This document shows, in pieces, positions 1 to 38,087 of a DNA stretch of 38,087 nucleotides. The notes below the pieces were generated by a model, which saw nothing but the letters and a program-made list of their open reading frames with translations, did not search any database and was not told the DNA's origin. The translations under genes and the position numbers were made by a program. This DNA is from Nitrospirota bacterium (GTDB lineage: Bacteria; Nitrospirota; Thermodesulfovibrionia; Thermodesulfovibrionales; JdFR-88): positions 1-38,087 of the forward strand of contig JAJYIR010000022.1 in the NCBI GenBank assembly GCA_021789935.1, given 5' to 3'. Positions within the stretch are counted from its first letter, which is position 1; every line of letters begins with the position of its first letter.

Positions 1-252
1 CCCGTATGCTCATTTTGATAATGTCCCTTTCCGGCATGACCCCCTCCTTCAAAGAAGGAAATCATAACCTGTCTATAGGACATTTCTACTTTGCTAATAT
101 AGGACATTATCATTTTGCTGTAACAGATAAAAACGATTTTTTGTCAAAACGGTTTTTTATTCGTCCGGATAAAAAACGGCATGGCCGGAGAAACAAAAAA
201 ATTTTGCCGGCGATGTTTTCCGGAACACCGGTTCTGATCAAGCATGGGGATT
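1..252. repeat. gene-free left edge with IS-end-like repeats
   Basis: I see no convincing gene here. Two copies of a 22-bp unit, tataggacatt-(tctac/atcat)-tttgct, lie at 74-95 and 98-119 with a 24-bp period. The 10-mer ggacattatc of the second copy recurs inverted at 17-26. A 9-bp inverted repeat, gttttttat/ataaaaaac, lies at 152-160 and 169-177. Multiple short terminal repeats of this kind are typical of IS21-like insertion sequences, so this may be an IS end or remnant. No transposase is visible, so the assignment is tentative. An 82-codon open frame across the region resembles nothing and is not called. Confidence 0.4.
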
Positions 253-290
253 AAAAAAAGAGGCGGCCAGCAAGCCGCCCCTTTTTTTTG
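253..290. terminator. bidirectional Rho-independent terminator after flgE
   Basis: A perfect GGCGGC/GCCGCC stem (262-267 with 274-279) and a 6-nt loop are flanked by seven A on the left and eight T on the right. It therefore reads as a terminator on both strands. On the minus strand it lies about 30 nt beyond the flgE stop and would end the fliK-flgD-flgE transcript. On the plus strand it would block read-through from the left edge. Confidence 0.85.
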
Positions 291-319
291 CCAGGAAGTG
301 TTTCTGTTTTTTTAACAGG

Positions 320-1576
320 TTACTGCTTCATGTTCACCAGGGTCTGCATCAGCTGGTCCATCGTGGTGATCATCTTGGAGTTGGCCTCGTACCCGCTTTG
401 TGCGGCGATCATCTTGACGAACTGGTCCGAGAGGTCAACGTTGCTTTCCTCCAGGCTTCCGGAGTTGACGCTTCCCAAACCGGCGGTCTGGGGGCTGCCT
501 ATAAGGGCCTGGCCGGAATCTACGGTCTGGGTATACAGGTTTCCGTCCAGTTGCTGGAGGCTGGTGGGGGAGTCGAAGTTCGCAAGGACCACCTGCCCAA
601 GCGTCTTCTGCTGCCCGTTCGTATAATTGCCGGTGATGAGGCCGTTTTTGTCTATCGAGTATTTATCCATCGTGCCCGCGGGCATGCCGTCCTGGGTGAT
701 ATTCTCGACTGAAAAGGCGGAGGCGAACTGGGTTGTGCCGTCAAGGCCGGTCCCGCTCTCAGGCGCACTGATGGCGGTGCCGTAATCAAACTTGATATTT
801 TGTGAACTCGCAAAATTAAACGAAATAGCCGGATCTCCGCTGTCGCTATAGAGCGCGCCGCCCGGAGTGAAGGCTAGGTTCTGGGTGCCCGCGATCGTCG
901 GATTGCCCGAAGTGTTATTGTATACGTAACTCACTTGCCAGTCATTGTTCCCGTTGGCGTCAGGTCCCCCCAGGTTCGTAAAGTAGGCGGTTATAGGATG
1001 CTCAACGCCCTGGACGTCATAAGCGTTGACCGTGGTGGAATAGCCGTAGTTTGTGCTACCCAGGGTGTATGCGGCGGTTACCGGAGAGGTCGACTCCAGG
1101 TTCAGCTTCATACCGACCGAAGAGGTCTCCACCGGGGGAATCTGGGAAACCGTGAGCGAGAGGTTGCCGATGGTGCCGGTGATGTTGCCGTTGGGATCAG
1201 CCTGATAGCCCTGAAGTATATCGCCCTGAGAGTCAACAATGTTGCCGCTTTTGTCCGTAGAGAACTGTCCGGCCCTGGTATAACGCTCCCCGCTTGAGCC
1301 GTTGACAACAAAAAAACCGTTCCCCTCGATCGCCATGTCCAGCGCGTTCGAAGTGGTCTCCAGGGAGCCAGGGGTAAACTGCGGAGCGACGTCGTCCACT
1401 CTTACGCCGCTGCCCACCTGCATGCCCGCCATCTCTGAGGAAAGGACATCTCCAAAAATTGCGTCGGAATTTTTAAACCCAACAGTGTTCTGGTTGGCTA
1501 TATTGTTACTGATAACCGAAAGCTGTGTGTCTTCCGCATTCAGTCCGCTTACTGCCGTGTACATTGATGAAATCAT
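320..1576 (-). CDS. flgE: flagellar hook protein FlgE
   Basis: FlgE polymerises outside the cell into the curved hook that joins rod to filament. The 418-residue product has the conserved N-terminal rod/hook region (residues about 5-35, SGLN...ISNNIANQNTVGFK) and the C-terminal coiled segment (SNVDLSDQFVKMIAAQSGYEA...). Both form the D0 domain shared by axial proteins. The variable middle fits a hook protein of normal size. The start is set by a perfect AAAGGAGG 9 nt upstream. It is the last gene of fliK-flgD-flgE, 14 nt after flgD, and is followed by a strong terminator. FlgG/FlgF share the ends but are about 260 residues and lack the large middle, so FlgE is favoured. Confidence 0.95.
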   Translation of the reverse strand: MISSMYTAVSGLNAEDTQLSVISNNIANQNTVGFKNSDAIFGDVLSSEMAGMQVGSGVRVDDVAPQFTPGSLETTSNALDMAIEGNGFFVVNGSSGERYTRAGQFSTDKSGNIVDSQGDILQGYQADPNGNITGTIGNLSLTVSQIPPVETSSVGMKLNLESTSPVTAAYTLGSTNYGYSTTVNAYDVQGVEHPITAYFTNLGGPDANGNNDWQVSYVYNNTSGNPTIAGTQNLAFTPGGALYSDSGDPAISFNFASSQNIKFDYGTAISAPESGTGLDGTTQFASAFSVENITQDGMPAGTMDKYSIDKNGLITGNYTNGQQKTLGQVVLANFDSPTSLQQLDGNLYTQTVDSGQALIGSPQTAGLGSVNSGSLEESNVDLSDQFVKMIAAQSGYEANSKMITTMDQLMQTLVNMKQ

Positions 1577-1590
1577 TATATGGTCCTCCT

Positions 1591-2013
1591 TTATTGGCTG
1601 TTTTTTATTTCCGTGATATCACTCATGGAAACGGTTGTGTTGTCCGAAAGCACAAGGCTTGCCTGGTTGTTCTGGAACGATACTCCCTCGACCTGGGCCG
1701 TGTCCCCGCCAGAAGTGGTCACATACTTTCCGATCATATTGCTTGCCATAACATTGCTAGAGAGGCTTCCCATGGAAGTGTTCAGGTTGCTCAGCTGTTC
1801 AAGCTGGCTGAACTGGGCCAGCTGAGAAGTAAACTGGGTCCCGTCAACAGGCTGAAGAGGGTCCTGGTACTGGAGCTGGGTGGTCAGCAGCTGCATAAAC
1901 TCGTTCTGCAAAGCGCTGGCGCTGGGCATGGTACTACCCGTCTGTCCGGAAGATCCCGACTGGTTGACTATGCCCGTAAGGCCGGTGGTATTCGATGGAA
2001 TTGTTGTGCTCAT
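1591..2013 (-). CDS. flgD: hook-capping protein FlgD (short form)
   Basis: FlgD forms the transient cap under which FlgE subunits assemble. The 140-residue product contains the conserved N-terminal segment (around residues 38-75, with FMQLLTTQLQYQDPLQP and QLAQFSQLEQLSNL) and then a short segment. The C-terminal Tudor/Ig-like domain of enterobacterial FlgD (about 230 aa) is absent, a reduced form also known in other phyla such as Bacillus. The start has a perfect AAAGGAGG site overlapping the fliK stop, which implies tight coupling. It lies between the hook-length regulator and the hook protein it helps assemble. Confidence 0.93.
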   Translation of the reverse strand: MSTTIPSNTTGLTGIVNQSGSSGQTGSTMPSASALQNEFMQLLTTQLQYQDPLQPVDGTQFTSQLAQFSQLEQLSNLNTSMGSLSSNVMASNMIGKYVTTSGGDTAQVEGVSFQNNQASLVLSDNTTVSMSDITEIKNSQ

Positions 2014-2029
2014 TTCAAAAAATCCTCCT

Positions 2030-3880
2030 TTAAGCGAACAGACTTAAAAGGCCTCCGCCCGCAACAGCGGGCTTTTGGCCGATTTGCTCAATCTGCATGG
2101 TCCTTGTTTTATCCCCGGATCTGTCCCCATTACCGGGAAAAAACTCCCTTTGCCCGCCATTTTTCCGGTTCCTTAATGAAACGGAAAAACTGCCGATATT
2201 GATCCCTTCCCCAGCAAGCTTATTTGCAATATTCTCCAGGTGCCCCTCAATCACTTCCTTTCCTATCGATTCCGAAGCGTTGATATGCGCGTTCAGCTGC
2301 CCTTTATCCATATACAATTTTATGTCCATCTTGCCCAGGCCTTCGGGCTCGATCCTTACCTCAATTGAGTTGTCCGCCTGCTTCGTGACCACGAATGGCT
2401 CCTCAACCGGGTGTGGAGTTCTTACAGTTTCAGTCTGCGTACGGCCTGAAATGATGTTTGCCGGATTGCTGTTTCCGGTGCTGACTGAAACGCTTTTGTC
2501 CGGGGTTTGAATGCTCCTGCCATCAATTGCCTGCCCCTTGCCCTTGTCCACGTCCTTCAGGACACCCGCTTGGACATTTTTTGCAGCCGCGATCACCTGG
2601 GCCAGAATGAATTTTTTACCCTGGGCGGCCCCGCTTTCCTGAGCTCCAGCCTTCAAAAGGTCCTGGGCTGCCAGGTTATTACTTGTGTTGTCCGGCCTCG
2701 ATCCAGACAGGCCGTTTTGGCTGTGGCTGCTTTCTTCCTGGCCGCCGGGGGCCGCTTTATCACCCGGGCCCTCCTGGCCTTTGATCTTCACGGTCTCATC
2801 GACTTTGGTCTTAAGGTCCGCGGAGAATTTGTTTTTCCCATCATCAACCTGTGCCTGCGCGAACAGCTTTTTCCCATCGGTCTTTCCCGGATCTGACAGC
2901 GGCGCTTTCGCCGACGATTTTCCTGATACGTGCCCGCTTTCGTCTGCGCCGCCCTCCCCCGCCTTGCTTTTATCCGCGACCCCGGCCGATTGCCCGGACT
3001 GGTCACTCTCCGGCACAGACCCTGCGGCGGAATTGATCGCCGCTGCAAGATCGGAGTCCGCCCGGGGAGACCCTCCCCTGGGGCCCGGAACCAGACTGTC
3101 AGCAAGCTGCCCGGATTTTCCATCTTTTTTATCAACGCCTGAAGCGGTCCCCGCCCCCTGAGACACACCCGTTGCCTGCAAGGCATCTGCCAACGTTTTT
3201 TTTGTATTTTTTTGCCCGGACGCGATGCCGGACTTCTTTGCTGCAGACGTCCCTGACATGGCATCAGCTCCTGCCGCTTTGGCCGCACCGGAAGTGCCAG
3301 TTCCCGAAAGGGCGCTTGAAGCCGTTTTGGTTTCCCCCCCACCGGGGGCCAAAGACCCGGACGCGACAAGGCTCCCAATGATCCCGGCAATGTCAGCGTC
3401 CAGGGACCCTTTGGAAGCGGTTTGTCCCGAGCTCTGGGACGCTCCGTTGTCCTTTGTGTGAGCGCGCAAATCGTCTTTCGATCCATCCACGTCAACTTTG
3501 GAGGAAAGTTTTTTTGTCCCGGCAAGACCGGACTGTCCACCCTCTCCGGCCTGCGAGGCCGCATCGGTTCCGGCCTGCTTGCCAGCTTGCTGAATGACTT
3601 GAGAACAGACTTGATAACCGGCTTGCGCGCCGGACTGTCCTTCCGCTGCGCCATTTTTTGTGCTGCCCTTTTTTAATTCCTCACCCTGGCCCGTTTTTGT
3701 ATGACCGGAACTGTACCCTGATGCGTGGGTACTATTGTTTGAGAAGCTGTGAGAGGTCGACGCATTGGCTTCCTGCAGGGCATCGGGAAAGGAAACATTC
3801 GCACCGCCGGCAGCCGCCCGGCTGCTTCCAGTCTGACCCGAAGCCGCCTGAAAGAGCTTTACTTTACCAGGATTCGACAT
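2030..3880 (-). CDS. fliK: flagellar hook-length control protein FliK
   Basis: FliK measures the hook and switches export from hook to filament substrates. The C-terminal part (roughly residues 485-590) is a recognisable Flg_hook domain with the PEGLGKMDIKLYMDKGQL core. Residues about 20-440 are a long Ser/Gly/Ala/Lys/Gln-rich low-complexity region, as expected for the extended ruler domain. I start it at the ATG at 3880 (product MSNPGKVK..., 616 aa), preceded by CAGG, rather than at the in-frame ATG at 3898, which has no ribosome site and would sit at the predicted transcription start. It is first in fliK-flgD-flgE and has its own sigma-54-type promoter. Confidence 0.9.
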   Translation of the reverse strand: MSNPGKVKLFQAASGQTGSSRAAAGGANVSFPDALQEANASTSHSFSNNSTHASGYSSGHTKTGQGEELKKGSTKNGAAEGQSGAQAGYQVCSQVIQQAGKQAGTDAASQAGEGGQSGLAGTKKLSSKVDVDGSKDDLRAHTKDNGASQSSGQTASKGSLDADIAGIIGSLVASGSLAPGGGETKTASSALSGTGTSGAAKAAGADAMSGTSAAKKSGIASGQKNTKKTLADALQATGVSQGAGTASGVDKKDGKSGQLADSLVPGPRGGSPRADSDLAAAINSAAGSVPESDQSGQSAGVADKSKAGEGGADESGHVSGKSSAKAPLSDPGKTDGKKLFAQAQVDDGKNKFSADLKTKVDETVKIKGQEGPGDKAAPGGQEESSHSQNGLSGSRPDNTSNNLAAQDLLKAGAQESGAAQGKKFILAQVIAAAKNVQAGVLKDVDKGKGQAIDGRSIQTPDKSVSVSTGNSNPANIISGRTQTETVRTPHPVEEPFVVTKQADNSIEVRIEPEGLGKMDIKLYMDKGQLNAHINASESIGKEVIEGHLENIANKLAGEGINIGSFSVSLRNRKNGGQREFFPGNGDRSGDKTRTMQIEQIGQKPAVAGGGLLSLFA

Positions 3881-3909
3881 TATGCCTGACGCTTTCATGC
3901 AGACACTTA

Positions 3910-3926
3910 ATCAACAAGCGTGCCAG
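3910..3926 (-). promoter_or_regulatory. sigma-54-type promoter of fliK-flgD-flgE
   Basis: The minus strand reads CTGGCACGCTTGTTGAT. This matches the sigma-54 consensus YTGGCACG-N4-TTGCW at all fixed bases except A for C in the -12 element. The predicted transcription start is near 3899, giving a 19-nt leader to the fliK ATG at 3880. It sits in a non-coding gap directly after a terminator, where a promoter is expected. Confidence 0.75.
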
Positions 3927-3970
3927 TTTTGCCGCCGCCCCGAAAAAAAATGTTACTGCCTGAATTTAAA

Positions 3971-3998
3971 AGAAAAAACCGGATTTTTTAAAATCCGG
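3971..3998 (-). terminator. Rho-independent terminator after the flgB operon
   Basis: On the minus strand, CCGGATTTT-AA-AAAATCCGG forms a perfect 9-bp stem (3979-3998) followed by TTTTTTCTTTT. It lies about 45 nt beyond the MotE-like gene and should end the flgB-to-motE transcript before the fliK promoter. Confidence 0.85.
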
Positions 3999-4043
3999 CT
4001 GAAAGGTTCGAAAAGATTTTTTTGTTTTCGGGGGATGAAAGAT

Positions 4044-4520
4044 TTACCGGATAGGAATTTTTTTCCCAAGCGAAAGTATCCTGCCTGAGATGGCGGAAGC
4101 CTTCGCCGGGGACATGGCTGCCATGACGGCGGCGGCCTTTCTCGGGTTCATCATAAGAATTACCCTGACGGCTTCGGCCTCATCAAGCCCGGAGAGAGTC
4201 TGGGCGGTATTTTCGGGCGGCATGGTTTCATAGACCTTGATGAGCTTGGCCGCCGCCTTGCCGGAAAGTGAATTAAGCTCCTTGATGGCGGCCTGCACCT
4301 GGACCAGCAGGGCCTGGTATTTGGATATTCTTGCGTCCACGTCCTTCTTCAGTGCTTCGAGCCTGTCGCTTGAAACCTTCAGCGCCTCCTGCTTGTCCTG
4401 AAACGTTTTTTCGTTGGCCGGCGGGATGGAGATCACGTATTTTTGCGGGGCAGCGCGGCACAAAAAGACCAGCGGAGAAGAAAATATAAAAAAGGCGGTT
4501 AGTGCGAACAGCTTTTTCAT
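4044..4520 (-). CDS. MotE-like exported protein of flagellar cluster
   Basis: The 158-residue product starts with a hydrophobic signal or anchor (residues 3-20, LFALTAFFIFSSPLVFL then CRAAP). A coiled-coil-prone stretch follows (about 40-90). The C-terminal region (about 95-150, ETMPPENTAQTLSGLDEAEAVRVILMMNPRKAAAVMAAM) resembles the MgtE-N/FliG-N-like helical repeat of MotE proteins. MotE is described as a periplasmic chaperone for a motor protein in rhizobia, and similar genes often follow fliJ elsewhere. The ATG overlaps the fliJ stop (ATGA), implying coupled translation. It is the last gene of the operon. The precise role here is inference. Confidence 0.7.
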   Translation of the reverse strand: MKKLFALTAFFIFSSPLVFLCRAAPQKYVISIPPANEKTFQDKQEALKVSSDRLEALKKDVDARISKYQALLVQVQAAIKELNSLSGKAAAKLIKVYETMPPENTAQTLSGLDEAEAVRVILMMNPRKAAAVMAAMSPAKASAISGRILSLGKKIPIR

Positions 4521-4960
4521 AATCCGGGATTTTTCCTTGACTTCATGGCGCTAAAATCCGTCTCTTTCTGCTCCGCAGATTGTCTTTCCTTCAATTCCTC
4601 CGTGGATATCCTGGAATGGAGTATCTCAAACACACGCTCCTCCCTGTAAGCCTTCCCCAACTCACTTTGTTTAAGGTCCACTTCCTTTTGTATCTCCTCT
4701 ATCTTTTTCTCCTGCTCCTTCATGCGCTTGTCCAGGTAGATCATGTAGTTGCTCAGGAGCTCAAGCTTGCCGGTGTCTATAGTTTCGAGGGATTGGATCT
4801 GGTCCATCGCTTCCATGTTCCCGGCCAGTTTCAATCTCATGCCGTCAAGTCTGGAAGTTTCCTGGGCGAGCCTTTCCTTTGCCTTCATCATCTCCGCGGA
4901 CATCTGTTCCTTCACCAATGACTTCCACTCAATTATCCTTGAAATATTTTTGCTTGTCAT
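4517..4960 (-). CDS. fliJ: flagellar export chaperone FliJ
   Basis: FliJ is a small coiled-coil stalk protein that sits in the FliI hexamer and links it to the export gate. The 147-residue product is almost entirely charged heptad-like helix rich in Glu, Lys and Gln, with few aromatics, which fits FliJ in size and composition. FliJ is poorly conserved, so position is strong support: it follows fliI by 31 nt and overlaps the next gene by 4 nt. An AAGGA site precedes the ATG. Confidence 0.8.
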   Translation of the reverse strand: MTSKNISRIIEWKSLVKEQMSAEMMKAKERLAQETSRLDGMRLKLAGNMEAMDQIQSLETIDTGKLELLSNYMIYLDKRMKEQEKKIEEIQKEVDLKQSELGKAYREERVFEILHSRISTEELKERQSAEQKETDFSAMKSRKNPGL

Positions 4961-4991
4961 GTCCTTCTTTCAGAAAAAATGGAATGAAAAA

Positions 4992-6329
4992 TCAGGTCTT
5001 TGTTTTTTGCTGTTCCGTTATCCCGTTTTCCCCAAAAATATAATAAAGCCCCTGTATGCTGTCAGCCATGTCCCGCCTCTCCAGCATGTCCTGCCTCAAA
5101 TATTCTTTCAGCCTGTCTATTATGCCTATCGCATAATCCACCTTCGGGTTGGACCCGGCCTTGTAGGCCCCGAGGTTTATCATGTCCTCCATTTTCTTGT
5201 ATGCGGCCATGGTCTCCATGAACTTGGATGCGTACTGCCTGTGTCTTTCATCCACTATGTCGTTCATCAGCCTGCTTATGCTCTGCATCACATCGATGGA
5301 AGGATAATGGTTTTCCATGGCAAGACTTCTGGACAGGACTATATGGCCGTCCAGGATGGCCCTGGCCGCATCGGTAACCGGGTCCTGCAAATCGTCCCCT
5401 TCCGCAAGCACCGTATATATGCCGGTAATGCTGCCATCCCCCTCCCCCGTGCCTGCGCGCTCAAGTATCTTGGGCAGCAAAGCAAAAACAGAAGGAGTGT
5501 AGCCTTTTGTGGTGGGAGGCTCCCCGATGGCGAGGCCTATCTCTCTTTGCGCCTGGGCAACGCGCGTAAGGGAATCCATCAGAAGAAGCACATTTTCTCC
5601 CTGGTCCCTGAAATGCTCGGCAATCGCGGTGGCGGCAAGCGCCGCCCTTATTTTTGCAAGCGGAGGGTTTTCGGCCGTGGACACTACCACGACGGATTTT
5701 TTCATGCCCTCTTCGCCAAGGTCCTTTTCGATGAACTCGCGGACTTCCCTTCCACGCTCGCCGATCAGGGCGATCACGTTTACCGTGGCCTCCGTATACC
5801 GGGCTATCATGCCAAGCAGCACGCTCTTACCGACCCCTGAACCCGCCATAATGCCTATACGCTGGCCTTTGCCGCAGGTCAGAAGCCCGTTTATGGCCCT
5901 TATGCCCAAATCCATGGGCTCTTGTATCCGCTTCCTTCCCATGGGGCTAGGCGTCGGCGAGATTAGCGGAAAATCAACTCCGCTAACAGGCCCTTTCCCG
6001 TCCATCGGGAGGCACCTGTCGTTTATTACCCTGCCTTTAAGCAGGGGCCCAGCCTTCACCGAGACATTTTTTCCCATAAGCTGAACGCGGCTTCCGGGCC
6101 TTATGCCCGAAAGCTCACCGGTGGCCATCAGCAATACCTGGCCATCCCTGAAACCAACGACCTCCGCATCTATCGCGCCGCCGCCGGCAAAAATCAGGCA
6201 GGACTCACCGATGCTCGTCTCCATGCCGGTGGCTTTGATGATTATGCCAGTAATCTCGGAGACCTTCCCGTAGACCTGAAGAGGGTCTGTTTCCCCGGCC
6301 GCCTCTATGTAAGGCGCCAGGTTTATCAT
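4992..6329 (-). CDS. fliI: flagellum-specific export ATPase FliI
   Basis: FliI is the cytoplasmic ATPase of the flagellar type III export apparatus, related to F1-ATPase beta. The 445-residue product has the beta-barrel N-domain, a Walker A (AGSGVGKS, residues 162-169), a Walker B region ending LLLMDSLTR, and the family-typical GEPPTTKGYTPSVFALLP segment. Length is normal. The ATG at 6329 has only a weak ribosome site; the 52-nt gap to fliH is GC-rich with CCGG-type self-complementarity. It belongs to the fliF-G-H-I-J block. Confidence 0.96.
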   Translation of the reverse strand: MINLAPYIEAAGETDPLQVYGKVSEITGIIIKATGMETSIGESCLIFAGGGAIDAEVVGFRDGQVLLMATGELSGIRPGSRVQLMGKNVSVKAGPLLKGRVINDRCLPMDGKGPVSGVDFPLISPTPSPMGRKRIQEPMDLGIRAINGLLTCGKGQRIGIMAGSGVGKSVLLGMIARYTEATVNVIALIGERGREVREFIEKDLGEEGMKKSVVVVSTAENPPLAKIRAALAATAIAEHFRDQGENVLLLMDSLTRVAQAQREIGLAIGEPPTTKGYTPSVFALLPKILERAGTGEGDGSITGIYTVLAEGDDLQDPVTDAARAILDGHIVLSRSLAMENHYPSIDVMQSISRLMNDIVDERHRQYASKFMETMAAYKKMEDMINLGAYKAGSNPKVDYAIGIIDRLKEYLRQDMLERRDMADSIQGLYYIFGENGITEQQKTKT

Positions 6330-6381
6330 CTCAGCATACGCAGCGTCCGGCCCCGGCCTCCGGAATGCACCTTTGTTTTCT

Positions 6382-7074
6382 TCATTTTTTGCTACCGGCC
6401 TGGCCCAGCTTTTCGGACATTTGTTTGATCATGTTTTTAAGCTGCTCATCTATCCCTGTCTCTATCTCCTGGACCGGCCCGGCAATGACCGCGCCATGGC
6501 GCTCGGCATGAGGGTCCGCCTCCAGGACTATATCCCCGTTTCCGCCAAGTAGAATTTCCGGTTTGTGCTTGGAGATAATATCGCAGACAAACGGGCTTGT
6601 CCTGATGGTTACCCTCTGCTGTGGCAGCATCTTTGAAAGCGCTTCTTTAATGATCCTGGCTGACGCTTCCGGATTTACTTTGAGCTCTTCAATAACTATC
6701 TGCCTTGCCGCGCTCATCGCCAACTCCACAAACTGCGGCTCCGTCTCCCTTATGATTTTTTCTTTCAGGCAGGTAATCTCCTCTATTATCGTTTGGAGCC
6801 TTTCCACAAGCACCAGGGCCTTCTGCTCTCCCATGGCGTATCCCGCCTCCTCGCCCGTCTTATATCCCTTTTCAAATGCCTCTCTCTCCAGGACCTCGAT
6901 CCGGCCAGCTATCTCGGCCGCGCTGTCCGCCTCCGGTTCTTCCGCTTCCGGCTCTTCCGCCGGTCCGGCAGAAAGCTCGAAAGAACGCCCTTCGAAGACC
7001 GGCATCTCAAATTGCAGTATCTCGGCAGGCAGCATGCACGGGCTGTCCGCACCGGAAAATCCGTCAGACCACAA
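6382..7074 (-). CDS. fliH: flagellar assembly protein FliH
   Basis: FliH binds and restrains FliI and docks it at the C-ring. The 230-residue product has an acidic Glu/Pro/Ala-rich segment with a repeated AEEPE unit (about residues 40-55). An Ala/Glu-rich helix follows (LEREAFEKGYKTGEEAGYAMGEQKAL), then a C-terminal domain resembling V-ATPase subunit E. The best start is a TTG at 7074, 9 nt after GGGGG and overlapping the end of fliG by 11 nt. An ATG at 7035 has no ribosome site. Confidence 0.88.
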   Translation of the reverse strand: MWSDGFSGADSPCMLPAEILQFEMPVFEGRSFELSAGPAEEPEAEEPEADSAAEIAGRIEVLEREAFEKGYKTGEEAGYAMGEQKALVLVERLQTIIEEITCLKEKIIRETEPQFVELAMSAARQIVIEELKVNPEASARIIKEALSKMLPQQRVTIRTSPFVCDIISKHKPEILLGGNGDIVLEADPHAERHGAVIAGPVQEIETGIDEQLKNMIKQMSEKLGQAGSKK

Positions 7075-8047
7075 GTTCTTCGTCCCCCTTTCCGGCGAGT
7101 ATTATCTTGCCCTCAGCCTCCAGTTTCCTGGCGGTCTTTACTATGGCAAGCTGGGCCTTTTCCACATCGGAAACCCTTGCGGGCCCCCTGAGCTGAATGT
7201 CTTCTTTCAAAAGTTCGGACGCCCTCTGGGACATATTTTTGAATATCTTGTCCTTTAGTACCTGAGAAGCGGTCTTCAGGGCAAGCGTCAGATCCTCCGT
7301 CGACACCTCTTTCAGAAGAACCTGGATGCCCTTGTCGTCCAGTCCGGCCAGGTCGTCAAATACAAACATGAGCTGCCTTACGGAATCGGCTATGGAAGAG
7401 CTCTTCTCCTCCATGGACTCAAGCACCCGTGACTCCGTGGCCCGGTCGCAGTGGTTCAGTATCTCGGCCAGTGTTTTTGTGCCCTCTATCTTTTTCCCTA
7501 CGCCCCCCCCGACGTCCAGGTGCCCCTTGAGAATCACGTTAAGCTCGTCTATCACGCTCTCCGGAATACGTTCGGTCGTGGCTATTCTGTAGGACACCTC
7601 GGTCTTGATCCCTTCAGGAAGAAGCAAAAACACCTCCGCGGCTTTTGGGGGCTCCAGCAGGCTTATGATAAGCGCAATAGTTTGAGGATGCTCGGTGACA
7701 AGGAAATTCGATATCGTTTTGGCATCGACCCACTTCAGGGAATCAAGGGCGTTTTTTTTCGTTGCAAGCTCCATCACCTTTCCCGCGCTGTCCTCCCCGA
7801 ACCCTTTCACCAGGGCGCGCTTTATGAAAGTGTCCCCGCTCACCATCATGTCTCCCTTGGTTATCAACTCGGTCACTTCTTCAAATACGCTTTCGATGGT
7901 GGCGCGCCTTATGGAATTGAGCTTTGCCATCTTCTTTGTTATGTTCTCGACATGTTTCATATCGAGGGCCTGAAGCACCTTTGCGGCGGTCTCCTCCCCG
8001 ATAGAGGCCAGGAACACAGCGGCTTTTTCATATCCGGTCAGTGCCAT
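7064..8047 (-). CDS. fliG: flagellar motor switch protein FliG
   Basis: FliG is the rotor protein at the MS-ring/C-ring interface that contacts the stator and carries the switching surfaces. The product is 327 residues from the ATG at 8047 (MALTGYEKAAVFLAS), preceded by GGAGG and 5 nt after the fliF stop. The EHPQTIALIISLL middle-domain motif is present, as is the charged C-terminal torque helix region ending RKLEAEGKI. A longer reading to 8116 would overlap fliF and adds a basic, non-conserved leader, so it is rejected. Confidence 0.96.
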   Translation of the reverse strand: MALTGYEKAAVFLASIGEETAAKVLQALDMKHVENITKKMAKLNSIRRATIESVFEEVTELITKGDMMVSGDTFIKRALVKGFGEDSAGKVMELATKKNALDSLKWVDAKTISNFLVTEHPQTIALIISLLEPPKAAEVFLLLPEGIKTEVSYRIATTERIPESVIDELNVILKGHLDVGGGVGKKIEGTKTLAEILNHCDRATESRVLESMEEKSSSIADSVRQLMFVFDDLAGLDDKGIQVLLKEVSTEDLTLALKTASQVLKDKIFKNMSQRASELLKEDIQLRGPARVSDVEKAQLAIVKTARKLEAEGKIILAGKGDEELVV

Positions 8048-8052
8048 GGCCC

Positions 8053-9594
8053 TTATTTTTCCTCCAGCCAGTTTCTTATCAGGAACGCGGCGTCGTTTGG
8101 GTTTTCCTTGGCCCATTCTATGACCTTGTTTTCTGATCCGCCTGCCAGCTCCAACAATTTTTTCGCATCGGGACGCTCGATCAGATCAACGGGTCCCTCC
8201 GGTAACTGCTCCTGCGGGGGCCCGTTTTTTGCCAATATTGTCTTCATGACCGGCCTGATCACAAAGAAGAAGATAAGCAGGATGAGGACAATGGGCGCCA
8301 GACGCCTTGAGGCTGTATAAACCTGCGGCATTATCTCAGGTTTTTTGGAAACGGCCGGCCCCTGCTCATATGAGGCCTCGAAAGGCATGTTCACCACCTT
8401 AACCTGGTCTCCCCTGCTCTCGTCGTATCCTACTGCCTTTTTTACCATATCCTCGAACTGATTTATTTCGGCATCGGAGCGCGGTATATATTGCTTTTTC
8501 CCATTTACGGTCTTGTACGTACCATCGACCAGGGCGACAATAGACAGCCGTTGCACGATGCCCGTTGCGTTTTCTATATGGCTTGTGACCTTGTTTATCT
8601 CGTAATTTATTGTGTCATCCGTCTTTTGCGAGTTGCCCTGGGAAGCAAAGGCTGCCACAGCGGCCTTGCCGGGAAGGTTGGAACTGGTGCCAGGGATGCC
8701 GCCTGGCCCGCCGGAGGTGGAATTCTCGGTCACCTTGCGCTCACTTCTCGCCACCTGGCTGTCAGGGTCATAGAGCTCCTCCACCTTGTCCATTTTATCG
8801 AAATCTATGTTCGCAGTAACTTTCACCTTGACATTGTTAAACCCGACCACTGGCGCAAGGATACCCGCCACGCGGTTTTCAAGTTGTTTCTCGACTGTTC
8901 GCTCATAATCCAGCTGGCTGCCCGACAACGCACTGGTGCCGTCCTGCTGAGAGCTTAGTATGTACCCCTGGCTGTCGACTACCGAAATATCCTTTGGGTC
9001 CAGGCCCTCCACGCTGCTTGCCACCAGATGGACTATCCCCATCACCTGGCCCTGCGAAAGGGCCGTGCCTGGTGAAAGTTTCAAGAGAACCGATGCCCTG
9101 GGTTTATCCTGCTTTGCCAGCAGGAAATCACTGTTATCGGGTATCACCAGCTGAACCCTGCACATTTCGATCCCGGAAATCGCCCTTATGGTGCGCGCCA
9201 GCTCACCCTGAAGAGCCCTTTTGTAATCCACCTTCTGGACAAAATCCGTTGTGGAGAAATTATTTTTGTCGAATATCTCAAAACCGACGCCGCCGTTTTC
9301 AGGCAAGCCCTCGGCCGCCAGCTTCAGGCGCAGAACGGAGACCTTGTCCGAGGGCACCAGCAGCCCCTGCGCTGTTGCCTTATACGGTATCTTCTGCGCG
9401 TCCAGTTTCTGCATGATGAGCCCGGCGTCCTCATCGGTCAGGTTTGAATAAAGCAGGCTGTAATTTGTCCTGTTCATCCAGGAAACTGAAAACATGAGAG
9501 CAGCGATGGCAAGGACAAGAGCCGCCGCAAGCGCGGCCTGCCTTTTTCTCGGCAGGCCCTTGAACTGCTCTATCAATGCCTTTAAAGAAGGCAT
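8053..9594 (-). CDS. fliF: flagellar MS-ring protein FliF
   Basis: FliF forms the inner-membrane MS ring that houses the export gate. The 513-residue product has an N-terminal membrane helix (about residues 17-36), the ring-building domains with the RALQGELARTI segment, a low-complexity Ser/Gly linker near 290-320, a second membrane helix (about 434-455) and a C-terminal FliG-binding tail. It overlaps the fliE stop by one base (TGATG), so translation is coupled. Confidence 0.96.
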   Translation of the reverse strand: MPSLKALIEQFKGLPRKRQAALAAALVLAIAALMFSVSWMNRTNYSLLYSNLTDEDAGLIMQKLDAQKIPYKATAQGLLVPSDKVSVLRLKLAAEGLPENGGVGFEIFDKNNFSTTDFVQKVDYKRALQGELARTIRAISGIEMCRVQLVIPDNSDFLLAKQDKPRASVLLKLSPGTALSQGQVMGIVHLVASSVEGLDPKDISVVDSQGYILSSQQDGTSALSGSQLDYERTVEKQLENRVAGILAPVVGFNNVKVKVTANIDFDKMDKVEELYDPDSQVARSERKVTENSTSGGPGGIPGTSSNLPGKAAVAAFASQGNSQKTDDTINYEINKVTSHIENATGIVQRLSIVALVDGTYKTVNGKKQYIPRSDAEINQFEDMVKKAVGYDESRGDQVKVVNMPFEASYEQGPAVSKKPEIMPQVYTASRRLAPIVLILLIFFFVIRPVMKTILAKNGPPQEQLPEGPVDLIERPDAKKLLELAGGSENKVIEWAKENPNDAAFLIRNWLEEK

Positions 9595-9878
9595 CAGAGC
9601 TGCATCCCCATGACCTGTTCATATGCGCTCAGTATCTTGTTCCTGACCTCGACCATAAGCTGGAAGTTGAGGTTGGCTTTTTGCATCTCGATGATGGCCT
9701 GGGTCATGTCTCCACCGTTTGCAAGGTCGTTTGCGGCTTTGTCCGCGCTTTGCTGTACCTGGGTGACCTCGTTTATGGCCTGGTTCATCATCTCGTCAAA
9801 ACCTTTTCCGTCATTTTTCTGACTGGCGCTGTTAAGACCGGCGAGACCGTTCAACTGGCCGCTGCCATTGATTTCCAT
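9594..9878 (-). CDS. fliE: hook-basal body protein FliE
   Basis: FliE joins the MS ring to the rod. The small product (94 residues from the ATG at 9878) has the conserved FDEMMNQAINEVTQVQQSAD segment and the C-terminal EMQKANLNFQLMVEVRNKIL family signature. The ATG at 9878 has AGAGGT 6-7 nt upstream; an in-frame GTG at 9887 overlaps that site and is less likely. It sits in the standard flgB-flgC-fliE order. Confidence 0.94.
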   Translation of the reverse strand: MEINGSGQLNGLAGLNSASQKNDGKGFDEMMNQAINEVTQVQQSADKAANDLANGGDMTQAIIEMQKANLNFQLMVEVRNKILSAYEQVMGMQL

Positions 9879-9890
9879 GCCTGACACCTC

Positions 9891-10301
9891 TTATTGCCCT
9901 CCCAGTTGCAGGGCCTTGGTGAACATGGCCTTTGAGGTATTGAATGTGGATACCGATGCTTCGTACGCACGGTATGCCGTCATCATATTGACCATCTCCT
10001 CTACTACGTTTATGTCCGGCATTTTCACAAATCCATCCTTGTCAGCGTCAGGGTTGGACGGGTCATATATCTTCTGGAAATCGTTCTCCTTGACGACGGA
10101 AGAAACCTGCACCCCCTCCAGCTCCTGATTGCCGGCCTCGATTGGCATAGTGGAGAAGACGACTTCCCGTTTCTTGTACGGCCCCCCATCCTCCGACTTG
10201 GAGGACCGGGCATTGGCCATATTTGAGGCTATCGCGTCCATCCGCTCCCTTTGAGCCTTCAGCGCCGAGGCGCTCACTTCCAGCATACCGAAAGAATCCA
10301 T
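9891..10301 (-). CDS. flgC: flagellar proximal rod protein FlgC
   Basis: FlgC is a proximal rod subunit. The 136-residue product starts with the axial-protein motif (residues about 8-32, ALKAQRERMDAIASNMANARS) and ends with the matching C-terminal helix (NVVEEMVNMMTAYRAYEAS...). GGAGGAGAATAA precedes the ATG. It lies 11 nt after flgB. Confidence 0.95.
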   Translation of the reverse strand: MDSFGMLEVSASALKAQRERMDAIASNMANARSSKSEDGGPYKKREVVFSTMPIEAGNQELEGVQVSSVVKENDFQKIYDPSNPDADKDGFVKMPDINVVEEMVNMMTAYRAYEASVSTFNTSKAMFTKALQLGGQ

Positions 10302-10312
10302 TTATTCTCCTC

Positions 10313-10681
10313 CTATGAGCTCTTCAGGCCGGTCTGATACATGGCCATCTCAGTGCCGAGAAGCTTTATCCCGGCCTCGTAAAGCATCGCATTTTCATCC
10401 ATTTTTGCCACTTCCATGTCTATTTCCACATTATTTCCGTCTTTCCAGGGCACAGACCGGTCCAAATGGACGGAAGCATCCCCGGACTCAACCGCATCAA
10501 TGTCCTTTTCATTCGTCAGCATCAGCGGAAGACCGCCTCCCTGGAGAAAATCTTCAAACCGGATGTCTTTTGCCTTGTAGTCCGGAGTATCGGAGTTGGC
10601 GATATTGGAGGCTATGACGCCGTGCCTTTTTTGCGTGTAGCTTATGAGCCTCTCAAGTATATTGCCTATGGGCGGTGTCAT
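10313..10681 (-). CDS. flgB: flagellar proximal rod protein FlgB
   Basis: FlgB is a proximal rod subunit assembled with FlgC and FliE. The 122-residue product has the N-terminal motif RHGVIASNIANSDTPDYKAKDIRFED and a C-terminal helix with a KLLGTEMAMYQTGL end. It is the first gene of the long basal-body/export operon. Its ATG lies about 25 nt downstream of the predicted start from a sigma-54-type promoter, with TTGGA as a modest ribosome site. Confidence 0.95.
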   Translation of the reverse strand: MTPPIGNILERLISYTQKRHGVIASNIANSDTPDYKAKDIRFEDFLQGGGLPLMLTNEKDIDAVESGDASVHLDRSVPWKDGNNVEIDMEVAKMDENAMLYEAGIKLLGTEMAMYQTGLKSS

Positions 10682-10717
10682 TTTTCCAACTCATTTCCTG
10701 TCATAATTGATAGTAGT

Positions 10718-10734
10718 ATCAATAATCGTGCCAG
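10718..10734 (-). promoter_or_regulatory. sigma-54-type promoter of the flgB operon
   Basis: The minus strand reads CTGGCACGATTATTGAT. The -24 element is perfect, spacing is correct, and the -12 element is TTGAT instead of TTGCT. This is the same single deviation as in the fliK promoter. It lies in the 147-nt gap between the FlrC-like gene and flgB and gives a leader of about 25 nt. Confidence 0.78.
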
Positions 10735-10815
10735 TTATTCAAAAAATGTTCGCCAACAGAACCCAAACCAGACGTCCCTAAAAAACGGACAGAAAAAAAA
10801 CCCGTTCCGCCATGC

Positions 10816-10845
10816 AAAAAAATTTTCCCTAGCAGGAAAAATTTT
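10816..10845 (-). terminator. possible AT-rich terminator at end of flrC
   Basis: On the minus strand AAAATTTTTCC and GGAAAATTTT can pair across a short loop, with the second arm running into seven T. The hairpin overlaps the flrC stop codon. Stem stability is low because it is AT-rich with one bulge. Its position before the flgB promoter supports a role. Confidence 0.4.
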
Positions 10846-12145
10846 CCCCGTATTCCTTAAGTTTGTTCCGGATGGTCCTTACGCTGACACCCAAAATCCT
10901 GGCCGCCATGGTCCTGTTGCCGTCGACACCTTTAAGTGTGTCCATTATGAGCTGTTTTTCCATGTCCCTTATTTTCCCGGCCGGGGCATCATCCGGATGG
11001 CATTTTGCCTGCCCAAACATGAAATCCGACTCCTCTATCAGCGGGCCTTGCGCCAGAAAAACGGCCCTGTGTATTACGTTTTGCAGCTCCCTTATGTTGC
11101 CGCGCCACTTTTTCGCCTTCAAAACGGCCATGGCTGCGCCATCTATACCTTCTATCCGCTTGCCGGCAAGCTGCGACAACGTTTTTATGAAATGGTTTGA
11201 AAGCGCCTCGATGTCCTCCGGGCGGTCCCGAAGGGCCGGCACGTTTACGGGAAAGACATTCAGCCTGTAGTAAAGGTCCTCCCTGAACCTGCCGCCCTCG
11301 CATTCCTTCCAGAGGTCCCTGTTTGTAGTGGCTATTACCCTGACGTCCACGGGGACCGGGGATTTTCCGCCGACCCTGTCTATCTCCTTCTCCTGCAAGG
11401 CCCTCAGGAGCTTTGCCTGAAGAAGAAGCGGCATTTCCCCTATTTCATCCAGAAGGATGGTGCCGCCGTGGGCAAGCTCGAATTTCCCTTTTTTCCTGTC
11501 AACCGCGCCTGTAAACGCACCCTTTTCATGCCCGAAAAGCTCCGATTCCAGCAGGTTGTCCGGAATGGCCGCGCAGTTTACCGCAACGAATGTCTTGTCC
11601 GCCCTCCTGCTGGACTTATGTATGTGCCTTGCCAGAAGCTCCTTGCCTGTGCCGGACTCTCCCTCAATGAGCACCGTTATGTCAGAGGCCGCCAGCTTTC
11701 CGGCCATCTCCACAATCTTTTTCATGCCCGCGTTGGCCGTTATCAGCTCAGAGGCCCCGCTTCCGCCGAAGGACCCGCAGGACCTGATTATGGACTCTAC
11801 GGCCTTTTGAAGCCTGTCAAAAGGAAACGGCTTCATAAGGAAGTCTGTCGCACCCTCTTTCATCATCTCAACCGCGGCCTCCACCGTGCCAAAGCCGGTT
11901 ATTACCAGCACAGGCAGGGGGCCGCTCCCGCGCCTTACCTCCTTAAGCAGGGCGAGGCCGTCCATGCGAGGCATCCTCATGTCCGTAACCATTAGAGAGA
12001 ATTCAACTCCCGGCTGGCGGAGTTTGTCCAATGCCTCCTGGCCATTTTCAGAAAGGACTACTTCATAGCCCATTCTCCCAATGGATTCCTTCAGGGCAAG
12101 CCTCATCTGAGGATCATCATCTACAACCAAAACCGGCTTAGACAT
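10829..12145 (-). CDS. FlrC/FleR-like sigma-54 response regulator
   Basis: This is an NtrC-family activator. The receiver domain (1-115) has Asp55 as the phosphoacceptor and Lys105. The AAA+ domain has Walker A GESGTGKE (about 162-169) and the sigma-54-contacting GAFTGA loop (209-214). A Fis-type helix-turn-helix ([19 protein letters not shown]) ends the protein. It lies directly upstream of the flgB sigma-54 promoter and follows a soluble kinase, the usual flrBC/fleSR arrangement, so it probably activates the structural operons. I use the ATG at 12145 ([11 protein letters not shown], 438 aa); an in-frame ATG at 12175, adjoining the kinase stop, is also possible. Confidence 0.9.
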
Positions 12146-12176
12146 CTGGGCGCAATCCAAGAAATTTCCCTCCATG

Positions 12177-13337
12177 TTATTCAGAAGAAACCGTTTTACC
12201 GGTGAAATACATGCTGAATGTGCTACCCTTGCCCGGGTCGCTCGACACGCGGATGTACCCCCCATGGGCCTGCATGATTTTGGATGCGATGGCCAGTCCA
12301 AGGCCGGACCCTTTTTCCTTTGTGCTGAAAAAGGGATCGAATATCTTCTCTATGTTTTCGGGCTCTATCCCGGGGCCTTCGTCTTTTATGTCGATGACGG
12401 CGCACCCGCCATCGCCGCGCAGGCAGACCTCTATGCCCCCCCCGCCGGGCATGGCCTGGACGGCGTTAATCGCCAGGTTCATTATGGTCTGTTTAAGAAG
12501 CTCTCCGTCGCCCCGGACAACCCAATCTCCGCTGTAATTTTTTTGTGCCTTTACACCGCGGGACTCCATGAAAGGGGAAAGAAGCCACAGGACATCATCG
12601 GAAAGCTGTCCCAGTTCCACCTGCGCCATGACAGGCTTTTGCGGCCTCGCGAAAAAAAGCATGTTAGTAAGGATGTTGTTCAGGCTGTGGATACCCGCCG
12701 ATATTCCCCCCGCCAGTTTTTTTTGCTCCTTGTCCTGCAGGTCGCGCTCAAGCATTGAAGCAAAAAGCTCTATGCTGCAGAGGGGGTTTCTGACCTCATG
12801 CACTATCTTTGCGGCCATCTCGCCAAGGGATATGAGCCTTTTGTTGCGCTCGTGAAGGGCTTCCATCCGCCTCATTGCGGTTACGTCCTTTATCTGTATG
12901 ACTCTGCCCCTCGAAGCCCCGTTGGAATCCACGACAGGGGAATCGGAAACGATGACGTTGTATTTGGCCGGCCCCACTTTAAGGGCCGGCCCGGAGCCGT
13001 TTTCACAGATGCACATAGGCAGTTCGGAATAATCCCGGCCTGTCACGGCTTCCTCGGCGAGCCCCAGAAGACCGGCCGCGGACTTGTTTATCATGGTTAT
13101 TTTTTCCTTATGGTCAAGGACGATTATCGCCTCTTCCATGCTGCACAAAACGGCGTCAAGGTAGTCCTTGTTCTTTTCCGCCTCCCTTAGCGCATCTATA
13201 AGCCTGGCGTTTTTATCCTGCAGCTCCTCCGTAAGGGTCTCGATCCTTTTCTGAAGCGTCGTGTAGCAGGCTTCCAGGCTTCTGGATGCCTTCGTAAAAC
13301 TGTCAAAAGCCGTATTAAGGAGAGTTACATCAGCCAA
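12177..13337 (-). CDS. FlrB/FleS-like sensor histidine kinase
   Basis: The 386-residue cytoplasmic kinase has no membrane helix. A coiled coil (about 20-58) is followed by a PAS domain (about 60-160), a HisKA domain with His180 (GEMAAKIVHEVRNPL) and an HATPase domain (NAVQAMPGGG, DEGPGIEPENI, GSGLGLAI). The absence of transmembrane segments and the adjacent FlrC-like gene match FlrB/FleS, whose input is thought to be assembly of the early flagellar structure. Translation starts at a TTG with GGGGG about 9 nt upstream; no in-frame ATG is nearby. It is the middle gene of the TPR-kinase-regulator operon. Confidence 0.9.
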   Translation of the reverse strand: MADVTLLNTAFDSFTKASRSLEACYTTLQKRIETLTEELQDKNARLIDALREAEKNKDYLDAVLCSMEEAIIVLDHKEKITMINKSAAGLLGLAEEAVTGRDYSELPMCICENGSGPALKVGPAKYNVIVSDSPVVDSNGASRGRVIQIKDVTAMRRMEALHERNKRLISLGEMAAKIVHEVRNPLCSIELFASMLERDLQDKEQKKLAGGISAGIHSLNNILTNMLFFARPQKPVMAQVELGQLSDDVLWLLSPFMESRGVKAQKNYSGDWVVRGDGELLKQTIMNLAINAVQAMPGGGGIEVCLRGDGGCAVIDIKDEGPGIEPENIEKIFDPFFSTKEKGSGLGLAIASKIMQAHGGYIRVSSDPGKGSTFSMYFTGKTVSSE

Positions 13338-13353
13338 AAACTTGCCCCCTTTC

Positions 13354-15162
13354 TTACCTTTCCTTTAAAACTTCCGTCTCCAACTGGCGGGCGGCCGCAT
13401 ACCGGCCCATCAGCCCGCCGTCACTCTGCAGACTGGCCAGGGCCGTTTCCGGGTCTTGCTCCAGGGACTGCATCCTGTAGAGGGTCCACTTAACATCCGG
13501 GGCGGTCAGGCCCAAATGCCCCGGGGCAGATGCCGCTCCGGAATATGCCTGCTTGTATAGTTCAAGCGCCTGCACCTTTAACCCCCTGGCAAATGCCGAA
13601 TCGGCCAGTGACATATAAAGCAAGGCAGGCACCTCCATGTCCTTGATGCGTTTTTCAATGGGACCAAACGGCTGATGGCCCCTGACATGCGGGATTATTC
13701 TTGCCAGCAGCAAGAGGTCTTCCTGCGTAAGCAACCTGACAGACAGGAGGACCTTTTGCGCACCGGCGTAGTTTTGAAGAAGGAAAAAGGCGCCTGCCTT
13801 CAGCCGGAGAGTGGGATCGTCATGCCCGGCCAGTTTTGCAAGCCTCAATAATTTCCTGATATCAGTAGAGTTGCCCGTTACGACATAATGGCCTATGAGC
13901 TTGCGGGCGGCCTGCATCTTAAGCGCAGGTGATCCGTTCCTGACAATCCATTCATAAAGACTCACCGCCTGGCCGATATCAGGTGCCTCCAGTTGCAGGG
14001 CAGCCTTGAATATAAAGGCCGCCCTTGCAGGCTGCATCAGGCTTTCGTCAGCCAGATTCCATAAAGCCGGAAACTCGGCGGGGTCACTTCCCATCGTGTG
14101 TTCCATGATTTCCTGCAGCTCATCGGCGGCCTGCAAGGCGTAATTCTTTTTCATAAGCAGGCCCTTCAAAATGGTGGCCGCTTCCATAGGTTTGCCTTTT
14201 TTACCCAGTGCAGAGGCCAAAAGCAGGAGGCCGTCATCCCGGGTTTTACCATGGAACAGGTTCTGGACCACCTGATTTAAAATCCCGATAGCTTCATCGG
14301 TCCTGCCCAGTTCAAGATCGCATTGCGCAAGACTGACAAGCGCCTTATACCGGAGTTCGGACTGAGGAGAACCGGAGGCGTCCCGGAACAGGAGGGCCGC
14401 GTCAGACAAACGCCTCTCCTGCACCGCTATGATACCAAGCGAAAAAAAGGCCCTGTGAGAAAACTCACCTTTCTTGATGTACCCGAGGCAGGCCTTGGCC
14501 TCATCAAATTTTCCCAAAAGCCTGCACGCCTCACCCATACTGTATCTGGCAAGAGGCGAGGTGGAAAAGTTCGAAGGACCGCGGGCAGCCAGGGAATTAA
14601 ACAGGTTGTAGGCCTCCTGGGCTTTCCCCGTGGCAAAAAGCGCCTCCGCCTTGCCGTACATCGACTCCTCGCTGTTTCCAGCCTTTTCATAGTTGGCGAG
14701 GGCCTCTTTGTAATGGACAGTCCTGAAAAGCGCGTTTGCCAGCCCAAGATGGGCCCGCTCGGAAAATTCAGATTTAGGGAACGTGTTTATAAAAATCCTG
14801 AAAACGGAAGCGGCCTCCTGGTAAAAACCGAGGTCCTCATAAACCTCTGCCCTTTCAAGAAGTGAAAGCTCTTTTTTCCTGCCCGAGGGGAAATAGATAT
14901 ACGCCAGCCTGTAGGGCCCCAAAGAATCATAAAACCTTTTGGCCCGTCTCAGCGCCTGGGCGTACACATAATTGTAATCCGCGAACTCACTCATCGTTGG
15001 TTTGTATCGCTTAAGCGCCTCGATGGCATCCTGCGGCCTCCCGTTATTGACTTCAGCAAGGGCCAGGTCCAGAGTTGATGGCTGAGAGGGGATGGCCCCC
15101 GAAGACTCGGGGGCCATAATGAAAGCACCAAGAAAAAAGAATGCCAGAAATAGTTTTACCAC
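13354..15162 (-). CDS. exported TPR-repeat protein in the flrBC operon
   Basis: The 602-residue product has an N-terminal hydrophobic signal (residues 3-16, KLFLAFFFLGAFIM) followed by a probable cleavage region (APESSGA). The rest is helical TPR-type repeats, clear at about residues 30-300 (for example AHLGLANALFRTVHYKEALANYEKAG). It is therefore predicted to be periplasmic or membrane-attached and to bind proteins. I do not recognise a named family. It is the first gene of an operon with the FlrB-like kinase (16-nt gap), under a consensus sigma-54 promoter, so a role in sensing or assembling the flagellar base is a fair inference. The start is a GTG without a ribosome site, one base after the predicted transcription start. 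Confidence 0.75.
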   Translation of the reverse strand: MVKLFLAFFFLGAFIMAPESSGAIPSQPSTLDLALAEVNNGRPQDAIEALKRYKPTMSEFADYNYVYAQALRRAKRFYDSLGPYRLAYIYFPSGRKKELSLLERAEVYEDLGFYQEAASVFRIFINTFPKSEFSERAHLGLANALFRTVHYKEALANYEKAGNSEESMYGKAEALFATGKAQEAYNLFNSLAARGPSNFSTSPLARYSMGEACRLLGKFDEAKACLGYIKKGEFSHRAFFSLGIIAVQERRLSDAALLFRDASGSPQSELRYKALVSLAQCDLELGRTDEAIGILNQVVQNLFHGKTRDDGLLLLASALGKKGKPMEAATILKGLLMKKNYALQAADELQEIMEHTMGSDPAEFPALWNLADESLMQPARAAFIFKAALQLEAPDIGQAVSLYEWIVRNGSPALKMQAARKLIGHYVVTGNSTDIRKLLRLAKLAGHDDPTLRLKAGAFFLLQNYAGAQKVLLSVRLLTQEDLLLLARIIPHVRGHQPFGPIEKRIKDMEVPALLYMSLADSAFARGLKVQALELYKQAYSGAASAPGHLGLTAPDVKWTLYRMQSLEQDPETALASLQSDGGLMGRYAAARQLETEVLKER

Positions 15163-15173
15163 AAACGGGAATA

Positions 15174-15190
15174 AGCAACTAACGTGCCAA
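15174..15190 (-). promoter_or_regulatory. consensus sigma-54 promoter of TPR-flrB-flrC
   Basis: The minus strand reads TTGGCACGTTAGTTGCT, a full match to YTGGCACG-N4-TTGCW. With C of the GC pair at -12 (15175), transcription should begin near 15163, immediately before the GTG start at 15162. The leader would then be absent or nearly so. Confidence 0.88.
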
Positions 15191-15240
15191 AAGGCAAGCT
15201 CCTTGTTTTTAAAGGATTTTTTTAAAGAGGAAGTGAAAAA

Positions 15241-15270
15241 CGTCAGGAAACTGACGCCAGGCGGCGTCAG
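15241..15270 (-). promoter_or_regulatory. mutually exclusive hairpins (attenuator-like)
   Basis: The minus strand reads CTGACGCC-GCCT-GGCGTCAG, a perfect 8-bp hairpin (15251-15270). Its 3' arm can instead pair with the next segment as CGTCAG-TTTC-CTGACG, followed by TTTTT. The two structures cannot form together; the second looks like a terminator. It lies 16 nt beyond the FlrA-like stop and about 50 nt before the sigma-54 promoter. It may end the upstream transcript, or gate read-through. Confidence 0.6.
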
Positions 15271-15285
15271 GAGATGGAACGGCCT

Positions 15286-16731
15286 CTATATATTCATTTT
15301 TTTCATTTTTTCCACGAGGGTGGTCCTGTTCAGGCCAAGGAGTTTCGCGGCCTTGCTCTTTACGCCGCCCGTTTTTCCAAGGGCCTGGAGAATAAGATTT
15401 CTTTCCATTTGCTCCACTGCCTTTGTCAGGTCCATTCCAGGATCGGGAAGGCCCTGTGCCGGGACTGCCTGGCTTTCTTCCTCCCGGGCACCGGGCCCAT
15501 CGTGGTCTGCTTCTTTAACGGCGGACAGCGGCAAGGACCGGGAGACTGTGCCAGGCGCTTTTACCAGCTGGAATTTCGCCGGGAGGTCAGCGGCATCTAT
15601 AGTGTCCTTGGAAACAAGAATAGTAAGTCTTTCAAGCAGATTTTCAAGCTCCCTTACATTTCCCGGCCAGTGGTATCTAAGCAGGCATTCCATCGCCCCT
15701 GGTGAGACCTCCACCGGATCTCTTTTTTTCTTTTTTACCAGTTCCTTTTTGAAGAAATCCACAAGCAGCGGGATATCTTCCACCCGCTCCCTCAGAGGGG
15801 GCAGAAGGATGGGAATGACATTAAGCCTGTAGTACAGGTCTTCCCTGAACTTCCCGTCCTCTATCGCTTTTTCAAGGTCCTTGTTTGTTGCGGTGACTAT
15901 CCTTACATCTACCTTGATGGTCTTGCTGCCGCCCACCCTTTCAAATTCCTTGCCCTGTATCACCCGCAGGACCTTGCCTTGAAGGGACATGTCCAGCTCG
16001 CCTATCTCATCCAGGAAAAGAGTGCCGCCCGCCGCCAATTCGAAGCGGCCTATCCTTGTGTTAAGCGCACCTGTGAAGGCACCCTTCTCGTGTCCGAAAA
16101 GCTCCGACTCAAGCAGGTCCTTGGGTATGGCCGCGCAGTTAAGCGGAATAAACGGCTGCTGGGCCCGGGAACTGTTGAAATGAATGGTCTTGGCTATGAG
16201 CTCCTTGCCTGTCCCGGATTCCCCGGTGATAAGGATGGTGCTGTCTATATCGAATATCTTCTCGATCATCTCATAGACCTGCTGCATCCGGGGGGAATCT
16301 CCTATGAGCCCGTCAAATTTGTATTTTTTTCTCAAATGCCTCTTGAGCATCCGGTTTTCATGCTGGAGCTCTGAAACCCCGATACCCCTTTCCACAACCA
16401 TCATGAGCTCGTCAAGGACAAACGGTTTGGTTATGTAATCAAACGCGCCAAGCTTCATGGCCTCCACCGCCGTCTGGACGGTTGCAAACGCCGTCATCAC
16501 TATGCACGGGAAGGATATCTTCAGTTCGGCCATTTTTTTAAGCAGATCGATGCCACCCATATCGGGCATCATGAGGTCCATCAGAAGCAGATCAAATTTT
16601 CCGCTTTTAAGGGCGTCAAGGGCCTGGAAGCCATCAGACACTGTGCTGACTTTGAACCCCTTGCCACGGAAAAAAATGTCGAGGGAGTCTCTTATAAAAT
16701 CGTCATCGTCAACGATAAGAAGGTGTTTCAT
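15286..16731 (-). CDS. FlrA/FleQ-like sigma-54 response regulator
   Basis: The 481-residue activator has a receiver domain with acidic pocket and Asp52 intact, an AAA+ domain with Walker A (GESGTGKE, 170-177) and GAFTGA (217-222), and a C-terminal helix-turn-helix with LGLNRTTLVEKMKK. The RTTLVEKM sequence is characteristic of FleQ/FlrA flagellar master regulators. Unlike classical FleQ/FlrA, whose receiver is degenerate, this one looks phosphorylatable. It sits just upstream of the sigma-54 promoter of TPR-flrB-flrC and after a hybrid kinase, a possible partner. There is no ribosome site; a -10 element ends 8 nt before the ATG. Confidence 0.88.
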   Translation of the reverse strand: MKHLLIVDDDDFIRDSLDIFFRGKGFKVSTVSDGFQALDALKSGKFDLLLMDLMMPDMGGIDLLKKMAELKISFPCIVMTAFATVQTAVEAMKLGAFDYITKPFVLDELMMVVERGIGVSELQHENRMLKRHLRKKYKFDGLIGDSPRMQQVYEMIEKIFDIDSTILITGESGTGKELIAKTIHFNSSRAQQPFIPLNCAAIPKDLLESELFGHEKGAFTGALNTRIGRFELAAGGTLFLDEIGELDMSLQGKVLRVIQGKEFERVGGSKTIKVDVRIVTATNKDLEKAIEDGKFREDLYYRLNVIPILLPPLRERVEDIPLLVDFFKKELVKKKKRDPVEVSPGAMECLLRYHWPGNVRELENLLERLTILVSKDTIDAADLPAKFQLVKAPGTVSRSLPLSAVKEADHDGPGAREEESQAVPAQGLPDPGMDLTKAVEQMERNLILQALGKTGGVKSKAAKLLGLNRTTLVEKMKKMNI

Positions 16732-16739
16732 TCAATGAA

Positions 16740-16769
16740 ATACTAAATCACGGGCAGGCTAAATGTCAA
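16740..16769 (-). promoter_or_regulatory. sigma-70-type promoter of the FlrA-like gene
   Basis: On the minus strand, TTGACA (16764-16769) is followed after 18 nt by TAGTAT (16740-16745). The -35 is perfect and the -10 matches four of six bases. The -10 ends 8 nt before the ATG at 16731, so the mRNA would be leaderless or nearly so. A 5-bp inverted repeat, GTCAA-N4-TTGAC, overlaps the -35 (16765-16778) and could be an operator. Confidence 0.55.
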
Positions 16770-16802
16770 TATTTTGACTATTACCGGAACAGTTTTTGTT
16801 TA

Positions 16803-19454
16803 TCATTCCGCAGACGTCTTAGCGCCGATGGTTTTCCGGAGAATTTCTCCCAGGTCCTCGATCCTGTAGGGTTTGGAGATCGCTCCCTTGAACCGGAACT
16901 CCCCGTAATTTGAGAGTATAGGGTCATCGGAATAGCCGCTGGATGCAATAGCCACAGCGCCGGGATTTATCTCAAGGAGTTTCTTAATACATTCCTTGCC
17001 ACCCATCCCGCCGGGAATGGTCAGGTCCATTATGATCGCCGCATGGGGCATACCGTCCAGGCAGGCCCGGGAATAGGTCTCGACAGCATGGGCGCCGTCC
17101 GTCGAAAGGTCTACCTGGTAACCGAGATTCCCAAGCATCTTTGCCGCGACGTCCCTCACCATCTCGTCATCGTCCACAACCAGGACCCTGCCTTTGCCGG
17201 AGGCGGAGGGAAAACCTCTGCCCGCAGGTCCCTCTCCCGGCTTGTTTCCGGATTCTGCCGGCAGGTAGAAATAAAAAGTGGTCCCCTCGCCATACACAGA
17301 CCCCGCGTTTATATACCCGCCGTGTTTTTTGATTATGGAATAGGCCGTTGCCAGCCCCAGCCCGGTGCCACCCTCTTTCGTGGTGAAATAAGGGTCGAAG
17401 ATGCTCGGCAGAACGTCCTCCGGTATTCCCTTGCCCGTGTCGGAGACGGAGATCTTAACGTACCGGCCCGGCCGCAGGGGCAGGTTGCCGGGAGATTCGA
17501 TGGCCAAGTTTTCCGCCCTTACGGTTATGACTCCGCCCGTGGGCATGGCCTGGTTGGCATTTATAATCAGGTTTTGTATGACCTGGGTTATCTGGCCCTC
17601 GTCCATGTCCGCCTGCCAGGTGTCCTCCGGAACTATATAAACGCATTCTACGCCGGCGCCCTTAACGGCAAAATCGACGTTCTCCCTTATAAGGTCCGCA
17701 ATAGAGGCTATCTTTTTTACCGGGCCGCCGCCTTTTGAAAAGGTAAGGAGCTGGCGAGTAAGGTCCTTCGCCCTTACAGAGGCCTTTTCCGCCTTCTCCA
17801 GTCTCTCCCGGACCTTTTCGCCGGTTGCCATTTTGGCTATGGATATATTTCCTATTATCGCGGTAAGTATGTTATTGAAATCATGGGCAATGCCTCCGGC
17901 AAGAACTCCGACAGATTCCAGCTTCTGTATCTTTAGGCGCTCTTCCTCCAGTCTCTTTTTTTCCGTTATGTCATTGAATACGAGCACCTTCCCCATGATC
18001 CTTCCGTTTTTTTCACGTATGGGCGCCCTCCTGTATTCGATCATCCGCTGCTGCCCGTCAAGTGTCTTCAGAAAAGCGGTCTTTACAACAGGACCGCCCT
18101 TCTCGTCAACATCGGCGGCATGTTCAGACCAGGCAGCCTGCCTTACTCCTTCGATCTCAAAGACCTCCATAATGCTCCGGCCGATTGCCTCCTCATGGTT
18201 CCAGCGGGTAAGGTCCCCGGCCACTTTGTTCATGAGAAAAATCCTGCCTTCATTGTCGGTGGTTATAACACCGTCTCCAATGCTTCTTAAGGTTACGGAA
18301 AGCCGCTCTTTTTCAGCGGCAAGGGCCTCTTTTGATCTTTCGTTCTCTGTAATGTCCCTGCCCACGCCGGCTATTCCGGCTATCTGCTTATGGGTGTCCA
18401 GAATGCCCTTGAACGTCCACGCAAACCAGCGCTGCCCATTCTTTGTAACGACCCTGTTTTCGACGTATCCGGTGTGGGGCGGCCTCAGGGTGTCCCCAAG
18501 GGCTTTCAGCGTAAGTTCCCGGTCCTCCTCAAGGGCAAAGAATTGCAAGTGGGTCTTGAAGAGCTCTTTTTCTTTTCTTCCAAAGAGATCACAAAAAGAG
18601 GGGCTCGCGAAAAGAAACTCCCCGTCCATGCCCAATTTAACTATTACATCACCCTGGTTTTCCACCAACAGCTGGTATTTTTCCGTTTTTTCCTGCAAAG
18701 CGGCATAAAGACCGGCGATGTTTATGGCCGCGGCCGCATGGCTCGCAAAAAGCCTGGCTATGGCCTTTACCTGTTCGCCCATCCCCTTTTTTTCCTTTTT
18801 AAACAGGGTAAGGCAGCCTATTATGGCCTCCTTGCTTTTAAGCGGTATGGCGGCGGCGTAATGGAAGCCGTTGTCCAGGACCAATCTTTCAACGGATTCA
18901 AGTCCGCATGTTTCGAAGCACTCCAGTATCTCGTCCCGCACGACCGATCCAATGATAAAATTATCTTCCGGCTTCAGACTGGCAGGCAAAGTATGAGGAG
19001 GTTCTTTCCCTATACCGGCGCAGTCCTTGAAGCACATCACGCCTCGTTCGTTGACAAGCCACAAGATAGCGGCATCTGCCCACCCGAAAGAGACCGCAGA
19101 CCCGGGTATCGAGGCGGCAAGTCTGTTTATGTCCAGGGACTGAAGGTTTTTCGCGTTTTCATCATGCAGCCTTATAAGCCATTTTATATCTTCGTTCTGC
19201 CTTCTTATTATCTCATCCGGATCCGGGCCCCAGGTGCCGGTCCCCGCACCGGACAGGCGGGCGCTCGTATGGGTCTCGAATTTAAGGCGGGCTTCGGATT
19301 TATTAGTGATTTTTGTTTTTTGAGGGCGCTTCGCCGCATTTCGGAACAGTTTGAGGTATCCGTTCAATGGGGCCGCAAAATCAACAAATCTCTTCAGGGA
19401 CCCAAGTGAACGTGAAAATGAAAAACACTTTTGCTCTTCCTTGCCGTCCATCAT
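16803..19454 (-). CDS. hybrid sensor histidine kinase (GAF-PAS-PAS-REC)
   Basis: The 883-residue protein has no clear membrane helix. Order: a basic N-terminal region; a GAF-like domain (about 100-250); PAS domains (about 262-372 and 385-500); HisKA with His524 (GGIAHDFNNILTAI); HATPase (about 620-730, with GTGLGLATAYSII); and a C-terminal receiver (about 753-875) with VVDDDE and IIMDLTIPGGMGG. It probably senses a cytoplasmic or redox signal and relays phosphate. It precedes the FlrA-like regulator by 71 nt, so that regulator is a candidate partner, though the extra receiver means a phosphotransfer protein may be needed. AAGGG lies before the ATG. Confidence 0.88.
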   Translation of the reverse strand: MMDGKEEQKCFSFSRSLGSLKRFVDFAAPLNGYLKLFRNAAKRPQKTKITNKSEARLKFETHTSARLSGAGTGTWGPDPDEIIRRQNEDIKWLIRLHDENAKNLQSLDINRLAASIPGSAVSFGWADAAILWLVNERGVMCFKDCAGIGKEPPHTLPASLKPEDNFIIGSVVRDEILECFETCGLESVERLVLDNGFHYAAAIPLKSKEAIIGCLTLFKKEKKGMGEQVKAIARLFASHAAAAINIAGLYAALQEKTEKYQLLVENQGDVIVKLGMDGEFLFASPSFCDLFGRKEKELFKTHLQFFALEEDRELTLKALGDTLRPPHTGYVENRVVTKNGQRWFAWTFKGILDTHKQIAGIAGVGRDITENERSKEALAAEKERLSVTLRSIGDGVITTDNEGRIFLMNKVAGDLTRWNHEEAIGRSIMEVFEIEGVRQAAWSEHAADVDEKGGPVVKTAFLKTLDGQQRMIEYRRAPIREKNGRIMGKVLVFNDITEKKRLEEERLKIQKLESVGVLAGGIAHDFNNILTAIIGNISIAKMATGEKVRERLEKAEKASVRAKDLTRQLLTFSKGGGPVKKIASIADLIRENVDFAVKGAGVECVYIVPEDTWQADMDEGQITQVIQNLIINANQAMPTGGVITVRAENLAIESPGNLPLRPGRYVKISVSDTGKGIPEDVLPSIFDPYFTTKEGGTGLGLATAYSIIKKHGGYINAGSVYGEGTTFYFYLPAESGNKPGEGPAGRGFPSASGKGRVLVVDDDEMVRDVAAKMLGNLGYQVDLSTDGAHAVETYSRACLDGMPHAAIIMDLTIPGGMGGKECIKKLLEINPGAVAIASSGYSDDPILSNYGEFRFKGAISKPYRIEDLGEILRKTIGAKTSAE

Positions 19455-19475
19455 CGCTGCCCTTGGGAGCAGGAT

Positions 19476-19481
19476 ATTATA
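19476..19481 (-). promoter_or_regulatory. -10 element upstream of the hybrid kinase gene
   Basis: A perfect TATAAT on the minus strand lies 21 nt before the hybrid kinase ATG. No good -35 is visible; the upstream region is AT-rich. Moderate support only. Confidence 0.4.
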
Positions 19482-19501
19482 AAAAATAAGGCTTTATTTT
19501 T
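19482..19501 (-). terminator. AT-rich hairpin after queE
   Basis: AAAAATAA-AGCC-TTATTTTT on the minus strand is a perfect 8-bp stem with a T-rich 3' arm, in the 94-nt gap between queE and the hybrid kinase. It could be a weak terminator for queE. A G-C containing hairpin (GAGGCGTTTGAACGCTC) also overlaps the queE end but has no T-tract. Confidence 0.35.
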
Positions 19502-19548
19502 AAAAGTAGAAAAAAGAAGCTGGATATCCGGGCTGAGACAAGGAGCGT

Positions 19549-20184
19549 TCAAACGCCTCTTTTATTGGGGCCGAATATGTATTTATGCGCCTGGAGATTA
19601 AAGATCGCATCCAGCCTGTCCTGGATCATCCAGTTAGCGAGTTCGGAGGGGTCCATAAGGCTGAAGGCCGGGGAGAAAAGGACTTTGCACCTTTCCCGCA
19701 GCCTGTATTGCCTTATAAAATCTCTGGACCACTCATAATCTCCCCTGTCCACTATGACGAATTTCACCTCATCGGCCGGTTTTAAAAAATCCAGGTTGGA
19801 TATATCCAGGTCTTCAGACATATTGCTTGCCGGCGTCTTTACATCCATTATTACGACCGCTCTCGGGTCCACGTCCTTGATGCTTAGGCTTCCGTTTGTT
19901 TCTATTGACACATTGTGCCCCTCATTCAGGAGCTTCTCCGCAAGGTGATGAACCTCCTCCTGCAAAAGCGGCTCCCCTCCGGTTATGGAAATGAGATTTA
20001 CGCCCACTATGGAAACCTCATTCATTATCTCAGCCTCGGTCAGTTCAGTCCCTTCGGTATAGGCGTACTTCGTATCGCAATAGGAGCATCTCAGGTTGCA
20101 TCCGGAAAGCCTTATAAAAGTGGAAAGCTGACCTGCGTAGGTTGATTCCCCCTGTATGCTGGTGAATATCTCACAAACCTTCAT
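19549..20184 (-). CDS. queE: 7-carboxy-7-deazaguanine synthase QueE
   Basis: QueE is a radical SAM enzyme that converts 6-carboxy-tetrahydropterin to 7-carboxy-7-deazaguanine in queuosine/deazaguanine synthesis. The 211-residue product has the N-terminal substrate segment FTSIQGESTYAGQLSTFIRL and the cluster motif C29-X3-C33-X2-C36 (CNLRCSYC), then the SITGGEPLLQ motif. I prefer the ATG at 20184; a TTG at 20193 adds three residues. No queC, queD or queF lies in this window, so the rest of the pathway must be elsewhere. Confidence 0.94.
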   Translation of the reverse strand: MKVCEIFTSIQGESTYAGQLSTFIRLSGCNLRCSYCDTKYAYTEGTELTEAEIMNEVSIVGVNLISITGGEPLLQEEVHHLAEKLLNEGHNVSIETNGSLSIKDVDPRAVVIMDVKTPASNMSEDLDISNLDFLKPADEVKFVIVDRGDYEWSRDFIRQYRLRERCKVLFSPAFSLMDPSELANWMIQDRLDAIFNLQAHKYIFGPNKRGV

Positions 20185-20193
20185 AGTATTCAA

Positions 20194-20342
20194 GCTTAAA
20201 TGAATCCGGCAAAAAGCTCAACTGAACAGTTTTTTTTGCTTCCAGGCGGGAGTCCTGCGGTATTTTTGTTTTGTCCTTCCCCTTGATGGCGCCGGCGCTC
20301 CGGGGTATTAATTACGCTAAAAAAAAATGAAGGGGGAAATTA
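20194..20342. other. intergenic gap between coaD and queE
   Basis: This 149-nt gap contains a GC-rich near-palindrome (ggcgccggcgctcc, about 20288-20301) and T-rich runs, but I see no clear promoter, terminator or small gene. Confidence 0.3.
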
Positions 20343-20879
20343 TTATTTGCAGCTTTTAATTGCCTTGTATTTTCTCTTGAGTGCCGCCTCCACGTTTTCA
20401 GGGACCAGCCCTTTCACGCAGCCCCCGAAAAAGGCCACTTCCTTTATCATCGAGGAGGTCAGAAACGTGTATTCTGCCGAAGGCATCAGAAAGACGGTTT
20501 CCACCTGGGCATCGAGGCTCCTGTTCATCAGGGCCATCTGGAACTCGTACTCAAAATCAGAGACCGCGCGAAGCCCTCTGATAATGGCACCCGCCCCGGC
20601 CCGCCGCACGTAATCCACAAGAAGGCCCTCGAAGGCCTCCACCCTTGCCCTTTTTATTCCATTTATCGCCTCCCTTATAAGTTTAAGACGCTCCTCAATG
20701 CTGAAGGCCGGCTGCTTTTTATGGCTTGGGGCCACCGCGATTATGACCTCATCGAATATGCCAAGGCCCCTCAGAAGGATATCGAGATGGCCGTTGGTCA
20801 GGGGGTCGAACGTGCCTGGCAGTACCGCCCGTTTTATTTTTATCTCTTTTGTTTTTCCGTCAGCCTGGCCGCGCTTCAA
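20343..20879 (-). CDS. coaD: phosphopantetheine adenylyltransferase CoaD
   Basis: CoaD makes dephospho-CoA from 4'-phosphopantetheine and ATP. The 178-residue product has the nucleotidyltransferase motif GTFDPLTNGHLD (about residues 22-33), the IIRGLRAVSDFEYEFQMALMNR segment region and the C-terminal TSSMIKEVA motif. The start is a TTG overlapping the rsmD stop (TTGA). This adds about 16 basic residues before the usual beginning, and no in-frame ATG is available. It is the last gene of purN-rsmD-coaD; rsmD-coaD pairing is common in bacteria. Confidence 0.95.
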   Translation of the reverse strand: MKRGQADGKTKEIKIKRAVLPGTFDPLTNGHLDILLRGLGIFDEVIIAVAPSHKKQPAFSIEERLKLIREAINGIKRARVEAFEGLLVDYVRRAGAGAIIRGLRAVSDFEYEFQMALMNRSLDAQVETVFLMPSAEYTFLTSSMIKEVAFFGGCVKGLVPENVEAALKRKYKAIKSCK

Positions 20880-21430
20880 ATGCCCTCCTTCACATACAGG
20901 CTGAGGAAAGTGTCTCCATATCTGTAGGTCTTTCTTTTTTTAAGGGGCCCTGTCTCATCGGGCACACTGACCCGCTTTGAATGCTCCGCCACCACGACAG
21001 CGCCGCTGGCCAGGAAACCCGGGGTTGAAAGCAAAGGCAGGATATTGTCCAGCTCGCCGGAAGCATAAGGGGGGTCAAGAAAGACGGCATCCGCCAATAT
21101 CCCGCCGTCTATTTGCGCATATTTGCTTATGAAATCCTCAGCCTTCATTGCGGCAATGTGCGCTTTCGGCCTGCATCCGCAGCCCTCCAGAAGGTTTTTA
21201 AGCCCGGCGGCAAGACGCCTGTCAGCCTCGACGAAATAAACATTTTTCGCTCCCCTGCTCATGGCGTCCATGCCGATAGCGCCGGTGCCCGCGTAAAGGT
21301 CCACAAAAACGGAACCCTCGACGCCCCCCCCTACCCGGGCGGCAAGAATATTAAAAAGCGCCTGCCTCACCTTTGAGAGCGTGGGCCTCACACCCGAAAA
21401 ATCCCTTTTTTTGGGTTTCAGCTTCAGCAT
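20876..21430 (-). CDS. rsmD: 16S rRNA m2G966 methyltransferase RsmD
   Basis: RsmD methylates G966 of 16S rRNA with SAM. The 184-residue product has the RPTLSKVRQALFNIL segment, SAM motif I (VDLYAGTGAIGMDAMSRGA) and the catalytic DPPY motif. The N-terminus is short: the usual leader with a V-I-x-G-x-x-K-G strand before the RPT motif is largely missing, and an in-frame stop lies 27 nt upstream within a purine run. It overlaps coaD by 4 nt. Confidence 0.92.
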   Translation of the reverse strand: MLKLKPKKRDFSGVRPTLSKVRQALFNILAARVGGGVEGSVFVDLYAGTGAIGMDAMSRGAKNVYFVEADRRLAAGLKNLLEGCGCRPKAHIAAMKAEDFISKYAQIDGGILADAVFLDPPYASGELDNILPLLSTPGFLASGAVVVAEHSKRVSVPDETGPLKKRKTYRYGDTFLSLYVKEGI

Positions 21431-21454
21431 TTCAATCTTTTTCTTTTTCTCTTG

Positions 21455-22111
21455 CTATCGTTTTTCTTCTATCGGCGGATTTATGAGTGCGTCCGCATTC
21501 CTGACGGGTCCTCTTACTATCACCTGTTTGCCGCTTACTTCCAGCCTGCCTTCGGCAAACAGTTTTACCGCCTCGGGATAAATCTTGTGCTCGCATTCGA
21601 GGATCCGTTCCGAAAGGCTATCCTCCGTATCATCATGGCGCACCGGCACCGCAGCCTGGATTATCACCGGACCCGTGTCCATCCCCTCATCCACAAAATG
21701 CACGGTGCAACCCGATATCTTCACCCCATAACCTGCCGCCTGCCGCTGCCCGTGCAGACCCGGAAAGGACGGAAGCAGCGCAGGATGTATGTTCATCACC
21801 CTCCACGGAAAGGCATCCAGAAGCGGCTTTCTCACTATTCTCATGAAACCGGCAAGGAGCACAAGCCCCACGCCCTTTGCCGTGAACTCCTCCGCGATCT
21901 TCCTGAAATAAGCGTCTTTCGAGCGGAAATCCGCCGGGTCCAGGTAAAAGGCCTCAAGCCCGGCCTCCCGCGCACGCTCCAATGCATAGGCATAAGGCCT
22001 GTCAGTTATGAGAAGCGCTATCTCAGCTTTTATCCGCCCGCCTTTAACGGCGTCAGCCACGGCCTGAAAGTTGGACCCCCTTCCGGAGGCAAGCACACCT
22101 ATTTTAAGCAA
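21455..22111 (-). CDS. purN: phosphoribosylglycinamide formyltransferase PurN
   Basis: PurN transfers a formyl group from 10-formyl-THF to GAR in purine synthesis. The 218-residue product has the phosphate-binding ASGRGSNF loop, the catalytic region with NIHPALLPSFPGLHG, and the DEGMDTGPVI motif with the catalytic Asp. Translation begins at a TTG; the nearby GGGG can pair with the CCC just before the start, which may weaken initiation. It is the first gene of purN-rsmD-coaD. A 94-nt gap upstream may hold its promoter, but I see no clear -35/-10 pair. Confidence 0.95.
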   Translation of the reverse strand: MLKIGVLASGRGSNFQAVADAVKGGRIKAEIALLITDRPYAYALERAREAGLEAFYLDPADFRSKDAYFRKIAEEFTAKGVGLVLLAGFMRIVRKPLLDAFPWRVMNIHPALLPSFPGLHGQRQAAGYGVKISGCTVHFVDEGMDTGPVIIQAAVPVRHDDTEDSLSERILECEHKIYPEAVKLFAEGRLEVSGKQVIVRGPVRNADALINPPIEEKR

Positions 22112-22205
22112 TGGGAAAAACCCCTATCGATGAACACCACAAACAATGGCGCAGAAGGCCTAAGCCACCCTTGTTTGACGGCGTTTGCAAAACCCGCTAA
22201 AAAAA

Positions 22206-22754
22206 TCATCTCAGCACCTTCGAAACGGCGAATTCGTTGCAGTCGGGAAATTTCGGGCATCTGATGCAGTCTCCCCAGATTTTATGGGGAAGCTCCGATT
22301 TATCCACAACGCCGAAGCCAAACAGCCTGAAAAACTCCGGGATGTATGTGAGTGCAAATACCTTCGACACCCCAAGCTCCCGGGCCTCGTCCAGGCATTT
22401 TTCAACCAGGCTCCTGCCGATCCCTCTGCCCCTGGCCTCCAGTCCCACGGCAAGCGATCGGATTTCCGCCAGGTCCTCCCATACCACATGCAGGGAGCAA
22501 ACGCCCTTCAGCCCGCCATCTTCCTCATATACGAACATGTCCCTCATGTGCTCGTAAAGCTCGTTTAAGGAACGCGGCAGCATTTCCTGCTCCGAGGCAA
22601 ATTCATTTATCAGGGAGTGGACTTCTTTCACGTCCCGGACGAGCGCTTTCCTGATAGTTCCGGTTTTCCCGGCGGCCCTCGCCTTCCCTGCCGCCCCTGT
22701 TTTCGTAACCGCCGGGGCTTTCCCGGGCCTTCTTACCATCTTTTTTTTATTCAT
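22206..22754 (-). CDS. ArgA-like GNAT N-acetyltransferase
   Basis: The 182-residue product has a GNAT domain (about residues 35-175) with the acetyl-CoA loop (LEARGRGIGRSLVEKC) and a C-terminal IPEFFRLFGF motif typical of short ArgA-type N-acetylglutamate synthases. It ends with a cysteine cluster C-X2-C-X5-C (CIRCPKFPDC). The family usually acetylates glutamate to start arginine synthesis, but substrate is not proven here. The first 35 residues are a Lys/Arg/Ala/Gly-rich tail outside the fold. I use the ATG at 22754; an in-frame start at 22841 would overlap the previous gene by 77 nt. It follows the oxidoreductase gamma gene by 10 nt. Confidence 0.75.
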   Translation of the reverse strand: MNKKKMVRRPGKAPAVTKTGAAGKARAAGKTGTIRKALVRDVKEVHSLINEFASEQEMLPRSLNELYEHMRDMFVYEEDGGLKGVCSLHVVWEDLAEIRSLAVGLEARGRGIGRSLVEKCLDEARELGVSKVFALTYIPEFFRLFGFGVVDKSELPHKIWGDCIRCPKFPDCNEFAVSKVLR

Positions 22755-22764
22755 CCCCGAATTT

Positions 22765-23304
22765 CTATTTATCAATGTACTGCCAACCCCGTTCCAAAGC
22801 CTTCGTATTGACCTCGAGTATTCCGGGCTTTCCGCTTGCAACCAGCATTTTCAGCGCATGCTTCAAAACGGGCAGCTCGCAAATGGAGGCCGCCCGCGCA
22901 AGCGCCCCGCAAATGACCATGTTGGCAGACAAAGGCGCACCAATTGAAAACGCTATCTCTCCGGCGGGCACTTCTAATACCCTTAGATCATTTCTCTCCG
23001 GCCTGCTTAAAACCGTTGAAGAATTCAAAATGACGAGACCTTTTTTCCGGACCTTCCCGGAGAAGCGCTCAAGCGAGGCCTCGTTCATGACCGCAAGCAC
23101 GTCCGGACCGCTCACGACAGGTGAGCCTATGAGACCATCGGATATCACCACCGTGCAGTTTGCGGTCCCGCCCCGCACCTCCGCTCCGTAAGAGGGGAAC
23201 CATGTTACATTCCTGGCCCCTTCCATCGCAGCCTGGGCAACCAGTTTGCCTGCAAACAGTATCCCCTGCCCTCCCGAACCGGCCACAAGAATGCTGGTAG
23301 TCAC
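22765..23304 (-). CDS. 2-oxoacid:ferredoxin oxidoreductase gamma subunit
   Basis: The 179-residue product is the gamma subunit/domain of CoA-dependent 2-oxoacid:ferredoxin oxidoreductases (KorC/VorC/PorG type). It has the ILVAGSGGQGILFAGKLVAQ start, PSYGAEVRGGTANCTV and PLSANMVICGALA motifs. Its GTG start overlaps the beta-subunit stop (GTGA) and has GGAGG 7 nt upstream. The beta-gamma order is normal, but no alpha or ferredoxin-like delta subunit gene is next to it. Substrate (2-oxoglutarate or branched-chain 2-oxoacid) cannot be read from sequence. Confidence 0.88.
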   Translation of the reverse strand: MTTSILVAGSGGQGILFAGKLVAQAAMEGARNVTWFPSYGAEVRGGTANCTVVISDGLIGSPVVSGPDVLAVMNEASLERFSGKVRKKGLVILNSSTVLSRPERNDLRVLEVPAGEIAFSIGAPLSANMVICGALARAASICELPVLKHALKMLVASGKPGILEVNTKALERGWQYIDK

Positions 23305-24113
23305 CTGCGGCCCTCCTCCCGGAGTTGTGGATTATCAACAAAACCGCGAGGTGCCATGTTGCCCGCGGTGCTGTCTTTAAATACTCCGAGCGGGAAAAAA
23401 TCGCGCATCCGGGTGGCCATCCATTTAAGCGACTCCTCCGGAGAGAGTTTCCAGTCCGTAGGGCACTGGGAAAGGACCTCCACAAAGCTAAAACCCTTGT
23501 CTTCCATCTGGCAACGGAGCGCTTTTTCAAAGAGCCGTTCCGTAACCAGGACATTCTTAGGGCTGTCCAGGGAACTCCTGGCAATAAAGACCGGGCCTTC
23601 GAGCCCGGCAAGCAGCTCGGCCATCCTGAACGGATTGCCCGCCCTGGCCGTGTCCCTTCCCATTGGGGTGGTCGTCGTCCTTTGCCCGGCCAGGGTGGTC
23701 GGGGCCATCTGCCCCCCGGTCATCCCGTATATGCCGTTATTTACGAAAAAAACGGTTATGTTTTCGCCCCTGTTGGCGGCATGAATTATCTCGCCCATGC
23801 CTATTGCGGCAAGATCGCCGTCCCCCTGGTACGATATCACGATCCTGTCAGGCAGCGATCTTTTGATCCCCGTCGCGGCGGCCGGAGGCCTCCCATGCGG
23901 GATCTCAAGCACGTCGAAGTCGAAATAATCATATGCATAGACGGCACAGCCCACGGGCGCTATGGCTATTGTACGCTCCCTTATGCCCAGGCGGTCCACA
24001 CAATCAGCCACTATCCTGTGCAGAATACTGTGGCCGCAGCCCGGACAATAATGAAAGCGGGCGTCCTTAAGGCTGCGAGGCCTTTCAAAAACTTTTTCCA
24101 TGTCCCTTTTCAC
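23301..24113 (-). CDS. 2-oxoacid:ferredoxin oxidoreductase beta subunit
   Basis: The 270-residue thiamine-diphosphate-binding subunit (KorB/VorB type) has the YCPGCGHSILHRIV motif with cluster-ligand cysteines, PHGRPPAAATGIKR, the TPP motif GDGDLAAIG with the downstream NNGIYGMTGGQMAPTT, and a C-terminal region typical of the family. The enzyme interconverts a 2-oxoacid plus CoA and acyl-CoA plus CO2 with ferredoxin, a hallmark of anaerobic metabolism. The GTG at 24113 has GGGAGG a few nt upstream and overlaps the cyclase gene by 29 nt. The alpha subunit normally encoded upstream is missing. Confidence 0.9.
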   Translation of the reverse strand: MKRDMEKVFERPRSLKDARFHYCPGCGHSILHRIVADCVDRLGIRERTIAIAPVGCAVYAYDYFDFDVLEIPHGRPPAAATGIKRSLPDRIVISYQGDGDLAAIGMGEIIHAANRGENITVFFVNNGIYGMTGGQMAPTTLAGQRTTTTPMGRDTARAGNPFRMAELLAGLEGPVFIARSSLDSPKNVLVTERLFEKALRCQMEDKGFSFVEVLSQCPTDWKLSPEESLKWMATRMRDFFPLGVFKDSTAGNMAPRGFVDNPQLREEGRR

Positions 24114-25470
24114 CCGATCCTCCCGCTAGACGTATCTGCCTTTTGCCCATCGCCTTCGCCTCGTACAAGGCCATGTCTGCCGAATACAGCAGGCTCTTCT
24201 CATCCGAGCCGTCTTCGGGGAATGCGGCAACCCCTCCGCTGACCGATATCTGAATCTTTTGGCCTATATAATACTCGCTTTCGATCGCGTTTTTCACCCT
24301 CACGGCCTGCTTGAGAGCTTCGGCCTTGGATGTGTTTGTCTGTATTATCACAAATTCCTCACCGCCGTACCTGGCAGCTATGTCAGACTCCCTGGAGGCC
24401 TGCCTGATAGCAGCGGCGATCCTCCTTAAAACCTGGTCTCCAGCCTGGTGGCCGTAAGTGTCGTTTATGGACTTGAAATCGTCCACGTCGAATATCGTTA
24501 CAGAAAAATTGGTGCCGTAGCGCTTTGCCCTGGCGACCTCAAGGGCAAGCGAGTCGTAAAAATGCCTTAAATTGAATATGCCTGTCAGTGCATCGGTTAC
24601 GGCCAGGTACCTGGCATCCTCATACAGCCGCACCTTCTCTATTATAAGGGAGACATGATTGCCTATGAGGTGGATAAGAGAGGCCAGATCGAACCCCATG
24701 GAAACGGGGACCCTGCTGCCAACGGCCATGACCCCCGCCTTATCGGGCCCTATCATCAGAGGTTGCGCAACCAGAAAAACTATCCCCTCATTAGAAAAAC
24801 CGGGATATTTTTTTGACTCCTCCCCTTCAAGGACAAAAAAAGGCTCCTGCAGTGACATGACCAGTTCGTGAAAATCATCGAACCGGCCGTCCTCAAGCTT
24901 CTGCCTGAAATCCCTTGAAATACCCGCCGCCCCCTTGAGAATCAACTTTTCCCCGCCCTCTTTCAGCACTATCCAGCAGAGGCCAAGATCGGTCACAAGC
25001 TGTATCTTTTCGATCAGTCTTCCAAAAACCGAGATTATGTCATCGGAGTAGATGAAGACTGTGGATATCGTGTTTATCACCATGAGGAGCTTGTTTCTTC
25101 TGACCAGCTCATTTTCTAATTCAACGAACCTGGTAATATCCTCGAAGACGATGCCAAACAGGCGGCCGGAGCCGTTTTGCCAGATGGGGTATGCCACCAC
25201 ATTGAAAACACGGTCATCCAGTTTTATACGGCCGGTCTGCTCAGTATGGGTGTTAAGGCTTTTCACCAACTCACCGGCGGCCCCGGAAATCTTTTCAATG
25301 CCGGAAAGCGGCACGCCCAGTATCTCCTCGCGGCCCATATCAAGGAGCGCGCATAATGCTTCATTCAGTTCCACTACGTGCGTATCTTCGTCAACAACGG
25401 CAACAGGCATATTGATGTAATCCAGGCAAGGAACGACAATCTTTTTTTTGAACAGCCCGCTTAAATCCAA
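24085..25470 (-). CDS. diguanylate cyclase with PAS and GAF domains
   Basis: The 461-residue soluble protein has a PAS domain (about 15-115), a GAF-like domain (about 130-285) and a C-terminal GGDEF domain. The active site is GGEEF, and an RxxD inhibitory site (RESD) lies five residues before it, so it should make c-di-GMP with product inhibition. It starts at a TTG overlapping the ppx end by 10 nt, with weak ribosome site; a downstream ATG at residue 21 would shorten the PAS domain. It lies between Ppx/GppA and metabolic genes rather than beside the motility genes. Confidence 0.92.
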   Translation of the reverse strand: MDLSGLFKKKIVVPCLDYINMPVAVVDEDTHVVELNEALCALLDMGREEILGVPLSGIEKISGAAGELVKSLNTHTEQTGRIKLDDRVFNVVAYPIWQNGSGRLFGIVFEDITRFVELENELVRRNKLLMVINTISTVFIYSDDIISVFGRLIEKIQLVTDLGLCWIVLKEGGEKLILKGAAGISRDFRQKLEDGRFDDFHELVMSLQEPFFVLEGEESKKYPGFSNEGIVFLVAQPLMIGPDKAGVMAVGSRVPVSMGFDLASLIHLIGNHVSLIIEKVRLYEDARYLAVTDALTGIFNLRHFYDSLALEVARAKRYGTNFSVTIFDVDDFKSINDTYGHQAGDQVLRRIAAAIRQASRESDIAARYGGEEFVIIQTNTSKAEALKQAVRVKNAIESEYYIGQKIQISVSGGVAAFPEDGSDEKSLLYSADMALYEAKAMGKRQIRLAGGSGEKGHGKSF

Positions 25471-26423
25471 TTTTTCTGTTTTTCCCTGGTTCCAAGATCG
25501 AGGATGATCCCTTCAGGGAGGCCCGTATCGCTTGAAATGACATGTTTAAGGCCAAACTTCTCCATTGTCCTGATTATAAGTCTCAAACCGGGCAGAATCA
25601 AGTCTGCCCGGCCCGGTTCAAGCCCCGGGACTGAATGTCTTCTTTGCTCAAGCGGAAGCAGGCTCAGTGTCCGGAACATCCCGGCCAGTCTTTCCAGCCC
25701 GATTTCATGCCCATGTATCCTCTCATGCTCATACTGTGCAAAACTGAGATCGATAGCGGCCATGGTGGAGGCGGTCCCGCCCGTCACTATGAAAACCGTC
25801 CCGGGGGGCAGAGGGAAAACGGCCCGGTTAAGGCCGTCCGCAAAGGTGGCTATCTCCCTTTCAAGGGCGCCCTCACCAAGCCTGTCCGCAATGCCCGCGA
25901 GCTTGACGACCCCGATTGGGAAGCTTCCTGATCTTTTGAGAGACAGGCCCTCCGTGAGCATCCATTCAGTGCTGCCCCCTCCTATATCCAGGATGAAGGT
26001 TTTTTTGCTTTTGTCCCCGCCCAAATCCATCCCAACTGTCACCCCTAGGGCTGACAGCCTTGCCTCCTCCTCATGCGAAATAGCCTCCAGCGTTATTCCG
26101 GTTTGCTCCCTGACACGCCTGATGAACTCCTCGCCGTTGCCCGCCTCCCTTAATGCGCTGGTCCCCACGGCCCTCATGCCTGACAACCCGCTGTAAGAGG
26201 AAATTATCTCCGAATACCGTCTCAGCGCCTGCATGGTCAACTCCATGTTCCGGGGCCAGAGGTTTTTTTTGCCATTTTTCTTTACGGGGAATGAGAGCCC
26301 TTCGGCAAGACGCGTGGCGGTCCGCTCATATCTGAGCCGCACCAGAGGGACGCCGTCCCCGGTCCTGGCCACAAGAAGGCGCACCGCATTTGACCCCGTG
26401 TCTATAGAGGCATAAATTCCCAC
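25461..26423 (-). CDS. Ppx/GppA family phosphatase
   Basis: The 320-residue product is an exopolyphosphatase/guanosine pentaphosphatase family member (actin-like ATPase fold). It has ASIDTGSNAVRLLVA at the N-terminus, a DIGGGSTEW motif, and the VTGGTASTMAAI motif. At 320 residues it is the short form without the C-terminal HD-like domain of E. coli Ppx. The substrate may be polyphosphate or pppGpp. It starts with a GTG; TATAAT ends 5 nt before it and there is no ribosome site. Confidence 0.88.
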   Translation of the reverse strand: MGIYASIDTGSNAVRLLVARTGDGVPLVRLRYERTATRLAEGLSFPVKKNGKKNLWPRNMELTMQALRRYSEIISSYSGLSGMRAVGTSALREAGNGEEFIRRVREQTGITLEAISHEEEARLSALGVTVGMDLGGDKSKKTFILDIGGGSTEWMLTEGLSLKRSGSFPIGVVKLAGIADRLGEGALEREIATFADGLNRAVFPLPPGTVFIVTGGTASTMAAIDLSFAQYEHERIHGHEIGLERLAGMFRTLSLLPLEQRRHSVPGLEPGRADLILPGLRLIIRTMEKFGLKHVISSDTGLPEGIILDLGTREKQKNWI

Positions 26424-26495
26424 ACCAGATTATATCCCAAACATATAAGGGTAACGGGATTTCTGCCGGATGGGCGCATGTTATAATTCCTTGTT
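26424..26495. promoter_or_regulatory. divergent promoter region
   Basis: The 72-nt gap separates divergent genes. On the minus strand TATAAT (26429-26434) lies 5 nt before the ppx GTG. On the plus strand an extended -10, TGTTATAAT (TATAAT at 26482-26487), lies 8 nt before the regulator ATG. Neither has a good -35 or a ribosome site. Both transcripts could be leaderless. Confidence 0.55.
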
Positions 26496-27854
26496 ATGCA
26501 GTGTATCCTCATAGTCGAGGACAGAGAATCCATGGCGGGCATGCTCAAGGCCACTCTGGAAGGAGAAGGCTTCAAGGCGGTTACCGCATCGGATTCATCC
26601 TCCGCGCTTAAAAAGCTCAGGGAAGAGCGAATTGACCTTGTCCTCACTGACCTCAAACTGCCCGGGAAAAGCGGGATTGAGGTCCTCAGGGCCTCAAGAG
26701 AGGGCGACGCCTTAAGGCCCGTCATCGTAATGACCGCGTACGGATCGATCGAGGGGGCGGTGCAGGCCATGCGGATCGGAGCCTACGATTTCATAACAAA
26801 GCCCTTCGACACGGAACATCTGGTTCTGCTTATTAAAAGGGCACTGGAAAACCAGCGCATGGTGACCGAGAACATCCTTTTAAAAGAAGAACTTGGCCAG
26901 AAATCCATGCCGGTCATAATCGGGAAAAGCCCTTTGATCGAGGAGGTGGCCCAGAGGCTCAGACGTGTTGCCCCGGTTAAAAGCACCGTCTTGCTCCTGG
27001 GGGAATCCGGCACCGGCAAGGAGCTTTTCGCCCGAGCCATTCACAGCCTTTCTCCCAGAAGGGACTATCCTTTTGTGGCAATAAACTGCGCGGCCATTCC
27101 GGAGAATCTTCTGGAGTCAGAGCTGTTCGGGTATGAAAAAGGGGCCTACACCGGTGCGGACAGGACAAAACCCGGCAAACTTGAACTGGCACATTTGGGG
27201 ACAGTCTTTCTGGACGAGGTGGGGGAGCTTGATCTTTCCCTGCAGGCCAAGCTGCTAAGGGTTTTGCAGGAAGGGGAAATAGAGCGTGTCGGAGGGGTGG
27301 GACCTCTGAAAATAGACGTTCGTGTGGTGGCCGCAAGCAACAAAAACATAGAAAAGGAAGTGCAGGAGAAAAAATTCAGAGAGGACCTCTTCTACCGGCT
27401 GAATGTCTTCCCGATCGACATCCCCCCGTTAAGAAAACGGCGCGAGGACATACCGCTTCTGGCCAGGTATTTCGCAAAAAAATACGTATCAGAAATAAAA
27501 TCCGGAGAAAAAACCATCTCCCCGGAGGCGTTGCAGGCTCTGTCTTCCGGCTACTGGAGGGGCAACGTCAGGGAGCTTGAGAACACCATCGAACGGGCCG
27601 TCATCCTCTGCGACGGGGACACCATAAAACCGGAACATCTCTGCCTGACCTCCTGTCCGGCCGCGGCGGAGCCCTTGAATATGGACAGCCCTCTTGAGGA
27701 AATATCAAGGCAGGCCCAGAAAGCGGCTGAAACCGAGCGTATAAGACATGCACTGGCTGAGTCCAAAGGAAACAAGACCAGAGCGGCGGAGGCGCTAAAG
27801 GTGAGCTACAAGACCCTCCTTACGAAGATAAAAGAATACGGTTTGGAACAATAA
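26496..27854 (+). CDS. NtrC-family sigma-54 response regulator
   Basis: The 452-residue activator has a receiver with Asp52, an AAA+ domain with Walker A GESGTGKE (169-176) and the loop variant GAYTGA (216-221), and a Fis-type helix-turn-helix ending [24 protein letters not shown] is a known functional variant of GAFTGA. No kinase gene adjoins it, so its partner and regulon are unknown. The ATG is 8 nt after an extended -10 and lacks a ribosome site. Confidence 0.92.
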
Positions 27855-28010
27855 CGCAAGGGCATAAATGGGCCTTTTCGTGTTATTATAGTTAGTGTTC
27901 TCAGAGGCGCGGGAGTTTTTTTGTTTTTATTTTTTGCGGCGCGGAGGGAATAAGCCCCCATTAAAATAAGGGGCTAAGACAACAGACAGCGGAAGGACCG
28001 GAAAAAACCC
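27855..28010 (+). promoter_or_regulatory. yebC leader region
   Basis: The 156-nt gap contains a -10-like TATAGT near 27887-27892, T-rich runs, and a hairpin AGCCCC-N11-GGGGCT (27953-27975) about 35 nt before yebC. The hairpin has no T-tract, so I read it as leader structure rather than a terminator. Confidence 0.3.
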
Positions 28011-28760
28011 ATGTCAGGACATTCAAAGTGGGCGCAGATCAAGCATAAGAAGGCGGCTACCGACGTCAAAAAAGGCAAGGCGTTTTCCAAACTGGCGAAA
28101 GAGATATCCGTTGCCGCCAGACTGGGAGGCGGCGATCCGGGCGGCAACCCGAGGCTGAAGACCGTTATCGAGAAGGCAAAGGAAGTGAACATGCCTGCTG
28201 AAAACATAAAACGCGCTATACAGAAGGGCACCGGGGAGCTTCCCGGCACGAACTACGAAGAGATGGTCTACGAGGGCTACGGCCCCGGGGGCGCAGCCAT
28301 TCTCATAAATACCCTTAGCGACAACAAGAACCGCACGGTTTCCGAGTTAAGGCACCTGATGTCAAAAAATGGCGGGGCGCTTGGTGAAACCGGTTGCGTG
28401 GCCTGGATATTCGACAAAAAGGGATATATCCTGGTGGCCAAGGCGGCCGATGAGGACACGCTTATGAGCGTGGCGCTCGAAGCAGGGGCGCTTGATATGA
28501 AAAACGACCCCAAAGAGGACAACTACGAAGTAATCACGGCCCCCGAGGACTTGAACGCGGTCGTCAAGGCCCTCAAGGACGCGACGATAGAGGCAGCCCT
28601 TGCTGAGGTAACCATGCTTCCAAAAAACTATGTCATGCTGGACTCCCGTCAGGGTGAACAGATGGCCCGTCTCATGGAGGCACTGGAAGATCATGACGAC
28701 GTGCAGAACGTCTATTCCAACTTCGACATACCAGAGGAAGTGCTGGAAAAGTCCTCATGA
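28011..28760 (+). CDS. yebC: YebC/PmpR family protein (TACO1 family)
   Basis: The 249-residue product begins with the invariant [22 protein letters not shown] and has [19 protein letters not shown] and the FDKKG segment. It is a full-length YebC/PmpR. Family members have been described as DNA-binding regulators and, more recently, as translation factors helping ribosomes through proline-rich stretches. In many genomes yebC precedes ruvC; here it is followed by DUF502 and cell-wall precursor genes. Confidence 0.95.
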
Positions 28761-28798
28761 CCATAAACCCCGAAAAACCGCGTGCATAGAACGCGTGC

Positions 28799-29431
28799 AT
28801 GATTTCCGTCCGGGCAACCTTTAAAAGAAAGTTCATTGCCGGGATCATAGTATCCATACCGGCGCTTGTCTCAATCCTGGTGATAGCATGGGCTTTCAGG
28901 ACCATCGATAATTTTCTGAGTCCGGCTTATGAAAGCGTCTTTCACCATCACATATACGGGCTTGGCTTCCTTTCGGCCGTATGCATCATATTGATGCTGG
29001 GAATCGTCTCCACAAACGTCATCGGCAAAAAAGTGATAAGGGCCATCGAACGCTCACTCATGAATGTCCCCTTGCTCAAAAGCGTCTACTCGCCGATAAA
29101 ATCCGTAATGGACGCCTTTTCCAACTCGGCCTCCTTCAAGAAATTCGTCATAATCGAATATCCCCGTAGCGGGGCTTTCGCCTTCGGTTTCCTCACAAAG
29201 GAGCATGCCGTTAAAATGCACAAAGACGGGACCACGCAGGAGCTGGTGGCCGTTTATATACCTACGAACAACCTGTACCTGGGCGAAGTCGCCCTGTTCA
29301 GGAAGGAAGACGTTTTCTACACGGGCATCCCGGTTGAGGACGGAGTGAAGATCGTCCTTTCAGGAGGGATCGCCACACCAAACATAATGAAGGAAACCAT
29401 CAATGACTGCAACCCGGAAAAACTCACCTGA
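28799..29431 (+). CDS. DUF502 family membrane protein
   Basis: The 210-residue product has two membrane helices (about residues 12-34 and 53-75), then a soluble domain with NVPLLKSVYSPIKSVMDAF and the YIPTNNLYLGEVALF-type segment of DUF502 proteins. Function is unknown. There is no ribosome site before the ATG; instead a 9-mer CGCGTGCAT occurs twice, the second copy containing the AT of the start codon. Its end overlaps glmU by 29 nt, so the two are probably translationally coupled. Confidence 0.85.
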   Translation: MISVRATFKRKFIAGIIVSIPALVSILVIAWAFRTIDNFLSPAYESVFHHHIYGLGFLSAVCIILMLGIVSTNVIGKKVIRAIERSLMNVPLLKSVYSPIKSVMDAFSNSASFKKFVIIEYPRSGAFAFGFLTKEHAVKMHKDGTTQELVAVYIPTNNLYLGEVALFRKEDVFYTGIPVEDGVKIVLSGGIATPNIMKETINDCNPEKLT

Positions 29432-30929
29432 AAGGACGCGCACTTCTGCCGGAAGACGGCCTTTGGCCTGCGTGATACTTGCAGGCGGACTTGGAACCAG
29501 GATGAAATCCGCCCTGCCAAAGGTGCTCCATACCGTCTGCGGAAAGCCGATGATATCCTATCCGCTTTTAGCGGCTTTGGGGCTCCGTCCGCAAAAGATC
29601 ATAATCGTGACCGGGGTGTCCTCCCATGCGGACATAACCCGGGCGCTTTCTTCTTATGGCGAAAATCGAAAAAGTCAAAAAAGTCAAAAAATAGAAATGT
29701 CCTTCGCACTCCAGAAAAATCCGCTTGGAACGGGTCATGCCCTGCTTACGGCAATGGAAAAGCTGAAAGGTTTTCATGGAAGCGTTGTTGTGCTGAACGG
29801 CGATTTCCCGCTGATAACTCCGGGCACGGTCAGAAAGCTGCTGGGCCTTCACAAAAGACATGGGAATTCCGTGACCCTTGGCTCCTTCATTGCTGAAGAC
29901 CCCGGCCCTTACGGCCGCATAGTGAGGGACGCCGCCGGGCTTCCGGAAAGGATAGTCGAAAAAACCGACCTTACACCCTCCGAGGAACATATCATGGAGG
30001 TCAACAGCGGCCTTTACGTGTTTGAGCCGGAAGCGGTGGCCCTCCTTGGAAATATCGAAAAAAACAGATCAAAAAAAGAATACTATCTTACAGACATACT
30101 GGCGCTCGCCAGGCTGGCCGGACTGAAGACCGGGGCCTACCCTATCGCCCCGGAGCAGGAGTTTGCCGGGGTGAACAATTACGGGGAGCTCCATCTGGCG
30201 GAGACCGTAATGAGGCGGAGGATAGTGTCCGGCTTTTCAGAAAGCGGGGTCCGTTTTCTTGCTCCGGATACGGTATTCATGGACGCCGATGTGTCATGCG
30301 CCCCCGGCGCGATGATCTATCCGAATGTCCATCTGCAGGGCAGGACCTCTATCGGAAAAGGATGCATTATCTACCCCAATGTGCGTATAATAGATAGCGT
30401 CATCAGGGAGGGGGCGTTAGTGTTGGATTCTTCTGTAATCGAAAGCTCCGATGTCGGCAAAAACGCGCAGGTCGGGCCTTTCGCGCATTTGCGTCCAGGG
30501 TCTTCCATAGAACATTCCGCCAAGATCGGCAATTTTGTAGAGATAAAGAACTCAACCATCGGAGAAGGCACGAAGGCCATGCACCTCTCCTATATCGGGG
30601 ACTCTTCCGTTGGCAGCTCCGTAAACATAGGGGCCGGCACAATAACCTGCAACTACGACGGCGTGAACAAGCACAGGACAGTAATAGAAGACGGGGTTTT
30701 CATAGGCAGCGACTCACAGCTTGTTGCCCCGGTGACCGTGAAGCAAGGCTCGTTTGTGGCCGCTGGCTCCACTATTACAAGGGACGTTCCTGAGGACTCG
30801 CTCGCCATAAGCAGGGCCCAGCAGAATAACGTGGCCGGATGGTCCAAAAAAAAGAGGCGTGTAAAAACCGTCGCAGACATTAAAAAGAAAACCGCGGCCA
30901 GGACTCACGCCGCAGTGGACGGTCACTAA
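29403..30929 (+). CDS. glmU: bifunctional GlmU
   Basis: GlmU acetylates glucosamine-1-phosphate and then makes UDP-GlcNAc, the precursor of peptidoglycan and LPS. The N-terminal pyrophosphorylase domain has LAGGLGTRMKSALPKVLH and NGDFPLI; the C-terminal left-handed beta-helix has hexapeptide repeats and the acetyltransferase segment ITCNYDGVNKHRT. At 508 residues it is longer than E. coli GlmU (456): about 20 extra N-terminal residues, a polar SQKSQK insert near residue 92, and a Lys/Arg-rich C-terminal tail. An AAGGAAA site precedes the ATG. glmS follows after 2 nt. Confidence 0.95.
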   Translation: MTATRKNSPERTRTSAGRRPLACVILAGGLGTRMKSALPKVLHTVCGKPMISYPLLAALGLRPQKIIIVTGVSSHADITRALSSYGENRKSQKSQKIEMSFALQKNPLGTGHALLTAMEKLKGFHGSVVVLNGDFPLITPGTVRKLLGLHKRHGNSVTLGSFIAEDPGPYGRIVRDAAGLPERIVEKTDLTPSEEHIMEVNSGLYVFEPEAVALLGNIEKNRSKKEYYLTDILALARLAGLKTGAYPIAPEQEFAGVNNYGELHLAETVMRRRIVSGFSESGVRFLAPDTVFMDADVSCAPGAMIYPNVHLQGRTSIGKGCIIYPNVRIIDSVIREGALVLDSSVIESSDVGKNAQVGPFAHLRPGSSIEHSAKIGNFVEIKNSTIGEGTKAMHLSYIGDSSVGSSVNIGAGTITCNYDGVNKHRTVIEDGVFIGSDSQLVAPVTVKQGSFVAAGSTITRDVPEDSLAISRAQQNNVAGWSKKKRRVKTVADIKKKTAARTHAAVDGH

Positions 30930-30931
30930 AA

Positions 30932-32770
30932 ATGTGCGGGATCATAGGCTATATCGGGCCTAAAAACTCCTTGTCCGTCGTGATAGACGGACTTAAACGT
31001 CTTGAGTACAGGGGATATGATTCCGCCGGTGTGGCTTTCATAGAGGAGGGTTCGATCAAAACGGTCCGTTCAGCCGGGAAGATAAGCCGGCTTGAAGGCC
31101 TGCTGGGCGAAAAAAAGAGCCGGGAATTTTCCGGCGCGGTAATAGGCCACACAAGGTGGGCAACCCACGGAGGCCCCTCGGAGAAAAACGCGCATCCCCA
31201 CAAATCCGGCCGCATCGTACTGGTGCATAACGGGATAATAGAAAACTACCAGTCCCTCAAAAAGAAACTGAAGGCGGACGGCTTCGAGTTCACCTCCGAA
31301 ACCGATACGGAGGTCATCTGCCACCTTATAAGCCTGCACTCCCGGAACTTGCCTTTTGAAGAGGCGGTCAGGGCCGCCGTGGGCGAGCTCAAAGGCGCGT
31401 ATGCGCTTGCCATAATGCATGAGTCCGAACCCGGGAAGATAATAGGCGTAAAAAAAGACAGCCCGCTTGTGCTTGGGGTCGGGGAAGGGGAATTTTTCAT
31501 TTCATCCGACGCCTCCGCGTTCATTGCCCACACCAACAGGGCCCTTTTCCTGGAAGACGGGGAGATGGCGGTCGTCACCCCGGAGGGTTTTAAAATCATC
31601 CATACCGGCAACGGGGAACCGGCGGCCAAAAACCCGTGCATATTGCCGTTTGGCCAGGGCATGGCGGAAAAAGGCGGGCACAAGCACTTCATGCTCAAGG
31701 AGATCCACGAACAGCCCCGCGCCGTGGCGGACACTATCAGGGGCAGACTCGGCCGCGGCGCCGAAGACGTCAACCTTGAGGAGTTCGGATTGCCCGTGGA
31801 GGAGTTAAAGGGGATACAGAAGGTCATCATAATCGCATGCGGCACATCCTGGCACGCGGGACTTGCCGGCAAGTACATGATAGAACAGATGGCCCGCATC
31901 CCCGTGGAAGTGGACATAGCGTCGGAGTTCAGGTACAGAGACCCGATACTGAAGGGCAATGAGCTCTTCATAGCGATAACGCAATCCGGAGAGACGGCCG
32001 ACACTCTGGCGGCCCTGAAGCTTGCCAGGAAATCCGGGGTCAAAACACTTGCCATAACAAATGTAATCGGGAGCGCCGCGGCAAGGGAAGCGGACTCCGT
32101 TTTTTTCACCAGGGGCGGGCCTGAAATAGGTGTGGCTTCCACAAAGACCTTCATGACCCAGATGGTTGGACTCTATCTTCTGGCCATGGCCGCGGCCCGC
32201 GCGAAAGGTAACATGCCCCCGGAGCAATTCAAAGGCATGGCCCAGGACCTGCTGGAACTGCCAGCCAAGATAGAAACCATACTCTCCCGTAAACCGGAGA
32301 TGGAGAAGATCGCCCAGAGGCATTTCAAGAAGGAGCATTTTCTTTTCCTTGGCCGCGGGATAGATTACCCGGTGGCGCTTGAGGGCGCCCTGAAACTTAA
32401 GGAAATATCATATATACACGCCGAAGGCTACCCTGCCGGAGAGATGAAACACGGCCCCATAGCACTTATAGACGAGGACATGCCGGCCCTCTTCCTGCTG
32501 CCTTCACAAAGCGCTCTTAAAGATAAAATCCTCTCCAATATGGAAGAGGTCAGGAGCAGAAACGCTCAGATACTGCTTATCACTGACGGAGAGGACAAGG
32601 AACTTGAGGCCGTCTCAAACGGCATTTTTATAGTGCCTGCCTCAAACCGGTTCCTTGGAGCGGCCCTTATGGCGGTGCCGCTCCAACTGCTTGCTTACTA
32701 TATAGGGATCCTCAGGGGGTGTGACGTAGACCAGCCAAGAAACCTGGCTAAAAGCGTCACTGTAGAATGA
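30932..32770 (+). CDS. glmS: glucosamine-6-phosphate synthase GlmS
   Basis: GlmS makes glucosamine-6-phosphate from fructose-6-phosphate and glutamine. The 612-residue product has the class II glutaminase domain with Cys2 as nucleophile (MCGIIGYIG) and RLEYRGYDSAG, then two SIS isomerase domains (CGTSWHAG, SQSGETADTL, the EIGVASTKTF segment) and ends with DQPRNLAKSVTVE. It pairs with glmU as a UDP-GlcNAc unit. No glmS ribozyme is seen in the 2-nt gap, so regulation differs from the Bacillus type. Confidence 0.97.
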   Translation: MCGIIGYIGPKNSLSVVIDGLKRLEYRGYDSAGVAFIEEGSIKTVRSAGKISRLEGLLGEKKSREFSGAVIGHTRWATHGGPSEKNAHPHKSGRIVLVHNGIIENYQSLKKKLKADGFEFTSETDTEVICHLISLHSRNLPFEEAVRAAVGELKGAYALAIMHESEPGKIIGVKKDSPLVLGVGEGEFFISSDASAFIAHTNRALFLEDGEMAVVTPEGFKIIHTGNGEPAAKNPCILPFGQGMAEKGGHKHFMLKEIHEQPRAVADTIRGRLGRGAEDVNLEEFGLPVEELKGIQKVIIIACGTSWHAGLAGKYMIEQMARIPVEVDIASEFRYRDPILKGNELFIAITQSGETADTLAALKLARKSGVKTLAITNVIGSAAAREADSVFFTRGGPEIGVASTKTFMTQMVGLYLLAMAAARAKGNMPPEQFKGMAQDLLELPAKIETILSRKPEMEKIAQRHFKKEHFLFLGRGIDYPVALEGALKLKEISYIHAEGYPAGEMKHGPIALIDEDMPALFLLPSQSALKDKILSNMEEVRSRNAQILLITDGEDKELEAVSNGIFIVPASNRFLGAALMAVPLQLLAYYIGILRGCDVDQPRNLAKSVTVE

Positions 32771-32792
32771 GCTGCAGACTCTAAAAGAAAAG

Positions 32793-32830
32793 TTGATTAA
32801 AATCAAGCAATTATGATACTATTGAGGGCA
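32793..32830 (+). promoter_or_regulatory. possible promoter/operator before the helicase gene
   Basis: The 68-nt gap has TTGATT (32793-32798) and, 18 nt later, TACTAT, plausible -35/-10 elements. The perfect palindrome TTGATT-AA-AATCAA (32793-32806) overlaps the -35 and could be an operator. Weak sequence-only evidence. Confidence 0.35.
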
Positions 32831-32838
32831 GGCGAACT

Positions 32839-34932
32839 ATGTCTAAAAACAATCTTTCGGATTTAAACCCGCAGCAGAGAGAGGCGATTGCCCATTTGGA
32901 CGGCCCTCTTCTGATACTGGCTGGCGCAGGAAGTGGGAAGACCAGGACTATAACCCACCGGTTTGTGCAACTGTCAAAGAAGATGTCCCCGGCGCAGATA
33001 TTGACCGTCACGTTTACCAACAAGGCGGCAGGCGAGATGAAAGAGCGCATCTGCGCGCTCCTTGGCAAAGACCTGAGACAATGCTGGATAGGCACATTCC
33101 ATTCCCAATGCGTGAAGATACTGAGGAAAGAGATCGGCCTGCTTGGCTACAGCAACGAATTTTCCATATATGACGACGCGGACCAGCTCAGCCTTATCCG
33201 CCACATACTGAAGGAGCTCAACCTTTATGAGGCCCTTTACAGGGGCGTGCTGTCGAAGATAAGCTGTCTGAAATCCTCCCTTATAAAACCGGAAGAATTT
33301 CTCTCCCGTTCGGACGGCTTCGGGTTCGAGGAGCGGCTCGCCAAAGTATATGTCAGATATCAGGATGAGCTTAACAAAAGCAACGCCCTTGATTTCGACG
33401 ATCTCATAATACTTGTGATAAGGCTCTTCGATGAACACCCGGATATTTTGAAAAAATACCAGAACCTCTTCGGGCATATCCTGGTGGATGAGTTTCAGGA
33501 CACAAACATTGCGCAATACAGGCTTCTTAAGAACCTGGCCTCATCACACCGGAACATCTGTGTCGTCGGGGACGACGACCAGAGCATTCACCGGTTAAGG
33601 GGCGCTGATGTAAGCAATATAATAAATTTTCAAAAGGACTTTTCCGACGCCAGGATCATAAAGCTTGAAAAAAGTTACCGCTGCACTCAGAACATCCTGG
33701 ACGTGTCGGGAAACGTGATCAGCAAGAACAGCGATCGCCACCCGAAAAAGCTGTCGGCGGACAAGGGGGCCGGCGAAGCCGTCTGCTTCTGCTGGCTGGA
33801 TTCAGAGGAGGAAGAGGCCCACCATATCGCCCGGACCATACGAGAGGTTTACCTCAAGAACAGTTACGATTATGGCGATTTCGCCGTGCTCTACAGGGTG
33901 AACACCCAGTCCAGGGCGCTTGAGGACCACCTGCAGTCCGAAGGCATCCCCTACAAGGTCCTTGGCGGCGTGAGTTTTTACCAGAGAAAAGAGATAAAGG
34001 ACATCACGGCCTACATGAAGCTGGTCCTTAACAGGGATGACAACGTCTCCCTAAGGCGGATAATCAACTGCCCCCAGAGGGGCATAGGCGCTTCCACGCT
34101 CACCAAGGTGGAACAGCATGCAAAGAAAAAAACGCTTAGCCTGTACGCCTCCATAAAAAGCCTGCTGCGTTCGGCCGCCCTTGCCTCCTCGATGAAAGAA
34201 AAGCTGGAGGGTTTTGTAAATATCATAGAGAAGCTGCCGGATGCCAAGCACAAGGACGCCGCCAGCCTGATAAAGGACATCGTGGAGACTATCTCGTATT
34301 TGGATGGGCTGGAAGATGAAAAGGTTGAAAACATAAACGAGTTCATTGCCTCCGCGTCCGGAAAGGAACTGAAGGAATTTGCGGACCGGCTGTCGCTTGC
34401 CAGCGGCACCGATGACTCGGAGCAGGAAGGCCACGTCTCTCTTATTACGCTGCATTGCGCCAAGGGGCTTGAATTCCCGGTGGTCTTCATAGCCGGGCTC
34501 GAAGAGGGTCTCCTGCCCTATATGAAAGCCCAGAACACGGAGGAGGTCGCAGAGGAAAGGCGGCTGCTTTATGTCGGCATGACGAGGGCCAAGGACATAT
34601 TGGTGCTCACCGGGGCAAAAAGCAGAAGGATGCTGGAGAGAGTGAAGGAACAAAAACCTTCCCGGTTCCTCCAGGACATCCCTAAGGAATTGTTCCACAT
34701 GGTGGAAAAGACCCCCCGCCACATCGTCCGCAAGGAGGAGCCCAAAATGCCCCCTGCCATTCCGGCTCCGTATGTTGCCGGCACCCGTGTGAAGCATCCC
34801 AAGTGGGGAGTGGGCATTGTGAGGGACTGCTACGGCGAGGGCGAGGAATCCAAGGTGACAGTTAACTTCCCCGCGGTCGGGGTAAAGAAGCTTTGCGTTA
34901 AATTCGCCAATCTTGAGACCCTGCGCGGGTGA
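32839..34932 (+). CDS. UvrD/PcrA-type DNA helicase
   Basis: The 697-residue superfamily 1A helicase has the Q-motif NPQQREAI, Walker A AGAGSGKT (about 28-35), the Walker B region VDEFQDTN, motif III, ITLHCAKGLEFPVVF and the arginine-finger motif RRLLYVGMTRAK. The C-terminus has a Tudor-like domain (GTRVKHPKWGVGIV...), known in PcrA to contact RNA polymerase, so a repair or transcription-conflict role is likely. In motif III the usual QSIYxWRGA (or QSIYxFRGA) is QSIHRLRGA: His251 and Leu253 replace the aromatic residues that normally stack on DNA bases. GAGG precedes the ATG. Confidence 0.93.
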   Translation: MSKNNLSDLNPQQREAIAHLDGPLLILAGAGSGKTRTITHRFVQLSKKMSPAQILTVTFTNKAAGEMKERICALLGKDLRQCWIGTFHSQCVKILRKEIGLLGYSNEFSIYDDADQLSLIRHILKELNLYEALYRGVLSKISCLKSSLIKPEEFLSRSDGFGFEERLAKVYVRYQDELNKSNALDFDDLIILVIRLFDEHPDILKKYQNLFGHILVDEFQDTNIAQYRLLKNLASSHRNICVVGDDDQSIHRLRGADVSNIINFQKDFSDARIIKLEKSYRCTQNILDVSGNVISKNSDRHPKKLSADKGAGEAVCFCWLDSEEEEAHHIARTIREVYLKNSYDYGDFAVLYRVNTQSRALEDHLQSEGIPYKVLGGVSFYQRKEIKDITAYMKLVLNRDDNVSLRRIINCPQRGIGASTLTKVEQHAKKKTLSLYASIKSLLRSAALASSMKEKLEGFVNIIEKLPDAKHKDAASLIKDIVETISYLDGLEDEKVENINEFIASASGKELKEFADRLSLASGTDDSEQEGHVSLITLHCAKGLEFPVVFIAGLEEGLLPYMKAQNTEEVAEERRLLYVGMTRAKDILVLTGAKSRRMLERVKEQKPSRFLQDIPKELFHMVEKTPRHIVRKEEPKMPPAIPAPYVAGTRVKHPKWGVGIVRDCYGEGEESKVTVNFPAVGVKKLCVKFANLETLRG

Positions 34933-34938
34933 TATAAT
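34930..34938 (+). promoter_or_regulatory. extended -10 before gatC
   Basis: TGATATAAT is a perfect extended -10 (TGn-TATAAT); its TGA is also the stop codon of the helicase gene. It lies 21 nt before the gatC ATG. The -35 region is poor, as is usual with extended -10 promoters. It could give gatC-panD separate expression. Confidence 0.45.
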
Positions 34939-34959
34939 TTTTCCGGAGAAAAAATCCCG

Positions 34960-35244
34960 ATGATCGAAAGCAAAGACGTAATGAAAATAGCTGACCTTTC
35001 GAGGCTCACGCTTACTGGCGAGGAAGTGCGCCTTTATTCAAGCCAGCTAAACGGCATACTCCAGTATGTGGAAAAACTGAAGGAACTGGAAACCGGCGGG
35101 ACAGAGCCGACATCTCATGTGCTGGACCTGCGAAATGTAACGCGGGAAGACAGGGCCACAGCCAGCCTCCCGGTGGAAGATGTTCTAAGGAACGCTCCCG
35201 ACCCGAAAGACGGCTTCTACAGAGTCCCAAGAATATTGGAGTAG
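34960..35244 (+). CDS. gatC: Asp/Glu-tRNA amidotransferase subunit GatC
   Basis: GatC is the small belt-like subunit of the GatCAB complex that converts Glu-tRNA(Gln) and Asp-tRNA(Asn) to the cognate forms. The 94-residue product has the MKIADLSRLTLTGEEVRLYSSQL region and the C-terminal LRNAPDPKDGFYRVPRIL signature. gatA usually follows directly, but panD is here instead, so gatA and gatB must be elsewhere. A GGAG lies about 13 nt upstream. Confidence 0.94.
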   Translation: MIESKDVMKIADLSRLTLTGEEVRLYSSQLNGILQYVEKLKELETGGTEPTSHVLDLRNVTREDRATASLPVEDVLRNAPDPKDGFYRVPRILE

Positions 35245-35256
35245 GCGGACAAAAAA

Positions 35257-35613
35257 ATGTTAAGGTCTTTTCTAAGGGCCAAGCTCCACATGGCAACGGT
35301 CACCCAGGCTGACATCAATTACGAGGGCAGCATCACCATAGATTCGGGCCTCCTGAAGAAAGCCGGAATCCTTCCCTTTGAGAAGGTCTCGATAAGCAAC
35401 GTCAATAACGGCGAACGCTTCGATACATACGTGATCCCAGGCGAAAAGGGCCAGATATGCCTTAACGGCCCCACGGCAAGAAAAGGAGTCGTCGGGGACA
35501 GGGTGGTAATCTTCAGCTACTGCTATATCAGCGATAATGAGGCAGAGGGCTTCAAGCCGGTCATCCTGAAACTGGACGAAAAAAACCGGATAAAGGACCG
35601 GATAAAGAAGTAG
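35257..35613 (+). CDS. panD: aspartate 1-decarboxylase PanD
   Basis: PanD makes beta-alanine for pantothenate and CoA. The 118-residue proenzyme has the Gly24-Ser25 self-cleavage site (NYEGSITID), after which Ser25 becomes the pyruvoyl cofactor. The NGERFDTYVI and LNGPTARKGVVGDRVVIFSY segments are also typical. Length is normal. It lies 12 nt after gatC. Along with coaD in the same window it serves CoA synthesis, though the two loci are 15 kb apart. Confidence 0.96.
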   Translation: MLRSFLRAKLHMATVTQADINYEGSITIDSGLLKKAGILPFEKVSISNVNNGERFDTYVIPGEKGQICLNGPTARKGVVGDRVVIFSYCYISDNEAEGFKPVILKLDEKNRIKDRIKK

Positions 35614-35716
35614 TCTATTCTCCTTACCCGCGCCGCGCGCTCCAAGCTCCCGCTCCCCAGCCATTATGAAAGTTTCCAGCATATCAGCCGTCTCAAAAAA
35701 GTATGGAAGAAATACC
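35614..35716. other. gap between convergent genes
   Basis: No clear terminator separates panD from the convergent radical SAM gene. A short C-rich stretch (35627-35661) is present. I see no small gene. Confidence 0.3.
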
Positions 35717-37201
35717 TTATTGCGGCAGTTCAGGCTTGAGCGTGAGGGCACGCTTGCGAAAAGGGCTCCAGAGCAGCTTCAGGATATCCGTCGTCTTCAT
35801 GTGCCGCCCGAACTTAAGCAGCAGCTTGATGCTCTGGATGGGGCGCAGGAAGAGCCTATGGGCAAACAGCAGAAGATACCCCTTCTGCCGGGCCCGGTTC
35901 ACCACTTCGCTAGGAAGGACCGTCGGGTCGATATCCGAGCACTTAAACCACTTATACCAGTCACGCGCGTCGTCGATGATCCCCCTCTCGATATACTCCC
36001 TCCACAGCGGCGTGCCCCGGTAGGCGCACAGGCGGTTGAAGCCGAAAGTGTCCAGTTTAAGGCGGGCTGCGAAACGGAAGCTCTCCAAAATATCCGCCTC
36101 GGTCTCTCCCGGAGAACCGACCAAAAAAAAGCCGTGAGCGGTCTCTATCCCGTGGCGCTTGGCCTCGCGGACCGCACGCTCTATCTGTTCAAGTGTCTGC
36201 TTCTTTTTCAGGCGGTCCAGCACCTTCTGAGTGCCGGCTTCTACTCCGAAGGCGAGAAAGCTGCAGTTGGCCATGGCCATGATTGGGAACTGGTCTATGG
36301 CAATCGAGTCTACCCTGCCCTCGCAGCCCCATCGGAACCCCAACCCGCGGTCGATAATCCCCTGGCATATATCGTGGATCCGGTTGCGGTTCAGCAAAAA
36401 ATGGTTGTCAGTAAGATAGATCGATCGATAACCCTCATCGTTCAGTTGCTGCATCTCGCCCAACACGTTCTCCGGAGAGCGGGAACGCCACTTTCCATCA
36501 GCCAGGGTGGGGATATCGCAGTAAATACACTGATAGGGACAGCCGCGAGAAGTCTGCATGGTGCAGAACCGGTCCAGGGAGAGGACTGCAGGAACGTCGA
36601 GCGGCATAGACTCGATATAGTCAATCGGAAGGCTTTTGCGGTCCGGGTATGGGAACTGGTCCAGGTCCTTAATGATCGGGCGCGGTGCGTTCTCGACTAT
36701 CTCGTGCGCGGAGCGCCAGACCAGGCCGCCGACCTTACCTGGATCGTCCAGGTTTTCCAGGAAGTCAGGCAAGAGTTCCTCACCCTCACCCTTGCAGACA
36801 TAGTCTGCAACAGAGCAGTCTGCGAGGATCTCTTTCGCGTTTATGGTTGCGAAGACGCCACCAAGGACGATGGGCGTGTTGGGAGCTGCCTTCTTCAGCC
36901 GATGGGCCATGCTGCGAGTGGCGGGATAGGCAGTAGTGGACAAGAACGAGAGAGCTATTACGTCCGGCTTGTCCTCTCCGGCTGCCTCTGCGATGTGCTC
37001 TTCTTTCATATGAGGGTGGCAGGTGTCGAACATCCGGACCTCATGGCCATGCTGGCGCAATATAGGGGCCAGGGTTTCAATACCCAGAGGGGGAAACGCC
37101 ATTACCTGAACTCGTCCCTCGCCGAACCGTGTGCCCCCGATACCAGGGGGAAGCAACCGATAAAAGTCCTCGTCCCGGACATAGATCAGAAAAACTTTCA
37201 T
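35717..37201 (-). CDS. B12-binding-domain radical SAM protein
   Basis: The 494-residue product has an N-terminal cobalamin-binding-like Rossmann domain (about 1-165, without the DxHxxG histidine motif) and a radical SAM core with C221-X3-C225-X2-C228 (CPYQCIYC). The C-terminal extension is about 100 residues. Relatives include BchE-like cyclases and methyltransferases acting on lipids, cofactors or natural products; I cannot assign a substrate. Arg codons near the start are all CGN, whereas neighbours often use AGG/AGA, hinting at transfer. GGGGGG lies 6 nt before the ATG. It is convergent with panD and shares no operon with a tailoring partner. Confidence 0.85.
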   Translation of the reverse strand: MKVFLIYVRDEDFYRLLPPGIGGTRFGEGRVQVMAFPPLGIETLAPILRQHGHEVRMFDTCHPHMKEEHIAEAAGEDKPDVIALSFLSTTAYPATRSMAHRLKKAAPNTPIVLGGVFATINAKEILADCSVADYVCKGEGEELLPDFLENLDDPGKVGGLVWRSAHEIVENAPRPIIKDLDQFPYPDRKSLPIDYIESMPLDVPAVLSLDRFCTMQTSRGCPYQCIYCDIPTLADGKWRSRSPENVLGEMQQLNDEGYRSIYLTDNHFLLNRNRIHDICQGIIDRGLGFRWGCEGRVDSIAIDQFPIMAMANCSFLAFGVEAGTQKVLDRLKKKQTLEQIERAVREAKRHGIETAHGFFLVGSPGETEADILESFRFAARLKLDTFGFNRLCAYRGTPLWREYIERGIIDDARDWYKWFKCSDIDPTVLPSEVVNRARQKGYLLLFAHRLFLRPIQSIKLLLKFGRHMKTTDILKLLWSPFRKRALTLKPELPQ

Positions 37202-37330
37202 ACATCCCCCCTTTTTACAACGAAAGCAGCCTTAGGGCTTAAGTATACCCTACAGTTGCATAAATTTGACATCCTGAAGCCTTTAAAACATTGCAGGCAG
37301 CCGATTCGGGGAGATAAAAAAATTAAAGAT

Positions 37331-38014
37331 CTAAAACAGCTTGCCAGATTCGGACTGTGATTCAATAAGCCGCCCAACAGGGCGGTAGGTCTTCCGGTGG
37401 ATCGGGCACGGCCCCAACCTGCTTAAGGCCTGCAGATGCTCTTTCGTAAGATATCCCTTGTGGACATCGAACCCGTACCCCGGATACATGCGGTGGTAAT
37501 CCACCATCGCCTCATCCCTCGCCACCTTGGCAAGTATCGACGCGGCGCTTATGGCTGGCACCAACCGGTCCCCTTTGATGATGGACAGCACCTGCATGCC
37601 GGGCATCTTGGGCGCTTTGTCCCCGTCTATAAGGACCCTGCCGGGTTTTATCTTCAGGCCCCGCACCGAACGCTCAAAAGCAAGAAGTGTCGCATGAAGG
37701 ACGTTCAGCTTCTCTACCTCCTGCAGACTGGCCTTCTCTATGCACCAGCCAAGGGCCTTCAGTTTTATTTCCCCGGCCAGTTCCTCCCGCCTGGCCGCGG
37801 TCAGAAGCTTCGAATCGGCAAGCCCCTCAATGGGGCGCCCCGGATCAAGAATGACAGCGGCCACATAGACCTCAGCGGCAGCCGAGCCGCGTCCGGCCTC
37901 ATCGCACCCGCATTCGATGACCCCATCTGCCATCCGTAACCCGAAATTGAGCCCGCTGCCGGCCTCCGGCCCCATATCAGGTTTGCCGCGACCTTTCCCA
38001 TCCCTTTTAAACAT
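37331..38014 (-). CDS. rnhB: ribonuclease HII
   Basis: RNase HII cleaves RNA in RNA-DNA hybrids and single ribonucleotides in DNA. The product (227 residues from 38014) has the catalytic GCDEAGRG motif, a further Asp in VLIDGDKAP, the SIIKGDRLVPAISAASILAKVARDEAM motif region and a C-terminal YGFDVHKGYLTKEH segment. The loop after GRG reads SAAAEVYVAA, departing from the common PLAGPVVAA. The first 27 residues precede the core; an ATG at residue 28 (MADGVIEC) is another possible start. Confidence 0.93.
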   Translation of the reverse strand: MFKRDGKGRGKPDMGPEAGSGLNFGLRMADGVIECGCDEAGRGSAAAEVYVAAVILDPGRPIEGLADSKLLTAARREELAGEIKLKALGWCIEKASLQEVEKLNVLHATLLAFERSVRGLKIKPGRVLIDGDKAPKMPGMQVLSIIKGDRLVPAISAASILAKVARDEAMVDYHRMYPGYGFDVHKGYLTKEHLQALSRLGPCPIHRKTYRPVGRLIESQSESGKLF

Positions 38015-38057
38015 GCATAAACCTTACATCAAACCGGCAGGGCAAATCCAATGCGTT

Positions 38058-38082
38058 CATTATGTCAACACATTATGTCAAC
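38058..38082. repeat. tandem 12-bp repeat at the right edge
   Basis: cattatgtcaac occurs at 38058-38069 and 38071-38082. On the minus strand this reads AGGAGG then two copies of GTTGACATAATG, upstream of rnhB. It creates a good ribosome site 8 nt before an ATG whose frame stops after two codons (M-C), then a 17-codon frame from the second ATG running into the rnhB start. It may be leader structure, a tandem operator, or an IS end cut by the window edge. Confidence 0.45.
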
Positions 38083-38087
38083 CTCCT

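Follow-up and report, generated by a model that had tools for sequence, protein, structure and literature searches.

An exported-looking TPR protein encoded ahead of flrB in Nitrospirota: a candidate flagellar motor spoke with a predicted leaderless sigma-54 start

Why does a gene for a large, seemingly exported TPR protein stand directly ahead of the genes for the kinase FlrB and the regulator FlrC, and what does its product do? The question arises from a stretch of 38,087 nucleotides, referred to as the window, which is one whole contig of a Nitrospirota genome of 2.47 Mb. A sequence-only reading of this DNA had placed such a gene at 13354-15162 and had seen in its product a possible missing assembly or checkpoint part. 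The features used in the following are compiled in Table 1.

Table 1. Positions of the features discussed, in window coordinates
Feature	Position	Strand	Evidence
Candidate E-ring gene (FlgY/MotE-like), located between fliJ and fliK	4044..4520	-	MgtE_N 3.2e-5
FlrC/FlbD-like sigma-54 response regulator	10829..12301	-	Pfam; NCBIfam best match FlbD, below cut-off
FlrB-type kinase (PAS-HisKA), no transmembrane segment	12177..13337	-	Pfam; hydropathy maximum 1.1
Gene of the 602-aa TPR protein (export-like N-terminus, TPR solenoid)	13354..15162	-	ORF, Pfam TPR, AlphaFold2
Signal-peptide-like segment, first 23 residues	15094..15162	-	Hydropathy; end point set by eye
Predicted sigma-54 promoter TGGCACGTTAGTTGCT	15174..15189	-	Exact match to TGGCACNNNNNTTGCW; conserved start spacing
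GTCA-N6-TGAC palindrome, FleQ-type enhancer box	15242..15255		66 bp before -24 element
Sigma-54 activator, receiver domain and FleQ-like HTH end	15286..16731	-	Pfam; FleQ alignment
Second GTCA-N6-TGAC palindrome, just upstream of activator gene	16765..16778		Pattern search

An ORF is present at exactly these coordinates on the minus strand and begins with GTG. The N-terminus of the product, VKLFLAFFFLGAFIMAPESSGA, is hydrophobic (19-residue Kyte-Doolittle maximum of 1.9 at residue 1), and a hydrophobic N-terminal stretch is seen across 23 aligned orthologues. Since such a stretch fits a signal peptide, the protein looks exported, as the sequence-only reading had claimed. A Pfam search gave a TPR_16 match of 2.2e-16; many repeats were assigned to the Pfam TPR families, and the AlphaFold2 model based on the 23 orthologues (pLDDT 88.7, pTM 0.67) is a helical solenoid behind the N-terminus. 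No NCBIfam model matched the protein at or above its curated cut-off, and the Pfam search gave no AMIN match. Within the order, the sequence identity of the aligned orthologues falls to 23-30%.

The stop codon of the TPR gene is followed after 16 bp by the start of the kinase gene. Hydropathy detected no transmembrane segment in the FlrB-type kinase, which looks cytosolic. The true start of FlrC probably lies inside its ORF, and downstream of this regulator follows the series flgB-flgC-fliE-fliF-fliG-fliH-fliI-fliJ, in which flgC, fliE and fliG were named by reading their ORFs. With flgB being the third gene downstream, the TPR gene lies within the distance of at most five genes from flagellar genes that is used in PMC11870540. 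Based on the short spacing and the conserved gene order, we predict that TPR gene, flrB and flrC are co-transcribed as one operon headed by the TPR gene, which is also what the sequence-only reading had assumed. A third sigma-54 response regulator with a receiver domain is encoded outside the flagellar cluster (26496-27854, plus strand), divergent from a Ppx/GppA-like gene and adjoining the gene of a GGDEF protein.

The arrangement was followed in a sample of 198 Nitrospirota genomes, of which 84 have an FlrB-type kinase called at E <= 1e-55; the remaining 114 were left out. In all 84 genomes, a TPR ORF lies directly upstream of the kinase gene. These are the window, 28 of the 29 loci of one set, G029, and further groups of 13, 6 and 35 (out of 35) genomes. 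The 29th locus (L124, from G029) ends at a contig end, and another contig end of the same genome (L015) carries the TPR gene and the kinase start. The weakest TPR profile score among the 84 loci was 3e-14 (family f21). In a control with 87 large ORFs from nine stretches, the only profile matches at E <= 1e-3 were the nine TPR genes. Given its recurrence in 84 of 84 genomes, the TPR-kinase arrangement is far above chance. The supposed tie to flrBC therefore held for flrB throughout; flrC is missing beside the pair in three genomes of family f3 (scored within 1.5 kb in G036, within several kb in G013 and G025). In G013 and G025 (loci L063-L066), flrC is found with flgBC at a place separate from the activator-TPR-kinase trio, and in all three genomes the activator gene still adjoins the pair.

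TPR profile hits are generic (the A1 profile hit 19 of 20 genomes, mostly at several places each); this is why orthologues were called only together with position. Co-occurrence with flagella was determined in an order sample of 61 genomes, consisting of the window's own genome and its relatives. A BLAST-level match to the TPR protein occurs in 27 of them, and a C-terminal FliF domain in 38 (35 strong, 3 weak with 24-30 bits). The orthologues are not situated mostly in non-flagellated genomes or away from flagellar loci, the outcome that would have refuted the sequence-only reading: all 35 strong-FliF genomes possess the gene. In 26 of these the match is at BLAST level (only partial in G056, where the contig ends); the remaining nine, from families f9 and f12, have between activator and kinase a diverged TPR ORF with an open frame of 530-592 aa and profile E-values of 1.5e-23 to 1.3e-31. 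The sole match in a FliF-negative genome (G023, locus L026; E 1.9e-6) was not counted as an orthologue: by reading it has a zinc-ribbon-like start, a strong sigma-54 site is absent, and no other window gene is found in 3.6 kb.

A further search for relatives gave 16 loci, 14 of which show the TPR gene well; ten of the 14 are titled Nitrospirae, Nitrospiraceae or Nitrospira. The same cassette is found in L070-L072, whose records are titled Deltaproteobacteria, Desulfobacterales or 'bacterium'. The phylum labels of L070 and L071 may be wrong, because their fliI is 76% identical to that of the window and thus as close as in Nitrospirae-titled records (range 68-92% among L067-L080). In the partly masked record of L080, the kinase, flrC and flgBC are largely hidden. 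Short chance-like matches in L081 and L082 were rejected as relatives, and a search of viral contigs found no relative.

How is the gene expressed? TGGCACGTTAGTTGCT is the window's only exact match to TGGCACNNNNNTTGCW; genome-wide, a slightly looser sigma-54 pattern gave 18 matches versus 3 for the reversed pattern. If one mismatch is allowed, the window contains five matches, a number reached by 4 of 100 shuffles; consequently, it is their position that supports the one-mismatch sites ahead of flgB and fliK. In the case of fliK, the sigma-54-like sequence TGGCACGCTTGTTGAT (3898-3925, minus strand; one mismatch) puts the -12 position 13 nt ahead of the ATG, and the same holds for L067. At the TPR gene, the -12 C lies 13 nt ahead of the GTG. 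Sigma-54 transcripts start 12 nt after the -12 C, which would place the transcript start at about 15163, one base ahead of the GTG. As an in-frame start codon thus sits at about the transcript start, we predict a leaderless mRNA.

This spacing is conserved. Strong sigma-54 sites precede the TPR gene in 43 of 59 distinct loci, 38 of which have an in-frame start 12-17 nt past the -12 C; the exceptions are L020, L023, L071, L072 and L136, for the last of which an alternative site gives 18. A further set has the strong site in 29 of 35 loci, with a start at 12-18 nt in 28 of the 29. Of 27 flgB loci, in contrast, 23 show a distance of 20-63 nt (the others 16, 79, 153 and 153); a Mann-Whitney comparison of the spacings, in which related rows are treated as independent, gave 4.8e-9. 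Families f9, f21 and f22 have no clear sigma-54 site before the TPR gene, and family f12 (L056-L060, L144, L145) has mostly a degenerate one of the type TGGCACATTTCTTTCA, with TTTC instead of TTGC. Leaderless-like spacing is not unique to the TPR gene: among the sigma-54 sites of the window's genome (L083-L100 of G000; 17 of 18 evaluated with the first listed in-frame start, L092 left out), 13-16 nt were also found at L085, L086 (TTG), L089, L094 and L099. By reading, the product of L099 resembles FlgF/FlgG and that of L085 resembles LpxC.

Alternatively, the mRNA may carry a leader, either because translation begins at ATG 15117 or because a longer transcript comes from another promoter. The GTG of the window speaks for this alternative, as all leaderless mRNAs of S. 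meliloti in the available text of PMC3616915 start with AUG, and so do the five of 43 loci that deviate from the spacing. However, a start at 15117 would cost the protein its hydrophobic N-terminus, the promoter fills the place where a ribosome site would be, and the spacing is kept in the two sets given above while it is wider at most flgB sites. We therefore consider a leader unlikely. A limited literature search found neither a paper that treats leaderless mRNAs, Nitrospirae and translation initiation together nor, in the parts of the papers at hand, a phylum-wide sigma-54 leaderless gene.

The promoter is accompanied by a GTCA-N6-TGAC palindrome, whose arms fit the FleQ box described in excerpts of PMC10723142 as GTCAAT and ATTGAC two bases apart; the same source reports the fleSR promoter to be FleQ- and sigma-54-dependent. 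The window contains five such palindromes versus 0.25 expected, and three of them sit inside genes. Among 45 loci, all picked for having a sigma-54 site, the box is found upstream of the promoter in 36, mostly at a distance of 55-70 bp and in ten f24 loci at 117-138 bp. Other spacers (3-11) occur in at most two of the 45 loci each, and a shuffle control that keeps base composition only gave a mean of 0.86 of 45 and a maximum of 5 in 200 rounds. Nine loci (L011, L014, L015, L018, L019, L020, L023, L146, L147) lack the box, and it was found again in 31 of 35 further loci.

The activator encoded next to this box has a full receiver domain according to Pfam and aligns with FleQ (8p53_C) over its full length, including the HTH end, with 355 bits; the NtrC-type chains 4l4u and 1ny5 reach 361-362 bits over residues 3-384, which is above the FleQ value. 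Judged from sequence, this activator is likely to regulate the TPR-flrBC operon, and the second palindrome suggests that it may regulate itself as well.

What might the protein do? A first indication comes from the gene between fliJ and fliK. Its product scores 24.8 bits against MgtE_N, 1.1 under the Pfam cut-off of 25.9, and combines a signal-like start and a long helix, both read from the sequence, with an MgtE_N-like end, which is the layout described for FlgY/MotE. Judged by sequence reading, 13 of 14 loci have a similar ORF after fliJ (Pfam was applied to that of the window only), and the remaining one, L066, ends at this point. As FlgY/MotE rings pair with spokes of the PflA/MotC/MotK type according to the available parts of PMC13023049 and PMC10954123, this E-ring-like gene is a further clue that the TPR protein is the spoke partner.

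A second indication is the fold. In a Foldseek search with the window model, eukaryotic TPR proteins took ranks 1-6, and rank 7 (E 1.4e-8) went to 9hmf_K, a chain of the periplasmic motor scaffold of C. jejuni. We take 9hmf_K to be PflA, because its 773 residues equal PflA 16-788, the construct given in the sections of PMC11870540 at hand. AMIN matches were obtained for five orthologues, above the Pfam cut-off in L077, L079 and L149 and below it in L078 and L150; PflA consists of an AMIN-like domain, a linker and then TPR (PMC11870540, in part), and MotK of AMIN plus TPR, the accessible text of PMC10954123 reporting no AMIN domain for the TPR-only MotC. The L077 model, a weak one based on a three-row alignment (pLDDT 71, pTM 0.46), shows strands at residues 33-122, low confidence at 125-177 and helices beyond. 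The modelled domain order, i.e. beta-domain, disordered linker and TPR solenoid, is the one reported for PflA, and 9hmf_K is the first PDB match of this model (E 1.7e-10, 846 columns, TM 0.24). The TM-scores are low (0.24-0.29), and VIA-align 2 listed among its top 50 for the window and L077 models other TPR proteins only and no flagellar scaffold chain, an absence that counts neither for nor against the spoke. Because of this second list, and because TPR folds are unspecific, the fold alone does not settle the identity; for lack of an AMIN match we do not class the window protein as a true PflA or MotK.

As the protein most resembles the spokes that brace the flagellar motors of other bacteria, we regard it as a probable motor part rather than a novel type of sensor. 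With a probability of roughly 0.55, we favour a periplasmic spoke of the PflA/MotC/MotK/FlcB kind, made together with FlrBC from a leaderless sigma-54 transcript under a FleQ-like activator.

The TPR gene always adjoins the kinase gene, and not the E-ring or stator genes. This raises the alternative of a checkpoint part: the exported protein would report assembly to FlrB via the MS ring, or would restrain FlrB as long as the ring is incomplete, and would thereby time the activation of rod and hook genes. The adjacency without exception favours such a role, and so do the three f3 genomes in which the pair has no adjoining flrC, the TPR gene being tied there to the kinase rather than to flrC. 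On the other hand, the activator gene also stays with the f3 pairs and other flagellar genes keep their order, so that adjacency is weak evidence for signalling. Moreover, the related kinases FlgS/FlrB, according to parts of PMC7064773, read the MS ring-rotor-export complex from the cytosol. Since the kinase appears cytosolic and has no transmembrane segment, an exported TPR protein could act on it only via the basal body, and the signal would have to cross the membrane by another protein. Topology thus opposes a direct sensor role, and the strict tie to flrB makes an indirect one conceivable. Altogether, we rate a checkpoint role as possible, though less probable than a spoke. Of the dual proposal made by the sequence-only reading, the assembly part has come close to a PflA/MotC-like spoke, whereas nothing shows the checkpoint role.

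Less probable still is another periplasmic assembly or envelope TPR protein that does not act as a spoke, e.g. a rod or ring chaperone or a factor associated with peptidoglycan: matches restricted to general TPR and AMIN families and a divergence as for a loosely constrained solenoid are compatible with it, but the AMIN-linker-TPR order and the E-ring-like partner gene suit a spoke better.

For the spoke, the following mechanism is proposed. The FleQ/FlrA-like activator encoded just upstream would switch the operon on through the GTCA-N6-TGAC box, and the TPR protein and the assembly-sensing pair FlrBC would be made from one sigma-54 promoter, the position of the first TPR codon at about the transcript start leading to leaderless translation. 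In the periplasm, the TPR protein would then form a spoke between E-ring and stators, presumably touching both the FlgY-like protein and the stators. With this assignment, the flagellar motors of Nitrospirota gain a likely scaffold component, and the position immediately ahead of flrB offers a handle for finding spokes that sequence search misses. The leaderless sigma-54 start, if true, would be an unusual expression mode kept over much of a phylum. In addition, a link between motor scaffold and FlrB assembly checkpoint becomes directly testable.

Among known systems, PflA of C. jejuni shares with the window protein the large export-like TPR solenoid, the flagellated host and a FlgY-like partner gene. 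Five Nitrospirota orthologues add an AMIN-like domain, one of them with a modelled linker; the window protein itself has no AMIN domain, and no sequence match between it and PflA was seen. According to section 8 of PMC11870540, pflA and flgY of C. jejuni are not RpoN-dependent. The pflA gene therefore lies outside the RpoN cascade, whereas the window TPR gene belongs to a predicted sigma-54 flrBC operon, which counts against the spoke reading. MotC of S. meliloti, MotK of C. sphaeroides (Cereibacter) and FlcB of B. burgdorferi were likened by description, as exported-looking TPR proteins; excerpts of PMC13023049 and PMC10954123 present all three as periplasmic and working with MotE/FlbB E-ring proteins. 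MotK-like genes lie near motA or motE (PMC10954123, in part), the Nitrospirota TPR gene lies before flrB.

With the leaderless mRNAs of other bacteria, the TPR gene shares a start codon at about the transcript start and the lack of a ribosome site. The leaderless set of C. jejuni is preceded by sigma-70 sites, as stated in the accessible text of PMC3847290; the Nitrospirota site is of the sigma-54 type and the start is often GTG.

A limited literature search found no paper dealing with this TPR gene in Nitrospirota. As a class, exported TPR proteins near flagellar genes are not new: section 10 of PMC11870540 attributes to about 52% of 1,365 flagellated species a TPR protein that is possibly flagella-related and a potential PflA/PflB homologue.

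The closest counterpart of the locus as a whole is the classical FleQ-fleSR or FlrA-flrBC unit, in which activator gene, box, sigma-54 promoter, cytosolic kinase and sigma-54 regulator follow each other in this order. The order is the same here, with the TPR gene inserted first, an activator that has a full receiver domain and a predicted leaderless start. What is new is the cassette of fixed order, activator-TPR-flrB-(flrC), together with the box and the leaderless-like spacing that it carries.
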